From the NCBI GenBank assembly GCA_015059785.1, contig SUZS01000001.1:62001-126000 (forward strand): 64,000 nucleotides of DNA, given 5' to 3'. Below the pieces are notes generated by a model. The model saw only the letters and a list, made by a program, of their open reading frames with translations, was not told the DNA's origin and searched no databases. How positions within the stretch are numbered: position 1 is the first letter of the stretch; each line of letters starts with the position of its first letter. Source of the stretch: Rikenellaceae bacterium (GTDB taxonomy: Bacteria > Bacteroidota > Bacteroidia > Bacteroidales > Rikenellaceae). A program made the translations under genes and the position numbers. This document shows positions 1 to 64,000 of this stretch, one piece after another.

Positions 1-92
1 ACCTCATAGCCAGCATCCTGTAACAGCAGCGCCGCCACAGAGCTGTCCGTGCCACCACTCATCCCCAATAAAACTCTCCGTCTCGGTTTCAT
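1..92 (-). CDS. mnmA: tRNA-specific 2-thiouridylase MnmA, N-terminal fragment (truncated by window edge)
   Basis: Reverse complement from 92 reads [41 protein letters not shown]-pyrophosphatase motif. Confidence 0.75.
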
Positions 93-139
93 TCCACAAA
101 GATAGTCACAAAATAGAAAAAGCCAATGGCTAATAGCCA

Positions 140-393
140 ATAGTAAATCTGATTTTAGGTGAGGATTTACAAGGCTCAATGAAAAATGCCTGCGCTAAAT
201 TTCATTTTAAGTAGGAAGTTACAACGCTCGGCAAAAAATCCCACCGATGAATTGCACAAAGTCAAAAAATCTGATTTTAGGTGAGGATTTACCACGCTCA
301 ATGAAAAATGCCTGCGCAGGATAGTACCAAGTAGTACAGCCCAGCAGGCATTTATCATTAGCGGCAGTAAATACCGCATAAAATCAGATTTTA
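140..393. repeat. nested-hairpin element A, copy 1, with an extra duplicated left arm
   Basis: aaatctgattttaggtgaggattta at ~145 and ~267; right arm taaataccgcataaaatcagatttta ends at the mdh stop codon; core ggatagtaccaagtagtacagcc. Confidence 0.8.
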
Positions 394-1344
394 CAGAGCG
401 CCGATTTCGTAGAGAGCACCATTAACCTTACGTACTGCCTCAGCAGCTGCGTCGAACTTAGCCTTCTCCTCCTTAGTGAGGTCTACCTTAACGATCTTCT
501 CAATACCCTTCTTACCGAGAACTACAGGTACGCCGAGGCAGATATCCTCCTGACCATACTCGCCCTCAAGAAGAACTGAGCAAGGAACGATAGCCTTAGT
601 GTCGTTGATAATAGCGTCAACAACATAAGCACCTGCAGAACCTGGAGCATACCAAGCAGAGGTACCGAGCAGACCTGTAAGAGTAGCACCGCCGACCATA
701 GTATCAGCAGCAACCTTCTCAAGGCTCTTCTTTGAGAGGAACTGAGATGCAGGAACACCCTTAATTGTAGCCTTAGAGGTGAGTGGAACCATAGTAGTAT
801 CGCCGTGACCACCGATAACCATACCGTCGATATCCTGGATACCTACGCCAGTAGCCTTAGAGAGGTAGCAGCGGAAACGAGAAGAGTCAAGAGCGCCACC
901 CATACCGATGATGCGGTTCTTCTTAAGACCTGTAGCCTTGAGTGCAAGGTAGGTCATTGTATCCATAGGGTTAGAGATAACAACAACGATAGCCTTTGGA
1001 GACCACTTAAGAGCGTTACCAACAACACCCTTAACGATACCTGCGTTGATACCGATAAGCTCCTCACGAGTCATACCTGGCTTACGAGGGATACCAGAGG
1101 TAACAACAATTACATCAGAGTTTGCAGTTGGCTTGTAGCCCTCTGCATCTGTAGCTGTAACACCTACGAGCTTAGTCTTGTAGCCCTGAGTAGCAGCAGC
1201 CTGGAACATATCCAGCATCTTACCCTCTGAAAGACCGTCCTTGATATCAACAAGAACAACCTCGCTTGCAACGCCGCGGCAAGCCAATACATTTGCACAA
1301 GTTGCACCTACTGCACCTGCGCCGATAACTGTAACTTTTGACAT
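391..1344 (-). CDS. mdh: malate dehydrogenase
   Basis: 317 aa; NAD-binding GAGAVGATCANVLA, GIPRKPGMTREELI, IGGHGDTTMVPL. Confidence 0.95.
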   Translation of the reverse strand: MSKVTVIGAGAVGATCANVLACRGVASEVVLVDIKDGLSEGKMLDMFQAAATQGYKTKLVGVTATDAEGYKPTANSDVIVVTSGIPRKPGMTREELIGINAGIVKGVVGNALKWSPKAIVVVISNPMDTMTYLALKATGLKKNRIIGMGGALDSSRFRCYLSKATGVGIQDIDGMVIGGHGDTTMVPLTSKATIKGVPASQFLSKKSLEKVAADTMVGGATLTGLLGTSAWYAPGSAGAYVVDAIINDTKAIVPCSVLLEGEYGQEDICLGVPVVLGKKGIEKIVKVDLTKEEKAKFDAAAEAVRKVNGALYEIGAL

Positions 1345-1374
1345 AGTTTTTGTGTGTTTAGTATAAAATGTTGA

Positions 1375-1758
1375 TTATTTCTCAATAAGTGCGCTGTACT
1401 GCTCTGCTGTAAGGAGAGCCTCAACCTCAGATGGGTCAGACATCAGAACCTTAACCATCCAGCCCTCGCCATATGGGTCGCTATTTACCAGTGCAGGGTC
1501 AGCGTCAATAGCAGGGTTTACCTCCTCTACAACGCCAGATACTGGAAGGAACGCGTCAGAGACGGTCTTTACAGCCTCAATAGTACCGAAAACATCGCCT
1601 GCAGCAAGGGTCTCGCCCTCTGTTGGGATGTCTACAAATACGATATCACCAAGCTCGCTCTGAGCAAAATCGGTAATGCCCACATAGGCATACTCGCCCT
1701 CTACACGACACCACTCGTGGTCATTAGAGTACTTCAATTCAACAGGAATGTTAGCCAT
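1375..1758 (-). CDS. gcvH: glycine cleavage system H protein
   Basis: 127 aa; lipoyl site context [19 protein letters not shown]. Confidence 0.97.
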
Positions 1759-1889
1759 AGTTTTATAGTTTATTTTGAGATTTTATCCCCTCTGTTTTAA
1801 GTTTTGCACTTTTATCGTACAAATATAACATTTTTTTCAAAGAACAACAACAATCATTCTCTTTTTTAACCAACTGAGCCAACTTTTTT

Positions 1890-2690
1890 CTAAATACGGT
1901 CAGAAAGAGCGTCGTAATAACGCTTTGTCACAGGCACATCCTGAGCCATATCCACATCTAATTCGGCAAGTATTACACCATCCCGCTCCTTTCTCAGAGC
2001 CTTTATATGCACAGGATTGACATAGTAGGAGCGGTGGCAGCGCAATAGTCCAAATTCGGCACAAAGCTCCTCGATAGATTTCATCGAGCGGCGCAACATA
2101 TATTCACTAAACTGACTTCCATCCAGATAGCATATTTTAACATAGTTCTCCTCGGCGGCGATATATAGAATAGAAGAGGCGGCGACAACCAATTTAAGAT
2201 TTTTGCGTTCATCGTAAAACCTAATCTTTGTCTCTTGTCTTAAATCAATCTGATTTTGACGATAGGCTGCTACCAAAAAGAGCGACAGGGTAATAATGAC
2301 ATAAGGGTATATAAGCACAGGCAACACCCAGGCAAGCGCGCGGGAGAGAACCAAAAAATAGGGGTCAGTACATCTATCCATAAGCCACGCATAAAGCGCG
2401 ACAAAGAATGCCGAGACAACCATCTCAAAGATAGACCAAAAGAAGTAGGAAATCTTATCTACCCTATGGCGTATCAAGTAGTATACGCCGCGCATAATTA
2501 CCATAGTTCCAAAGATAATACAGGAGAGTAGAATCAGATGAACGCCAAATGGGAAATGGCCGACCATTAGATTCTCCTCTATATGGAACGGACGGTAGAC
2601 AACCATAAAAGCGAAGAAGACTAACGGCATTGCTACAATATGGATAAGTTGCGCAGATTTGGTCTGAAATATAGATGGAAGCTGTAGCAT
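1890..2690 (-). CDS. membrane-anchored LytTR-family DNA-binding regulator
   Basis: N-terminal TM helices; C-terminal LytTR pattern AEENYVKICYLDG...RRSMKSIEELCAEFGLLRCHRSYYVNPVHI. Confidence 0.85.
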   Translation of the reverse strand: MLQLPSIFQTKSAQLIHIVAMPLVFFAFMVVYRPFHIEENLMVGHFPFGVHLILLSCIIFGTMVIMRGVYYLIRHRVDKISYFFWSIFEMVVSAFFVALYAWLMDRCTDPYFLVLSRALAWVLPVLIYPYVIITLSLFLVAAYRQNQIDLRQETKIRFYDERKNLKLVVAASSILYIAAEENYVKICYLDGSQFSEYMLRRSMKSIEELCAEFGLLRCHRSYYVNPVHIKALRKERDGVILAELDVDMAQDVPVTKRYYDALSDRI

Positions 2691-2867
2691 AACTATAATA
2701 TTTTATGTGTGACGAACGGACAAAAGTACAATTTTTATCCCAAATATCATAATTTAGTCCCTAAAATCGCTATATTATCACAATTTTTCGTCACTAAACA
2801 CAACCTTTTCGTGCTCTTGGAGATAGGTAGTAATTTTGCAGCAGAAACAGACAAGGGTTATAGAGTT

Positions 2868-3572
2868 ATGAGAAAAATTACAGCACTTGGAGACTCGATT
2901 ATGCGAGGTGTTATACTTGACAAGAGCAGCAGCGCATCGAAGCCAAGATATACAAATCTTAGTGACAACTTTGCTTCAATCTGCGCCACAGAGTTGGGAG
3001 TAGATATCAAAAACTTTGGTCGGTTTGGCAACACCACACTTCACGCGCTAAAGAGTTGGGAGAGATACAAAACCGATATTGCAGACTCCGACTATATTGT
3101 TATTGAGTTTGGAGGAAACGACTGCGACCACAACTGGTTAGAGATAGCAAACAACCCCGCGGCTGAACATCACCCTATAGTAGACCTACCAAAATATGTA
3201 GAGCTATTGCGCACAATGATAATAAACATTAAGGAGCTAAACAGCCAGCCGCTATTACTCTCGCTGCCGCCGATTATTGCAGATAGCTACTTCAACGCCT
3301 TTACCAAAAATATGAACACCGAGCAGAAAAACAATGTCCTGCTCTGGTTAAACGGCTGCTTGGAGAACATAACACAGTGGCACGAGATGTACAACCTTGA
3401 GCTATTTAAGCTATCCACAGAGTTGGATGTGCCAATTATAGACATCACATCTCCGTTTTTAGTGAAGCGCAACTACAGAAACCTCTTTTGTGACGATGGC
3501 ATACATCCAAACAAAAAAGGGCATAGTCTGATTGCCGACACAATCTGCCACTACGCCCATAGATTTATTTAA
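2868..3572 (+). CDS. SGNH/GDSL hydrolase
   Basis: Start at internal ATG 2868 (MRKITALGDSIMRG); GDS block, EFGGNDCDHNW, DGIHPNKKGH. Confidence 0.88.
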   Translation: MRKITALGDSIMRGVILDKSSSASKPRYTNLSDNFASICATELGVDIKNFGRFGNTTLHALKSWERYKTDIADSDYIVIEFGGNDCDHNWLEIANNPAAEHHPIVDLPKYVELLRTMIINIKELNSQPLLLSLPPIIADSYFNAFTKNMNTEQKNNVLLWLNGCLENITQWHEMYNLELFKLSTELDVPIIDITSPFLVKRNYRNLFCDDGIHPNKKGHSLIADTICHYAHRFI

Positions 3573-3579
3573 CGCCACT

Positions 3580-4302
3580 TCAAGGCCTAATCACGAACTC
3601 AATCTCCTTGAAAAGATAGCCATTTTTCGTGCCTTCTCTATCCTCTACTATCAGTTCTCCCGTCGGCTGCACACCCCGAATAGCCCCCTCAAAGCGAGTC
3701 CCGTTAGGCAGAGCATAGGTATGCCACTGATTGAGACGATAGAGAGAGGTGTGATAGTCACTCTGTAGCCTCTCCCACTCCCCCTCGCGTAGTTGGCGGT
3801 ATCGCTCAGCAAGACACTTCTCAAAACTACGAAGCAGAGAGTCAAGGTCGTAGGTTTTTCCAGTCAGCAACTTGAGTGAAACGGGGTTTGGGATGTCGGC
3901 AGAAAACTCCGTCTGGTTGACATTTATGCCGATGCCGACAACGGTGCGGGCAAGGCTGCTTCCAGAGTAGGTATGCTCAATAAGAATACCCACCGCCTTA
4001 CTATCGCCAACATAGATGTCATTTGTCCACTTTACGGCCGTATCAACCCCCTGCTCGGCAAAGAAATCCTTCAGCGCAAGAGCCACCGCCTCAAGGAGCA
4101 TAAACTGCTCTTTTACAGGCAGAAATGTAGGCTCAAGGAGAACGGAGAATGTGAGGTTTTTGCCCGAATGACTCTCCCAAGTATGTCCCCGCTGACCACG
4201 CCCTGCTGTCTGAAAATCTGCCCACACAATATCCCCATCGTGATACTGTGCATCACGAGCAACATCATTTGTTGAGCCGACCGTATCGAAATGGTAAATC
4301 AT
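3580..4302 (-). CDS. birA: biotin--[acetyl-CoA-carboxylase] ligase
   Basis: 240 aa; GSTNDVA, GRGQRGHTWES, KWTNDIYVG. Confidence 0.93.
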   Translation of the reverse strand: MIYHFDTVGSTNDVARDAQYHDGDIVWADFQTAGRGQRGHTWESHSGKNLTFSVLLEPTFLPVKEQFMLLEAVALALKDFFAEQGVDTAVKWTNDIYVGDSKAVGILIEHTYSGSSLARTVVGIGINVNQTEFSADIPNPVSLKLLTGKTYDLDSLLRSFEKCLAERYRQLREGEWERLQSDYHTSLYRLNQWHTYALPNGTRFEGAIRGVQPTGELIVEDREGTKNGYLFKEIEFVIRP

Positions 4303-4309
4303 TTTTTAT

Positions 4310-4555
4310 AGCTTTTGGCTATTAGCCGTTGGCTGTTGGCTTTTTTTGTTAATAGGGAGTTTAAGGAATTTAGGGAGATTAAAGATAATTCTCTAAATTC
4401 ACTAACTTCACTAAATTCTCTATTCTGCGTTAGCCAGCTAACGCCGCGATTAAGCCGAGAGCAGAGACTGCTTGCAGACTTTGCCGAGGCGGAGCGGGGT
4501 CGGGTTGCCGAAGGCAAGCCAATGGCTAATGGCTAATGGCTAATGGCTAATTTAT
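4310..4555 (+). repeat. composite intergenic repeat; same modules as 62965-63180 in reverse order and orientation
   Basis: ggctattagccgttggc - 9-bp-periodic hairpin - ctgcgttagcc..ctaacgc - ttgccgaggcggagcggggtcgggttgccgaaggcaagcc - (ggctaat)n. Confidence 0.8.
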
Positions 4556-5368
4556 CCCAAAATCGCGCAGTGCGTCGTTAAGGGTTGTCTTCTTATCTGT
4601 AGACTCCTTGCGCTGACCGATAATAAGGGCGCAAGAGACATTGTAAACTCCTGCAGGGAACTGCTTTGGATATGTACCCGGAATGACGATTGAGCGAGCA
4701 GGAACATAACCCTTATAAGTCTTTGGCTCAGAGCCCGTTACATCAATAATATGGGTAGAGCCAGTAATGACTACATTAGAGCCAAGCACAGCCTCACGAC
4801 AGATGTGCGCGCCCTCAACAACGATAGCTCTACTGCCGATAAAGCAGTTATCCTCAATAATCACTGGCGCAGCCTGCACTGGCTCAAGCACGCCACCAAT
4901 ACCTACGCCACCGCTCAGGTGTACATTCTTGCCAATCTGTGCGCATGAGCCGACAGTAGCCCAAGTATCAACCATCGTTCCGCTATCTACATACGCGCCG
5001 ATATTGACATACGACGGCATCATAACAGCACCTGGGGCGATATATGCGCCATAGCGGGCAATGCCGTGCGGAACAACTCTCACGCCAAGGTCGTGGAAAT
5101 TGTGCTTCAGCTCCATCTTGTCGTACCACTCAAGTTCGCCAGCGCGCATAGTTCTCATCTTCTGAATTGGGAAGTAGAGGATTATAGCCTTCTTAACCCA
5201 CTCGTTTACCTGCCACTCGCTCTTGTCAAGGTCTACTGGCTCGGCACAGCGAAGCTCTCCCTTATCAACAGCCTCAACAACAGCGCGGATAGCTGCGCGA
5301 GTAGCCTCATCCTCCAGCAGCGCGCGATTCTCCCACGCCGCCTCTATAATTTTCTGTAAATCTTTCAT
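4547..5368 (-). CDS. dapD: 2,3,4,5-tetrahydropyridine-2,6-dicarboxylate N-succinyltransferase
   Basis: 273 aa; hexapeptide repeats, YVDSGTMVDTWATVGSCAQIGKNVHLSGG. Confidence 0.95.
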   Translation of the reverse strand: MKDLQKIIEAAWENRALLEDEATRAAIRAVVEAVDKGELRCAEPVDLDKSEWQVNEWVKKAIILYFPIQKMRTMRAGELEWYDKMELKHNFHDLGVRVVPHGIARYGAYIAPGAVMMPSYVNIGAYVDSGTMVDTWATVGSCAQIGKNVHLSGGVGIGGVLEPVQAAPVIIEDNCFIGSRAIVVEGAHICREAVLGSNVVITGSTHIIDVTGSEPKTYKGYVPARSIVIPGTYPKQFPAGVYNVSCALIIGQRKESTDKKTTLNDALRDFGIN

Positions 5369-5467
5369 ATGCTAAAAATTTTTTCCAAAGGTACAAAAAA
5401 GTTGCCATTTAATAAAGGCAATGCAAAGAGTTTTTTGTATCTTTGTACGCAAATTATATATATTGGT

Positions 5468-7624
5468 ATGGCAAAGGCATTAAAAAGCATTGCAATAGTC
5501 TTTGTCGTAATAGCTATTTGCTATGCGGCAGGGTATGGTTGCGGTAGAGTGATGAGAAGTATGTTGACAAAAAGTATTGAATATCCAGCTACAGCACGAG
5601 AGAATGTTGTAGATAACTATTTCGGCACTGAGGTTGCCGATCCGTATCGTTGGCTTGAGGACGACAATTCAGAGGCTACAGCGCAGTGGGTAGCAGCGCA
5701 GAACAAGGTCACTTTTGATTATCTGCACTCTCTGCCAGCACGAGAGAAGATTAAATCGCGCCTTGAGCAGTTGTGGGACTACCCTACACAGAGTGCGCCA
5801 TCCAAGCATGGCGAGTGGTACTACATCTCGCGCAACAGCGGACTGCAAAATCAGAGCGTGATATACCGCAAGCGCGACCTTGCGAGCAGTGAGGAGGAGA
5901 TATTCCTTGACCCTAACGCCCTGTCTGAAGATGGCACAGTAGCTCTAAACACCGCAACCTTCTCTAAAGATGGAAAACTCTTTGCCTACTCGCTCGCCTC
6001 GGCAGGTAGCGACTGGGTGGAGATTTTCGTTATGGATGCTGAGAGCAAGACTCTGCTCTCTGACCACATCCGATGGGTGAAGTTCTCTGGCGCAAGTTGG
6101 GCCCCAGATAGCAAGGGCTTCTACTACAGCGCATATGACGCGCCAAAAGAGGGCGAGGCACTCTACTCTGCCCAGAATACAAATCAGAAGGTATACTACC
6201 ACCGCATAGGCACTTCGCAGAGCGAGGATACACTTATCTATGCCGACCCATCGCGCCCTCTGCACTACTTCCACGGTGGCGAGAGCGAGGATGGCCGCTG
6301 GATTTTTGTCACCGGCTCGGCAGGAACTTCAGGCACAGAGCTTCTCTACAAGCGCAAGGGCGAGAGGCGTTTCAAGACCCTCTTTGAGGGCTTTGAGTAC
6401 GACTATATGGTGCTTGACTGCTACGACGACACTGCCCTTGTGATGACAAATAACGATGCACCAAACTATCGCCTTATCTCCGTAGACCTCAACACAAGAG
6501 TCTGCCACGACCTTATTCCACAGACCGACAATCCACTGGAGGGGGTAGGCACTGTGGGAGAGTATCTGTTTGCCTTCTACCTTATAGATGCGCAGAACAA
6601 GGTGCTGCAGTATGACCGCAAGGGTAATCTTATCCGCGAGGTTGAACTGCCTGCAATAGGAAGTGTTGGTGGCTTTGACTCTCGCCGCGAGGATAAGGAT
6701 ACATACTACGCTGTGGCAAACTACACCACCCCGGGCAATATCTACCACTACGACCCTGAGACTGGAGTATCTACGCTCTATCACGCCTCGGAGGTTAAGT
6801 TTGACTGCTCACAGTACACCACCTCGCAAATCTTCTTCACAAGCAAGGATGGCACTCGCGTGCCGATGTTCGTCTCGCATAAGAAGGGGCTGAAGCTTAA
6901 CGGCAAAAACCCTTGCTACCTCTATGGCTATGGTGGCTTCCAGATAAACCTCACCCCATCGTTCAGCACTACGGCGGCGATGTTTATGGAGCAGGGTGGC
7001 GTCTACTGCGTGGTAAACCTTCGCGGAGGTACGGAGTATGGCGAGCAGTGGCACAAGGCGGGTATGCTTGAGAACAAGCAGAATGTCTTTGACGACTTTA
7101 TCGCCGCTGCCGAGTATCTTATTGCCGAGGGTTATACATCGTCAGAGAAGCTCGCCATTGCGGGTGGCTCAAATGGAGGTCTGCTCGTAGGTGCTTGTAT
7201 GACACAGCGCCCAGAGCTCTATGCTGTAGCACTGCCCGCAGTAGGTGTTATGGATATGCTGCGCTACCACCTCTTCACTATCGGTCACGGCTGGGTAGTA
7301 GAGTACGGTAGTTCGGAGAATGAGGAGCAGTTTAACTACCTCTACAACTACTCTCCACTCCATAATCTGCGTGAGGGAGTATCTTACCCCGCAACGCTCG
7401 TAACTACTGCCGACCACGACGACCGCGTAGTGCCTGCACACTCATTTAAGTTCGCAGCCACACTTCAGCACTGCCACGCAGGCGAGACTCCTGTGCTTAT
7501 CCGTATAGATACAAATGCAGGTCACGGCGCAGGTAAACCTACGGCAAAGCGTATTGAGGAGGCGGCAGATGTCTACGCATTTATCTTTGAGAATACTAAC
7601 ACGAAATATAGAACAATAGAGTAA
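5468..7624 (+). CDS. S9 family prolyl oligopeptidase
   Basis: DPYRWLEDDNSEAT N-terminus, GGSNGGLLV nucleophile elbow, DHDDRVVPAHSFK, AGHGAGKP; start chosen at 5468. Confidence 0.92.
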   Translation: MAKALKSIAIVFVVIAICYAAGYGCGRVMRSMLTKSIEYPATARENVVDNYFGTEVADPYRWLEDDNSEATAQWVAAQNKVTFDYLHSLPAREKIKSRLEQLWDYPTQSAPSKHGEWYYISRNSGLQNQSVIYRKRDLASSEEEIFLDPNALSEDGTVALNTATFSKDGKLFAYSLASAGSDWVEIFVMDAESKTLLSDHIRWVKFSGASWAPDSKGFYYSAYDAPKEGEALYSAQNTNQKVYYHRIGTSQSEDTLIYADPSRPLHYFHGGESEDGRWIFVTGSAGTSGTELLYKRKGERRFKTLFEGFEYDYMVLDCYDDTALVMTNNDAPNYRLISVDLNTRVCHDLIPQTDNPLEGVGTVGEYLFAFYLIDAQNKVLQYDRKGNLIREVELPAIGSVGGFDSRREDKDTYYAVANYTTPGNIYHYDPETGVSTLYHASEVKFDCSQYTTSQIFFTSKDGTRVPMFVSHKKGLKLNGKNPCYLYGYGGFQINLTPSFSTTAAMFMEQGGVYCVVNLRGGTEYGEQWHKAGMLENKQNVFDDFIAAAEYLIAEGYTSSEKLAIAGGSNGGLLVGACMTQRPELYAVALPAVGVMDMLRYHLFTIGHGWVVEYGSSENEEQFNYLYNYSPLHNLREGVSYPATLVTTADHDDRVVPAHSFKFAATLQHCHAGETPVLIRIDTNAGHGAGKPTAKRIEEAADVYAFIFENTNTKYRTIE

Positions 7625-7626
7625 CA

Positions 7627-8883
7627 ATGAAGGTATATAAGTTTGGAGGAGCATCGGTAAAGACAGCCGATGGCGTAAGGAACCTAAAGCATATTATTGA
7701 GGGCCAGAGCGAGTTGTTTGTAATCGTCTCGGCTATGGGCAAGACCACAAATGCCCTTGAGGAGGTCTTTGACTTCTACCGCACAAGCAATATTGAGGGT
7801 GCGCAGAATAAGATTGACCAGATTGCAGCATACCACCAGCAGATTATTGACGAACTTTTTGGCGAGCCACGCCAGCTTGGTCAGGTAGAGGCTCTGCTGA
7901 GCGAACTGCACCGTTTTGTCACCACCGTGCCCTACGACGCATCACGCGCCGAGGAGCGATATGACCGTATGGTTGCCTTTGGCGAGCTTATCTCAACATC
8001 TATTATCTCCGAGTGGCTCAACTTCGTAGGCATTGCCAACCACTGGGTAGATATGCGCCGCTGCTTTGTGACTCAGTTCCGCCATAAGGATGCCAATGTG
8101 CTTATTGAGGAGTCTACGCCACTGCTTCGCCGCGAGGTGGCAGGCTCTGCCGAGCGCGTATTTATCGGTCAGGGATTTATCGGCTCTGCTGCCGACGGTA
8201 GCACTACGACACTGGGCCGTGAGGGCTCTGACTACTCGGCAGCCGTTGTTGCCCATATCCTTGATGCAGAGTCTATGACCGTGTGGAAGGATGTGGACGG
8301 AATCCTAAATGCCGACCCGAAGATTTTCCCAGAGGCGCAGAAGATTGATGCGCTGAACTATGTAGATACTATTGAGCTTGCATATAGCGGTGCTCAGATT
8401 ATCCACCCAAAGACCATCAAGCCACTGCAGAACAAGAACATCCCGCTCTATGTTCGCCCATTTGGCAACAAGGAGGCTGCAGGAACACGCATTGACGGCA
8501 CAGCAGAGGATGTCAAGGTGCCAATTATCATCCTCAAGCGCAACCAGAGCCTGCTCACGCTGCGCTCTCGCGACCTGTCGTTTGTCCTTGAGGAGAAGTT
8601 CCCTATTGTATTCTCAATTTTGGAGCGCTTCCGCATCAAGACAAACCTTATCCACAACTCAGCTGTAGACCTTAACCTCTGCACCGAGAGTAGCTGGCGT
8701 CTTGAGGAGGCCGCAGCAGCTCTTCAGGCCGAGGGCTTTGATACAACAATAGACAATGATGTTGAGTTGCTCACTATCCGCAACCACACTGAGCAGGCAC
8801 TTAAGGCACACACCTTCTCGGAGCGCAACATCGTAAAGCAGATAGACGCTCGCACCGTCAGAGTAATACTTCGTAAAGAGTAA
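7627..8883 (+). CDS. aspartate kinase (monofunctional)
   Basis: 418 aa; MKVYKFGGASVKTADGV, TTLGREGSDYSAA, WKDVDGILNADPK. Confidence 0.92.
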   Translation: MKVYKFGGASVKTADGVRNLKHIIEGQSELFVIVSAMGKTTNALEEVFDFYRTSNIEGAQNKIDQIAAYHQQIIDELFGEPRQLGQVEALLSELHRFVTTVPYDASRAEERYDRMVAFGELISTSIISEWLNFVGIANHWVDMRRCFVTQFRHKDANVLIEESTPLLRREVAGSAERVFIGQGFIGSAADGSTTTLGREGSDYSAAVVAHILDAESMTVWKDVDGILNADPKIFPEAQKIDALNYVDTIELAYSGAQIIHPKTIKPLQNKNIPLYVRPFGNKEAAGTRIDGTAEDVKVPIIILKRNQSLLTLRSRDLSFVLEEKFPIVFSILERFRIKTNLIHNSAVDLNLCTESSWRLEEAAAALQAEGFDTTIDNDVELLTIRNHTEQALKAHTFSERNIVKQIDARTVRVILRKE

Positions 8884-9785
8884 TGAGTAGTTATCACACC
8901 CCCGTACTGCTTGAGCAGGCAATCGCAGAGCTTGAGATAAAGAGCGATGGAGTATATGCCGACCTTACTTTCGGTGGCGGAGGTCACTCGCGCCGTATAT
9001 TAGAGTGTTTGGGCGAAAATGGCCGTCTCTATAGCTTTGACCAAGACTCTGACACTAAGGCCAATGCGCCAGAAGACAGCCGATTTAACTATGTAGAGAG
9101 CAACTTCCGCTTTCTGCGTAGCGCACTGCGCCTGCGCGGGGTGACAGAGGTAGACGGCATACTTGCCGACCTTGGCGTATCGTCTCACCACTTTGACGCC
9201 CTGCCACGAGGCTTCTCGTTCCGTGGCGAGGCTCCCCTTGATATGCGTATGAATCAGCGCGGTGGCGAGACAGCTGCCGATGTAGTAAACAACCGCACCG
9301 AGGAGCAACTTGCGACAATATTCTCGCAGTATGGCGAGTTAGAGACAACATGGAAAATTGCCGCCTGCATTGCTCGAGCAAGGGCCGTAAAGTCTATAAC
9401 GACTACTGCCGAGCTTGTGGCCGCCGTAGCCCCATGCACGCCAAAGAAGGATGAGTCGAAGTTTTTGACAAAACTCTTTCAGGCCCTGCGCATAGAGGTT
9501 AATGGCGAGATGGAGGCACTCAAGATGGCTCTTGAGCAGAGCCTTAAGGTGCTTAAGCCAGGGGGTAGGCTTGTTGTTATCTCCTACCACTCGCTTGAGG
9601 ATAGGATTGTAAAAAACTTTATCCGCAGCGGAAATAGTGAAGGAAAAATAGAGAAGGACTTTTTTGGTCGTAGCACAGTGCCATTGCGCGTTGTCAGCCG
9701 CAAGGCGATAGTTCCAACAGCCGAGGAGGTGGAGGCAAATCCACGCTCCCGCTCGGCAAAGATGAGAGTAGCAGAGAAGTTATGA
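8883..9785 (+). CDS. rsmH: 16S rRNA (cytosine(1402)-N(4))-methyltransferase
   Basis: 300 aa; YHTPVLLEQAIAEL, DLTFGGGGHSR, ADLGVSSHHFD, SYHSLEDRIVK. Confidence 0.96.
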   Translation: MSSYHTPVLLEQAIAELEIKSDGVYADLTFGGGGHSRRILECLGENGRLYSFDQDSDTKANAPEDSRFNYVESNFRFLRSALRLRGVTEVDGILADLGVSSHHFDALPRGFSFRGEAPLDMRMNQRGGETAADVVNNRTEEQLATIFSQYGELETTWKIAACIARARAVKSITTTAELVAAVAPCTPKKDESKFLTKLFQALRIEVNGEMEALKMALEQSLKVLKPGGRLVVISYHSLEDRIVKNFIRSGNSEGKIEKDFFGRSTVPLRVVSRKAIVPTAEEVEANPRSRSAKMRVAEKL

Positions 9786-10237
9786 GTAAGATAGACGACA
9801 GCATAGATAGCCTACCAGATAGCCACGCAGCTACAGATGACACCGCTCCACACTCCGCAGAGCCAGAGATGGATCAGGTGGTAATCACTATGCCCGCAAA
9901 GCTCAAGCGGGCACTGATTGCTATTTGGCTATTTATTCGCAGTCTATTTACAGGAGAGATTATCATCAACCCGAGCGTCTCAAAGGGCTACGACTATCTC
10001 GCCTACATAGCCTTTCTGATGCTTGTAAGCATAGTCACACTATTCTCGTCTCTGCATATGCAGATTCGCGAAAATCACCTCTCTGAGCAGGTGCGCCTCA
10101 CCCGTGAGCGTGCTGTAAGGACCGAGGAGCAGAGAATCAAGGCCACGACACACTCAGCAATAGTCAAGTCTCTAAAAGAGCGCGGCATAGAGCTTACAGA
10201 CTGCCACGAGCCGGTAACCATAATCAAACAGAAGTAG
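9782..10237 (+). CDS. ftsL: FtsL-like cell-division protein
   Basis: Single TM followed by coiled-coil; between rsmH and ftsI as in dcw clusters. Confidence 0.65.
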   Translation: MSKIDDSIDSLPDSHAATDDTAPHSAEPEMDQVVITMPAKLKRALIAIWLFIRSLFTGEIIINPSVSKGYDYLAYIAFLMLVSIVTLFSSLHMQIRENHLSEQVRLTRERAVRTEEQRIKATTHSAIVKSLKERGIELTDCHEPVTIIKQK

Positions 10238-10240
10238 AGT

Positions 10241-12502
10241 ATGGATGAGTTAAACAAGAAGTGGCAGCGTCAGATATTCAAGAGGCTCAATGTGGTTAAG
10301 GGTTTGGTGATTTTCTTTATCACACTTATCTTCGCGCGTCTGATATACATACAATTTTACGACAAGAATATAGAGAAGCAGTCAGATAGAGTACATACAA
10401 ATCTCATCTCTGACAAGCCTATATATGCCAAGAATGGTCGAATACTTGCCGCCGACCGCTCTGTGCTTGCCACAACGGTTGAGCGTATGGGTATTCGATT
10501 TGATATGGCCAGCCACGGCTTTGACCGCCAGGAGCGTTTTGCAGATGAGGTAGACTCACTCGGCAAACTGCTTAGTGCATATTTTGGAGAACATAGTGCA
10601 AAGTGGTATATCGACACAATGCACCATATCCACAATAGAGCCATTAGGCGCGACTCTATAGGCTTTAGGGTTGTTGACAAGCGTTCAGCATTTGGCAAGC
10701 TCTTTGGCAGCAAGCGAAATATTGACACCCTGCCTGTATACAAAATCACTCGCAGCCACACCTCTACACGACTTTTTCGCGATGTAGATGCAAACCAATG
10801 GGCAGAGATTAGCCGCTATCCAATACTCAACGGCTCTATGGGAGATGTGTTTCACGACACCACAAAATTTATCCGCATATATCCACACGGAGACCTTGCC
10901 CGTCGTGTTATTGGTCGCACAAATGTAGATACGCCATACGGCATTGAGTATGCCTACAGAGATAGCATCATCGGCAAAAATGGAAAGATGTATCTTCAAT
11001 ATATGGCGCCAAATTTCAAGGCTAAGGTAGAGAATGACACCCTCAAGACCATCCCAGCTATAGACGGAGCTGACATTATAACTACTCTTGATATGGAGCT
11101 TCAGGATGTTGCCGACAGAGCACTTCGCCAGAGCCTAACAGAGCAAGAGGGTGTGTGGGGCACTACTGTTGTTATGGAGTGCGCTACGGGCGATATCCTT
11201 GCAATGGTAAACCTACGCCGCAACTCTAAGGGTCAGTATACTGAGGGTATAAACTACGCCGTGGCACAGCGCATGGAGCCTGGCTCTACGATGAAGCTCG
11301 CCACGACAATCCTATTGCTTGACAAGGCTCATATGTCGCCAGAGCAGAAGTACAACTCTGGATATGGCAGAAAGGTCAAGGTTGGCAAGTATAATGAGGT
11401 AAAGGATTCTCACCCTATTGGCACGCGCAAACAGCCACAGATAGACCTTCGTACTGCCTTCTCGGAGTCTGCCAATGTATACTTTCTCAAGGCGGTAATA
11501 GATAACTTCAAGGGTCGTGAGACAGAGTACTACAGCGCCCTATGCAGCCTCTACCTTGACCGTCACCCAGCTCTTACAGAGCTTGAGAAGAGTCCAAACA
11601 GTGTCTTTCTACCAAAACCTGGTAGTGCAAAGTGGTATGGCTCAACACTGGGTCTACTGAGCTACGGCTATGGCCTTGAGATTACCCCAATGCAGACCCT
11701 TACACTCTATAACGCCGTGGCAAACAACGGCAAGATGGTCGCACCACGCCTTGTAAAGGCTATTGAAAGAGGTGGCAAGGTGGTTTCTGAAACTCCTGTA
11801 AAGGTACTGCGCGAGCAGGTCTGCACACCGCAGACGCTTGCCCTTGTGCGCCAGTATCTGGAGCAGGTGGCACTTACGGGAACTGCAAAAGATTACTTCT
11901 CGGAGGATGAAGTGCCTTTCCGCGTAGGTGCTAAGACGGGCACTGCTACAGCGGCTAAGGGCGAAAAATATGGCGAGGGCTACCACTTAGGCTCTATGGT
12001 AACATATCTACCGGCGGAAAATCCTCGCTACACATTTATCACAGCCATATACAAGAGGCAGGGCAAGGGCTCAGTGGCTGGTGCTAAAGTGGCTGGACCT
12101 GTGCAGAAGCGCATAGCTACATACCTCTACAATCGTGAGGAGGAGTGGGCAGAGAGGCTTATAGTTAGCGATGTAAAGCAGCCTCCGATAGATGTCAAGG
12201 GCGGAAATATTGAGCATATAGGCAATGTGGCAAGCCACTTTGACCTTGCAACGGCATACACCTCGCCAACGGGATGGGGAACAACTACAACGGGTATTAA
12301 TAGCATCACTATTCGCTCTACAACGGCCGACCGTCGCCTTGTGCCTGATGTTATGGGCATGGGACTCTCTGATGCTATCTTCCTACTTGAAAATAGAGGT
12401 ATGAAGGTGACATTTACTGGCAGCGGAAAGGTTGTCTACCAGAGCGTTAAGGCTGGCGAAGTGATACACCAAGGCGATAAAATTAAACTTAGATTAGAAT
12501 AA
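10241..12502 (+). CDS. ftsI: penicillin-binding protein (FtsI/PBP3-like) with C-terminal PASTA domain
   Basis: 753 aa; MEPGSTMKLAT (SxxK), SANVYF, KTGTATA; PDVMGMGLSDAIFLLENRGMKV PASTA. Confidence 0.93.
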   Translation: MDELNKKWQRQIFKRLNVVKGLVIFFITLIFARLIYIQFYDKNIEKQSDRVHTNLISDKPIYAKNGRILAADRSVLATTVERMGIRFDMASHGFDRQERFADEVDSLGKLLSAYFGEHSAKWYIDTMHHIHNRAIRRDSIGFRVVDKRSAFGKLFGSKRNIDTLPVYKITRSHTSTRLFRDVDANQWAEISRYPILNGSMGDVFHDTTKFIRIYPHGDLARRVIGRTNVDTPYGIEYAYRDSIIGKNGKMYLQYMAPNFKAKVENDTLKTIPAIDGADIITTLDMELQDVADRALRQSLTEQEGVWGTTVVMECATGDILAMVNLRRNSKGQYTEGINYAVAQRMEPGSTMKLATTILLLDKAHMSPEQKYNSGYGRKVKVGKYNEVKDSHPIGTRKQPQIDLRTAFSESANVYFLKAVIDNFKGRETEYYSALCSLYLDRHPALTELEKSPNSVFLPKPGSAKWYGSTLGLLSYGYGLEITPMQTLTLYNAVANNGKMVAPRLVKAIERGGKVVSETPVKVLREQVCTPQTLALVRQYLEQVALTGTAKDYFSEDEVPFRVGAKTGTATAAKGEKYGEGYHLGSMVTYLPAENPRYTFITAIYKRQGKGSVAGAKVAGPVQKRIATYLYNREEEWAERLIVSDVKQPPIDVKGGNIEHIGNVASHFDLATAYTSPTGWGTTTTGINSITIRSTTADRRLVPDVMGMGLSDAIFLLENRGMKVTFTGSGKVVYQSVKAGEVIHQGDKIKLRLE

Positions 12503-12507
12503 AAAAT

Positions 12508-13965
12508 ATGACTATAACCGAACTATTAAAAGGTGTCAATTATACTACTGTAGAGGGCAGCACTAATAGAGATGTTGCGCATCTTACATTTGACTCTCGC
12601 GCCGTTGCGGCGGGCAGTTGCTTTATTGCCATTGAGGGTAGTGTAGTAGATGGACACAACTATATCCAGAGCGCAGTCGAGAAGGGCGCTGTGGCTGTGG
12701 TATGTAAGCGACTGCCCGAGATATTAGATACCAGCACCACTACATACATCGTTACTGACGACACAGACAAGGCTACAGCCCAGATAGCGGCCAACTTCTA
12801 TGGCAATCCGAGCCGTAAGCTGAAGGTTGTCGGCGTTACTGGCACAAATGGCAAGACCACCATCGCCACGCTGCTCTATGACCTTGTTCGCAGCATGGGA
12901 CACGAGGCGGGACTTATCTCTACGGTCGTCTATAAGATTGGCGATGAGCAGATTACCTCAACCCACACCACACCTGACGCTATCCGCCTCAACGCAATGC
13001 TCGCCCGTATGGTAGATGCAGGATGCGAGTACTGCTTTATGGAGTGCTCATCACACGCCATTGTACAGCGTCGTATATACGGCATCCACTTCGCCGGTGC
13101 ACTCTTTACAAACCTCACGCACGACCACTTAGACTATCACAAGACCTTTGCCGAGTATATCCGCGCCAAGAAGATATTCTTTGACGAGCTTTCAAAGGAT
13201 AGCTTCGCCATTGTCAACAGTGACGACCGCAATGGAGTTGTGATGCTACAAAACACTGTAGCTCAGAGCTTTACCCTCTCCCTACGCAGCTTCGCTGACT
13301 ACCGTTGCAAGATTATGGAGAGCAGTGCCGAGGGTATGATGCTCCGTATTGACGATACAGATGTGTGGGTAAGCTTCCTCGGACGCTTCAACGCCTATAA
13401 TCTGCTTACTGTCTACGCTGCAGCTCTGCAGTTGGGCTTTGAGAAGAGCGAAGTACTGGTGCACCTCAGTATGCTCCGCCCTGTAGATGGTCGCTTTGAT
13501 ATTGTCCGCGCAGCAGATGGCACTATTGCCATTGTCGATTACGCCCATACGCCCGATGCTCTTGAGAATGTGCTTAAGACCGTTGCCGAGATACGCACAA
13601 AGGGGCAGTCTGTTACTGTAATCTGTGGCTGTGGTGGCGAGCGAGATACAACAAAGCGACCAGAGATGGCGCAGATAGCCGTTAAGTATGCCGACCGCGC
13701 GATTTTCACATCTGACAACCCTCGTAGCGAGGACCCAGACTCTATACTCAACCAGATGGAGCAAGGTGTGAGCGTGGGCGATAACTACCTGAAGATTGCT
13801 GACCGCGACAGCGCAATAAAGACCGCCATTATGCTTAGCAGCGCGGGCGACATTATTGTCGTTGCAGGTAAGGGTCACGAGAACTACCAGATTATCGGCA
13901 GTCAGAAGCTACCATTTAACGACAAAGAGAGGGTAATATATTGGTTTTCAGCGTTTAACAGATAA
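12508..13965 (+). CDS. murE: UDP-N-acetylmuramoyl-L-alanyl-D-glutamate ligase
   Basis: GVTGTNGKTTIATL, CSSHAIVQRRIYGI, FTSDNPRSEDPDSI, GKGHENYQI. Confidence 0.95.
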   Translation: MTITELLKGVNYTTVEGSTNRDVAHLTFDSRAVAAGSCFIAIEGSVVDGHNYIQSAVEKGAVAVVCKRLPEILDTSTTTYIVTDDTDKATAQIAANFYGNPSRKLKVVGVTGTNGKTTIATLLYDLVRSMGHEAGLISTVVYKIGDEQITSTHTTPDAIRLNAMLARMVDAGCEYCFMECSSHAIVQRRIYGIHFAGALFTNLTHDHLDYHKTFAEYIRAKKIFFDELSKDSFAIVNSDDRNGVVMLQNTVAQSFTLSLRSFADYRCKIMESSAEGMMLRIDDTDVWVSFLGRFNAYNLLTVYAAALQLGFEKSEVLVHLSMLRPVDGRFDIVRAADGTIAIVDYAHTPDALENVLKTVAEIRTKGQSVTVICGCGGERDTTKRPEMAQIAVKYADRAIFTSDNPRSEDPDSILNQMEQGVSVGDNYLKIADRDSAIKTAIMLSSAGDIIVVAGKGHENYQIIGSQKLPFNDKERVIYWFSAFNR

Positions 13966-13977
13966 TACACAAACACT

Positions 13978-15180
13978 ATGCTATACACACTTTTCAAATA
14001 CCTTAACAGAGTGTACGACCTTCCAGGCTCTGGAATGTTTCAGTACATCACTTTCCGCGGTGTAGCGGCATTTATATTGGCTATGCTCATTGTAATTTAC
14101 ATCGGCAAGCCTATTATCCGCAAGTTGCAGAAGTTACAGATTGGCGAGGAGATTCGCGACCTTGGTCTTGAGGGTCAGCTTGCAAAAAAGGGGACGCCAA
14201 CTATGGGCGGCATCCTTATCCTGCTGGCAATTCTAATACCTATACTCCTCTTTGCAAGATTAGATAACATCTACATCCTGCTGATGATTATCTCTACAGT
14301 TTGGTGCGGTGCTATCGGCTTTTTGGATGATTATATCAAGGTCTTCCGCCACAATAAGGAGGGCCTGAAGGGTAAGTTCAAGGTTGTGGGTCAGATTGGT
14401 CTGGGCATTATCGTAGGTACGGTGATGTGTTTCTCTGAGGATATTGTCGTGCGCGAGGAGCAGTCTGACAATAGCAACCACACCATTACCATTGAGCACT
14501 TTGAGGATGTTAAGACCACCAAGACTACAATCCCATTCTTTAAGGAGAACGAGTTTGACTATAGCTGGCTGACATTTGGTAATCAGTCTCTTGCGTGGAT
14601 TGTCTATGTGCTTATTGCGATATTTATCGTCACAGCGGTCTCTAATGCTGCAAACCTTACTGACGGCATAGATGGACTACTGACGGGAGTGTCAATGCCT
14701 ATTGTCGTGGTGTTGGGTGTGCTGGCATACCTATCGGGACATATTATCTATGCCGACTACCTCAACATTATGTTTATACCAGATAGCGGAGAGCTACTTG
14801 TCTTTGCTCTTGCGATGATTGGCGCACTGCTTGGTTTTCTGTGGTACAATGCCTACCCTGCCCAGATTTTTATGGGCGATACAGGCTCGCTGGCTATAGG
14901 TGGCATTATTGCAGTCTTTTCCCTCTGCATCCGCAAGGAGCTGCTGCTGCCGATAATGTGCGGAATATTTGTCGTTGAGGCTCTGTCTGTGATTATCCAA
15001 CGCCGATACTTCGCCTACACAAAGCGTAAGTATGGCGAGGGCCGCCGTGTGTTCCTCATGGCACCTATTCACCACCACTACCAGAAGCAGAATATCCCAG
15101 AGAGCAAGATTACAATGCGATTTATAATTATCTCTCTGCTTCTTGCAGCAATAAGTCTTATAACCCTTAAAATCCGATAG
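13978..15180 (+). CDS. mraY: phospho-N-acetylmuramoyl-pentapeptide-transferase
   Basis: 400 aa; GTPTMGG, NAANLTDGIDGL, MGDTGSLAIGG, APIHHHYQ. Confidence 0.96.
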   Translation: MLYTLFKYLNRVYDLPGSGMFQYITFRGVAAFILAMLIVIYIGKPIIRKLQKLQIGEEIRDLGLEGQLAKKGTPTMGGILILLAILIPILLFARLDNIYILLMIISTVWCGAIGFLDDYIKVFRHNKEGLKGKFKVVGQIGLGIIVGTVMCFSEDIVVREEQSDNSNHTITIEHFEDVKTTKTTIPFFKENEFDYSWLTFGNQSLAWIVYVLIAIFIVTAVSNAANLTDGIDGLLTGVSMPIVVVLGVLAYLSGHIIYADYLNIMFIPDSGELLVFALAMIGALLGFLWYNAYPAQIFMGDTGSLAIGGIIAVFSLCIRKELLLPIMCGIFVVEALSVIIQRRYFAYTKRKYGEGRRVFLMAPIHHHYQKQNIPESKITMRFIIISLLLAAISLITLKIR

Positions 15181-15182
15181 TT

Positions 15183-16541
15183 ATGGCAAAGCGTATAGTA
15201 GTCCTCGGTGGAGGAATTAGTGGTTATGGCAGTGCAATACTTGCAAAAAAAGAGGGTCTGGATGTCTTTCTTACTGATGCAGGGACAATCTCCCCTCTCT
15301 ATCGCTCGCGCCTTGAGCAGTGGGGCGTAGAGTACGAAGAGGGTGGACACACCTTGGAGAAGATTCTCAATGCTACCGAGGTTATCAAGTCTCCAGGCAT
15401 ACCTGATAAAGCACCTATTGTTGTGGCTATTCGCGAAAAGGGTATACCCGTAATCTCAGAGATGGAGTTTACTCACCGCTATATCGGTGGTGCAAAGACT
15501 ATCTGCATCACTGGTAGCAACGGTAAGACCACGACCACCTCGCTAATCTACAAAATTCTCTCTGACGCAGGATATAATGTGGCATTAGGTGGCAATATCG
15601 GCGAGAGCTTTGCCTATAGCGTGGCTACAGGGGCTTACGACTGGTATGTGCTTGAGCTGAGCAGCTTCCAGCTTGACGGTATGTTTAAGTTCAGAGCAAA
15701 TATCGCCGTGCTGATGAACATCACCCCCGACCACCTTGACCGCTACAACTACTGCTTCCAGAACTATGTAGATAGCAAGATGCGCATCGTACAGAACCAG
15801 AAGAGCAACGACTGTTTTATCTACTCTGCCGACGATAGTACCATTATGGCGGAGCTGACAAAACACCCTTTGCGCTCGCGCGAACTGCCATTTATGGCAA
15901 AGAGTGCCGTTGCCAGTGGTGCAGGCGACGCATTTCTCTCTAACGACATTTTTACCGCTCGCGTAGGCGATGTTGCGGTAGATATTAATACCGAGAAGAT
16001 GCAGATTAAGGGTCTACATAACGCCTACGACGCCATGGCAGCAGCCTTGGCGGCCCTCGCTGCGGGTGTTGCGCCAGAGCAGGTGGCAGAGTCTATCTAC
16101 GACTTCTCGCCCGTTGAGCACCGCCTTGAGCCTGTGGCAGAGATTGACGGCGTGCAGTATATCAACGACTCTAAGGCTACAAATGTGGACTCTGTCTGGT
16201 ATGCCCTTGAGAGTATGACCCGCCCAGTGGTATGGATTGCTGGCGGAACAGATAAGGGAAACGACTATACCCCACTCCTTGAGTTTGCCCGCACAAAGGT
16301 GCATACGCTTATCTGTATGGGTCTTGATAACACAAAGCTTGAGCGCGACTTTGCAGGTGTTGTTCCGACAATAGTCTCAACAGATAGCCTTGACAGCGCA
16401 ATGCGTGCGGCGGTTGCTGCGGCACGAAGTGGCGATGTGGTGCTGCTCTCCCCTGCCTGCGCAAGCTTCGACCTATTTAAGAACTACTGCCAGCGCGGCG
16501 AGCTGTTTAAGGAGTGGGTCAATACAAACCTCAAAAAGTAG
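15183..16541 (+). CDS. murD: UDP-N-acetylmuramoylalanine--D-glutamate ligase
   Basis: 452 aa; ITGSNGKTTTTSL, NITPDHLDRY, NDSKATNVDSVWYAL. Confidence 0.95.
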   Translation: MAKRIVVLGGGISGYGSAILAKKEGLDVFLTDAGTISPLYRSRLEQWGVEYEEGGHTLEKILNATEVIKSPGIPDKAPIVVAIREKGIPVISEMEFTHRYIGGAKTICITGSNGKTTTTSLIYKILSDAGYNVALGGNIGESFAYSVATGAYDWYVLELSSFQLDGMFKFRANIAVLMNITPDHLDRYNYCFQNYVDSKMRIVQNQKSNDCFIYSADDSTIMAELTKHPLRSRELPFMAKSAVASGAGDAFLSNDIFTARVGDVAVDINTEKMQIKGLHNAYDAMAAALAALAAGVAPEQVAESIYDFSPVEHRLEPVAEIDGVQYINDSKATNVDSVWYALESMTRPVVWIAGGTDKGNDYTPLLEFARTKVHTLICMGLDNTKLERDFAGVVPTIVSTDSLDSAMRAAVAAARSGDVVLLSPACASFDLFKNYCQRGELFKEWVNTNLKK

Positions 16542-16546
16542 AAACG

Positions 16547-17818
16547 ATGGAAGACAACAGAGCGACAGTTCCCTCAATACTCTCAAAGGTTACTTTTTTC
16601 AACGGAGACAAGGTGTTGATGGTTATCGTGCCTATACTCTTTGTACTCTCAGCACTTGTTGTCTACTCATCAGTAGCCAAGATGGGCTATGCCCATATGG
16701 GAACGGAGACCAACGCCATTTTCACTAAGCATTTAGTAGTTATTATCTTAGCAGCCACCACGCTTATGGGTTGCTACTTTATGGGCGCAAAGTTCCTCTA
16801 CAAGACCGCGCCATATGTATATGGTATCTGCTGGTTGCTTACCCTTGGCGTATATTTCTTTGGCTCTACAAATGGAGGCGCAGCTCGCTGGTACGACTTC
16901 GGCTTCTCTGTTCAGCCGTCAGAGCTTCTTAAAGTTGCAACAATACTTCTCCTTGCCCGCACCCTTGATGATGCACAACCAACAATCGGTCACCAGCGCC
17001 TACTGCCCTCATTCAACCCGTGGAAGTGGACAAAGAAGGGGCGTCAGAAACAACTTGACATACTCTGGAACGGCACATGCAAGATTGTTATGCCCGTGCT
17101 ATCATCTGTTGCCGTGATTATCAAGGCGCACAACTCTACAGCCCTGCTTGTCTTCGGCATCGGCTTTATTATGATATTTATCGGTCGCGCGCTGAAGATG
17201 GAGCTTACAAAGGTCTTTCTGCTTGTCGCCGCCGCGGGTGCTATATACTTTGCCGCAGGTGCTGGTCGCGCACATACAGCCACAAGCCGTATTACAAACT
17301 TTGTCAAGGAGTGGACCACCCCTGCCGACACCACCGCCACACGAACCCTTACAGATGCTGACCACGCAATGATTGCCATATATGACGGAGGTCTATTTGG
17401 CGTGGGCGCAGGCCAATCTGTTATGCGCGCAAAGATTACCCACCCAGAGAGCGATTACATCTTCTCATTCTTTGTTGAGGAGTACGGAATTATCATGGGT
17501 ATGATACTCATCATCCTCTATGCCTGGATTTTCGCCCGCGCTATCGCTATCTTTAAGTCCAGCCGCTGGTTCTTCGGAGGTATCCTTGCGCTGGGGCTGG
17601 CGCTGATGATAACTATTCAGGCACTGCTCCACTTTATGGTCTCCACGCACCTGTTTATGGAGACCGGCCAAAACCTACCACTTATCTCCCACGGAGGCAC
17701 ATCAATGGTCTGCACCGCTGCTGCTCTGGGTATCATCCTGAGCATCAGCCGCCAAGCCAATAACCGCACCCTTGAGCCACCAGTCGGCATCGCCGCCATG
17801 AGCGGAGAGGAGGAGTAG
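16547..17818 (+). CDS. ftsW: FtsW/RodA/SpoVE-family glycosyltransferase
   Basis: Start at ATG 16547; multi-TM, GLFGVGAGQSVMRAKITHPESDYIFSFFVEEYG, LPLISHGGTSM. Confidence 0.92.
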   Translation: MEDNRATVPSILSKVTFFNGDKVLMVIVPILFVLSALVVYSSVAKMGYAHMGTETNAIFTKHLVVIILAATTLMGCYFMGAKFLYKTAPYVYGICWLLTLGVYFFGSTNGGAARWYDFGFSVQPSELLKVATILLLARTLDDAQPTIGHQRLLPSFNPWKWTKKGRQKQLDILWNGTCKIVMPVLSSVAVIIKAHNSTALLVFGIGFIMIFIGRALKMELTKVFLLVAAAGAIYFAAGAGRAHTATSRITNFVKEWTTPADTTATRTLTDADHAMIAIYDGGLFGVGAGQSVMRAKITHPESDYIFSFFVEEYGIIMGMILIILYAWIFARAIAIFKSSRWFFGGILALGLALMITIQALLHFMVSTHLFMETGQNLPLISHGGTSMVCTAAALGIILSISRQANNRTLEPPVGIAAMSGEEE

Positions 17819-17827
17819 TTTTAGATG

Positions 17828-18697
17828 GCACGACCGCTCAAAGTAACGCCATTTTGTTATTTTGAGTGAGATTTTGCAAGGCTTGCGAAGGCGAGAAAAG
17901 CGTAGCATACTAAAGGTATGTGAGCATTTACGAGACGAGCATAACGCGGCATGACCGCTCAAGATAGCACCATTTTGTTATTTTGAGTGTGATTTTGCAA
18001 GGCTTGCGAAGGCGAGAAAAGCGCAACATACTACTCGTATGTGAGCATTTTTAAGACGAGTGCAATGCAGCACAACCGCTCAAAGTAGCACCATTTTGTT
18101 ATTTTGAGTGAGATTTTGCAAGGCTTGCGAAGGCGAGAATAGCGTAGCATACTAAAGGTATGTGAACATTTTTGAGACGAGTGCAATGTGGCACAACCGC
18201 TCAAAGTAACACCATTTTGTTATTTTGAGTGAGATTTTGCAAGGCTTGCGAAGGCGAGAAAAGCGGAGCATACTAAGCGTATGTGAGCATTTTTGAGACG
18301 AGTGCAATGCAGCACAACCGCTCAAGGTAGCACCATTTTGTTATTTTGAGTGAGATTTTGCAAGGCTTGCGAAGGCGAGAAAAGCGCAGCATACTAAAAT
18401 GTATGTGAGCATTTGTGAGACGAGTGCAATGCAGCACGACCGCTCAAAGTAACGCCATTTTGTTATTTTGAGTGAGATTTTGCAAGGCTTGCGAAGGCGA
18501 GAAAAGCGCAGCATACTAAAATGTATGTGAGCACTTCCGAGACGAGTGCAATGCGGCACGACCGCTCAAAGTAACGCCATTTTGTTATTTTGAGTGAGAT
18601 TTTGCAAGGCTTGCGAAGGCGAGAAAAGCGGAGCATACTAAGCGTATGTGAGCATTTTCGAGACGAGTATAACGCGGCAAAAGCCGCTCAAAATAAC
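17828..18697. repeat. tandem array of seven ~121-122-bp units, plus a partial unit at the 5' end
   Basis: ggcttgcgaaggcgag recurs at 17880, 18001, 18122, 18243, 18364, 18486, 18608; each unit has CATAC-loop-GTATG hairpin and a GTTATTTTGAGTG/CGCTCAAAGTAAC stem. Confidence 0.95.
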
Positions 18698-18703
18698 AAA
18701 AAT

Positions 18704-19117
18704 ATGGAGGTTAGATTAGACAAATACTTATGGGCAGTCCGCATCTTCAAGACAAGAAGTGATGCTGCGGATGCGATAAGAAATAACCGTGTTACGGTCA
18801 ATGGTAGCTATGCCAAGCCGTCGCGCGAGGCAAAGGTGGGAGATAAGATAGATGTGAAGAGGGGTATGATAACCTACTCTTACCTTGTCACCGAGCTTGT
18901 GGCTAACCGTCAGCCGGCGAAAAATGTTCCGCAGTTCTGCCAGAATATTACCCCACAGACCGAGCTTGACAAGCTCAATGTTCCCCGCGAGACAATCTTT
19001 GTCTTCCGCGAGCGTGGCACCGGCCGCCCAACGAAGAAGGAGCGCCGCGAGATTGACGCCGTCATGGACGAGATGTTTGTTTACGACGAGGATTTTGACC
19101 TTGATGATGAAGATTAA
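18704..19117 (+). CDS. S4-domain RNA-binding protein (Hsp15/HslR-like)
   Basis: MEVRLDKYLWAVRIFKTRSDAADAIRNNRVTVNGSYAKPSREAKVGD; ATG at 18704 preferred over the ORF start inside the repeat. Confidence 0.88.
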   Translation: MEVRLDKYLWAVRIFKTRSDAADAIRNNRVTVNGSYAKPSREAKVGDKIDVKRGMITYSYLVTELVANRQPAKNVPQFCQNITPQTELDKLNVPRETIFVFRERGTGRPTKKERREIDAVMDEMFVYDEDFDLDDED

Positions 19118-19145
19118 CCAACAATCTTACGCATTACTGCCAGCA

Positions 19146-19216
19146 TTTTGAGACTTGGAGTTTATGGAGGCAAGAAATTCCTCCTTAAACTCCTTAATTT
19201 CATTAATTTCCCTAAT
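19146..19216. repeat. 9-bp-periodic inverted repeat, degenerate copy
   Basis: gagtttatggaggcaagaaattcctccttaaactccttaatttcattaatttccctaatt. Confidence 0.55.
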
Positions 19217-19295
19217 TAGCTTTACTTTCGGAATAGGAGGAATAGGATTTGAAGATCAAGCGATAAGCGTTCGCATCGCTTCAATAGAAAAGCAA

Positions 19296-19425
19296 TTTTT
19301 GTTGTCAAAATGCGGTAGATGCAACGCTCGGCGACAACTGGCTGTCGCAGGATAGTACTAAAACGTACAGCCAAGCAGCCATTTGGTGCTAGCGGCAGCA
19401 GATGCCACATTTTCACAACAAAAAA
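19296..19425. repeat. nested-hairpin element A, copy 2
   Basis: Outer arms TTTTTGTTGTCAAAATG/CATTTTCACAACAAAAA; core GGATAGTACTAAAACGTACAGCC. Confidence 0.8.
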
Positions 19426-19445
19426 GAGAGACTCAGCAGTCTCTC
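19420..19445 (-). terminator. intrinsic terminator, probably the original terminator of tRNA-Leu
   Basis: Minus strand GAGAGACT-GCTG-AGTCTCTC followed by TTTTTT; 8 bp from attL. Confidence 0.75.
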
Positions 19446-19452
19446 CATAACC

Positions 19453-19468
19453 TTGTGCCCAGAATAGG
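19453..19468. repeat. attL core, 16 bp
   Basis: Identical to 25053-25068. Confidence 0.88.
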
Positions 19469-19470
19469 GA

Positions 19471-19520
19471 CAACCAGATATTTACAGATGTTTACGGATA
19501 TTAACAGATATTTGCGTTTA
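19471..19520. repeat. 10-bp tandem repeats (consensus TTTACAGATA), candidate integrase arm/excisionase sites
   Basis: caaccagata tttacagatg tttacggata ttaacagata tttgcgttta, directly beside attL. Confidence 0.6.
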
Positions 19521-19654
19521 GAACAAATTGAATATATTGTAAAGCGTTGATATATAGCGTTTTGCGCAATATAATACAAAGAGCAATATAATCTGGACAA
19601 ATAACACTCGTAAACACTTATAAACAAATAAGTGGGCAAAAAGTGGGCAAAAGT

Positions 19655-19685
19655 TTTGTTTTTTGCCCACTTTATTATACCTTTG
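19655..19685 (+). promoter_or_regulatory. Bacteroidetes-type promoter for integrase (TTTG-N19-TACCTTTG)
   Basis: TTTG 19655-19658, 19-nt spacer, TACCTTTG 19678-19685; ATG 19707. Confidence 0.75.
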
Positions 19686-19706
19686 TGGTACATTATTAGG
19701 GAATAT

Positions 19707-21041
19707 ATGGCAACTATCTACTTAACTCTATCGGCAAAAGCCGACAAAGCCACCGGTTTGCACCGTGTAATGGTGCGATTTAAGCACGGTAAAATAGACC
19801 AAAGAGCGAAATCTGCAATCTTTGTACTATCCGAGTATTGGGACAGTGAAGCGCAATGTCTTACTATTCCGAGATTTCGTTTGATGAGTAACGAGCAGCG
19901 AGAGCTGTGCGAGCGATTAGCTGAAGATAACAGCAAGCTGCAAAAATTAAAGGAGGTTATAACACAATCTTTCATTGATGTTGGAGCGGGCAAACTCGCT
20001 GTATCTGGCAATTGGCTAACCTCAACAATAGACCAACACTCTTTCCCAGAACGATTTATCCAGAAAGCGGAGAACGCTGATTTTTTCACTCTCTTTGAGT
20101 ATTATATCAACAATCGCAAATTCTCCGACTGGAGAAAGCGTGCATTTTGGGTCGTATATCGCACACTCAAGCGATACTCACTATACTCTAAACAGACATT
20201 GGAGTTGGAGAGCATAAATGCCGATATATTGCGCCAATATGAGCAATACTTACGCGAGGAACACATCCTATACGACAAACTGCACAAAATATTTGAACAA
20301 GTGCCTAACTCTCGCAAACCAGAGCCACGCGGGCAGAATACTATTAACGGCATATTCACAAAATTGCGCACTTTCTTTTTGTGGGCGATTGATAATGAAT
20401 ACACAACAAATAATCCTTTTCGCAAGTATCAAGTTGAGGAGTGTGTATATGGCACTCCGTACTATATCACTATTGAGGAGCGTAATACCCTATACAAAAC
20501 CGATTTAAGTAAACACCCACAGTTGGCTATCCAGAGAGATATATTTGTGTTCCAGTGCTTAATCGGTTGCCGTGTGAGTGATTTATACGCACTTACAAAG
20601 GCTAATATTATAGACGGAGCAGTTGAGTACATCCCGCGCAAAACAAAGGAGGGCAGACCTATTACCGTGCGTGTTCCGTTAAGTGCAACTGCAAAGGAGA
20701 TATTAGCAAGATATGCAGACTATCAAGGAGAGAGCCTTTTCCCTTTTATATCTCAACAACAGTACAATATCGCCATTAAGCGTATGTTTGTTGAGGCGGG
20801 CATTACTCGCACTGTTACGGTAATAAACCCAACGACACGCGAGGAGGAGCAGCGACCAATTTGCGATATTGCCTCCTCTCATCTTGCCCGCAGAGCATTT
20901 ATTGGCAATCTATATAAGCAAGTCAAAGACCCTAATTTAGTAGGCAAGTTAAGCGGACACCAGGAGGGCTCAAGGGCTTTTGTTCGCTATAGAGATATTG
21001 ACGAGGATATGCGCAAGGAGTTAGTTGCTTTATTGGAATAG
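19707..21041 (+). CDS. tyrosine recombinase / site-specific integrase
   Basis: Phage-integrase SAM-like N-term; GCRVSDLYALTK, HLARRAFIGNLYKQ, LSGHQEGSRAFVRYRDID. Confidence 0.93.
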   Translation: MATIYLTLSAKADKATGLHRVMVRFKHGKIDQRAKSAIFVLSEYWDSEAQCLTIPRFRLMSNEQRELCERLAEDNSKLQKLKEVITQSFIDVGAGKLAVSGNWLTSTIDQHSFPERFIQKAENADFFTLFEYYINNRKFSDWRKRAFWVVYRTLKRYSLYSKQTLELESINADILRQYEQYLREEHILYDKLHKIFEQVPNSRKPEPRGQNTINGIFTKLRTFFLWAIDNEYTTNNPFRKYQVEECVYGTPYYITIEERNTLYKTDLSKHPQLAIQRDIFVFQCLIGCRVSDLYALTKANIIDGAVEYIPRKTKEGRPITVRVPLSATAKEILARYADYQGESLFPFISQQQYNIAIKRMFVEAGITRTVTVINPTTREEEQRPICDIASSHLARRAFIGNLYKQVKDPNLVGKLSGHQEGSRAFVRYRDIDEDMRKELVALLE

Positions 21042-21099
21042 TTAAGGGTTGTTTAACGGTAATTAAACGGTTATTTAAGGATAATTAAATATTATTAAA

Positions 21100-21972
21100 T
21101 TGGAGTGTGGTATGGATGAAAGATTTTGGAAAAGGGAAGTTCTTTCACAGTGTGAAGATATGCGATTGAGCTCTATAGGGCGTAGTTATAAACAAATTAC
21201 CGAGGAGTATAATGCAATAAAACTACGCTTTTCAGAACATATACAAAAATGCGGAATAAAGAGAGATGAAATTTCGGCAAGGTATTACCAATTAGAAAAT
21301 ACAATCCAAACAATAGATCAGATTAATAGCGGTATTAATCCAGTTGCTATAAATTGGTACAATGTTCTTTATAGCTGGCAAGTGCTTGAGAATAAGTTGT
21401 GCTGTTATTATGATTTGCAAACGCTATATTATATTGTCAACAATGTTGATAATAAAGTAGATAAATTACTCATTATAGATACAGTTATAGTCCAATTAAA
21501 GGCAAGAAATCAGAATGTCATTAATGCTGATACTTGCTTTGAATATTTACCCCACTATAGAGAAATTATTGAAACATATTTAAGGTTTGTTCCGACTATT
21601 CAACAACAAGAGCGAATTTATTCTATTCCAACTAGCCTAACCGAAAAACAATTGATTGCTCTATTGGGAAGGTTAAAGGATGGCGGATTTGTTGCATCAG
21701 AACAGACCGAGGAGGATTTCCTCAACGCGTTTAATCCAAACGCTACAAAGCAAAGTAAAATCAAGTGGATGAAGAGAGGGAAAACAACTAAAGGAGTTAC
21801 TAAAACAGCAATGGTTAATTTTGTGTATTTAATGTATCCAGAATTATATCTCGATAAAGATAAATACAATATAGTAGCAGCAGTGTTTGATATAGAGCCA
21901 ACACGATCAGATTTAACAAGGGGACAGAGATCTGAATTTTACGACGAGTTACAACAAATTGTCACAAATTAA
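21100..21972 (+). CDS. hypothetical protein of integrative element
   Basis: Best start ATG 21112 (MDERFWKREVL...); no family recognised with confidence; C-terminal part vaguely RteC-like. Confidence 0.6.
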   Translation: MECGMDERFWKREVLSQCEDMRLSSIGRSYKQITEEYNAIKLRFSEHIQKCGIKRDEISARYYQLENTIQTIDQINSGINPVAINWYNVLYSWQVLENKLCCYYDLQTLYYIVNNVDNKVDKLLIIDTVIVQLKARNQNVINADTCFEYLPHYREIIETYLRFVPTIQQQERIYSIPTSLTEKQLIALLGRLKDGGFVASEQTEEDFLNAFNPNATKQSKIKWMKRGKTTKGVTKTAMVNFVYLMYPELYLDKDKYNIVAAVFDIEPTRSDLTRGQRSEFYDELQQIVTN

Positions 21973-22006
21973 GACGCAACAAGACGCAACATTCTCGTTG
22001 CGTCTT
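21971..22006. repeat. AAGACGCAAC direct repeats plus inverted copy
   Basis: AAGACGCAAC at 21971 and 21981, GTTGCGTCTT at 21997-22006; further AAGACGCAAC at 22047. Confidence 0.75.
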
Positions 22007-22211
22007 GTTTTGTATATTGCTACAATACAATTATATAAACACGATCAAGACGCAACAAAAACAATTGCGTTATGTTGCGCTATTGCATCCACCTATCTGC
22101 CACAATACTTTTGCATACAGAAAGCGAGGGATAACCTCAACATCCCAAGCCTATAATAGTGTAATGCTATATGAGTTGAGGATATAGCAGCGCACACAAA
22201 AGTATTAAACA

Positions 22212-22511
22212 ATGGACAGTAACATTTTACAGCTTGCCGAGCAATATCCGCAGATCTCCTTAACTGTGCGAGCTGCCGATTTGGTGGAGTTTGGGCGAGC
22301 GCTTATCGCCAATGCTACAGAGGCGTTAAAGACAGTGCCTCCAGAGGAGTACCTATCTCGCAATGAGGTGGCAATGTTGTTCAACACCACTACTCAAACT
22401 ATCTATCGTTGGGGAAAGAGAGGCTATCTCCGCCCCGTAATGGTTGGTGGTGCAGTCCGCTATCGTCGTAGTGACTGCGAGCTAATACTAAACTCAAAAA
22501 CGCGTGTATGA
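22212..22511 (+). CDS. helix-turn-helix (MerR/excisionase-like) DNA-binding protein
   Basis: LSRNEVAMLFNTTTQTIYRWGKRGYLRPVMVGGAVRYRRSDCE. Confidence 0.85.
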   Translation: MDSNILQLAEQYPQISLTVRAADLVEFGRALIANATEALKTVPPEEYLSRNEVAMLFNTTTQTIYRWGKRGYLRPVMVGGAVRYRRSDCELILNSKTRV

Positions 22512-23227
22512 TGATAGGGACAAAAGGCTTTATAAAGTTGCCGCGCTCTTTATTGTCCGAGAAATGGGCGAGCAATCCGCAGAGTTTGAGCGTTGCAGTC
22601 CACTTGCTTGCAATGGCAAGTCTTGAAGATAAACTCTATAACGGGGTGAGATTAGGGCGAGGTCAAGTACTTACATCCGTGCGTAAGTTAGCGAAAATCA
22701 GCGGTTTAACCGAGAGAGCGGTACGCACTGCACTACAGACACAGCAAACGACACACTTTTTGACACAGCAAGTGACACACCGATTTACTATTATAACTAT
22801 CTGTAAATTTGATATATACGCGGGTAAAGTTGGAGCAAGTGACACAGTGAGTGACACACCAAACGCACAGCGACCGACACACATAAATAAGAATAATAAA
22901 GAAAATAAGAATAATACTAATAGTATAGAGGATATCTTATTGAGTGTTGAGGACAATTGGCGCAGTATCATAGAGCAGTGGTTACAATACAAAAAGGATA
23001 GCGGCAAACCGTACAAATCAGCCCGAGCAGTACAACAGTTTGTTACACACCTCCGGAACATATCCGGCAACAATGTTACAGAGGCTACAAGTATGGTAAA
23101 CAATGCAATGGCTAACAATTGGAGCGGAGTATTCCCTCAACGGAAACAAACAACACCAAACAAAACAATCCTACATCCAAAGGATGAGGAGGAAAGAAAT
23201 GAGTATATAACAAAATTAAACTTTTAG
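22508..23227 (+). CDS. replication-initiation-type protein (winged-HTH N-term, DnaD/phage O-like layout)
   Basis: GFIKLPRSLLSEKWASNPQSLSVAVHLLAMAS...SGLTERAVRTALQ; followed by DnaC-like ATPase. Confidence 0.6.
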   Translation: MMIGTKGFIKLPRSLLSEKWASNPQSLSVAVHLLAMASLEDKLYNGVRLGRGQVLTSVRKLAKISGLTERAVRTALQTQQTTHFLTQQVTHRFTIITICKFDIYAGKVGASDTVSDTPNAQRPTHINKNNKENKNNTNSIEDILLSVEDNWRSIIEQWLQYKKDSGKPYKSARAVQQFVTHLRNISGNNVTEATSMVNNAMANNWSGVFPQRKQTTPNKTILHPKDEEERNEYITKLNF

Positions 23228-23230
23228 GGT

Positions 23231-23875
23231 ATGAATAAAATAGTCTCAATTATTAAAGACCTAAATAAAGTTGGAGTTAATCCTGTAAAGTCTAACAACG
23301 CGCTCAAGTGGTGCAAAGGTAATAGAGAGGCGTGCAAAAACCTATTTATTGAGATATTCAAAGCAGTTGATAACACGATTTCAGATTTCCAGTATCTGGA
23401 GGAGTATGATGAGATTGTAGACTGGATGACAGACACAAAAGGCAAAGGTTTGTTGCTGACTGGAGGTTGTGGTCGCGGCAAGTCCATAATTGCTACTGGA
23501 GTAATCCCTGTATTGCTCAAAATGGCAACTAATTGTGCAGTAAGAGCCGTACACGCAGAACATCTTGACAGACCGTGCACGCCCACTATTGAAGGTATGC
23601 CAAACAAGCCTATCAATATTGACTACTTGTGTGCCGTATCTTATCCGATTATTGACGATATCGGGGTAGAGGTGCAGATTGGAGGATATGGCGAAAAATA
23701 TGAGGGAGTAAACCGAGTTATCAATGTTGCCGAGCAACGAGCAAAGGCTGTATTTGTAACTACCAACCTCAACGGAGAGCAGATTATGGAGCGTTACGGT
23801 ATGCGCACAGTAGACCGTCTTGCCCACTTATGTAAGATTGTAAAATTTAAGCACAATGACAGTTTAAGAAAATGA
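23231..23875 (+). CDS. DnaC-like AAA+ ATPase / helicase loader
   Basis: GKGLLLTGGCGRGKSIIATGVIP Walker A, YPIIDDIGVE Walker B, FVTTNLNGEQIMERYGMRTVDRL. Confidence 0.8.
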   Translation: MNKIVSIIKDLNKVGVNPVKSNNALKWCKGNREACKNLFIEIFKAVDNTISDFQYLEEYDEIVDWMTDTKGKGLLLTGGCGRGKSIIATGVIPVLLKMATNCAVRAVHAEHLDRPCTPTIEGMPNKPINIDYLCAVSYPIIDDIGVEVQIGGYGEKYEGVNRVINVAEQRAKAVFVTTNLNGEQIMERYGMRTVDRLAHLCKIVKFKHNDSLRK

Positions 23876-24279
23876 CAAGAAAAAGAACAAATTTAATCCC
23901 GAACTCCGAGCGAACTCCGAGTGAGCGCAAACAAATTGCTCGTTCTGGAGGTATCGCCTCCGGCAAGGCTCGTAGAGAAAAAGTCTCTCTCCGTAATGAA
24001 CTGTTGGAGATTTTAGAAGTTGAGACAGAGTGCCCAGACGGTATTAAAAGAACATTAAGGGAGCGCATATCTTTGGCTCTTATTGAAAAGGCAATTTCCG
24101 GAGATGTCGCAGCTTTCAAAGTGATTAGAGAGACTATAGGGGAAGATTTCCCAGAGGAGAAACACCCTGAACAAGTTGAAATATCATTTGGAAATATGTC
24201 TGTTGAGGATATTGCGCTCTGTGTGGCAGATATTAAACAACGAGAAGAATACTTAAAACGCAAAAACAATGGAAAGTAG
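23872..24279 (+). CDS. small phage-type protein, possibly terminase-small-subunit-like
   Basis: SERTPSERKQIARSGGIASGKARREKVSLRNELLEIL...GDVAAFKVIRETIGE resembles proteins encoded beside phage terminases. Confidence 0.45.
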   Translation: MTRKRTNLIPNSERTPSERKQIARSGGIASGKARREKVSLRNELLEILEVETECPDGIKRTLRERISLALIEKAISGDVAAFKVIRETIGEDFPEEKHPEQVEISFGNMSVEDIALCVADIKQREEYLKRKNNGK

Positions 24280-24874
24280 ATTGATTGGTTACGACCAAAA
24301 TTTAGAACTGGATTATCAGATTGCAGCAGAACGCTTTTGCTCAATCGCAAACAAGCAAGTTATTCCACTCTTTGAGAGTCTGGAGTTGGAACTAAACGAA
24401 AAGGATGTTAAAGCGGCTGTTACAAGCCGACAAACTGCAAAAGAGTTGTATTCTGCAATGATTGGAGATACAACGCCTAAAAAGAGTAAAGGCATTTTGC
24501 GTAAGTTGTTACAGACGACAGCCGCCTCCGAGTTTGATGCACTTGTTGCAAAGTATGGCAACGAAACAGCCCCTTATAACTACAATTGTTGCTTCAATGC
24601 CGATACTAAACAAATGGAGGTGGATACGGAGAAAATCCATAAATTAGCAGCTATCGTAGTTGAGGGCGATGAGCTTGCAGCTTATGAACGAGTTGAGGCA
24701 ATGGCAAATGCAATCAATGCAGTTTGCGGAGCAGTTGCAACAATGCACGAACTCCAACTTATTATCAAAACACTTGATTTAGATTTGGAAACGCAAAAAG
24801 TTGTTCCGGCAACAAATCTTTTGCGCTATGAATATGTAATTGAGTCGTTTAATGCTAACTTGCTTGCAAAATAG
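24269..24874 (+). CDS. hypothetical protein of integrative element
   Basis: 201-aa ORF overlapping the upstream gene in the same operon. Confidence 0.6.
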   Translation: MESRLIGYDQNLELDYQIAAERFCSIANKQVIPLFESLELELNEKDVKAAVTSRQTAKELYSAMIGDTTPKKSKGILRKLLQTTAASEFDALVAKYGNETAPYNYNCCFNADTKQMEVDTEKIHKLAAIVVEGDELAAYERVEAMANAINAVCGAVATMHELQLIIKTLDLDLETQKVVPATNLLRYEYVIESFNANLLAK

Positions 24875-24928
24875 CAGAATTTTTTCTACCTTTGTAGTGC
24901 GATACTATATATCGTACCCTAATAATGC

Positions 24929-24961
24929 GAGCCTCTTTCCTGAATGGAGGGGCTCTTTTTT
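24929..24961 (+). terminator. intrinsic terminator of the element operon
   Basis: GAGCCTCTTTCCTGAATGGAGGGGCTCTTTTTT. Confidence 0.75.
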
Positions 24962-25010
24962 ATGTTATTTTGGATTAAGTGGGCAGAAAGTGGGCAGAAA
25001 TCACAAAGAA

Positions 25011-25050
25011 AAAAGAGCAACATCCTGTATTTCAGTTTGTTACTCTTTTA
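25011..25050 (-). terminator. element-encoded terminator placed after tRNA-Leu
   Basis: Minus strand AAAAGAGTAACA-loop-TGTTGCTCTTTTTT; ends 3 bp from attR. Confidence 0.7.
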
Positions 25051-25055
25051 TTTTG

Positions 25056-25136
25056 TGCCCAGAATAGGACTCGAACCTACACGTCTCTCAACACTCGCAC
25101 CTGAAACGAGCGCGTCTACCATTTCGCCATCTGGGC
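25056..25136 (-). tRNA. tRNA-Leu(CAG)
   Basis: GCCCAGATGGCGAAATGGTAGACGCGCTCGTTTCAGGTGCGAGTG...GTTCGAGTCCTATTCTGGGCA; 7-bp acceptor stem; anticodon stem CTCGT/GCGAG with loop TTCAGGT. Confidence 0.93.
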
Positions 25137-25142
25137 TTGTAA

Positions 25143-25174
25143 AAACCCCTCTACAAGGTCTTGTAGAAGGGTTT
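25143..25174 (-). terminator. hairpin plus T-run between tRNA-Cys and tRNA-Leu
   Basis: Minus strand AAACCCTTCTACAAG-AC-CTTGTAGAGGGGTTTTT. Confidence 0.55.
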
Positions 25175-25177
25175 CTG

Positions 25178-25248
25178 AGGTCTGAAGCGGATTCGAACCG
25201 CTGTACGAGGTTTTGCAGACCTCTGCCTAGCCACTCGGCCATCAGACC
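25178..25248 (-). tRNA. tRNA-Cys(GCA)
   Basis: GGTCTGATGGCCGAGTGGCTAGGCAGAGGTCTGCAAAACCTCGTACAGCGGTTCGAATCCGCTTCAGACCT. Confidence 0.93.
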
Positions 25249-25371
25249 AATTTTTGTACCCTTTTATCCATTTGGGTGTGCAAATATAATGCGTTTTTAT
25301 TTGAAAACCAAAAAAAATCGTATCTTTACGCTGAAAATTTGAAAATTTTTTACTTTACCGGCAAAAAAGCT

Positions 25372-26250
25372 ATGAAAATTGAGGATATTGCGCTCACTTT
25401 AGTGCCAAATTTAACAAATCAGGCGACTGCTCATCTGCTGGAGCTCTTTGGTTCTGCGGAGGCTATATATGCTACAGCAGAGAGTGAGCTTATCTCACGA
25501 GGGCAATTAAGAGCCGACATTGCTAAAAATATTGCCGCGGGGTATGGTCTGAAGCAGGCTCAAAGAGAGTTGGAGAGGTGTCAAAGCTCTGGGGTAGCCA
25601 TTATCGCATCAACAGACAAGCAGTACCCTCATAGGTTAAAGTTTTGTGCCGACTATCCCCATATTATATATATGGTAGGCAATGGTTGGCTGCCTAACAG
25701 TTCATCGCTACTTGCAATAGTAGGCGAGAAGGATAATATTAGTGCCTATGGTAATAAGATGTTGACAAAGTTGATTGAGCAGATAGCAGAGCTTATGCCA
25801 GAGGTCGTAATTGTCGGGATGATAGATAGCTATACCGACTTTGCAGCACTGCGCATCGCCATGTTATACGGTCTACAAGTTATTGCCATATCGAGCACGC
25901 CACTCAATAAGCTATCCAAAAGCGAGCATCTACATTTTGCAGCAGAGGTTCTTGCCGCTGGCGGAGCTATAGTAAGCGAGGTGGGAACAGCATCTGCTCT
26001 GCGCGTGAATAGCTACAGTGCCGACCAGCGTATTGTTGCGGGGCTTTGTGACGGCGTGGCTGTTGTTGAGTATGGGGCTATTCCCGATGTAGCGAAATTT
26101 GCAGACAGCTATGGTCGCACCCTCTGCGCACTACCAGGAAGAGCTACAGACACTATGTCTTGGGGTACAAATCGTATGATTGCCTCCTCAATGGCGCACC
26201 TTGTATACTCAGGACGAGATATTGTTAGACTTTTAGATTCAGATTTATGA
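25372..26250 (+). CDS. dprA: DNA-processing protein DprA (divergent)
   Basis: Start ATG 25372; LAIVGEKDNISAYG, IVSEVGTASALR..YSADQRIVAGL, GRTLCALPGRATDTMSWGTNRMI. Confidence 0.8.
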   Translation: MKIEDIALTLVPNLTNQATAHLLELFGSAEAIYATAESELISRGQLRADIAKNIAAGYGLKQAQRELERCQSSGVAIIASTDKQYPHRLKFCADYPHIIYMVGNGWLPNSSSLLAIVGEKDNISAYGNKMLTKLIEQIAELMPEVVIVGMIDSYTDFAALRIAMLYGLQVIAISSTPLNKLSKSEHLHFAAEVLAAGGAIVSEVGTASALRVNSYSADQRIVAGLCDGVAVVEYGAIPDVAKFADSYGRTLCALPGRATDTMSWGTNRMIASSMAHLVYSGRDIVRLLDSDL

Positions 26251-27035
26251 TTATAGATACCCATTCACACCTATACGAGCCAGAGTTTGACGCAGACAGA
26301 GAGCAGGCCATTGCTCGGTGCCATGAGGCGGGTGTAGAGCGCATTATGCTCCCCGCCATAGATAGCGAGAGCTACGAGAGGATGTTTGACCTGGCGCGGC
26401 AGTACCCCGACTTCGCACTGCCGATGATGGGTCTGCACCCAACATCTGTCAATGAGAACGACCACTGGCATGAAGACCTACAGTTGGTTGAAAAGTATCT
26501 ACAGCAACCGCCAGAGGGCATCTCTCGCTTCTGGGGCGTGGGCGAAATTGGCCTTGACCTCTACTGGAGCAGCGATTACCGCAATGAGCAGATAGAGGCG
26601 TTCAAGGCGCAGGTGGAGATGTCGCTAAAGTACAATCTGCCGATAGTTGTCCACACGCGCAATGCGTGGGCAGAGATGGTAGATACCATGGAGAGCTTCG
26701 CTGGCAGAGGTGTCAGAGGCATCTTCCACGCCTTCTCGGATGGTGTGGAGAGCTATGAGCGTCTCAAAGGCTGCGGAGAGTTCCTCTTTGGCATCGGCGG
26801 CGTGGTGACATTCAAGAAGAATAAGCTCGCACCCGTTGTTGAACAGATGGCTCTCACAGACATAGTCCTTGAGACCGACTGCCCCTACCTCACCCCCGCA
26901 CCACACCGCGGCGAGCGCAACGAGTCAAGCTATGTAAAACACATTTGCGAAAAAGTCGCAGAGATAAAAGGTGTTGATTATCAGGCTGTTGCCAACCAGA
27001 CAACGGCTAACGCAAAACGGATATTTAATTTGTAA
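26247..27035 (+). CDS. tatD: TatD family metal-dependent hydrolase
   Basis: MIIDTHSHLYEPEFDADRE, GEIGLDLYW, ETDCPYLTPAPHRGERN. Confidence 0.94.
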   Translation: MIIDTHSHLYEPEFDADREQAIARCHEAGVERIMLPAIDSESYERMFDLARQYPDFALPMMGLHPTSVNENDHWHEDLQLVEKYLQQPPEGISRFWGVGEIGLDLYWSSDYRNEQIEAFKAQVEMSLKYNLPIVVHTRNAWAEMVDTMESFAGRGVRGIFHAFSDGVESYERLKGCGEFLFGIGGVVTFKKNKLAPVVEQMALTDIVLETDCPYLTPAPHRGERNESSYVKHICEKVAEIKGVDYQAVANQTTANAKRIFNL

Positions 27036-27039
27036 CGCT

Positions 27040-28086
27040 ATGAATACAAAGCCCTCAATTCTAATCATTTACACCGGTGGCACAATCGGTATGCAGCGCG
27101 ACGAGAGTGGCACGCTCATACCCTTTGACTTCAACTCTATAGAGAAGGAGTTCCCCGCAGTGCGCCACCTTAATGTACATATCGATGTGCATAAGATGCC
27201 GCCTATTGACTCGTCCAATGTCACCCCCGCACTGTGGCGCGAGCTGGCACACACTGTTCGCGACAACTACGACAAATACAACGGTTTTGTAATCCTGCAC
27301 GGCACAGACACCATGTCATATACCGCCTCGGCGCTCAGCTTTATGTTTGAGAATCTGCAAAAGCCCGTTGTCTTCACTGGTAGCCAGATTCCTATGGGTA
27401 TTATGCGCACAGATGGTCGCGAAAACCTTATCACAGCCATTGAAATTGCCGCAGCAAGCAGAAATGGCTACCCTATCGTTCCAGAGGTGTGCCTCTACTT
27501 CCAGAATAAGCTCTTCAGAGCCAACCGCACCTCAAAGCTCTCTGCCGAGGCTCTCAACGCCTTTGACTCGCGAAACTACCCACCACTGGCAGAGGTCGGC
27601 GTGAACATCAACTACAATACCGCCTACATACACTACGAAGATGGTTGGTTTGAGGGTCAGTTTAACCCAGAGCCACTACAAGTCACCGAGGGCTTTGATA
27701 CAAATGTCGTGATACTAAAGATTTTCCCGGGTATCTCGGAGACTACGCTCAAAGCGGTATTGTCGGTAGATGGTCTTCGCGGAGTAATCCTTGAGACCTT
27801 CGGCACAGGTAATGCCCCTACCGCCGACTGGTTTATCAACCTGCTCAGTGAGACTATCGCTCGCGGAGTGACAATTGTCAATGTCACCCAGTGCGTAGGT
27901 GGTGGCGTGGCTATGGAACTTTACGAGACTGGCAAGCGACTGCAACAGGCGGGTGTTATTAGCGGACACGATATGACCACAGAGGCCGCCGTAACAAAAT
28001 TGATGCTCCTTCTTGGTAATTGCCCACAAAAAGATGGGGTCGCACAGAGTATGTTGATATCAAAAAATGGAGAATTTGGCAGTTAG
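27040..28086 (+). CDS. ansA: type I asparaginase
   Basis: ILIIYTGGTIGM, VILHGTDTMSYTASALSFM, FTGSQIPMG. Confidence 0.92.
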   Translation: MNTKPSILIIYTGGTIGMQRDESGTLIPFDFNSIEKEFPAVRHLNVHIDVHKMPPIDSSNVTPALWRELAHTVRDNYDKYNGFVILHGTDTMSYTASALSFMFENLQKPVVFTGSQIPMGIMRTDGRENLITAIEIAAASRNGYPIVPEVCLYFQNKLFRANRTSKLSAEALNAFDSRNYPPLAEVGVNINYNTAYIHYEDGWFEGQFNPEPLQVTEGFDTNVVILKIFPGISETTLKAVLSVDGLRGVILETFGTGNAPTADWFINLLSETIARGVTIVNVTQCVGGGVAMELYETGKRLQQAGVISGHDMTTEAAVTKLMLLLGNCPQKDGVAQSMLISKNGEFGS

Positions 28087-28323
28087 CCTTTGCACAAACA
28101 AAAAATTTTTTGTATATTTCGGACTGATAAGGTGTGCAAAATGACACAATTAGACCCATTTCACGCCCGTATCGTGCTGACACATTGTCAGTTATACGCT
28201 TTTTAGCACAGATTTTTGGCAGATGTCAGAAATCGTGCATTGGGCATAAAAACAACTAAAAATACTAATAGAGAGAAATTTTTAACAAAAACTATTCAAA
28301 TTTTTTAACTTATTAAAAACACT

Positions 28324-29133
28324 ATGAAAAAATTATTTTTGGTTTTGGCAGTTGCTGCTCTGTCGTTCAGCACTGCAATCGCACAGGAGGCTGCTGCTGC
28401 AGCACCTGCTGAAGAGGCAACCGTAGAGAACGCTGAGGCTGCACCAGTTGCAGAGGAGGTTGTTGCTGAGGAGGCTATTAATCCTGAGGTTGAGATCGCT
28501 GGTGAGTCACTCCACCACGTTCTTATGCAGAAGTTCCTCGAGGGTGGTTGGGGATGGATGCTCCCAATCCTTATCGTACTTGTTCTCGGTCTTGCTATTG
28601 CAATCGAGCGTATCCTCTTCCTCGGTCTTTCTACAATCAACACAAAGAAGTTTATTGCTGCTGTTGAGAAGGCTCTTAACGAGGGTGGTATTGAGGCTGC
28701 AAAGGCAGTTTGCCGTGACACAAAGGGCCCAATCGCTTCTATCTACTGGCAGGGTCTTGACCGTTATGAGCAGGGTCTTGATGCAGTTGAGAAGGCAGTT
28801 GTATCTTACGGTTCAGTACAGACAGGTCAGCTTGAGAGCGGTCTTGGTTGGTTGTCACTCTTCATTGCCCTCTCTCCATCACTCGGATTTATGGGTACTG
28901 TAGTAGGTCTTGTACAGTCATTCGACTCTATCCAGGCTGCAGGTGACATCTCTCCAGCACTCGTAGCAGGTGGTATGAAGGTGGCGCTGCTTACAACATT
29001 GTTGGGTCTGATTGCTGCAATGGTTCTTCAGGTGTTCTACAACTACGTAATCGTAAAGATTGACGGTATTGTAAATGAGATGGAGGATGCTTCTATCACC
29101 CTGATGGATATCCTTACAGTTTACAAGAAATAA
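28324..29133 (+). CDS. MotA/TolQ/ExbB proton channel family protein
   Basis: Signal peptide, Ala/Glu-rich stretch, then GLGWLSLFIALSPSLGFMGTVVGLVQSFDSI. Confidence 0.92.
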   Translation: MKKLFLVLAVAALSFSTAIAQEAAAAAPAEEATVENAEAAPVAEEVVAEEAINPEVEIAGESLHHVLMQKFLEGGWGWMLPILIVLVLGLAIAIERILFLGLSTINTKKFIAAVEKALNEGGIEAAKAVCRDTKGPIASIYWQGLDRYEQGLDAVEKAVVSYGSVQTGQLESGLGWLSLFIALSPSLGFMGTVVGLVQSFDSIQAAGDISPALVAGGMKVALLTTLLGLIAAMVLQVFYNYVIVKIDGIVNEMEDASITLMDILTVYKK

Positions 29134-29166
29134 TTAGACCAAAACAATAATCGTACACAGAAAATT

Positions 29167-29589
29167 ATGAAAAAGATGTTAAATATACTGTTGGGACTTC
29201 TGTTCGCTATTACTGCCGCTATGGTAGGCTGGGCAGTAGTATCTGGCGGATCTGAGGTTGCCATCAGCTGGAACCTGGTTTGGGGCTATGCCCTGCTCGT
29301 AGGTGCAGTGCTGAGCGTCTTGCTCTCTGCTATCAAGGGTACGATTACTAATCCTGCAGGTTTGAAGAAGACAATGTTTGCTATTGTGCTTGTAGTAGTT
29401 GTAGTAGGTGCTGCACTATTCATTGCACTTGGTCACGATGGTCTTACAATTCCTAACTCTGCTGGTGGTGTATTCGATGATCCATTCGAGTTGGTTATCT
29501 CAGAGGTTGGTATCCTTGTTACATACGTTGTTGCTGCCGCTTCTATCGTTGTAACACTTTATACCGAGGTTCGTAACCTGTTCAAATAG
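29167..29589 (+). CDS. hypothetical membrane protein in ExbB/ExbD operon
   Basis: 140 aa, several TM helices, between exbB-like and exbD-like genes. Confidence 0.8.
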   Translation: MKKMLNILLGLLFAITAAMVGWAVVSGGSEVAISWNLVWGYALLVGAVLSVLLSAIKGTITNPAGLKKTMFAIVLVVVVVGAALFIALGHDGLTIPNSAGGVFDDPFELVISEVGILVTYVVAAASIVVTLYTEVRNLFK

Positions 29590-29600
29590 TAAGGTAATTT

Positions 29601-30191
29601 ATGGCAAAAAGTAAGAAAATACCTGAAATCAACGCTTCGTCACAAGCGGATATCGCCTTTACTGTGCTTATCTTCTTCCTTGTGGTTTCTACAATGGATG
29701 TTGATACCGGTATCGTGCGCGTACTCCCACCAATGCCAGATCCAAATGTAAAGCAGGAGGATATCAAGGTTAAAGAGCGTAACCTCTTCCTTGTATTCGT
29801 ATCTGGTAGCGGTCAGCTTATGGCGGGTGGTCAGGTCATGGATCTTCATTATCTGAAGGATAAGGCAAAGGAGTTTATCCTTAACCCTTACGATGATGAG
29901 AACCTCCCAGAGAAGAAGGAGCAGACCTTTGATATGCCGGATGGCTCAAAGTGGACCTTCCCTGTAAGCGAGGGTGTAATCTCACTTCAGAATACCCGTG
30001 ACACTGATTATCAGGTTTATATCCGCGTACAGAACGAGCTTACTCGCGCATTCAACGAGGTGCGTGATGATGTCTCAATGACCAAGTTCGGCAAGAAGTT
30101 CGCAGACCTTGCCGAGGAGGAGAGAAAAGTAATAACCAAGGCAGTACCTTTGAAGATTTCAGAGGCTGAGCCGCGTAAAATGGGTAAGTAA
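29601..30191 (+). CDS. ExbD/TolR family protein 1
   Basis: SSQADIAFTVLIFFLVVSTMDVDTGIVRVLPP. Confidence 0.88.
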   Translation: MAKSKKIPEINASSQADIAFTVLIFFLVVSTMDVDTGIVRVLPPMPDPNVKQEDIKVKERNLFLVFVSGSGQLMAGGQVMDLHYLKDKAKEFILNPYDDENLPEKKEQTFDMPDGSKWTFPVSEGVISLQNTRDTDYQVYIRVQNELTRAFNEVRDDVSMTKFGKKFADLAEEERKVITKAVPLKISEAEPRKMGK

Positions 30192-30192
30192 T

Positions 30193-30663
30193 ATGGCAGT
30201 AATGAAGAAAAAGGGCGAGCGCGAGGTTCCTGCAATGTCAACAACCTCACTGCCCGATGTAGTATATATCATCCTCTTCTTCTTTATGCTCTCTACCTCA
30301 ATGCGTGACCAGGAGCTGATGGTTAAATACCGTCTCCCAGAGGCTACTGAGGTTCAGAAGCTCGAGAAGAAGAATCTCGTGAGCTACATTCACATTGGTG
30401 TACCAGTTCTGCATATGCAGGCAAAGTATGGTACTGCACCACTGATTCAGCTCAACGATTCGTATAAGACAACTAAGGATATCCTTGACTTTGCAGCAGC
30501 AGAGCGCGATAAGCTTTCAGAGGCTGACCGTGCATCAATGACAATCTGTCTTAAGGCAGACGGCGGCACAAAGATGGGTATCATCGCCGATGTAAAGCAG
30601 GAGCTCCGTCGTGCTAACGCACTGAAGATCTCTTATGCTTCATCAAAGGTGCTGAGTTATTAA
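30193..30663 (+). CDS. ExbD/TolR family protein 2
   Basis: TTSLPDVVYIILFFFMLSTSMRDQELMVKYRLPEATE. Confidence 0.88.
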   Translation: MAVMKKKGEREVPAMSTTSLPDVVYIILFFFMLSTSMRDQELMVKYRLPEATEVQKLEKKNLVSYIHIGVPVLHMQAKYGTAPLIQLNDSYKTTKDILDFAAAERDKLSEADRASMTICLKADGGTKMGIIADVKQELRRANALKISYASSKVLSY

Positions 30664-30679
30664 TACTCAGAGCGTATGC

Positions 30680-30709
30680 AAAAAAGGAGAGGATTTCCTC
30701 TCCTTTTTT
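30680..30709 (+). terminator. intrinsic terminator of ExbB/D operon
   Basis: AAAAAAGGAGAGGATTTCCTCTCCTTTTTT. Confidence 0.88.
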
Positions 30710-30714
30710 ATTTT

Positions 30715-30831
30715 GTTGTTAAAAGGTAGCATTTGCTGCGTTGCACTTCAATAACCGAGCTGCTCACATACGCTTTAGTATGCTGCGCGCTCGGTTTCTT
30801 GTGCGCCTGGCAACTACTACCTTTTAACAAC
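30715..30831 (-). repeat. single copy of the array-type hairpin element, opposite orientation
   Basis: Outer stem GTTGTTAAAAGGTAG/CTACCTTTTAACAAC; reverse complement has GCAGCATACTAAAGCGTATGTGAGCA, as in the 17.8-18.7-kb units. Confidence 0.8.
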
Positions 30832-30857
30832 AAAATGGCTATTAGCTATTGGCCTTA

Positions 30858-30990
30858 CAGAGGTACAGACTTCGTCTGTCTCTGTTTATTCGGATTTAGG
30901 GAAACTCTCGCAGAGAGTACGATGAAAAATAGAGCCTCACTCAAGCTTGCTTGAAAGTGAATGGCTCTATTTATTGTTGTGATAGTGGCT
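30858..30990 (+). repeat. cloverleaf-type intergenic element, copy 1 (3' side degenerate)
   Basis: CGGATTTAGGGAAACTCTCGCAGAGAGTACGATGAAAAATAGAGCC...GGCTCTATTT. Confidence 0.75.
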
Positions 30991-31018
30991 AAAGCATAAA
31001 GAGATTGCTACGCATAAC

Positions 31019-31090
31019 AGAGAGTTTAAGGAAGTTAGGGAATTTAATGAATATAGGGGGGCCTTAAACTCACTAATCTCCTTAATCTCT
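31019..31090. repeat. 9-bp-periodic inverted repeat, copy
   Basis: gagtttaaggaagttagggaatttaatgaa...ccttaaactcactaatctccttaatctc. Confidence 0.7.
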
Positions 31091-31112
31091 TTACTTATCA
31101 GCCAAAACTAAC

Positions 31113-31397
31113 CTATGCTTGACCCTTAGGGGTAAAGCCTGGGGCTTGGTTTACATTTATTGTGCCGAACTTACTCTCGTAGTTATGGAGATTCTCCTGT
31201 AGTGAGAGCAGCAGTCGTTTTGCGTGTTCTGGGGTTAGGATAATTCTACTACCCACCTTAGCCTTAGGCATTCCAGGAAGTATAGATGCGAAGTCAAGTA
31301 TCACCTCACTTGGAGAGTGGGCGATAATTACGAAGTTAGAGTAGTGACCCTGAGCCACTGCTGGGTCAAGTTCAAATTCAATCTTATTCTCTGCCAT
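31113..31397 (-). CDS. DUF3467 domain-containing protein
   Basis: 94 aa; GHYSNFVIIAHSPSEVILDFASILPGMPKAKVGSRIILTPEHAKRLLLSLQENL. Confidence 0.85.
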   Translation of the reverse strand: MAENKIEFELDPAVAQGHYSNFVIIAHSPSEVILDFASILPGMPKAKVGSRIILTPEHAKRLLLSLQENLHNYESKFGTINVNQAPGFTPKGQA

Positions 31398-31401
31398 AGT
31401 T

Positions 31402-32181
31402 TTATACTGTTATAAGTTCAATACCTGCCTCCTCAATAATCTCAACCATCTCTGGGGATATGTCGGAGTCTGTGATTATCACATCCACCTCATCAATAGA
31501 TGTTATGCGACCGAAGCCGTGGTGTCCGAACTTTGACGAGTCCGCCAGCACGATTGTCTTTGACGATGCAGCCATCATCTTGCGTGAGAGTAGAGTCTCC
31601 TCTATTGTGGAGGTTGTAATTCCGAAGTCGGGGTCAAAGCCGTCCACGCCGAGGAAGAACTTTGAGCAGACCATATCTGAGAGGCTCTCGCACGCACCCT
31701 CGCCACGCGTTGCGAAGGATTTTTTATATACCGTGCCACCGAGTTGTTGCACCTGAATGGTCTCCACCTCGTTAAGAAGAGCAGAGACCTTGAGGAACGG
31801 TGTTACCACATTTATTGTCGGCGACGGAGATAGGGCGTGAATGGCCTCAGCAAGGGCGTATGTTGTAGAGCCTGCCGAAATCATTATTGAGTCACCCTCC
31901 TCTATCATCTGTGCTGCGCGCTGTGCAATACGATACTTCGCCTCGCGGTTGAGTGACGATTTTGTCATCAGGTCGCGGTCGGCAATATGTGGATTTGCAA
32001 GTCGCGCACTTCCGTGCACCTTATAGAGCAACCCTTTGCTCTCAAGAATCTTGACATCCTTGCGGATAGTAACCTTTGTCACACCGAGCTCCTCGGCAAC
32101 ATCTGTGATACGGATAAAGCCGTACTTTTCGAGTTTCTCGAGTATATACTTGTGTCTCTCTGCAATACTTAACATTACCAA
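31402..32181 (-). CDS. DeoR/GlpR family transcriptional regulator
   Basis: ERHKYILEKLEKYGFIRITDVAEELGVTKVTIRKDVKILESKGLL. Confidence 0.93.
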   Translation of the reverse strand: MVMLSIAERHKYILEKLEKYGFIRITDVAEELGVTKVTIRKDVKILESKGLLYKVHGSARLANPHIADRDLMTKSSLNREAKYRIAQRAAQMIEEGDSIMISAGSTTYALAEAIHALSPSPTINVVTPFLKVSALLNEVETIQVQQLGGTVYKKSFATRGEGACESLSDMVCSKFFLGVDGFDPDFGITTSTIEETLLSRKMMAASSKTIVLADSSKFGHHGFGRITSIDEVDVIITDSDISPEMVEIIEEAGIELITV

Positions 32182-33308
32182 ATCTCCTTTTTAACAGTTT
32201 TACGACCAGCGTAGCAATTTACAAAATCAAGAACTGTACCCTTTGGAATTGTAATTCGGATAGCAGTGCGTGGGCGGAAGAGCACAGGGTTCATTCGCTC
32301 GCCAAACAGGGCGCGGAACTCAATGTCAGAGATATTTGTAATCTGCAATACGCCCTTCTTGTCATCTATAACCTTTACCTCAAGCGAAGCGTCAATGAGT
32401 TGCTCAAGGTACTTGCTATCGCCGGCAAGGGTGTTGTTAAACAGAGCCAACATACGGCCAGCAAAGAGTGCCTCACGCAGAGACTCAAGTGTATACTCCT
32501 TTGCAAACACAAGGGTCATTGGGCGAATCTGGTTGCCATACGCAAATCGCGATGTGTCGTGGATATCTGTATTTGCCATCATTGGCAGGCCGTACTCATC
32601 AAACCAATCAAGCACCTTTGGATACCACTCTGAGCCGTTAAAAAGCTCCACTGCGTGAATTCTACCCTCCTTAATAAGCTGCTTTTGAAGCGGATAGAGA
32701 GTACACTTCTTATCTGGCCAACCCGGATGGTTCCAGAGCATAAAGCAGCCCTGCTCCTCGGCCTTTCTAAAATCATCCATCTCTGTAGGGTTAGGTATGC
32801 GATTGCCATCCTTATCGCGCAACAGCTTACCATTCTCATCTACCTTGTAACGCACTTGCTCAAAGACATTAGGGTCCTTAATAAACAGAGCGTTCATATG
32901 TCCAAAAGGCTTTGTGCGTGTAATTTCTACAGCTGGAACAACCAAAAAACCGAACTTCTTACCCTCCTTTACTGCAAGTTCAATAGGCAGATTGTAGTCC
33001 TTTAGGCGAATACCCTTATTTTTATGTACAGCATTGTGCTCAGACATAGCAATAACATCAAGTCCATCCTGCCAAGCCTCACGCACGCGACCTACAGGCG
33101 AGACTTGTGCATCGGCAAAGACAGTGTGCATATGAAAATCGCACTTCAGAGTCAGATACTCGCCAATGTTAGGGATAGAGATAACTCGGCGCACAGCCTT
33201 CTCAAGCTCATAGCAGACAGTTCTGTCGTCAGAGTTTTCTGGTGGATTTTTAGCATCTACTCTTGCCGCAACGAGGGCAATGGTCAAAATTAAAAAAAAC
33301 TTCTTCAT
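32175..33308 (-). CDS. PHP-domain phosphodiesterase (Sb-PDE-like), secreted
   Basis: Signal peptide; KCDFHMHTVFADAQVSP, SEHNAVHKN, WNHPGWPD, ANTDIHDT. Confidence 0.82.
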   Translation of the reverse strand: MKKFFLILTIALVAARVDAKNPPENSDDRTVCYELEKAVRRVISIPNIGEYLTLKCDFHMHTVFADAQVSPVGRVREAWQDGLDVIAMSEHNAVHKNKGIRLKDYNLPIELAVKEGKKFGFLVVPAVEITRTKPFGHMNALFIKDPNVFEQVRYKVDENGKLLRDKDGNRIPNPTEMDDFRKAEEQGCFMLWNHPGWPDKKCTLYPLQKQLIKEGRIHAVELFNGSEWYPKVLDWFDEYGLPMMANTDIHDTSRFAYGNQIRPMTLVFAKEYTLESLREALFAGRMLALFNNTLAGDSKYLEQLIDASLEVKVIDDKKGVLQITNISDIEFRALFGERMNPVLFRPRTAIRITIPKGTVLDFVNCYAGRKTVKKEIW

Positions 33309-33326
33309 AGCGGTATAGTTTTATTA

Positions 33327-34688
33327 TTATTTATCTAACAGTTTCTCAAGCTTGTTGTAGCAGCCAATCTCATACATCTGCGGAATCAGCTCGCGGTAAA
33401 ACTTCAGAACATCCTCCCAGCGGTAGTATGGCGCCATAGAGCCATCTATCTGACTTGGGAAGGCTATCTCCTCCTCATTAAGGAGCATCTTTACAAGAGT
33501 TTCTCCCCTCTTATTGCGATAGAAAATCCACTGTAGGTTGCAGCCCATCGGGATGTTGTAGTCCTGAAAGACCTTCTCTATCTGCTCATAGTCGCTAACC
33601 TCCTCGCTCCAGCCAGGAACACGCATAGTATTTAGCAGACCCATAATATTTCCGTCGTGGCCAAAGCGAAGGTCTACAGCTGCTACCCCCTCGTTTACTC
33701 TACGCTCGGCATCATCGAGAATCTGCTCAAGCAGAGGTGTAGAGACGCCATTGAGGAACTTCTCCTTAATGCCTGAAGGGCCCTTCTCGTGGTAGAATAT
33801 CACATTGACAAGCTTCCACTGCTGGTATAGCTCCTCTGGCGTAAAGATATCCAGAATACTCTCCTCGGTAGGTGTTCCAGGCAGTGAAGTGGCAGTCTTA
33901 AAGAGGTGGAAGACAAAGTCGTGTGGAAAAGGCATACTCTTCACATAGTCTGGCTTAAAGAGGGAGTGGAGCAATCGCGAGATATCTACATTCTCGCGGC
34001 GGTAGCGTCTCCACTGCTGCATCCACTCACAATTTGTGTTGTGGCGGTAGAGGTCGATATACTTTGCTAAACGAGGGTCGTTATCCTTGTAGTAAGGGTT
34101 GAGCCACCTCTGGAACGGCTTTCCGCACTCGTAGTGGATGTCAAGCTTGTTGTCGAGGCGCATAAGCTCATCACAAAAGGCTGTCATACTCATCAGCACA
34201 CGCGGAACAATAGTAGACTTGGTGTCAATATACTCCGCCTTCTTGAAAATCGGCTTGTAGTTTTTGTACATTCGGCGGGCAATCTGTCGCTGCTGCTCCT
34301 GACCCTTGAGAGTAAGCTCGCCACCACGACCATAGGCATCTTTCTTGGCGCGTGTGAGTCGGTCGTAAATCTCTTTGCCATAAGGAGTTAGCTTACCAAA
34401 GTATGCCGCATCCTCAAAGACCTTGTATGCGCGGTCATACTTCTCGTCACGCAGCACATATCGCGAGCCGTGACGGCCATAGTGGCTGATATAGAACGGC
34501 TTATAGCCCTTTGGAACAGGGGTCTGCTCCTTGAACTGAGTAGGATAGAGGCGATATACACCCAGTGCATAACTACTATCTGACAGTATCAGCTCGCGAG
34601 CACTCTGTGCCGAGGCTGAAAATGCCAACGCTATCGCTACTACGGAAATAAAAAATCTTCTCATATAGTGTTCAGTTTTTAGGTTCAA
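33327..34688 (-). CDS. histidine-type phosphatase, secreted
   Basis: Signal peptide; YISHYGRHGSRY, DLRFGHDGNIMGLLN. Confidence 0.87.
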   Translation of the reverse strand: MNLKTEHYMRRFFISVVAIALAFSASAQSARELILSDSSYALGVYRLYPTQFKEQTPVPKGYKPFYISHYGRHGSRYVLRDEKYDRAYKVFEDAAYFGKLTPYGKEIYDRLTRAKKDAYGRGGELTLKGQEQQRQIARRMYKNYKPIFKKAEYIDTKSTIVPRVLMSMTAFCDELMRLDNKLDIHYECGKPFQRWLNPYYKDNDPRLAKYIDLYRHNTNCEWMQQWRRYRRENVDISRLLHSLFKPDYVKSMPFPHDFVFHLFKTATSLPGTPTEESILDIFTPEELYQQWKLVNVIFYHEKGPSGIKEKFLNGVSTPLLEQILDDAERRVNEGVAAVDLRFGHDGNIMGLLNTMRVPGWSEEVSDYEQIEKVFQDYNIPMGCNLQWIFYRNKRGETLVKMLLNEEEIAFPSQIDGSMAPYYRWEDVLKFYRELIPQMYEIGCYNKLEKLLDK

Positions 34689-34694
34689 ATCTTT

Positions 34695-37586
34695 TTAGTG
34701 AGCCTCAAGCCAGTTTTTCCCCACGCCAATATCTACCACGAGCGGTATAGAGAGTTTTGCCGCGCCCTCCATCTGCTCACGCACGATGCTTTCTACAACC
34801 TCGCGCTCGGCAGGCACAAGGTCTACAACAATTTCGTCGTGCACCTGAAGGATAAGTTTTGAGCGAATGCCCTGCTCCTTAAAGGCGCGGTAGACACCCA
34901 CCATAGCAATCTTCATAATGTCGGCAGCACTACCCTGTATCGGTGCGTTGATAGCATTTCTCTCAGCAAGGGCACGGGTATTTGCATTGCGAGAGTCGAT
35001 ACCCTCAAGATATCTGCGGCGGGCAAATATAGTCTCTACCCAACCACTCTGCACAGCACCAGCAATTGTCCTCTCCATATACTGCTTAACCTTCGGATAT
35101 GATGCAAAGTATCCATCAATCAGTGCTTTAGCCTCCGAGCGAGGTATATCAAGTCGCTGCGCAAGACCAAATGGAGATATGCCGTAGATAATGCCGAAGT
35201 TGGCCGTCTTGGCGCGCCTACGCTCCTCTGTTGTTACCTCGTCTATCGCTTTGCCGAAAATCTTAGCTGCCGTAGCGGCGTGGATATCCTCGCCATTGCG
35301 GAACGCCTCACACAGTAACTCATCGCCACTTAGGTGCGCCATCAGTCTGAGCTCCACCTGCGAGTAATCTGCCGAGAGCAACAGCCCATCCTCTCGCGAA
35401 GGGATAAATGCCTCGCGAATAGGACGACCGATAGCATCTCGCACTGGAATATTCTGCAAGTTAGGGTTAGAGGAGGAGAGTCTACCTGTTGCCGTAACTG
35501 CCTGATTATACGATGTATGAATATGTCCCGTTACTGGATTTACCAACTCTGGCAGTGCATCAATATATGTAGAGAGCAGCTTTTTCACACCTCGATACTC
35601 AAGTATCACTCGTACAATCTCATGCTCAGCAGCAAAGCCCTTAAGGTACTCCTCATCTGTGCAGAACTGCTTTGTCTTTGTCATCTTCGGCTTGTCAGCA
35701 ATGCGCATCTTGGCAAAGAGCAGCTCGCCAATCTGACGGCCCGAATTTACATTCAGCCCCGGGGTGTCGGCCATCTGACATATGCGCTGTTCAAGCTCAC
35801 GCAACTGCATCGTTAGCGTTGCCGAGTAGCCCCTAAGTCGCTGACTATCAATCTTCACGCCGTTCCACTCCATATCGGCGAGCACGGCAATCATCGGCTC
35901 CTCAATATCGTGATAGAGGCGCATAAGTGACTGGCTTTCAACCATTTCTCGCAGAACATAGTATAGTTGCAGCGTGATATCCGCATCCTCACATCCATAC
36001 TCAGATATAGGTTGCAGACCCACCATATCCATAGTCATCTGCTCGCGGCCCTTGCCAATAAGGGTCTGTATTGATATTGGCGAGTAGTTTAGATACCTCT
36101 CCGAGAGCGCATCCATATTATGTCGTGCCTCTGGGTCAAGCAGATAGTGCAGAAGCATCGTATCCCACTTCTCGCCACGCACCTCAATGCCCAATGTCCG
36201 CAGGAAAAGTATGTCAAACTTCATATTCTGACCCACCTTGGCAATCTTCTCACTCTCAAAGAGTGGGCGCAGAACAGCTGCATAACTACTCTCAAGACTA
36301 TTTCTGTCAGTGCCAACAGTAAAAGGTATATACCACGCCTTGTGCGGCTCAATGGCCAGCGAGATGCCCACAATGCGGCTCGTGAATATATCCAAACCAG
36401 AGGTCTCAATATCAAAGCATACTACACTACTGCCCATACATATATCTACAACCTTGCGGAGCTCACACTCACTCATAACGGTTGTATAGCTGTGCTCTAC
36501 GGTGGCAATAGTTGCAAAACCATCTTGCTCAACTACAGTAGCCTCTGCCGGCGTCTCAACACTCGGCTCGGTAGGCACTATAGGGTTGTCAAACATATCA
36601 AAGAGTGTCCCCTGACCCTCCATAGCCTTACGGCGTGCAGCACCAGCCTTCATTCGTGCCATATTGGCAAGCTGTGTCTGCTCCGCCTGTCGAGGCAGCG
36701 ATGTATCCTCAACGGGACCCATATTCTGCACATCGTTCAGGAAGACCTTGAAGTCAAGCTCCGTAAAGAGTGACTTGAGCATATCAATCTTCGGACAGCA
36801 GACCGTAAGTGCCGCCTCATTAAACTCTATCGGCACATCAAGGGCAATCTTTGTAAGGGCCTTTGAGAGTCTAAGCTGCTCTATGCTGGCGGCGATATTT
36901 GCACCCGCACGACCCGTTATCTGGTCTACATTGGCAATTATTGACTCTACATCGCCCCACCTCTGCACAAGCTTACAAGCACCCTTCTCGCCTATGCCCG
37001 CCACACCCGGAATATTATCCGAAGCATCGCCCCACAGGGCAAGAATGTCGCTCACGAGCATCGGGTCGTCGATGCCGTATTTATCCTTAATTGCCTGACT
37101 GTCAATAATCTCTATCTGGTCGCCCTTCTGCTTGTATATCTTACGATTTTGCCCAACAAGCTGTCCATAGTCCTTATCTGGCGTAACCATATAGACCTCA
37201 TAGCCCGCCTCTGCACCCTTAAAGGCGAGAGTGCCGATAACATCGTCAGCCTCGTAACCCTCAACCTCAAGGATAGGTACGCACATAGCCTCCACAATGC
37301 GCTTTACATAAGGCACTGACCGGAGTATATCCTCTGGTGTCTCGGGGCGATTGGCCTTGTACTGCTCAAACATCTCGCGGCGGAACGAGCCCCCCGCAGG
37401 GTCAAAGGCCACGCCAAGCAGGTCGGGCTTCTCGCGCTTCTGGATATCCCTCAGAAACTTCGTAAAGCCAAAAACTATAGATGTGTTCATCCCCGCACGA
37501 TTACGCATCGGACGACCGTAAAAGGCGTAATAGTACTTGAATATCAGCGCATAAGCGTCTATAAGGAATAGTTTTTTCATCAGCAA
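34695..37586 (-). CDS. polA: DNA polymerase I
   Basis: 963 aa; 5'-3' exo domain, SADYSQVELRLMAHLSGD, RRRAKTANFGIIYGISPFGLAQ, LQVHDEIV. Confidence 0.97.
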   Translation of the reverse strand: MLMKKLFLIDAYALIFKYYYAFYGRPMRNRAGMNTSIVFGFTKFLRDIQKREKPDLLGVAFDPAGGSFRREMFEQYKANRPETPEDILRSVPYVKRIVEAMCVPILEVEGYEADDVIGTLAFKGAEAGYEVYMVTPDKDYGQLVGQNRKIYKQKGDQIEIIDSQAIKDKYGIDDPMLVSDILALWGDASDNIPGVAGIGEKGACKLVQRWGDVESIIANVDQITGRAGANIAASIEQLRLSKALTKIALDVPIEFNEAALTVCCPKIDMLKSLFTELDFKVFLNDVQNMGPVEDTSLPRQAEQTQLANMARMKAGAARRKAMEGQGTLFDMFDNPIVPTEPSVETPAEATVVEQDGFATIATVEHSYTTVMSECELRKVVDICMGSSVVCFDIETSGLDIFTSRIVGISLAIEPHKAWYIPFTVGTDRNSLESSYAAVLRPLFESEKIAKVGQNMKFDILFLRTLGIEVRGEKWDTMLLHYLLDPEARHNMDALSERYLNYSPISIQTLIGKGREQMTMDMVGLQPISEYGCEDADITLQLYYVLREMVESQSLMRLYHDIEEPMIAVLADMEWNGVKIDSQRLRGYSATLTMQLRELEQRICQMADTPGLNVNSGRQIGELLFAKMRIADKPKMTKTKQFCTDEEYLKGFAAEHEIVRVILEYRGVKKLLSTYIDALPELVNPVTGHIHTSYNQAVTATGRLSSSNPNLQNIPVRDAIGRPIREAFIPSREDGLLLSADYSQVELRLMAHLSGDELLCEAFRNGEDIHAATAAKIFGKAIDEVTTEERRRAKTANFGIIYGISPFGLAQRLDIPRSEAKALIDGYFASYPKVKQYMERTIAGAVQSGWVETIFARRRYLEGIDSRNANTRALAERNAINAPIQGSAADIMKIAMVGVYRAFKEQGIRSKLILQVHDEIVVDLVPAEREVVESIVREQMEGAAKLSIPLVVDIGVGKNWLEAH

Positions 37587-38030
37587 TTAGTTTTCATCGT
37601 TGTACCACTCGGCATAGGAAGTGGCTGTCTCGTGCAGGCGTAGGCTGTGCAGCGTAACGCCCGCGGGCAGTGCCGCCTTAAGGCGAGCGGCGAAGTCCAC
37701 AAGCATATTCTCGCAAGTAGGCTGATAATCCACCAGTATCACATTTGTAAACTGGCTCTGCATTGCCTCCGCCAGAGCCTCAGCCTCTGCTGTGCGGCGC
37801 ATAACAAAGGAGTGGTCCAGGCGGTCGGTAATCTCACGGGCCACAATAGCCTTCAACTCACCAAAGTCCATAACCATACCGAGCTTTGGACTTGTCGGGT
37901 CAGTAACTGGCTCGCCTTTGATAGTGACAAAGAGGCGATAGGAGTGGCCGTGAATCTCGCGGCACTTGCCATCATACCCCCATAGCGCGTGGGCAGACTC
38001 AAACGAGAACTCTTTGGTAAGGCGAATCAT
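37587..38030 (-). CDS. queD: 6-carboxytetrahydropterin synthase family protein
   Basis: FSFESAHALWGYDGKCREIHGHSYRL, LDHSFV, PTCENM, LHETATSYAEW. Confidence 0.88.
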   Translation of the reverse strand: MIRLTKEFSFESAHALWGYDGKCREIHGHSYRLFVTIKGEPVTDPTSPKLGMVMDFGELKAIVAREITDRLDHSFVMRRTAEAEALAEAMQSQFTNVILVDYQPTCENMLVDFAARLKAALPAGVTLHSLRLHETATSYAEWYNDEN

Positions 38031-38518
38031 CGGTGTGGCAGTTTATCAAGGTAGTCAATATAGGGCTCACGCTGAAATGCCTCATTGAGCGAGATATATG
38101 TCTGGGTGTTGCTAATACCCTGAACACGCAGAATACCGTCAAAGATTGTACGCATAAGGTGCTCGTTATCAACGCAGTAGAGCTTAAGCATAGCGTTGTA
38201 AGTACCCGTAATAAAGTGGCACTCAACAACCTCTGGGATATTTTTAATCTTCTCTGCCACGGCCGTACTCATAATTGGGTCCTGAATGCGGATGCTGATA
38301 AAGGCACACACATCAAAACCGAGCATCTTTGGGTTGACCATCATTCGGCTACCCATAATTACGCCCCACTCCTCAAGTTTCTTTATGCGCTGGTGTATTG
38401 CCGCACCTGAAATACCACACTCGCGGGCAATCTCAAGATACGGCATACGCGCATTCTTGACAAGGAACTTCAGTATCTTGCGATCAGTCGCATCTAATAT
38501 TACTTTATGGTTGCTCAT
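38027..38518 (-). CDS. Lrp/AsnC family transcriptional regulator
   Basis: LDATDRKILKFLVKNARMPYLEIARECGISGAAIHQRIKKLEEWGVI. Confidence 0.93.
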   Translation of the reverse strand: MSNHKVILDATDRKILKFLVKNARMPYLEIARECGISGAAIHQRIKKLEEWGVIMGSRMMVNPKMLGFDVCAFISIRIQDPIMSTAVAEKIKNIPEVVECHFITGTYNAMLKLYCVDNEHLMRTIFDGILRVQGISNTQTYISLNEAFQREPYIDYLDKLPHR

Positions 38519-38534
38519 CTCCTAAAAATCTCTA

Positions 38535-39722
38535 TTACTTTAACACTCCTAATTCCTTACCTACCTCCACAAAGGCATCTACGCAACGCTGAAGCTGCTC
38601 TACTGTATGACCCGCAGAGACCTGCACACGGATGCGCGCCAGACCCTTTGGCACTACTGGATAGTAGAAGCCAGTAACAAACACACCGCGCTGCTGAAGT
38701 GCCGCGGCAAACTCCTGCGACAGCTTTGCATCGTAGAGCATAACTGCGCAGATAGCCGAGTCTGTAGGCTTAATGTCAAAGCCTGCCTCAATCATCTTTG
38801 TACGGAAGTACTCAACATTTGCAACAAGGCGGTCGTGGTGCTCATTGCTCTGTTCCAACATCTTAAACAGCTCAATACCCGCGCCAACAACTGCTGGTGG
38901 CAGAGAGTTTGAGAATAGGTATGGGCGAGAACGCTGACGAAGCATATCAATAATCTCCTTACGGCCAGTAGTAAATCCACCCACAGCACCACCAAAGGCC
39001 TTGCCAAGTGTGCCAGTAATAATATCCACCTCGCCACGAAGGTTATACAGCTCTGTAATACCGCGACCTGTAGCACCCAAAACACCTGCCGAGTGACACT
39101 CGTCTACCATCACAAGGGCATTGTACTGCTTTGCAAGCTCGCAGATACGGTCCAACGGAGCGGCATTGCCATCCATCGAAAAGACTCCGTCTGTACAGAT
39201 AATTCTAAATCGTTGAGCCTGTGCGCGCTTCAGACAATCCTCCAGCGACTCCATATCTGCATTTGCATAGCGATATCTTACAGCCTTACAAAGACGAACA
39301 CCGTCAATAATTGATGCGTGGTTCAGCGCATCAGAGATAATAGCATCCTGCTCAGTAAACAGAGGCTCAAAAACACCTCCATTTGCATCAAAGCAAGCTG
39401 CATAGAGAATTGTATCCTCAGTGCCGAAGTAGTCAGCAATAGCCTTCTCAAGCTGCTTGTGAATATCCTGACAACCACAGATAAAGCGGACTGATGACAT
39501 TCCATATCCACGGCTATCCATAGCACTCTTGGCCGCCTCAATAAGGCGTGGATTGTCAGAGAGTCCCAAATAATTGTTAGCACAGAAGTTTAGACAAGGC
39601 TTGCCCGCAACCTCAATCTCAGCACTCTGTGGAGAGCAGATTACTCGCTCGGTCTTATATAGACCGGCATCCTTAATACTCTGAAGTTCTTGCTCCAGAA
39701 ACTCTTTGAAATTTCCGTACAT
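38535..39722 (-). CDS. kbl: glycine C-acetyltransferase
   Basis: NFCANNYLGLSDNP, MVDECHSAGVLGATGRG, DIITGTLGKAFGGAVGGF. Confidence 0.93.
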   Translation of the reverse strand: MYGNFKEFLEQELQSIKDAGLYKTERVICSPQSAEIEVAGKPCLNFCANNYLGLSDNPRLIEAAKSAMDSRGYGMSSVRFICGCQDIHKQLEKAIADYFGTEDTILYAACFDANGGVFEPLFTEQDAIISDALNHASIIDGVRLCKAVRYRYANADMESLEDCLKRAQAQRFRIICTDGVFSMDGNAAPLDRICELAKQYNALVMVDECHSAGVLGATGRGITELYNLRGEVDIITGTLGKAFGGAVGGFTTGRKEIIDMLRQRSRPYLFSNSLPPAVVGAGIELFKMLEQSNEHHDRLVANVEYFRTKMIEAGFDIKPTDSAICAVMLYDAKLSQEFAAALQQRGVFVTGFYYPVVPKGLARIRVQVSAGHTVEQLQRCVDAFVEVGKELGVLK

Positions 39723-39971
39723 AGTTGTAGTTATTTATAGTTATATTATACTGATTTTCACAACATTACACACAAATTTACGGGCAAAAGATTACAAATT
39801 CAAACTTTTGCCTACGCAAAGATAACATTTTTGCACTATTTTTTACAATAAACTAGCATTTTTTCGCACTTCTGCTTACGATTTTTCACTATGCAGAATT
39901 TTTGCTTAAAATTATACATTATTGAATATTTTTTATACCTTTGTTCTATAAACAACTAAATATATTAAGGT

Positions 39972-41780
39972 ATGAAATTTTCTAAGGTTTTTTGGGCAGC
40001 CCTACTTGCAGTAGTTGTAGGTAGTGTTATATCTGGCCTATTCTGGCTATTCACATTTATCGGAGCCGTCGGAGCTATGGGCAGCAGCGAGGCTGTGGCT
40101 GTAATGCCAAACTCAATTCTCAAGATTGACCTTACGGATAACATTGTAGACTCTCCAGTGGTCAATCCATTCGCAAATATGGATTTTACTACAATGTCTT
40201 CTGCTCGCACCCTGCCTCTACTCAAGGTGCTGCGTAGCATAGAGACCGCAGCTACAGACGACCGCATTAAGGGTATATATATCAATGTAGACTACGCCGG
40301 TGCAGGAACTCTCTCTTCTGCCGCACTTGAGGAGATTCGTGACGCTCTTGTTAAGTTCAAGACCTCGGGCAAGTTCATCGTTGCCTACAACGATGTCTAC
40401 TCCCAGACCGTATACTACTTAGCCTCTGTAGCAGACAAGATTTACATTCAGCCAGAGGGTAGCTTTGACTGGCACGGCATGGCATCAGTGCTACTCTTCT
40501 ACAAGGGCGCACTCGACAAGCTCGGCATCCACGCTGAGGCGTTCCGCCCTACAGTGTGCAAGTACAAGAGTGCTGTAGAGCCATATCTGCTCACAAAGAT
40601 GTCTGACGCAAACCGCCGCCAGATGGAGGAGCTGGGCAATGGTATGTGGAACACTATCAGCACTACAGTTGCCGATGCTCGTGGCACAACTGTAGCTGCG
40701 CTCAATAAGATTGCTGACACCACTCCAAGCCTCTTCCCAGAGCAGGCCCTGAAGCACAACCTCGTTGACGGCATCCTCTACCGCGACCAGATGGAGGAGA
40801 TCTTTACTGAGTATGGCGTGGAGCGCAACTTTATGAACGAGTTTGAGTTTATCAGCCTCGGCGACTACTGCACAGCCGTAGGAAATACAACCGAGAACCT
40901 CTCAGCCCCTAAAATCGGCATTGTGTACGCTGAAGGCGGTATTGTAGATGGTCAGAGTGAGGCTATTGACGGAAATATCTACGGCACAACCCTGGCAAAT
41001 ACTATCGCCAAAGCTCGCAAAGATGAGAGCATCAAGGCGGTAGTGCTTCGCGTAAACTCTCCAGGCGGTAGCGCACTGGCAAGTGATATAATCTGGCGCG
41101 AGGTAGAACTTCTGAAGAAGGAGAAGCCTGTTATCGTATCTATGGGCGCATACGCTGCCAGCGGTGGATACTACATCTCTGCCCCTGCAGACGCTATTGT
41201 GGCTAACAACCTCACTATCACAGGCTCTATAGGTGTATTCGGCATTATGCTTGAAGGTGGCGATATGCTCCGCAATAAACTCGGCATAACATACGACGCC
41301 GTAAAGACAAACCCTTCTGCCGACTTCGGTGCAAATGTTCTGGGTATGTCCCTGCGTAAGCCTACAGCCGCCGAGCGCGCAATGCTCATCAGCTCTGTAG
41401 ATAAGGTCTACGAGGCATTTACAAGCAAGGTTGCCGCAGGACGAAACCTTGAGCTACAGAAGGTGCTTGAGATTGCCGAAGGTCGCGTATGGAGCGGAGC
41501 TGATGCAGTTAAAATTGGCCTTGCTGATGCTAACGGTGGTATTATCACAGCAATAGGGGTAGCTGCCGATAAGGCCGGCATAGCAGATAACTTCCGCATT
41601 GAGGAGGTGCTGCCAGAGATGGACCCTATGACTGCATTCCTCCAGAGCCTCAACACTCAGGTTAAGTACGCCGCTCTTGACGACGAGCTGAAGGCCGTAT
41701 GTAAAGACTACCAGACCCTCAAGAACGACATCCTCCGCTCTGGCGTGCAGACCTACTGCCCTTACCGCGTGTGGTTCTAA
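39972..41780 (+). CDS. sppA: signal peptide peptidase SppA (67K type)
   Basis: 602 aa; RVNSPGGSALASDIIWREV, SMGAYAASGGYYIS. Confidence 0.94.
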   Translation: MKFSKVFWAALLAVVVGSVISGLFWLFTFIGAVGAMGSSEAVAVMPNSILKIDLTDNIVDSPVVNPFANMDFTTMSSARTLPLLKVLRSIETAATDDRIKGIYINVDYAGAGTLSSAALEEIRDALVKFKTSGKFIVAYNDVYSQTVYYLASVADKIYIQPEGSFDWHGMASVLLFYKGALDKLGIHAEAFRPTVCKYKSAVEPYLLTKMSDANRRQMEELGNGMWNTISTTVADARGTTVAALNKIADTTPSLFPEQALKHNLVDGILYRDQMEEIFTEYGVERNFMNEFEFISLGDYCTAVGNTTENLSAPKIGIVYAEGGIVDGQSEAIDGNIYGTTLANTIAKARKDESIKAVVLRVNSPGGSALASDIIWREVELLKKEKPVIVSMGAYAASGGYYISAPADAIVANNLTITGSIGVFGIMLEGGDMLRNKLGITYDAVKTNPSADFGANVLGMSLRKPTAAERAMLISSVDKVYEAFTSKVAAGRNLELQKVLEIAEGRVWSGADAVKIGLADANGGIITAIGVAADKAGIADNFRIEEVLPEMDPMTAFLQSLNTQVKYAALDDELKAVCKDYQTLKNDILRSGVQTYCPYRVWF

Positions 41781-41900
41781 GCATAGCTGACGCGAACTGC
41801 CCGCTTTTTGAAAAAAGCAGGGCGTGCAAAAACTTTTGGCGAAACTTTGTTTCGCTTATCTCTGATGCGGATTTAGGATAGCCTTGCGGCTAATTATAGT
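41781..41900 (+). repeat. intergenic multi-hairpin element E, copy 1
   Basis: GCCCGCTTTTTGAAAAAAGCAGGGC, GCGAAACTTTGTTTCGC, TGATGCGGATTTAGGATAGCCTTGCGGCTA; shares cores with 52.5 and 63.3-63.6 kb. Confidence 0.75.
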
Positions 41901-41985
41901 GAGTTTAAGGAGTTTAGTGAATTTAAGGAGAATTACTCCCTATATTCATTAAACTCCTTAATTTCCTTAAATTCTCTGTTCTGCG
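41900..41985. repeat. 9-bp-periodic inverted repeat, copy
   Basis: gtgagtttaaggagtttagtgaatttaaggag...ctccctatattcattaaactccttaatttccttaaattctc. Confidence 0.75.
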
Positions 41986-42009
41986 TAGTAATCTCTTTAG
42001 CCAGCGGTC

Positions 42010-42137
42010 GTTTTGTCGTCAGAGTGTGTCAGATACGGTGCATCGTGAAAAAAAGCAGTGGCGGATAGTACTAAAAGGTACAGCCGCCACTGATTTTTAA
42101 GGGATGCGCCGTAGGTGGCACACTATCACGACAAAAT
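42010..42137. repeat. nested-hairpin element A, copy 3
   Basis: Outer arms TTTTGTCGTCAGAGTGTG/CACACTATCACGACAAAA; inner CAGTGGCGG..CCGCCACTG; core GGATAGTACTAAAAGGTACAGCC. Confidence 0.8.
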
Positions 42138-43135
42138 TATGCTTTGCCGTTAGATCCAAGAACATTCACGATCTTGTGAATATACTGCTTCTTCATATTC
42201 TCACGAGCAGGACCGAGGTACTTACGAGGGTCAAACTCTGCTGGCTTTGTAGCGAAGACCTCGCGGATAGCTGCGGTCATAGCAAGACGAGAGTCAGAGT
42301 CGATGTTAATCTTGCAAACTGCGCTCTCAGCAGCCTTACGGAGCTGTGACTCAGGAATACCTACAGCAGCCTTAAGTGCGCCGCCATACTTGTTGATAGT
42401 CTCAACCTCCTCCTGTGGCACTGAAGATGAGCCGTGGAGAACGATAGGGAAGCCTGGAAGCTCCTTCTCAATAGCTGCAAGAACATCAAATGCCAATGGT
42501 GGTGGCACGAGGCGACCAGTCTCTGGGTCGAGTGTGCACTGCTCTGGAGTGAACTTGTAAGCACCGTGTGAAGTACCGATAGAGATAGCGAGGCTATCGC
42601 AACCAGTCTTAGTTACGAAGTCTACAACCTCCTCTGGCTTAGTATAGTGGCTCTCCTCTGCGCAAACCTCGTCCTCAACACCTGCAAGAACGCCAAGCTC
42701 GCCCTCTACAGTTACATCGAACTGGTGAGCATACTCTACAACCTTCTTTGTAAGAGCTACATTCTCCTCATATGGGAGGTGTGAGCCGTCAATCATTACT
42801 GATGAGAAGCCCATATCGATACAGCTCTTGCAAGTCTCGAAGCTGTCACCGTGGTCAAGGTGAAGAACAATCTGTGGGTTCTCCCAGCCAAGCTCCTTAG
42901 CGTACTCTACAGCACCCTCTGCCATATAGCGGAGAAGGGTCTGGTTTGCATAGTTACGAGCACCCTTAGAAACCTGAAGGATTACTGGAGACTTAGTCTC
43001 TGCTGCAGCCATGATGATTGCCTGCAACTGCTCCATGTTGTTGAAGTTGAAAGCAGGAACTGCGTAGCCGCCGTCAATAGCCTTTGCGAACATCTCGCGA
43101 GTGTTCACAAGACCGAGATTCTTGTACGAAATCAT
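42137..43135 (-). CDS. fba: class II fructose-bisphosphate aldolase
   Basis: 332 aa; VILQVSKGARNYANQ, VLHLDHGDSFETCKSCIDMGFSSVMIDGSHLPYEEN, LHGSSSVP. Confidence 0.93.
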   Translation of the reverse strand: MISYKNLGLVNTREMFAKAIDGGYAVPAFNFNNMEQLQAIIMAAAETKSPVILQVSKGARNYANQTLLRYMAEGAVEYAKELGWENPQIVLHLDHGDSFETCKSCIDMGFSSVMIDGSHLPYEENVALTKKVVEYAHQFDVTVEGELGVLAGVEDEVCAEESHYTKPEEVVDFVTKTGCDSLAISIGTSHGAYKFTPEQCTLDPETGRLVPPPLAFDVLAAIEKELPGFPIVLHGSSSVPQEEVETINKYGGALKAAVGIPESQLRKAAESAVCKINIDSDSRLAMTAAIREVFATKPAEFDPRKYLGPARENMKKQYIHKIVNVLGSNGKA

Positions 43136-43212
43136 AGTGTTATAAATTTATGGTTTATAAATGTTTGCCTTTTACGCGCCAAAATTACAAATTTTTTCTC
43201 AATTTCAGTCAA

Positions 43213-44511
43213 TTAAAAGATTAAATTCCACACAAATACCACACTTAGCAATATAGGTGCCACCCATTTAAGTACAAAAACAAGGAGTGGGAAGAGTTTT
43301 GCTGGCAGAGTGCCGTGGTTAGATATCTCCTCACGGAAGACTTTGCGGTCAAAGACCCAGCCGGCAAATACTGCCGTAAGCAGTCCACCCACAGGCATCA
43401 GCACATCGGCTGTAATGGTATCAAAAGCGCCGAAGAACCACTCCCACTTAAGGCAGACTACTGACAGAAGTATTGTTGCCAGGGTAGTAATTCGTGCGGC
43501 GTGCTTACGAGGTACATTATGGTTCTCCTGAAGGTACTGCGTGAGCACCTCGTGGAACGATATTGTAGAAGTGAGGGCTGCTAAAGCTACCAGAAGGAAG
43601 AATATTGCGCTCCAGAGCTGCGGCGCTGGCATCTCGGCAAAGATAAATGGTAGTGTCTCAAAGAGCAGCGTCGGACCTGCAGTAGGCTCAAGGCCCTCTA
43701 CGCTAAATACTGCTGGGAAGATAACCATACCCGAGAGCATTGCCACAAGGAAGGTCATAAGGCTCACCGAGATAGATGTGCGAGTGAGGTTAGTACCCTC
43801 CTTGAAGTAAGATGAGTAGGCAATCATACATCCTAAACCGATAGATAGCGAGAAGAACGCCTGACCTATTGCACTAACGATAGTTCTAACGGAAAAGGCC
43901 TTCTTAAAGTCTGGAGCAAAGAGGAAGCGGTAACCCTCTGCCGCGCCAGACATTGTTGCCGAGTGGACAACAAGCACAACGAGCATCATCAGCAGCACTG
44001 GCATAACGATTTTGGATATACGCTCCAACCCCTGCTGCACACCCATAGCTACAACAGCGTGGGTGAGAACGACAAAGAGTACAGTATAGAATGGCTCGCG
44101 CCAAGAGGATGTAAAGGCGGCAAAGTTACTATGGAAGTCTGTCGCACCATAGAGAGAGCCGTCAATAGAGCTGACGAAGTACTCTAACGACCAACCCGCC
44201 ACGATATAGTAGAAGCCGGATATCAGCAGCGAGACTATCACGCTGTTGTATCCTAACCAAGTCCACCGCGGAGCGAGTGAATTATATGCCTTTACGGGGC
44301 TTTTGCGGGTGTGGGTGCCTATAGCGAACTCGGCAAGCATAACTGGTATGCCGACAATAACCACGCTCAACAGATAGACAAGCAGAAAGGCTCCACCGCC
44401 ATTCTCGCCCGTCATATATGGGAAACGCCAGATGCTTCCCAGACCAATAGCACTACCTGCCGCAACAAGTACTGCGCCAATTTTACTTCCAAAAGAGGCT
44501 CTTTTGCTCAT
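43213..44511 (-). CDS. sodium-dependent transporter (neurotransmitter:sodium symporter family)
   Basis: GSAIGLGSIWRFPYMTGENGGGAFLLVYLL. Confidence 0.93.
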   Translation of the reverse strand: MSKRASFGSKIGAVLVAAGSAIGLGSIWRFPYMTGENGGGAFLLVYLLSVVIVGIPVMLAEFAIGTHTRKSPVKAYNSLAPRWTWLGYNSVIVSLLISGFYYIVAGWSLEYFVSSIDGSLYGATDFHSNFAAFTSSWREPFYTVLFVVLTHAVVAMGVQQGLERISKIVMPVLLMMLVVLVVHSATMSGAAEGYRFLFAPDFKKAFSVRTIVSAIGQAFFSLSIGLGCMIAYSSYFKEGTNLTRTSISVSLMTFLVAMLSGMVIFPAVFSVEGLEPTAGPTLLFETLPFIFAEMPAPQLWSAIFFLLVALAALTSTISFHEVLTQYLQENHNVPRKHAARITTLATILLSVVCLKWEWFFGAFDTITADVLMPVGGLLTAVFAGWVFDRKVFREEISNHGTLPAKLFPLLVFVLKWVAPILLSVVFVWNLIF

Positions 44512-44522
44512 ATTTAATTAAC

Positions 44523-44894
44523 CTAAAATTCACCCTTCAAGGTGACACTAACCCTACTGACCTTACCACCCAATGGCGGAGCAATCTTCACAACAGTGCA
44601 CTCCACAGATTTTATCTCACTAAACTGGCTATGCAGTGCATTGATAATGTTTTGAGCCACGCGCTCTATGGTGTGTTGCACAATAGCCATCTGCTCGCGA
44701 ACTACCTCATATACAGTAAGATAGTTCACCGCCTGGGTAACATCATCATCCTCTGCCACCCTGCCCAAAGGCGACACAATCTTCAGATTTACCTCAAAGT
44801 GGCTACCCGTAAGGCGCTCTAACTCATAACAACCATGGAAGGCATGGAAATCCATACCCTCCAAGTTGATTGTATAGTACTGACTGCTACTCAT
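44523..44894 (-). CDS. folB: dihydroneopterin aldolase
   Basis: [43 protein letters not shown]. Confidence 0.88.
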
Positions 44895-46188
44895 TTACAA
44901 TAACGAGGTAGTAGTTCTTCTTACCCTTCTGCACAAGCAGATACTTTCCTGCAATAAGGTCGTCAGCCGTCACTGTCGCAGCAATGTCCGTAACCTTCTG
45001 CTTGTTCAGAGACACGCCACCACCCTGAATCATCTTGCGGCACTCGCCCTTAGATGGGAAGATAGCTGTCTTATCTGCGCACAGGTCAATAAATGTGCAA
45101 CCGAGCTCTGCTGCCGAAATCTCATACTGCGGCACACCCTCAAATACCTGAAGAAGTGTCTGCTCGTCAAGATTCTTCAGCGCCTCCGATGTCGCCTGAC
45201 CAAAGAGGATGCCAGATGCCTCGACAGCCTTCAGATACTCAGCCTCGGAGTGAATCATCGTTGTAACCTCCTGAGCAAGACGCTTCTGCAGTACGCGAAG
45301 GTGCGGTGCAGCCTCGTGCTCAGCAATCAGAGCCTCAACGGTCTGACGGTCAAGGAGCGTGAAAATCTTGATATATCGCTTTGCATCCTCATCAGATACA
45401 TTGAGCCAGAACTGGTAGAACTTGTATGGAGATGTATATCGCGCATCAAGCCAAACATTACCGCTCTCGGTCTTACCGAACTTTGTTCCATCAGCCTTTG
45501 TAATAAGTGGACAAGTGATTGCGAATGCCTCAGCCTCAGGGCCTAACTTACGACGGATAAGCTCTGTACCGGTTGTGATATTACCCCACTGGTCAGCACC
45601 ACCGAGCTGAACCTTACAGCCCATAGTCTGGTAGAGGTGCAAAAAGTCGTAACCCTGCAGCAGCTGATATGTAAACTCAGTAAACGACATACCGTCACCC
45701 TCGCCATTGAAGCGCTTCTTTACAGAGTCCTTAGCCATCATATAGTTTACTGTGATGCACTTACCAATCTCACGCGCGAAGTCAAGGAACGAAAACTCCT
45801 TCATCCAGTCGTAGTTGTTTACAAGCACCGCTGCATTCTCAGCGTCAGAGTCAAAGTCAATAAGGCGCGCAAGCTGAGCCTTAATAGCCTCCTGATTGTG
45901 ACGCAGAGCCGCCTCATCGAGCAGGTTACGCTCCTGCGACTTACCACTCGGGTCGCCAATCATACCCGTTGCACCACCAACGAGAGCTACTGGACGGTGA
46001 CCGCACATCTGAAGGTGCTTGAGAATCATCACACCTACAAGGTGTCCAATATGCAGTGAGTCTGCCGTAGGGTCAATACCCAAGTAGGCAGTTGTCATCT
46101 CCTTCTCTAACTGCTCCTCAGCGCCAGGCATCATCGTATGAATCATACCGCGCCACTGAAGCTCCTCAACAAAATTCTTTCTTGCCAT
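44887..46188 (-). CDS. tyrS: tyrosyl-tRNA synthetase
   Basis: [38 protein letters not shown]-terminal S4 domain. Confidence 0.97.
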
Positions 46189-46213
46189 TATTTCTAATAT
46201 TATTAATTCCTAA

Positions 46214-48048
46214 CTATAGTGTCAAATCAAACTTGTCTATAAAGTACTTTATCCCACGCGGGTTCAAATCCTCAATAAACTGATATCTATCCTCTATCTT
46301 TACAGGCAACAGCTTAATCTCGACCTCGTTTAGTACTACATTAAGCTCCAGACGACCATCAATACCCGCAACACTCGCCGCTATCTCGCAAATCTCTGTG
46401 TGCGACTCGTTCAAATCGCGCTCTAAAGCTACTGTCGGAGCCTCAAGAGTTATTGTATTTCCAGCGACAGTAACATTATTAAAGGCCGCATGAAAACGGG
46501 GGTGCATCTTTAGCACTGCATCTATAAAATCTTGCAGGGAGGCTAAAAGCTTACTCTCGCTCTGAGGGTCTATCTTCACTGTGCCATCTTCTGAGGCTGC
46601 CTGCGTTGAGCGAGGCTTATCCTTGTTCAGCGAACTTATAACCCTATCTAAACTACCTAAATCTATGCCACCCTTTGCCTTACCTTTACTCTGTGGCGGC
46701 GTTACCACTTGTCGCGGCTCTCCTGCAATACTCTGCTCTGAACTTGTTCCAGACTGCTGAATAGGCTGAGCCCCCGTCTGCGCCACTTGCCCCACTTGCT
46801 GCGCCACCTGCTTTACCACCTGCGCCACCACTTGCCCCGCTGGCTGCTGAACGCTCGGCCCCACTGGTTGCCCCACTGGTGTTGCGATGGATATAGGAGT
46901 GCCACCAATTACTGGCAGGGGGAAGGAGGCGGTTATAAAGTCGTCGGTGTCAAAGTTTTTTTTTTACCCAGCTCAGCGATTTTCATCAGCGTAAGCTCTA
47001 CGAGCAGTCTCTGATTTGAGGCGGCACGGATTGCGCCATCGGCGGCTGCAAGCAGAGATATCGCCCCAAAGAGCAGCTCCGTGTCACACTGCGCTCCCTG
47101 CTCACGATAGCGAGCAAGAAGTGAGCCTGTAAACTCCGTCAGAGCCTCGGCATTACTCTTTGTAACGAGCAAGTCGCGCATATGCTGACTCAGTCCACTC
47201 ATAAAAATCTGGCCCGAAAATCCTCTTGACAGCACATTGTCAAAGACTAACAACGCATTCACATAATCTCCTGCACGCAGATAATCTACAACAGTAAAAT
47301 AAGTGTCGTAATCCAGCACATTGAGCGTTGCCGCCACAGCCTTATACTGAAGTGTTGTACCGCAGAAAGAGACAGCCTTGTCAAACATCGACAGCGCATC
47401 GCGCATACCGCCATCCGCCTTCTGCGCAATGAGCGACAGTGACTCATCATCCGCCGTAACACCCTCACTTGTTGCAATATACTTCAGATACTCAACCGCA
47501 TCCTCAACACGAATACGGTTAAAGTCATAAATCTGACAACGCGAGAGGATTGTCGGTATAATCTTATGCTTCTCGGTCGTTGCAAGGATAAAAATCGCAT
47601 GCTGAGGAGGCTCCTCAAGGGTCTTCAGGAAGGCATTGAATGCTGCCTGCGAGAGCATATGGACCTCGTCGATGATAAAGACAGAGTAGTGACCCACCTG
47701 AGGGATAATTCTCACCTGCTCTATCAGGGCTCTGATATCCTCCACAGAGTTGTTTGACGCAGCATCTAACTCGTGAATATTTAGCGAGCGACCCTCGTTA
47801 AAAGTACGACAAGAGTCACACTCATTACAAGCCTCAGCACCATTTGGATTGAGGCAATTTATCGCCTTAGCAAAGATGCGGGCACAAGTGGTCTTACCCA
47901 CGCCTCGGGGACCACAAAAGAGGTAGGCGTGCGCCAACTGATTTCTCTCAATGGCATTCTTAAGGGTAGAGGTAATATGCTTCTGCCCCACCACCGACGC
48001 AAATGTCGCCGGACGATACTTTCGCGCTGATACAATAAACTGCTCCAT
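46214..48048 (-). CDS. dnaX: DNA polymerase III subunit tau (full length via probable -1 frameshift at A10)
   Basis: Zero-frame ORF 46933-48048 and downstream -1-frame ORF (46214-46876 and upstream to the A10) are continuous if one frame change occurs at 46956-46965. Confidence 0.8.
46933..48048 (-). CDS. dnaX: DNA polymerase III subunit gamma (zero frame)
   Basis: YLFCGPRGVGKTTCARIFAKAINC, CDSC zinc motif, IDEVHMLSQAAFNAFLKTLEEPP; ends GKKKTLTPTTL-stop; start MEQFIV at 48048 downstream of TTTG-N19-TACCTTTG. Confidence 0.92.
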   Translation of the reverse strand: MEQFIVSARKYRPATFASVVGQKHITSTLKNAIERNQLAHAYLFCGPRGVGKTTCARIFAKAINCLNPNGAEACNECDSCRTFNEGRSLNIHELDAASNNSVEDIRALIEQVRIIPQVGHYSVFIIDEVHMLSQAAFNAFLKTLEEPPQHAIFILATTEKHKIIPTILSRCQIYDFNRIRVEDAVEYLKYIATSEGVTADDESLSLIAQKADGGMRDALSMFDKAVSFCGTTLQYKAVAATLNVLDYDTYFTVVDYLRAGDYVNALLVFDNVLSRGFSGQIFMSGLSQHMRDLLVTKSNAEALTEFTGSLLARYREQGAQCDTELLFGAISLLAAADGAIRAASNQRLLVELTLMKIAELGKKKTLTPTTL

Positions 48049-48056
48049 ATACCGTG

Positions 48057-48087
48057 CAAAGGTAGTAAAAAAATATCTTTTTGCAAA
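48057..48087 (-). promoter_or_regulatory. Bacteroidetes-type promoter for dnaX (TTTG-N19-TACCTTTG)
   Basis: Minus strand TTTGCAAAAAGATATTTTTTTACTACCTTTG; exact 19-nt spacer. Confidence 0.75.
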
Positions 48088-48121
48088 TAAGCCCCTGTTA
48101 GTTAGGCTCATTAAATAATAA

Positions 48122-48151
48122 ATGCCTGCGAGTAACTCTCCCCGCAGGCAA
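48122..48151 (-). terminator. probable terminator hairpin downstream of deoC
   Basis: TGCCTGCG..CGCAGGCA inverted repeat, then T/A-rich sequence on minus strand. Confidence 0.65.
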
Positions 48152-48171
48152 ATTTAACACCCTCACCGATG

Positions 48172-49050
48172 TTAGAAGTGAGAGACTGTTTGTCCAACAA
48201 TAGCAGAGAGTAGATTGTTTGCAGCCGAAGAGGCACCGATACGGAATAGGTCGGTTGTAAGCCACTCTTGTCCCAAAATCTGCTCCACGATAGTGTAGTA
48301 CAGAGCTGCATCCTGAGGGCTCTTAACACCACCAGCAGCCTTGAAGCCCACCTTGCGGCCTGTAGCCTCATAGTAGTCCTTAATAGCCTGGCACATAACC
48401 ACAGCCGCCTCTGGTGTTGCAGCCACATCAATCTTGCCTGTCGAGGTCTTAATAAAGTCTGCACCCGCAGCCATAGAGATAAGCGAAGCACGACGGATAA
48501 GCTCTGGAGTTTTCAGCGCGCCAGTCTCAAGGATAACCTTCAGAACAACATCCTCATCCATCTCCGAGCGAATCATCTCCACCTCGTTTGCCGCCTCATC
48601 ATATGCACCAGTGAGCATCTTGCCCACATTGAGCACGATATCGACTTCGTCAGCACCATTCTCAACGGCCATAGCCACCTCAAGCATCTTAACCTCAAGG
48701 AAGGTCTGCGACGCAGGGAAACCACCACCAACGCTTGTTATGCGCATAGGGGTGCCATCTACAGCAACACCTACAGTCTCAACAAAGGCTGGATAGACGC
48801 ATATAGATGCCACATTTGGGATATCAGGATACTTCTCGCCAAATGTTACGGTACGCTTTGCAAAGTCGGTCACTGACTCTACAGAGTCATTGCATGTAAG
48901 TGTAGTAAGGTCAACGGCCGAGAGGCAGAACTTATAGACCTCCACATTCTCATTCTTTGCTTGCGCAGCGCGCGCTGCTGCTACCTGCTCTGCCACCTGC
49001 TCTACGGTTGCAGCTGCAGCGTACTTACTAAGGATGTTACTGTACTCCAT
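48172..49050 (-). CDS. deoC: deoxyribose-phosphate aldolase
   Basis: 292 aa; EVDIVLNVGKMLTG, GADFIKTSTGKID, VGFKAAGGVKSPQDA. Confidence 0.95.
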   Translation of the reverse strand: MEYSNILSKYAAAATVEQVAEQVAAARAAQAKNENVEVYKFCLSAVDLTTLTCNDSVESVTDFAKRTVTFGEKYPDIPNVASICVYPAFVETVGVAVDGTPMRITSVGGGFPASQTFLEVKMLEVAMAVENGADEVDIVLNVGKMLTGAYDEAANEVEMIRSEMDEDVVLKVILETGALKTPELIRRASLISMAAGADFIKTSTGKIDVAATPEAAVVMCQAIKDYYEATGRKVGFKAAGGVKSPQDAALYYTIVEQILGQEWLTTDLFRIGASSAANNLLSAIVGQTVSHF

Positions 49051-49067
49051 AATTATACTTTTACCTA

Positions 49068-50096
49068 TTATTTTATATTTCTAACATGTTTCTCCCACTC
49101 CCAAGCAGATTGAAGAGTCTGCTCAAGGGTGCGCTCGGCCCTCCAACCAAGCTCTCTATTTGCAAGTGTTGTATCTGCCCACACAGCAACAACATCGCCC
49201 GCACGACGAGGAGCTACCTTGTAGTTAAGCTTAAGGTTATTAACCTTCTCAAAGGTCTTAACAAGCTCAAAGACCGACACTGCACGACCTGTGCCGACAT
49301 TGAAAATCTCATAACTTTCCTCATTTCTACCCTCTACCATACGACTAATTGCTGCCACATGCGCCCTTGCAAGGTCTACAATGTCAATATAGTCTCTCAG
49401 GCAGCTACCATCCTCTGTCGGATAGTCATCGCCAAAAATTGATAGGCACTCACGAACACCCGCTGCCGTCTGTGTAATATAAGGCACAAGGTTCTGAGGC
49501 ACACCACGCGGAAGCTCGCCGATAAGTGCTGACGGGTGGGCTCCGATAGGGTTAAAATATCTCAGCGCGATACCCTTAATCTGGTCGTATGCCGTCACAG
49601 AGTCACGAAGGATATCCTCGCACATCTGCTTGGTATTTCCATAGGCACTTGTTGCAGGTTTACGCTCAGTAGCCTCCGTTACAGGCAACTCCTCAGCATC
49701 GCCATAGACCGTTGCTGAAGATGAAAAGACGATATTATGTCGTCCATACTCTCGCATAAGCTCAATAACATTAAGGAACGAGAGTAGGTTGTTGCGATAA
49801 TACTTCATCGGGTCGGCTACAGACTCACCCACAGCCTTGAATGCTGCAAAGTGTATTACAGAGTCAAAGTCATACCTCTCAAACACCTCCGCAAAGGCTC
49901 TCTTATCACAGCAATCAACATTGATAAAAGGGACATCCACACCCGTAATTGCGCGAACACCCTCAACACCAGACATATCAGAATTTGAGAGATTATCAGC
50001 CACAACCACCTGATAACCAGCAGCAATTAACTCTACTGCCGTATGCGAACCAATGTATCCAGCTCCACCAGATACCAAAACCGATTTTTTATTCAT
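49068..50096 (-). CDS. galE: UDP-glucose 4-epimerase
   Basis: VSGGAGYIGSHTAVEL, SSSATVYGD, RYFNPIGAHPSALIGE. Confidence 0.96.
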   Translation of the reverse strand: MNKKSVLVSGGAGYIGSHTAVELIAAGYQVVVADNLSNSDMSGVEGVRAITGVDVPFINVDCCDKRAFAEVFERYDFDSVIHFAAFKAVGESVADPMKYYRNNLLSFLNVIELMREYGRHNIVFSSSATVYGDAEELPVTEATERKPATSAYGNTKQMCEDILRDSVTAYDQIKGIALRYFNPIGAHPSALIGELPRGVPQNLVPYITQTAAGVRECLSIFGDDYPTEDGSCLRDYIDIVDLARAHVAAISRMVEGRNEESYEIFNVGTGRAVSVFELVKTFEKVNNLKLNYKVAPRRAGDVVAVWADTTLANRELGWRAERTLEQTLQSAWEWEKHVRNIK

Positions 50097-50197
50097 TCCA
50101 ACATTTTTTATGTAGTGCGGTACAAATATACGAAAAAAATCAATATCTTTGTATAGATAATTAAAGGTATTTATAGAACATATCTAAAGTTAGTACT

Positions 50198-51127
50198 ATG
50201 AGCAACATTATTATTGCAGAGCACATCACCAAGCGTTTTACTGAGCATACCGCCCTGGATGATGTATCGGTAGCAATTCCTACTGGCTCTGTCTATGGCC
50301 TACTGGGGCCAAATGGAGCGGGCAAAACAACCCTTATCCGCGTTATCAACCGCATAACTATTCCCGACGAAGGTCGTGTACTTTTTGACGGCAAGCCTAT
50401 TACACAGCAAGATATATACCGAATTGGTTACCTGCCTGAGGAGCGCGGACTGTACAAGAAGATGAAGGTGGGCGAGCACGCTGTTTTCCTTGCCCGACTC
50501 AAGGGTCTATCGCGCCACGAGGCTCTGGTACGCCTCAAGCAGTGGTTTACTCGCCTTGGCATTGAGGATTGGTGGGATAAGAAGGTTGAGGACCTATCTA
50601 AGGGTATGGCGCAGAAGGTGCAGTTTATCGTCACTGTACTCCACGAGCCAAGGTTGTTGATTTTTGACGAGCCATTCTCAGGCTTTGACCCAATAAATGC
50701 AGAGCTACTCAAAACCGAGATTCTGCGTCTAAGAGATAAGGGTGCTACGGTGATTTTCTCAACACACAATATGTCAAGTGTAGAGGAGATTTGCGACCAT
50801 ATTACGCTGATAAACAAGTCTAAAAACATCCTCTCTGGCCGCGTAGATGAGATTCGCCACAGCCACGGAAACAACATCTTCTCTATCCAGTTCCGCGGCG
50901 AGGAGGAGGCATTTAGGCAGAGTGCAACAATGGCCGAGATTATGGAGTACAACCACGACCAGATTACAGGCCTTACAACAGCTAAGATTCATATTGAGAA
51001 CAACGGTGATATTCGCGGCGCAATCTCTGCAATAAATAACGCTGTAGAGCTGCGTAGCTTTACTGAGATTATCCCAAGTATGAACGACATATTCATCCGC
51101 GCTGTCAACGGAACACTAACAGAGTAA
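50198..51127 (+). CDS. ABC transporter ATP-binding protein
   Basis: GLLGPNGAGKTTLIRV, LSKGMAQKVQFIVTV, LLIFDEPFSGFDPIN. Confidence 0.95.
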   Translation: MSNIIIAEHITKRFTEHTALDDVSVAIPTGSVYGLLGPNGAGKTTLIRVINRITIPDEGRVLFDGKPITQQDIYRIGYLPEERGLYKKMKVGEHAVFLARLKGLSRHEALVRLKQWFTRLGIEDWWDKKVEDLSKGMAQKVQFIVTVLHEPRLLIFDEPFSGFDPINAELLKTEILRLRDKGATVIFSTHNMSSVEEICDHITLINKSKNILSGRVDEIRHSHGNNIFSIQFRGEEEAFRQSATMAEIMEYNHDQITGLTTAKIHIENNGDIRGAISAINNAVELRSFTEIIPSMNDIFIRAVNGTLTE

Positions 51128-51148
51128 TTATTTAGCAATCAACAGATT

Positions 51149-52471
51149 ATGAGAAATATAGGATTGATAGTAATGCGCGAATTTAAGGAGCGCGTATACA
51201 AAAAGTCGTTTATCATCACTACCCTGCTTATGCCACTACTGCTGGCACTTGTAAGTGTGGCACCGACGCTGATAATGTTCTTTGCCAAGGGTGATACAAA
51301 GCAGATTTCTGTGATTGACAATAGCGGCATTGTGGCCGACAAGCTTCAGAGCAATGACGAGATCAGCTTTATCACTCTTGCTAATGGCGATTTGCAGCAG
51401 GAACTTAAAAATTCGTTAGAAAAGGATGAGTTTGGTGTGCTGTTCATTGGCCAGGATATTGTAACAAATCCAAATAACATACAGCTCTATACAAACACCT
51501 CATCTTCAATGCTTATTGAGGATAATATCGCCGACCAGGTAGAGCAAATTATTAAGAATGAGCGACTTAAGGAGTACAACCTTGAAAATCTTCAGCAGAT
51601 ACTCGACAAGGTAGAGGTAGATATCTCGCTCTCTACATTCCGTAACGGCGAGGATGAGCAGAGCACAGCCTCCTCGTCAGTGGCATCGAGCTTTGTGGGT
51701 ATTATTCTGGGCTTTGTGCTATACTTCTTCCTTGTTATCTACGGCTCGATAGTTATGCAGAGCATTATTGAGGAGAAGAACTCGCGAATTCTTGAGGTGC
51801 TCGTATCAACCGTCAGACCATTTGATATGATGATGGGTAAGATTCTGGGCGTAGCAGCCGTAGCAGCAACACAGATTGCAGTCTGGGGCGTGCTTATTAT
51901 CGCTATGAGCGCATTTGTAATTCCGGCACTTATTCCAGACGATATTATGGCAAGTGTGGAGGCTGTACAGTCGGGTGCCGATATGACCGCCATAGCTGCC
52001 AGTGGCGTTGATACGGGTATGGTTACCGCTATGGCATCTATGATGGATACAGGATATATCGCACAGATTGTCGTCCTGCTACTACTCTTTATGATTGGCG
52101 GATTTTTGCTCTATGCAGCAATGTATGCAGCCGTTGGCGCAAGCGTGGACGAGGCGCAGGATGCTCAGCAGCTCACAACTCCAATTACAATACCTATTAT
52201 CTTCGCCTTCATAATCCTCACAATGGTTATGAACGACCCTAATAGCCCACTGATTGTTTGGTGCTCAATGATTCCATTTACCTCGCCAATAGTAATGATG
52301 GGCCGCATACCAAGCGGTATTCCTACTTGGGAAATTGTCCTGTCGCTTGTACTTCTCTACGCAACTTTCGTGTTTATGGTCTGGATTGCTGGCAAAATCT
52401 ACCGCGTGGGCATCTTTATGCACGGCAAAAAACCATCATTCAAAGACCTCTACCGCTGGCTGAAGTATTAG
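51149..52471 (+). CDS. ABC-2 type permease (NatB-like)
   Basis: 440 aa; MREFKERVYKKSFIITTLLMPLL, IIEEKNSRILEVLVSTVRPFDMMMGKILG. Confidence 0.92.
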   Translation: MRNIGLIVMREFKERVYKKSFIITTLLMPLLLALVSVAPTLIMFFAKGDTKQISVIDNSGIVADKLQSNDEISFITLANGDLQQELKNSLEKDEFGVLFIGQDIVTNPNNIQLYTNTSSSMLIEDNIADQVEQIIKNERLKEYNLENLQQILDKVEVDISLSTFRNGEDEQSTASSSVASSFVGIILGFVLYFFLVIYGSIVMQSIIEEKNSRILEVLVSTVRPFDMMMGKILGVAAVAATQIAVWGVLIIAMSAFVIPALIPDDIMASVEAVQSGADMTAIAASGVDTGMVTAMASMMDTGYIAQIVVLLLLFMIGGFLLYAAMYAAVGASVDEAQDAQQLTTPITIPIIFAFIILTMVMNDPNSPLIVWCSMIPFTSPIVMMGRIPSGIPTWEIVLSLVLLYATFVFMVWIAGKIYRVGIFMHGKKPSFKDLYRWLKY

Positions 52472-52580
52472 GCTACGCAGAAAGCGAGTACCGCGCCTTT
52501 TTGCAAAAAGGCGCCCCAAAAACTCTTGGAAAAACTGCGTTTTTCTTCCGTGCTGATGCGGATTTAGGGTAGCCACAGCT
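52471..52580 (+). repeat. intergenic multi-hairpin element E, copy 2
   Basis: GCGCCTTTTTGCAAAAAGGCGC palindrome, GAAAAACTGCGTTTTTC, TGATGCGGATTTAGGGTAGCC. Confidence 0.75.
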
Positions 52581-52677
52581 ATTACGATAAAAGATAGTCA
52601 TTCATTCGGCTTCAAGCAAGCTTGACCTTTGAAGACTATCTTTTCTCGTACTCTCTGCGAGAGTTTCCCTAAATCCG
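52559..52677 (-). repeat. cloverleaf-type intergenic element, copy 2
   Basis: Outer stem CGGATTTAGGG/CCCTAAATCCG enclosing three hairpins; long arm AAAGATAGTC..GACTATCTTT. Confidence 0.8.
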
Positions 52678-52769
52678 AATAAACATGGACAGACGAAGTC
52701 TGTACCTATGAAAGGCCAACGGCTAATGGCCAACAGCTAACAGCCAACACTACCACTCTTTGGCAACAT

Positions 52770-52805
52770 CGTACAGCCGTAGATGGCACACTATCACGAC
52801 AAAAC
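52770..52805. repeat. nested-hairpin element A, partial copy 4 (right arm only)
   Basis: atcgtacagccgtagatggcacactatcacgacaaaac matches right arm of 42010-42137. Confidence 0.7.
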
Positions 52806-52836
52806 AAAAAAAGAGTTGGGGAGATATCCCCAACTC
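52806..52836 (-). terminator. intrinsic terminator downstream of GDPD gene
   Basis: Minus strand GAGTTGGGGATATCTCCCCAACTCTTTTTTT. Confidence 0.8.
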
Positions 52837-52916
52837 AAGGAAACACGCCCTTAATTTGTATCAACCAGAGGTGAATCCCTATTATATATACAGTTTAGAT
52901 GTGCGATATCCTATTT

Positions 52917-53861
52917 TTAGCGCATCTTTGAGAGCAACTTCTTAGGATAGTTGCTACAGATACACTTCAGCTTATCTGCGCGGCTAACATAGTACGCCAT
53001 CTGCTGGTCAGTATCTACATTGAATACGCTGAACTCAATGCCGCGAGAGACAAACTCGTCAATAGTGCGCTTACCGCCACTAAAGCCGTCGTTCATATAC
53101 TCAAGAGAGAGGTTTGCCCAACGGTAGGCATACTTACAACCAACGCCGAGTTTCTCGTACTCTGAAGCCGCCTTATTTGCCATCCAACCGATAGGAATCT
53201 GTGCCACCTCGCAGAGTGGTGCACAGCCCGCCATAACTGTGGCATTACCAGTACAGATAAACTCAATCCACTCCTCAGCACCCAGCTCCTGAGCAATCTC
53301 AATAGAGCGACGGCAGGCATTGATGCAGTACTGTGCGCGCTTATCTGCACTCACGGTAGTTGGACTGGTGATATTCTTGATATCAAGAACAAGCTTTGTA
53401 CACTTACCCTCAGTAACGGCAACCTTTATGTACTCCTCAAGGGTTGGGAGTACCTCGCCATTAGACAGCACACCGCCGCGTCGTAGTTCTGCCACGGTAT
53501 TTTCCCACGGGTAGAGACGATTTATCTGGCAGTTACTGTCAGCGTGAGCAACAATCACATTATTATCCTTTGTCCAATAGATATCAAGCTCAGAGCCATA
53601 GCAGCCAAGCGATATTGCATTACGAAGCGATGCAAGTGAGTTATCAGGTGTTCCGCCGAACTCCTTGACTGCACCTCGGTGCGCAACAACGATATTGTCA
53701 GCCTTCTCAATAGGCTTGGCAACAAACTCCTTCTCATCTTCTCCACCCTGTGGTGGTACATAACCAGGTCCCCACGGTGAGTCTGGTCCATCCTCGGTAT
53801 CACATCCGACAAAGAACATTGCCACTGCAACGAGTGACAAAATTGACAGTCTTTTAACCAT
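52917..53861 (-). CDS. glycerophosphodiester phosphodiesterase, lipoprotein
   Basis: Lipobox FVGC; NIVVAHRGAVKEFGGTPDNSLASLRNAISLGCYGSELDIYWTKDNNVIVAHD-like. Confidence 0.88.
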   Translation of the reverse strand: MVKRLSILSLVAVAMFFVGCDTEDGPDSPWGPGYVPPQGGEDEKEFVAKPIEKADNIVVAHRGAVKEFGGTPDNSLASLRNAISLGCYGSELDIYWTKDNNVIVAHADSNCQINRLYPWENTVAELRRGGVLSNGEVLPTLEEYIKVAVTEGKCTKLVLDIKNITSPTTVSADKRAQYCINACRRSIEIAQELGAEEWIEFICTGNATVMAGCAPLCEVAQIPIGWMANKAASEYEKLGVGCKYAYRWANLSLEYMNDGFSGGKRTIDEFVSRGIEFSVFNVDTDQQMAYYVSRADKLKCICSNYPKKLLSKMR

Positions 53862-53889
53862 TTTTTTATCTCTTGTTTGTTTTTTAGTA

Positions 53890-53925
53890 AAAAGGGGTGG
53901 CAGTGGTTACCACCACCCCTTGATT
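53890..53925. terminator. intrinsic terminator hairpin
   Basis: AAAAAGGGGTGGCAGTGGTTACCACCACCCCTTGATTTT. Confidence 0.75.
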
Positions 53926-54097
53926 TTGTTTTTGAAAGAATCTGGTTGAGTCTGTTTACAAGATTATTTTAATGTTTGTTTGTCACTATGTGCTTCACTG
54001 ATTCGAGGCGCATAGGGGTTCCTATGTAACGAGAATCAGGGGTGCAAAGAGTTGTAACAAACTTAAAAGAACGCAGTAAATAGGCTCAATACAGGTT

Positions 54098-56128
54098 CTA
54101 CTTGTAGTTCTTAACGCAACGGAATGGGCAAACAGCCTGACCGATATCAAGGTTAGCAAGAGGTGCGCAGTGTGCGCTATTAGTCTTGTTAATCACATTG
54201 AAACGAGCACCACCAGCACTTGGGTAGTCAGCAGGCTTACTTCCAGCCATTGGCAGTGGTACCCAGCTCTGGATACGCATACTCCAGTTCTGGAAGCCCT
54301 GAGTCATATAACGGTAACCAATTGGATAGTAGTTGAAGCCGAACTCATCTGCATACTGTGATGAGTACTCTGTACCCCAATACTCAGTGTTACGCAACCA
54401 ACCGTTAGTGTTAGGCACACCACCGTTAATAAACTGCTTGTAAGTGCAATCCTCAGCCTTTACTGGATACTTAGTCTCACCCTTCTCAATAGTTGCCTGA
54501 GACATTGCATAGAAGAGGTCAATCCAGTCAGCAGTGTTAGCAACATGCCAGCCGTAAGGACAGATACCCTGTGCCTGAACCTTAAGCATTGGATAGAGCT
54601 CCTCATCCTTTGCATTGTCGCCAGTGTACTGGTCAATCTGAGCCTTAAGTGGAGCCTCGGCGATTGTGTAAGTAGTACCGCGTGCATCGGTAAACTTCTC
54701 ACCAAGTACCCAAGGACCCTGCTCGTAACGAGCATATCCGATACCGAAGCGAGCCTCGTAGCCGAGCATCTCGTGGTAAGTATAGATACGGCCATCGTCA
54801 GAGTAGGTCTCAAGGTTACCAAGACCGCTCTCCTTAGTCTCATAAGCTGGGTTGAGCTTTGCAACATCGTTCCAAACTGTTGGGAAGGCAGAAGCATCAT
54901 AACCACCAGTACCGCCTGTACCGTTACCAGTGTGCTTAACCATACCAGAACCGAGTTTAGGATTAATGTCGCCACCATCCCAAGCCATATGACGAACCAT
55001 CCATACCTTCATAGAGCCATCGCGAGCGATGTATGCCTTTGTAGGGTAGTTAGGAAGCTCTGAATCTGGCATTGCGTACTGGGTTGTAATGCGCTCCCAA
55101 GACCAAGTAAGGTCGTTGAAATTCACTGTAAGTGCGCGAACACCGTTTGCCTCAATAACTGGAGCGGTGTAAGCTGAAGATGCAGACTCAAGAACAGCAA
55201 CCTTACCGTCAGCAGCAAGTGCATAGCAAGGGTAGCTAAGCTCACGAGAGTTCTTGTTGATAAGAACCTCATTCTTTGGCTCCTCGCAGAAGAAGTTTGT
55301 AAGAACAAATACGCCGTCTGCCTCAGTCTTCTCCATCTGAATAGCATCCTTGATTGCAATGTCGCCAGCAGATGGTCCATAGAGGAAGTAGTGATCCTCA
55401 GCAGCAAGCTGTGAAACTGGGATTGAAACAGATGCGGTAGAAGTTGCAGCTGTACCTACGGTGATAACCATAGTAGCATTACGGCCTGCCTCCTTATTTG
55501 TCCACTCTGTAGCAGTAACCTTTACCTTACCAACCTCAACAGCCTCGGCTGTAAGCCATGTAGCAGCACTACCGTCGCCATTTGTGAATGTGAACGATGC
55601 AACATCGCCCATGTTAGTTGTATACTCTACAACCTCAGAGCCACCAGCAGCAAGGAACTCAACATTCTTGCGAGAAGTAGAAACCTCAGCATCAGCCTTC
55701 TGACCGAGCTGTGTGAAGGTAAATGGAACTACTGTACCATCAGCAACGGTAAAAGTAAGCTCAAAAGTACGCTTATACTCTGTATTTGCAGCAATCTTAA
55801 GCTCTACAGCCTCTACAACATTTGTATAGTTAGACTCCTTGTCAAATGTTGGGGTGAAGGTCTGCTCTACAGTAGTCTTTGAAACGGTAACCCAAGGGGT
55901 AGAAGAGGTAATCTCAGCCTCCCAACCCATATCTGAAAGCAAGCTACCGCTGTTTACCTGAACTGCAGCAACGAAAGTTGTAGCGGTTGCTGCAAACTCT
56001 GTTGTAGCTGGAGACAAGCTCACACGGGTAGTCTTATCACGCTCGGTAATATCAACCTCGTGGCAAGATGCAAGACCCAGAACAGCCGCACAGAGAACTA
56101 AAAATTTAGTATATTTCATAGTTTTCAT
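54098..56128 (-). CDS. BACON-domain lipoprotein with C-terminal FISUMP-like domain
   Basis: Lipobox LASC; repeated BACON-like segments; GICPYGWHVANTADWIDLF ... CPFRCVKNYK. Confidence 0.72.
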   Translation of the reverse strand: MKTMKYTKFLVLCAAVLGLASCHEVDITERDKTTRVSLSPATTEFAATATTFVAAVQVNSGSLLSDMGWEAEITSSTPWVTVSKTTVEQTFTPTFDKESNYTNVVEAVELKIAANTEYKRTFELTFTVADGTVVPFTFTQLGQKADAEVSTSRKNVEFLAAGGSEVVEYTTNMGDVASFTFTNGDGSAATWLTAEAVEVGKVKVTATEWTNKEAGRNATMVITVGTAATSTASVSIPVSQLAAEDHYFLYGPSAGDIAIKDAIQMEKTEADGVFVLTNFFCEEPKNEVLINKNSRELSYPCYALAADGKVAVLESASSAYTAPVIEANGVRALTVNFNDLTWSWERITTQYAMPDSELPNYPTKAYIARDGSMKVWMVRHMAWDGGDINPKLGSGMVKHTGNGTGGTGGYDASAFPTVWNDVAKLNPAYETKESGLGNLETYSDDGRIYTYHEMLGYEARFGIGYARYEQGPWVLGEKFTDARGTTYTIAEAPLKAQIDQYTGDNAKDEELYPMLKVQAQGICPYGWHVANTADWIDLFYAMSQATIEKGETKYPVKAEDCTYKQFINGGVPNTNGWLRNTEYWGTEYSSQYADEFGFNYYPIGYRYMTQGFQNWSMRIQSWVPLPMAGSKPADYPSAGGARFNVINKTNSAHCAPLANLDIGQAVCPFRCVKNYK

Positions 56129-56149
56129 TTTTTATTTGCGCGTTAAACA

Positions 56150-57646
56150 CTAATTCCAACCCTCGGTCTGAACAAGCTTGTAGTTCTTGTTACGAGCCGA
56201 GTTAGAGATAGGCCACAACAGAATGTTTGGATTGGTAGCCTTCTGCTCCTTCAGATAGCTGTTGTAATCCCAAATAGTGTCAAGACGGATAAGTGCCCAC
56301 CAGATAACACCCTCAGCAGGGAACTCAAGGAAGTACTCGTTCTCAAGTGCCTTAAGAACTGCGCTTGGAGTTGCATCTGTGTAATAGTTGCTCTTACCGT
56401 ATGCACGATTAGCAATAACATTGAGGTAACCGAGTGCCTTTGTGTACTCCTTCTTGTAGTATGCAAGCTCTGCAGCCATCATAATACCAAGAGCTGTACG
56501 GTAGTAAGGAATATCGCAGTCCTCAATAGCGATAGCACCGCTCTGGTCGCCGATATACTTGTTACACCAAGTAATATTCTCACCACTTGCACCGTAAGGG
56601 CCATCACCAAGGTTAGTTGCTACACGCTTGTCACCCTCAATATCACGGCTGTCACGAAGACGCTTCATAAATGTAGGCTGGAAGCCCCACCACTGAGTTG
56701 ACTTCATAGGAACTGGCTTGTTCTGGTATGCAGGTGCTACAGAAGAGTTACCAAGGTAGAAGTATGGGTAAAAACCACCTGTAAGCTTCTCATCCTGGCT
56801 GTTGCAGAGTGCAAATGCAATCTCCTTATTCTTCTTATTTGAGTTTACGAATACCTGACCGTAGTCTGCAAGAAGAGCGTTCGATGTAAGATCAAGAGCA
56901 TCTACAGCCTCCTGTGCAAGGGTAAGGTACTCTGCACCACCATTCTGGTTTGTGTACATCCAAAGAGCGTACTCAGCCTTAAGAAGGTTTACAGCAGTCT
57001 TTGTTGCGAAGTAGCAGTCACCACCCAGATACTCTGCATTGTCAAGAGCAGTCTGGATATCTACGCCAATCTGAGCATAAACCTCAGCCTTAGGAGCGCG
57101 AACTGGGTAGCACTCTGGCTGTGATACTGACTCAATTGGTACAAGGTTAAGAGGCACATCACCCCACAGACGAGCAGCCCAGAAGTAGCAGTATGCACGA
57201 GCAAATGATGCCTGACCAATAGCAAAACCGCGCTCCTTATCTGACATCTGAACAGTTGGAGCATACTTAAGCACTGCATTAGCCTGGTCAATAGTTGTAT
57301 AGAGTGCTGACCAGTTTGTAGATGAGTTTGAGCCGTTCATTGTGCTACTCTCAACACCGATCATATCGTTATCGTGTGCCAAGTTTACAATAGAAGAGCC
57401 CCACATATAAGTTCCTACACGAACCTCACCCCAGTAGAATACGTTGCAAGTAGAGTTTACGAAGCAAGAACGCATACGCTGGTAGATACCGCAGGTAGAC
57501 TGTGTAACGTCAGTCGCATCCTGCCACATGTTGGATGCAGAGAGACGGTTGTCCTGCATAATGTCAAGATCACCATGACAAGAGGTTGCAACCATAGTCA
57601 TTGCAACAGCTGGCAGGACCAATCTCATTATATTTTTAAGTTTCAT
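56150..57646 (-). CDS. RagB/SusD family outer-membrane lipoprotein
   Basis: Lipobox ATSC; SusD-like layout, ARAYCYFWAARLWGDVPL; adjacent to SusC. Confidence 0.93.
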   Translation of the reverse strand: MKLKNIMRLVLPAVAMTMVATSCHGDLDIMQDNRLSASNMWQDATDVTQSTCGIYQRMRSCFVNSTCNVFYWGEVRVGTYMWGSSIVNLAHDNDMIGVESSTMNGSNSSTNWSALYTTIDQANAVLKYAPTVQMSDKERGFAIGQASFARAYCYFWAARLWGDVPLNLVPIESVSQPECYPVRAPKAEVYAQIGVDIQTALDNAEYLGGDCYFATKTAVNLLKAEYALWMYTNQNGGAEYLTLAQEAVDALDLTSNALLADYGQVFVNSNKKNKEIAFALCNSQDEKLTGGFYPYFYLGNSSVAPAYQNKPVPMKSTQWWGFQPTFMKRLRDSRDIEGDKRVATNLGDGPYGASGENITWCNKYIGDQSGAIAIEDCDIPYYRTALGIMMAAELAYYKKEYTKALGYLNVIANRAYGKSNYYTDATPSAVLKALENEYFLEFPAEGVIWWALIRLDTIWDYNSYLKEQKATNPNILLWPISNSARNKNYKLVQTEGWN

Positions 57647-57679
57647 ACTCTTTTTTCTTTATTAAAAATTACAATACTC

Positions 57680-60600
57680 TTAGAAAGTGAGCTTTACATT
57701 GAACAAGAACTTACGAGCTGGTGGGTTGAATGTACCGCCTGAAGCATCAGCATTGTTTGAAGAAGAGTACATATTTGAACCACTCTCACGGCTGATACCT
57801 GTCTCTGGGTTAGCACCACCGCTAACGCCTGTCCAGTAGCAAAGAGTATTACCTGTAAATCCTACAGTTACCTTCTTGATACCAATCTTCTTGGTCCACT
57901 TTGATGGAAGGTCATAGTAGATAGATACATCACGCAAGCAGAGGTAGTCAGCGCGCTCAACGTTAAAGTCTGATGCACGGCTGAAGTTACGGTTACCAAA
58001 GTCTGCGTCGTTAGGGAAGAAGCGTGCGTACTTATAGTCGCAACCAGGGTGTGTCCAACAGTCATAAACCATCTTATCAACGTTTGAGTTACTGTTACCC
58101 AGAGTATTCTGGAAGAAACGAGTCTTCATATAGTTGTAGATAGAGTGACCGATAGCGTAATCCAAGTATACTGACAGAGTCAAATTCTTGTACTTGAATG
58201 TGTTGTTCAGACCACCAACAGAGTGAGGCACTACATTACCGAGGTGGAACATATCCTCGCCATCAATCTGCTCAGAGCCATCTGGACGACGTGCAGAACC
58301 CTCGCGGTTTACCCACTCGTAGTCACCGATATCCTTACGACCCTTATACTTAGCATCGTCCTTATCAGAGAGCTTGTCTGCACGACGGTGACCGTGTGCC
58401 TGGCTATCGTAGTAAGCTGCGTCAGCCTGTGCCTGATTCTCAATTACGTGAGAGATCTTGTAACCATAGATACGGCCCAATGGCTCGCCTACTGCAGTAC
58501 CACCAAAGCGGTAGCCGCTCTCAGACATTGTGTAACCACCAATTCGCCAAGCGTCGTTGCCGTTGATGTCAGTGTACTTATACTCGTCTGGAAGTGAGAG
58601 AACCTTGTTCTTTGAGAAGGTATAAGTGAAGTCGGTTGTCCAAGTGAAGTTCTTCTTCTGGATGTTTACAGAGCTAATCTCAACCTCAAATCCGTAGAAG
58701 CGTGCAGAACCGATGTTTGCCTTTACGCTGCTAAATGAACCTGTATCAGGCAGGGTGATAGAGAAGAGCATATTGTCGGTACGCTTGTTATAGTAATCAA
58801 CAACAAGGCGGAGACGATCCTTAAAGAAGCCCATATCAAGACCGAGGTCGAGCTGAGTAGTGGTCTCCCACTTCATACCAGAGTTCATCATCGCACTTGG
58901 GAGCATTGTTGAGTTGCCAGCGTAGAGGCTTGAAGCAAATGCACCGTAGGTGTCATAGAGACCAATACCGTTGTTACCAGTCTGACCATAAGAAGCACGG
59001 AACTTAAATGTGTTCATCTTGCTCTTGTCAGAATCCCAGAATGGCTCCTCAGAGATAATCCAAGCAACAGATCCTGCAGGGAAGAAGCCCCACTGGTTAC
59101 CCTTTGCGAACTTTGATGAACCATCGGCACGGAATGTAAACGATGCAACATAGCGATTAGCATAATCATAGTTTACACGACCGAAGTAAGAGATAAGAGC
59201 CTGCTGCTCATCCTCATTTGAAGCGGTGAAGTTTACACCAGAGCCGAGGATAGGCACCTTGTCAGATACTGAACCAGTAGCATTTGCAGTAAGGTACCAG
59301 TAACGCTGGTGCATATAGTCGTAACCAGCAGTAGCGTTTACTGTGTGAACATCATTGAAGGTCTTGTTGTAGTTAAGGTAAGCCTGGAATGTGTTACGCA
59401 GGGTCTCTGTACGAGTCTCGGTAGTAGAGCGGTCAGAGTAAACGAAGTTCTTGTGACCCTCAAACTCACCACGGTTGTAGTAGCTACCACGGTACTGGTT
59501 GTCAAAGATTGCATACTGTGCAGTTGCAGTAAGGCCGTCACAGATGTTCCACTTCAGGTTGAAGTTACCTGTCATACGGGTTGTTGCAGCCTCACGGTCA
59601 AAGAAGTTCTCATAGAACCAAGCTGTCTGCTGGAACTTGTTTGTACCACCAGTGATGTAGTTACCCTCAGTGTCAAAGTTACGAGTTGTAGGACCCATCA
59701 TCAGACCACGACCGATAGATGTGAAGTAGTCACCAAATGGAACCTGACGAACTGAACGAGAGAGGTCAAATGTTGTAGAGGCCTCAAGGCGCTTTGAAAT
59801 CTTGAAGGTAGTGTTACCGTGCATTGTAAATACATTGTAACCTGTACCAGCGATATAACCGTCATCCTCAAGGTAGCTTACAGAAGCTGCATAGCGAATC
59901 TTCTCGTTACCACCATTTACACCTACATACTCCTTGTGCCAGAGTGCTGGAGAGTACCACTGGCTCTGGTAGTCAGTATCACGGTATGTGAGGTACTTTG
60001 TAGGGTCAAGAGGGTCAGCCATCCACTTCCAACCAGCCTCTACCTCCTCACCTGGGTTGAGGTAGCGGGTTGTAAACATAGATGTACCGAGGGTGTTACC
60101 AGTACCGGCAGCATTTGCGCCTGCAAGAGCCTCAGCACCACCACGAACCTCAGCAAGTGCTGGACGAACCCAAGAGAGAAACTCCTGACCGTTCATAAGG
60201 TCCCACTTGCGTGAAGCCTCTGCCCAACCTACCTGAGCGTCAAAGACAATCTGAGGACCCTGACCTACAGAACCCTTCTTAGTAGTGATGAGTACTACAC
60301 CATTAGATGCACGAGCACCATAGATACCAGCAGAAGCAGCATCCTTAAGAACCTCGATAGACTCAATATCGTTAGGGTTGATGTCATCCATAGTACGAAG
60401 TACACCGTCAACAATAACGATTGGGTCGTTAGACATGTTGATAGATGAACCACCACGGATAAGGAAACGAGGAGCAGAACCTGAAGCCACATCGGCAGTC
60501 TGAACGCGCAGACCGGCAACCTTACCCTTCAGAGCGTCACCGACATTTGATACAGGAGCATCGAAGAGCTCTGCACCGTCAATCTTTGACACAGCAGTAG

Positions 60601-61225
60601 TAAGGGTACGGCGTGACTGAGTACCGTAACCTACAACGACAACCTCATCCATAGAGGTTGCAGCCTCCTTAAGGACAACATCGATAGTTGAGCGACGACC
60701 AATCTGCTCCATAACATCGGTATAACCGATATAAGAGAAGCCCAGAGTGTCTGTGCTCTTTGCAGTCAGGGAGTAGTTACCTGACATATCGGTTGTAGTA
60801 CCATTTGTAGTACCCTCAACCCATACAGTAACACCGATGAGCGGATTGCCCGCAGCATCCTTTACTGTACCTGTAACATTTGCAGTGCGAGCAGGGGCAG
60901 CAGCCACAGCAGCACGCTTTGTTACAATAATACTCTTGCCATCAACGGTAGTCTCAACATTCTGGCCAGCAAAGATTTTGCCCAGAACTGTTGAAAGCTC
61001 TTCGTCTTTGGCATCAATAGTCACAGCGGCGTCCATATTGACATCGCTGAGCTTAACAGAAATTGAGTAGCCCTGTTTCTGCAGTGACTGGATAGCCTGC
61101 TGAACAGTTGCATCCTTCAACTTCAAGTTGACCTTCTGCGCCTCTGCTGAGAGCGGAAGGGCCAACACACACATCGTTAGCAGAATGCTCCACAAACGAC
61201 GATGAGAGGAGATTTTTGTTCTCAT
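57680..61225 (-). CDS. SusC/RagA family TonB-linked outer-membrane protein with N-terminal STN domain
   Basis: 1181 aa; STN-like N-term, GTVKDAAGNPLIGVTVWVEGT CarboxypepD_reg-like, MDEVVVVGYGTQSRRTLTTAVSKIDG plug. Confidence 0.96.
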   Translation of the reverse strand: MRTKISSHRRLWSILLTMCVLALPLSAEAQKVNLKLKDATVQQAIQSLQKQGYSISVKLSDVNMDAAVTIDAKDEELSTVLGKIFAGQNVETTVDGKSIIVTKRAAVAAAPARTANVTGTVKDAAGNPLIGVTVWVEGTTNGTTTDMSGNYSLTAKSTDTLGFSYIGYTDVMEQIGRRSTIDVVLKEAATSMDEVVVVGYGTQSRRTLTTAVSKIDGAELFDAPVSNVGDALKGKVAGLRVQTADVASGSAPRFLIRGGSSINMSNDPIVIVDGVLRTMDDINPNDIESIEVLKDAASAGIYGARASNGVVLITTKKGSVGQGPQIVFDAQVGWAEASRKWDLMNGQEFLSWVRPALAEVRGGAEALAGANAAGTGNTLGTSMFTTRYLNPGEEVEAGWKWMADPLDPTKYLTYRDTDYQSQWYSPALWHKEYVGVNGGNEKIRYAASVSYLEDDGYIAGTGYNVFTMHGNTTFKISKRLEASTTFDLSRSVRQVPFGDYFTSIGRGLMMGPTTRNFDTEGNYITGGTNKFQQTAWFYENFFDREAATTRMTGNFNLKWNICDGLTATAQYAIFDNQYRGSYYNRGEFEGHKNFVYSDRSTTETRTETLRNTFQAYLNYNKTFNDVHTVNATAGYDYMHQRYWYLTANATGSVSDKVPILGSGVNFTASNEDEQQALISYFGRVNYDYANRYVASFTFRADGSSKFAKGNQWGFFPAGSVAWIISEEPFWDSDKSKMNTFKFRASYGQTGNNGIGLYDTYGAFASSLYAGNSTMLPSAMMNSGMKWETTTQLDLGLDMGFFKDRLRLVVDYYNKRTDNMLFSITLPDTGSFSSVKANIGSARFYGFEVEISSVNIQKKNFTWTTDFTYTFSKNKVLSLPDEYKYTDINGNDAWRIGGYTMSESGYRFGGTAVGEPLGRIYGYKISHVIENQAQADAAYYDSQAHGHRRADKLSDKDDAKYKGRKDIGDYEWVNREGSARRPDGSEQIDGEDMFHLGNVVPHSVGGLNNTFKYKNLTLSVYLDYAIGHSIYNYMKTRFFQNTLGNSNSNVDKMVYDCWTHPGCDYKYARFFPNDADFGNRNFSRASDFNVERADYLCLRDVSIYYDLPSKWTKKIGIKKVTVGFTGNTLCYWTGVSGGANPETGISRESGSNMYSSSNNADASGGTFNPPARKFLFNVKLTF

Positions 61226-61287
61226 AGTGTTAAGTTTTGATTAGAAAATAGGTTAATTATAGTGTATTTGAAATACGCGGGGTTATA

Positions 61288-62277
61288 CTATTTTATATAT
61301 AGGTGTATCTCGCCATTACGCCAGTAGTAGCACATCTTACCGTTCTGCTCAAGGGTTGAGAGTATACGATCCAGAGACTCGTTATTAACGAAGGCTGAGT
61401 AGTAACGCTCCTCGGCAAGGGATGCGTGGTCGATGATAATCCTCACATCAAAGACCCTTTCAAGCTGTACAGCAATATCCCCCAGTCGGGAGTTGAAGAA
61501 CGAGAGCGAGCGAGCATTAGCACTGCGATTAAAGACATCCTCCGGAATATTCTCGCAGGTAAGACGACCAGAGCGCTTGTCCAGCTTTACGAAGTCTCCC
61601 GGGCGCATACGCACAGTGCGATTTTGACGCATATTCTTAGTCTCCATATCTACAGAGCCCTCAAGCAGCATAACCTCAACCTCACTATTTGAGTCGTATG
61701 AGCGAACATTGAATCGTGTACCGTGAACAACAACATCAACCTGCTCGGCTGAGACAATAAACTTGTGCATCTCATCCTTAGCAATGTCGGCATAGGCCTC
61801 ACCAGAGAGATAGACGCGGCGAATGTCGTCAGTAAACTTACTTGGATAGATAAGCCTTGAACAAGGAGAGAGGTGGATTGTTGAGCCGTCAGCAAGCTCT
61901 ACTGTACGGGTCTCACCACGCTGAGTATAGACCTCTCGCCACTCAACACGCTCAGAAGTAGCGACAAACAGCCCAACAAGTCCCGTAACAGCGACTGCCA
62001 CAATAAGCACTGCCGCCACGCGAAGGATACTGTTGATAATTGTTGTGCGGCGCTCCTTAGCTCCATTCTTGTGAATTCTTGACATCACAGCCTCGTAACT
62101 ACGACGGGTGTGCAGAGCACTATCCTTGGCATCAATAGCCTCCCACTCCTGGCGCAGAAGCTCGTCCTTTATATCGCTATCCTGACTATCTGTAAACCAA
62201 TCCGCAAACTCGCGTGTTACATCATCTGGATACTGATGCAGAAGGTAGTAATTTATTATTCTTTTAATCTTAGACAT
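61288..62277 (-). CDS. FecR family anti-sigma factor
   Basis: TM; EVYTQRGETRTVELADGSTIHLSPCSRLIYPSKF...FIVSAEQVDVVVHGTRFNVRSY. Confidence 0.94.
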   Translation of the reverse strand: MSKIKRIINYYLLHQYPDDVTREFADWFTDSQDSDIKDELLRQEWEAIDAKDSALHTRRSYEAVMSRIHKNGAKERRTTIINSILRVAAVLIVAVAVTGLVGLFVATSERVEWREVYTQRGETRTVELADGSTIHLSPCSRLIYPSKFTDDIRRVYLSGEAYADIAKDEMHKFIVSAEQVDVVVHGTRFNVRSYDSNSEVEVMLLEGSVDMETKNMRQNRTVRMRPGDFVKLDKRSGRLTCENIPEDVFNRSANARSLSFFNSRLGDIAVQLERVFDVRIIIDHASLAEERYYSAFVNNESLDRILSTLEQNGKMCYYWRNGEIHLYIK

Positions 62278-62405
62278 ATTCTGTTTACCCTATTGTATAT
62301 ATAAGACACAAAACAACAACAATACACCTAATCGCAAAAATTTTTTATCGTTTAGGAGTAAATATTAAATAAAATGTCTATATTTGTGAGAAAGTGTAAC
62401 TACCT

Positions 62406-62963
62406 ATGACCGAGCAATTAGACCAGACGATAATTCGCAGACTCTCTGAGGGTGATCAGAGTGCTTATCGCATTGTGTTTGAGCACTACTTTCCTCGCGT
62501 GTGGGAGTTTGTGCGCCGAATTGTCAAGTCGGATGCTGTTGCTGAGGATGTTACACAGGATATCTTCGTAAAAATCTGGGAGCGACGAGAGATGTTCGGC
62601 ATTGAGGTGCACTCCTTTAACAACTACATCTATGTTATGTCGCGCAATGCGGCAATCAACGCCCTGCGCCGTAGTGGTCGCATCGCTCCACTTGCCGAGG
62701 AGGCTATGGGCAGTGCCTCTCCGCAGTCGCTTGAGGAGGACTACTACGCTCGCGAGAAGGAGCTTATCATCCGCCTCACCGTGTGCCGTATGCCAGAGCA
62801 ACGCCGCCGCATATTTGAGATGAGCCGCTATATGGGCTTGGACAACCAGACTATCGCCACCACGCTCAACCTCTCTAAGAAGACAGTTGAGAACCACCTA
62901 ACCCTCGCCCTGAGGACCCTCCGTTCGGTGCTTACCGCGTGGAGCGTAATATTCTTTCTTTAG
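62406..62963 (+). CDS. ECF-type RNA polymerase sigma factor
   Basis: 185 aa; AEDVTQDIFVKIWERRE, LDNQTIATTLNLSKKTVENHLTLALRTLR. Confidence 0.95.
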   Translation: MTEQLDQTIIRRLSEGDQSAYRIVFEHYFPRVWEFVRRIVKSDAVAEDVTQDIFVKIWERREMFGIEVHSFNNYIYVMSRNAAINALRRSGRIAPLAEEAMGSASPQSLEEDYYAREKELIIRLTVCRMPEQRRRIFEMSRYMGLDNQTIATTLNLSKKTVENHLTLALRTLRSVLTAWSVIFFL

Positions 62964-62964
62964 C

Positions 62965-63180
62965 TATTAGCTGTTGGCTTGCCTTCGGCAACCCGACCCT
63001 GCTCCGCCTCGGCAATTCAAACAAGTTTGATTGCTCTCGGCTTAATCGCAGCGTTAGCCATTAGCCATTAGCGGGCTAACGCAGTACAGGGAATTTAGTG
63101 AGTTTAAGGAAGTTAGGGAATTTAGAAAAAATTATCCCTAAACTCCTTAATTTCCTTAATCTCCCGATAATTTGCCGTTA
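62965..63180 (-). repeat. composite intergenic repeat (TTAGCCA microrepeats, 65-bp motif, 9-bp-periodic inverted repeat); inverted relative to 4310-4555
   Basis: ggcttgccttcggcaacccgaccctgctccgcctcggcaa is the reverse complement of 4475-4522. Confidence 0.8.
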
Positions 63181-63222
63181 GCTAAGGAGCAAAGAGATTG
63201 CTACGCAGTTCGAGGCTGTTTT

Positions 63223-63339
63223 CGGATTTAGGAAAACTCTCGTAGAGAGTACGATGAAAAATAGAGCCTCACTCAAGCTTGCTTGAAAGTGAATGGCTCT
63301 ATTTTTTGTCGTAATAGCCGCAAGGCTATCCTAAATCCG
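63223..63339 (+). repeat. cloverleaf-type intergenic element, copy 3
   Basis: Outer stem CGGATTTAGGA/TCCTAAATCCG; hairpins ACTCTCGTAGAGAGT, AAATAGAGCC..GGCTCTATTT, ATAGCCGCAAGGCTAT. Confidence 0.82.
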
Positions 63340-63590
63340 CATCAGCGTAGAAGAGAAACGAAGTTTTTCACAAAGTTTTTGGCAGGAGTGGTTTTAATCT
63401 TTCTTGCGATGTTATTTGTGAGATGTTTTTTGGAATTTGGTGCGCAAACTCTGCAGTCACATAGCGCGGACTATTTGACAAAGAGGTTGTGCGACAAAAA
63501 CTAAAAACAGCCACAAAGAACGAAGTAAGAAGGGTTAAAACAACTCCTATGCTTTTTTCAAAAAGCGGGCAGTTCGCGTCAGCCTACTCT
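63330..63590 (-). repeat. intergenic multi-hairpin element E, copy 3, interrupted by a ~163-bp insert
   Basis: Reverse complement gctgacgcgaactgcccgctttttgaaaaaagc ... ctgatgcggatttagg matches 41781-41900. Confidence 0.7.
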
Positions 63591-64000
63591 ATCTCCCAGT
63601 CGTAGCCGTCTTTGCGGTCCTTGACGCGGATGCCGATAGCGGTGAGGCGGTCGCGGATTTGGTCTGAGAGTGCCCAATTCTTATTTGCCTTAGCCTCAAG
63701 GCGCATATCGAGGAGCATCTCGACAAGTGGTGTTACCATATCCTTGCCACCACCTGCTGTGGCAGCCTTCTCGTCCCTAAGTCCGAGGATGTCGTACACC
63801 CAGCGGTTTACTGTACTCTTGAGCATCTCAAGGTCCTCAGCCGTAGCTGTATGGCTACCGTCAGTAAGAGAGTTGAAAATCTTGACATAGTCAAACAGTG
63901 CGGAGATAACCATTGGAGAGTTAAGGTCGTCAGCCATAGCAGCCTCGCAACGCTCGTTAAGCTCTGCGGCGTTGAAGGTAGATGCAGCGGCAGGCTTTGC
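63584..64000 (-). CDS. cysS: cysteinyl-tRNA synthetase, C-terminal part (runs off window edge)
   Basis: MADDLNSPMVISALFDYVKIFN...LADQIRDRL-like DALR region; frame stays open to 64000. Confidence 0.85.
   Translation of the reverse strand, partial: AKPAAASTFNAAELNERCEAAMADDLNSPMVISALFDYVKIFNSLTDGSHTATAEDLEMLKSTVNRWVYDILGLRDEKAATAGGGKDMVTPLVEMLLDMRLEAKANKNWALSDQIRDRLTAIGIRVKDRKDGYDWEIE

Follow-up and report, generated by a model that had tools for sequence, protein, structure and literature searches.

The tandem array lies between ftsW and an S4-domain protein gene in a 64,000-nucleotide stretch of a Rikenellaceae genome (hereafter, the window). TRF placed it at 17827-18698 with a period of 121, 7.2 copies and 90% matches. 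The unit-start motif GTTATTTTGAG occurs at 17856, 17977, 18098, 18219, 18340, 18462 and 18584, which gives spacings of 121, 121, 121, 121, 122 and 122. As the source genome is a MAG, the exact unit count of seven is subject to the usual short-read caveat. Two covariance models were used: R1 was built from 53 diverse copies of the element, and R2 solely from nine enterobacterial ERICs. The features and their model matches were as follows.

16514..17818, + strand: ftsW (PF01098, E 4.5e-52); the array begins directly 3' of its stop codon
17828..17847, + strand: partial 3' arm of a truncated leading unit (..CCGCTCAAAGTAAC); a similar leading remnant is present in sister genomes G157 and G164
17856..17968, + strand: unit 1, ERIC-like hairpin (R1 E 3e-23)
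17977..18089, + strand: unit 2, ERIC-like hairpin (R1 match)
18098..18210, + strand: unit 3, ERIC-like hairpin (R1 match)
18219..18331, + strand: unit 4, ERIC-like hairpin (R1 match)
18340..18453, + strand: unit 5, ERIC-like hairpin (R1 match; also R2, E 0.1 over the window)
18462..18575, + strand: unit 6, ERIC-like hairpin (R1 match)
18580..18701, + strand: unit 7, ERIC-like hairpin (start motif at 18584; R1 E 8e-29)
18704..19117, + strand: S4-domain protein gene (PF01479)
30714..30831, - strand: dispersed copy, type II (R1 E 8e-21; top R2 match in the window, E 2.7e-4)

Each array unit spans GTTATTTTGAG to CTCAA(A/G)(A/G)TA(A/G)C, 113-114 nt, and the array is a head-to-tail series of hairpins of about 113-121 nt with ~8 nt between neighbours. 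The units folded far beyond chance (z -4.7). The original prediction had described seven units of near-constant period between ftsW and an S4 gene, and TRF, the motif starts and the domain matches agree with it. The CATAC/GTATG hairpin with variable loops and the outer stem of each unit, which it had also proposed, are both found in the supported structure; among the seven units, the outer stem TTTTGTTATTTTGAG/CTCAAAATAACAAAA is perfect in unit 7 only. However, GCAAGGCTTGC does not form the separate hairpin that had been proposed, since AAGGC is the internal-loop side facing AACGC, and the partner of TGC is G(C/T)(A/G), upstream of TAAC. Nine paired columns differ among the array units yet stay paired through wobble on the + strand, and at least two break a pair. 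Variable columns made up 14 of 78 paired and 10 of 36 unpaired columns (p 0.32), so the expected enrichment of substitutions in loops was not seen.

A DNA search found 31 relatives of the array unit in this genome, and relatives in 16 of the 24 other genomes of the genus that were searched. R1 gave 46 matches in this genome and was positive in 50 of 120 genomes of the family, where per-genome counts in many are at-least figures and other members of the same genus have none. Across the order, 78 of 295 Bacteroidales genomes were positive, and these represent 61 of the 185 genera. The sibling genomes (Alistipes sp. or Rikenellaceae bacterium) are mostly of ruminant hindgut origin. These results show that the array unit is a dispersed structured element, not a local satellite, and that its proliferation is patchy and lineage-specific. 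Rfam gave no match for the element at the gathering score and E-value thresholds, and a sub-threshold rli31 match (locus L036, 271-382) was a different hairpin. No copies of the Bacteroidales core were found in phages or viral contigs.

Several other features were observed beside the copies. A weak R1 match at window 271-388 belongs to a second hairpin class, also present at 19286-19430, with the apex GGATAGTAC-N5-GTACAGCC. Its outer stem is sometimes common with type II; in sister species it lies directly 3' of stop codons, and it often encloses a terminator-like A-tract/T-tract stem. A tyrosine recombinase gene (PF13102, PF00589; window 19632-21041), directly 3' of the class III hairpin, is probably an integrated element. 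Runs of a 7-mer (AATGGCT / TAGCCAT) lie beside several copies (window 4521-4551; flanks of L195 and L213). One copy (L021/L196, G000:C6:66145-66259) is a chimera whose left and right arms come from different subfamilies, and its outer stem no longer pairs.

We then consider the structure across the family. In the Bacteroidales alignment, 26 of 31 stem pairs are changed on both sides. Cells were paired in 91.7%, compared with 67.7% after shuffling and at most 47.5% after sliding, and doubly changed cells numbered 407 against 129. Pairing and double changes thus exceeded the controls, which supports the view that the units are recognised structured hairpins rather than a random satellite. The prediction of constant stems with variable loops was reversed at this scale: the variation falls in the stems, and the internal loops and apical core stay constant (AAGGC opposite AACGC, (G/C)CG(S)AG opposite TGAG), as is the total length. 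The + strand is favoured, since G.T pairs exceed A.C pairs on it (36 vs 16, p 0.008), its fold is the more stable one in 90% of 87 non-redundant copies, and UG, UA and CG all occur at pair 45:106. G.U accounts for 3.5% of stem pairs, which is low for RNA under slow drift and counts against an RNA reading. Three causes would fit the near-strict Watson-Crick stems: very strong selection for pairing, pairing at the DNA level, or repair between the arms.

Knowledge of ERIC dates from 1990-91, and ERIC primers are widely used for typing. Its synonyms are IRU, RU-1 and MITEEc1, with MITEPlu5 in Photorhabdus. Previous reports described ERIC, at about 127 bp and 30 to 711 copies, only from Enterobacteriaceae and Vibrionaceae (PMC10969869). 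It measures 127 bp in E. coli and 123 bp in Photorhabdus (PMC2759123, PMC6267812), with TA termini and TA duplications (PMC2759123), and IS630-like ends and an IS630-type mobiliser were proposed for Photorhabdus ERIC (PMC6267812). It has been reported in Yersinia that ERIC destabilises upstream transcripts, depending on its orientation, via an RNase E site (PMC2229807, PMC10969869).

In this study, we found that a BLAST search with the Bacteroidales consensus matched a Halomonas chromid copy and a S. aureus 16S-23S spacer. R1 aligned over positions 1-115 with 11 of 12 ERIC or ERIC-like loci from E. coli, Klebsiella, Rahnella, Lelliottia, Proteus, Pseudomonas and Serratia (E 7e-10 to 0.025 over 19 kb, no filters); the one missed was the Serratia ERIC locus. 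In the reverse direction, R2 gave only two matches in the window, each on a genuine copy of the element (E 2.7e-4 and 0.1), and found most other tested Bacteroidales loci at E < 1 (best 1.3e-9); its scores for the array units were weak, the best being E 0.1. Two copies from other Bacteroidales families carry the exact ERIC apex CAG-GAG-TTTAC..GTAAA-TGA-CTG. Because the individual cross-scores are modest, the case for ERIC rests on the number, position and full length of the cross-matches, which in both directions argue for homology. Since a TA duplication was not observed, we classed the Bacteroidales element as ERIC-like rather than canonical ERIC. The part of the literature that was covered holds no paper naming such an element in Bacteroidales, and an earlier report of ERIC in Bacteroidota may exist. 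ERIC-like elements on Halomonas and Pseudomonas replicons (L372 2963-3076, L375 1524-1633, L386 604-717) scored between enteric ERIC and the Bacteroidales copies. The S. aureus spacer (L373, about 2961-3074) has a hairpin with the same core GCGGAGTTTAC..GTAAATGAGC ~50 nt upstream of 23S rRNA (R1 E 7e-9), by homology or convergence.

The position of the copies relative to genes was strongly biased. Among 148 distinct sites, the gene ending beside the element was antisense to the + (folding) strand in 93 cases and sense in 8 (p 1e-22). Element-gene distances cluster such that the outer stem terminates at the stop codon. The host genes are core genes, which from their translations alone we take to be GAPDH, frr, tig, clpX, secA, mdh and tpiA. 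What follows the GAPDH stop depends on the species: a type I copy, a type II copy, an unrelated class III hairpin or a terminator alone. This site differs even between the near sisters G000 (this genome) and G157. Replication polarity was rejected as the cause of the orientation because the left neighbours show almost no bias (76 to 61). Host coding sequence was also rejected as the source of the outer stem, since pairing ends at the stop codon.

We consider it probable that the array arose by tandem amplification of an ERIC-like miniature mobile element whose + strand hairpin is read by its structure, as RNA. The element would be a non-coding imperfect palindrome of about 115-135 bp, the + strand of which forms a single long hairpin. 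Its two internal loops (AAGGC opposite AACGC; G(S)AG opposite TGA) would be fixed, and its stem sequences could be exchanged freely. Copies 3' of genes would survive mainly when their + strand is antisense, because in sense orientation processing of the folded transcript would reduce the mRNA level, as reported for ERIC in Yersinia. The antisense bias is what selection against such ERIC-like mRNA destabilisation would be expected to leave.

A different selected form, a single-stranded DNA hairpin serving as substrate of a putative structure-reading recombinase, with stem identity free and only pairing and loops mattering, is somewhat unlikely. Integron attC sites are structure-read substrates of the integron integrase, and their folding bottom strand is antisense to the gene, as is the folding strand here. 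The almost strictly Watson-Crick stems (994 Watson-Crick pairs, 36 G.T and 16 A.C) and the recent copies at new sites also agree with this form, as do stems that differ entirely between copies, which make a transposase reading duplex ends unlikely. However, neither an integron integrase (TIGR02249) above cut-off nor a Y1 transposase was found in 16 genus members, changes within the array preserve pairing by wobble, and a conserved centre with a variable outer stem is the reverse of attC. Identity with attC itself was rejected because the host genes are core genes, not cassettes.

Filled and empty site pairs allow a direct test of mobility. Sites of a recent subfamily of this genome were compared with those of its sisters. 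G157 and G164 carry a plain intrinsic terminator at the same gene. In the filled sites (L192, L193, L199, L191 and L195 vs L316, L308, L312, L326 and L324), the terminator hairpin is replaced by the element and a new terminator GTGGGTGACTA..TAGTCACCCAC, and the flanking T-tract side is kept; this replacement is read from a handful of junctions. The filled/empty polarity is backed by two outgroups at three loci (L192, L193, L199). In L205, the terminator loop is inverted relative to other copies. TA target duplication was not seen in five or six filled/empty pairs, all of one recent subfamily.

Two further explanations concern how the copies moved. Reverse transcription of a transcript 3' end, hairpin plus terminator, would account for the T-tract right junctions, and recent copies do consist of element plus terminator ending at the terminator T-tract. 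Such a retro-element is nevertheless improbable, as no reverse transcriptase (RVT_1) was found in the copy-bearing genomes G000, G001, G004, G005, G008 and G010 (72-96% complete). REPIN/BIME-like repeats mobilised by a RAYT (Y1) transposase would likewise be dispersed, multi-copy intergenic palindromes 3' of genes, but they are very improbable and already contradicted: the Y1 transposase (PF01797) is in 0 of 16 same-genus genomes, copy-rich ones included, and the unit, at about 115 nt and with the loops of ERIC, does not match a REP of 20-40 bp. As the genomes are incomplete MAGs, the absence of any single mover weighs little, and the shared pattern weighs more.

The proposed comparison of unit number among relatives gave 7 in this genome, 2 in the sister species G157, 1 in G164 and 0 in G003; G129 also has none. 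The apical stem in G164, CATAG/CTATG, is a compensated change. In the array-less G003, the S4 start codon lies 6 nt past the ftsW stop. The window array is an exception among the copies, as it lies in the sense direction within the ftsW-S4 operon. Most simply, it grew there recently, in sense orientation, probably by unequal recombination or slippage. Other short tandem arrays occur in related genomes (L041, L036, L047, L107, L108, L060); the regular ones have a period of about 121-124, and the six units of L107 are unevenly spaced. The suggested link to the adjacent S4 protein was not supported, as copies adjoin unrelated core genes and relatives without the array retain the S4 gene. That the tandem, near-constant period marks a functionless local minisatellite or an RNA bound by the S4 protein is scarcely credible, being already contradicted by dispersed homologues beside unrelated genes, covariation and cross-phylum homology.

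If the array is an amplified ERIC-like element, this rare sense case would insert as many as seven nuclease-sensitive hairpins into the ftsW-S4 interval and uncouple the expression of the two genes. The operon position and sense orientation, unlike those of most copies, count against this explanation. More broadly, and only tentatively, ERIC may form the enteric branch of an ancient superfamily of mobile hairpins that spans phyla and whose members are recognised by their structure. In Bacteroidales, the hairpin with its terminator could then take the place of core-gene terminators while its folding strand stays antisense, and an enzyme not yet described would move it as an interchangeable module for gene 3' ends. 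With stem divergence saturated in this second phylum, covariation is strong and establishes both the two loops and the preferred strand, and the Bacteroidales copies show where insertion or survival is constrained, namely at the stop codon and antisense.

The Bacteroidales element shares with ERIC a single long imperfect palindrome (113-114 nt plus an outer extension here, about 120-130 bp in ERIC), the AAGGC / AACGC internal loop at similar spacing, the apical GAG-5 bp-TGA core and the dependence on orientation (PMC2229807). Both are intergenic, dispersed, multi-copy and strong single hairpins with lineage-specific numbers. Unlike ERIC of Enterobacteriaceae and Vibrionaceae (PMC10969869), the element resides in Bacteroidota; the apex of most copies is the variant (G/C)CG(S)AG../..TGAG(C/G), stem sequences are almost wholly different from copy to copy, the outer stem ends at the stop codon in fixed antisense orientation, no TA duplication was seen and a tandem array is present. 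What is new here is the phylum, the stop-codon outer stems with an antisense folding strand, and the recent copies replacing native terminators. Like integron attC, the hairpin lies 3' of a stop codon with its folding strand antisense and its stem sequence free, whereas no integrase was found and its centre is conserved and its ends variable. It resembles REP/REPIN as intergenic palindromes near gene 3' ends and differs from REPIN with RAYT in size, in core and in that no Y1 transposase was found. The BrickBuilt MITE of Porphyromonas gingivalis, a minisatellite within a MITE, is likewise a case of tandem repeats tied to a mobile element in a Bacteroidales host (PMC4596501). However, BrickBuilt has 23-nt internal repeats and IS-like terminal repeats, whereas here the whole hairpin repeats.
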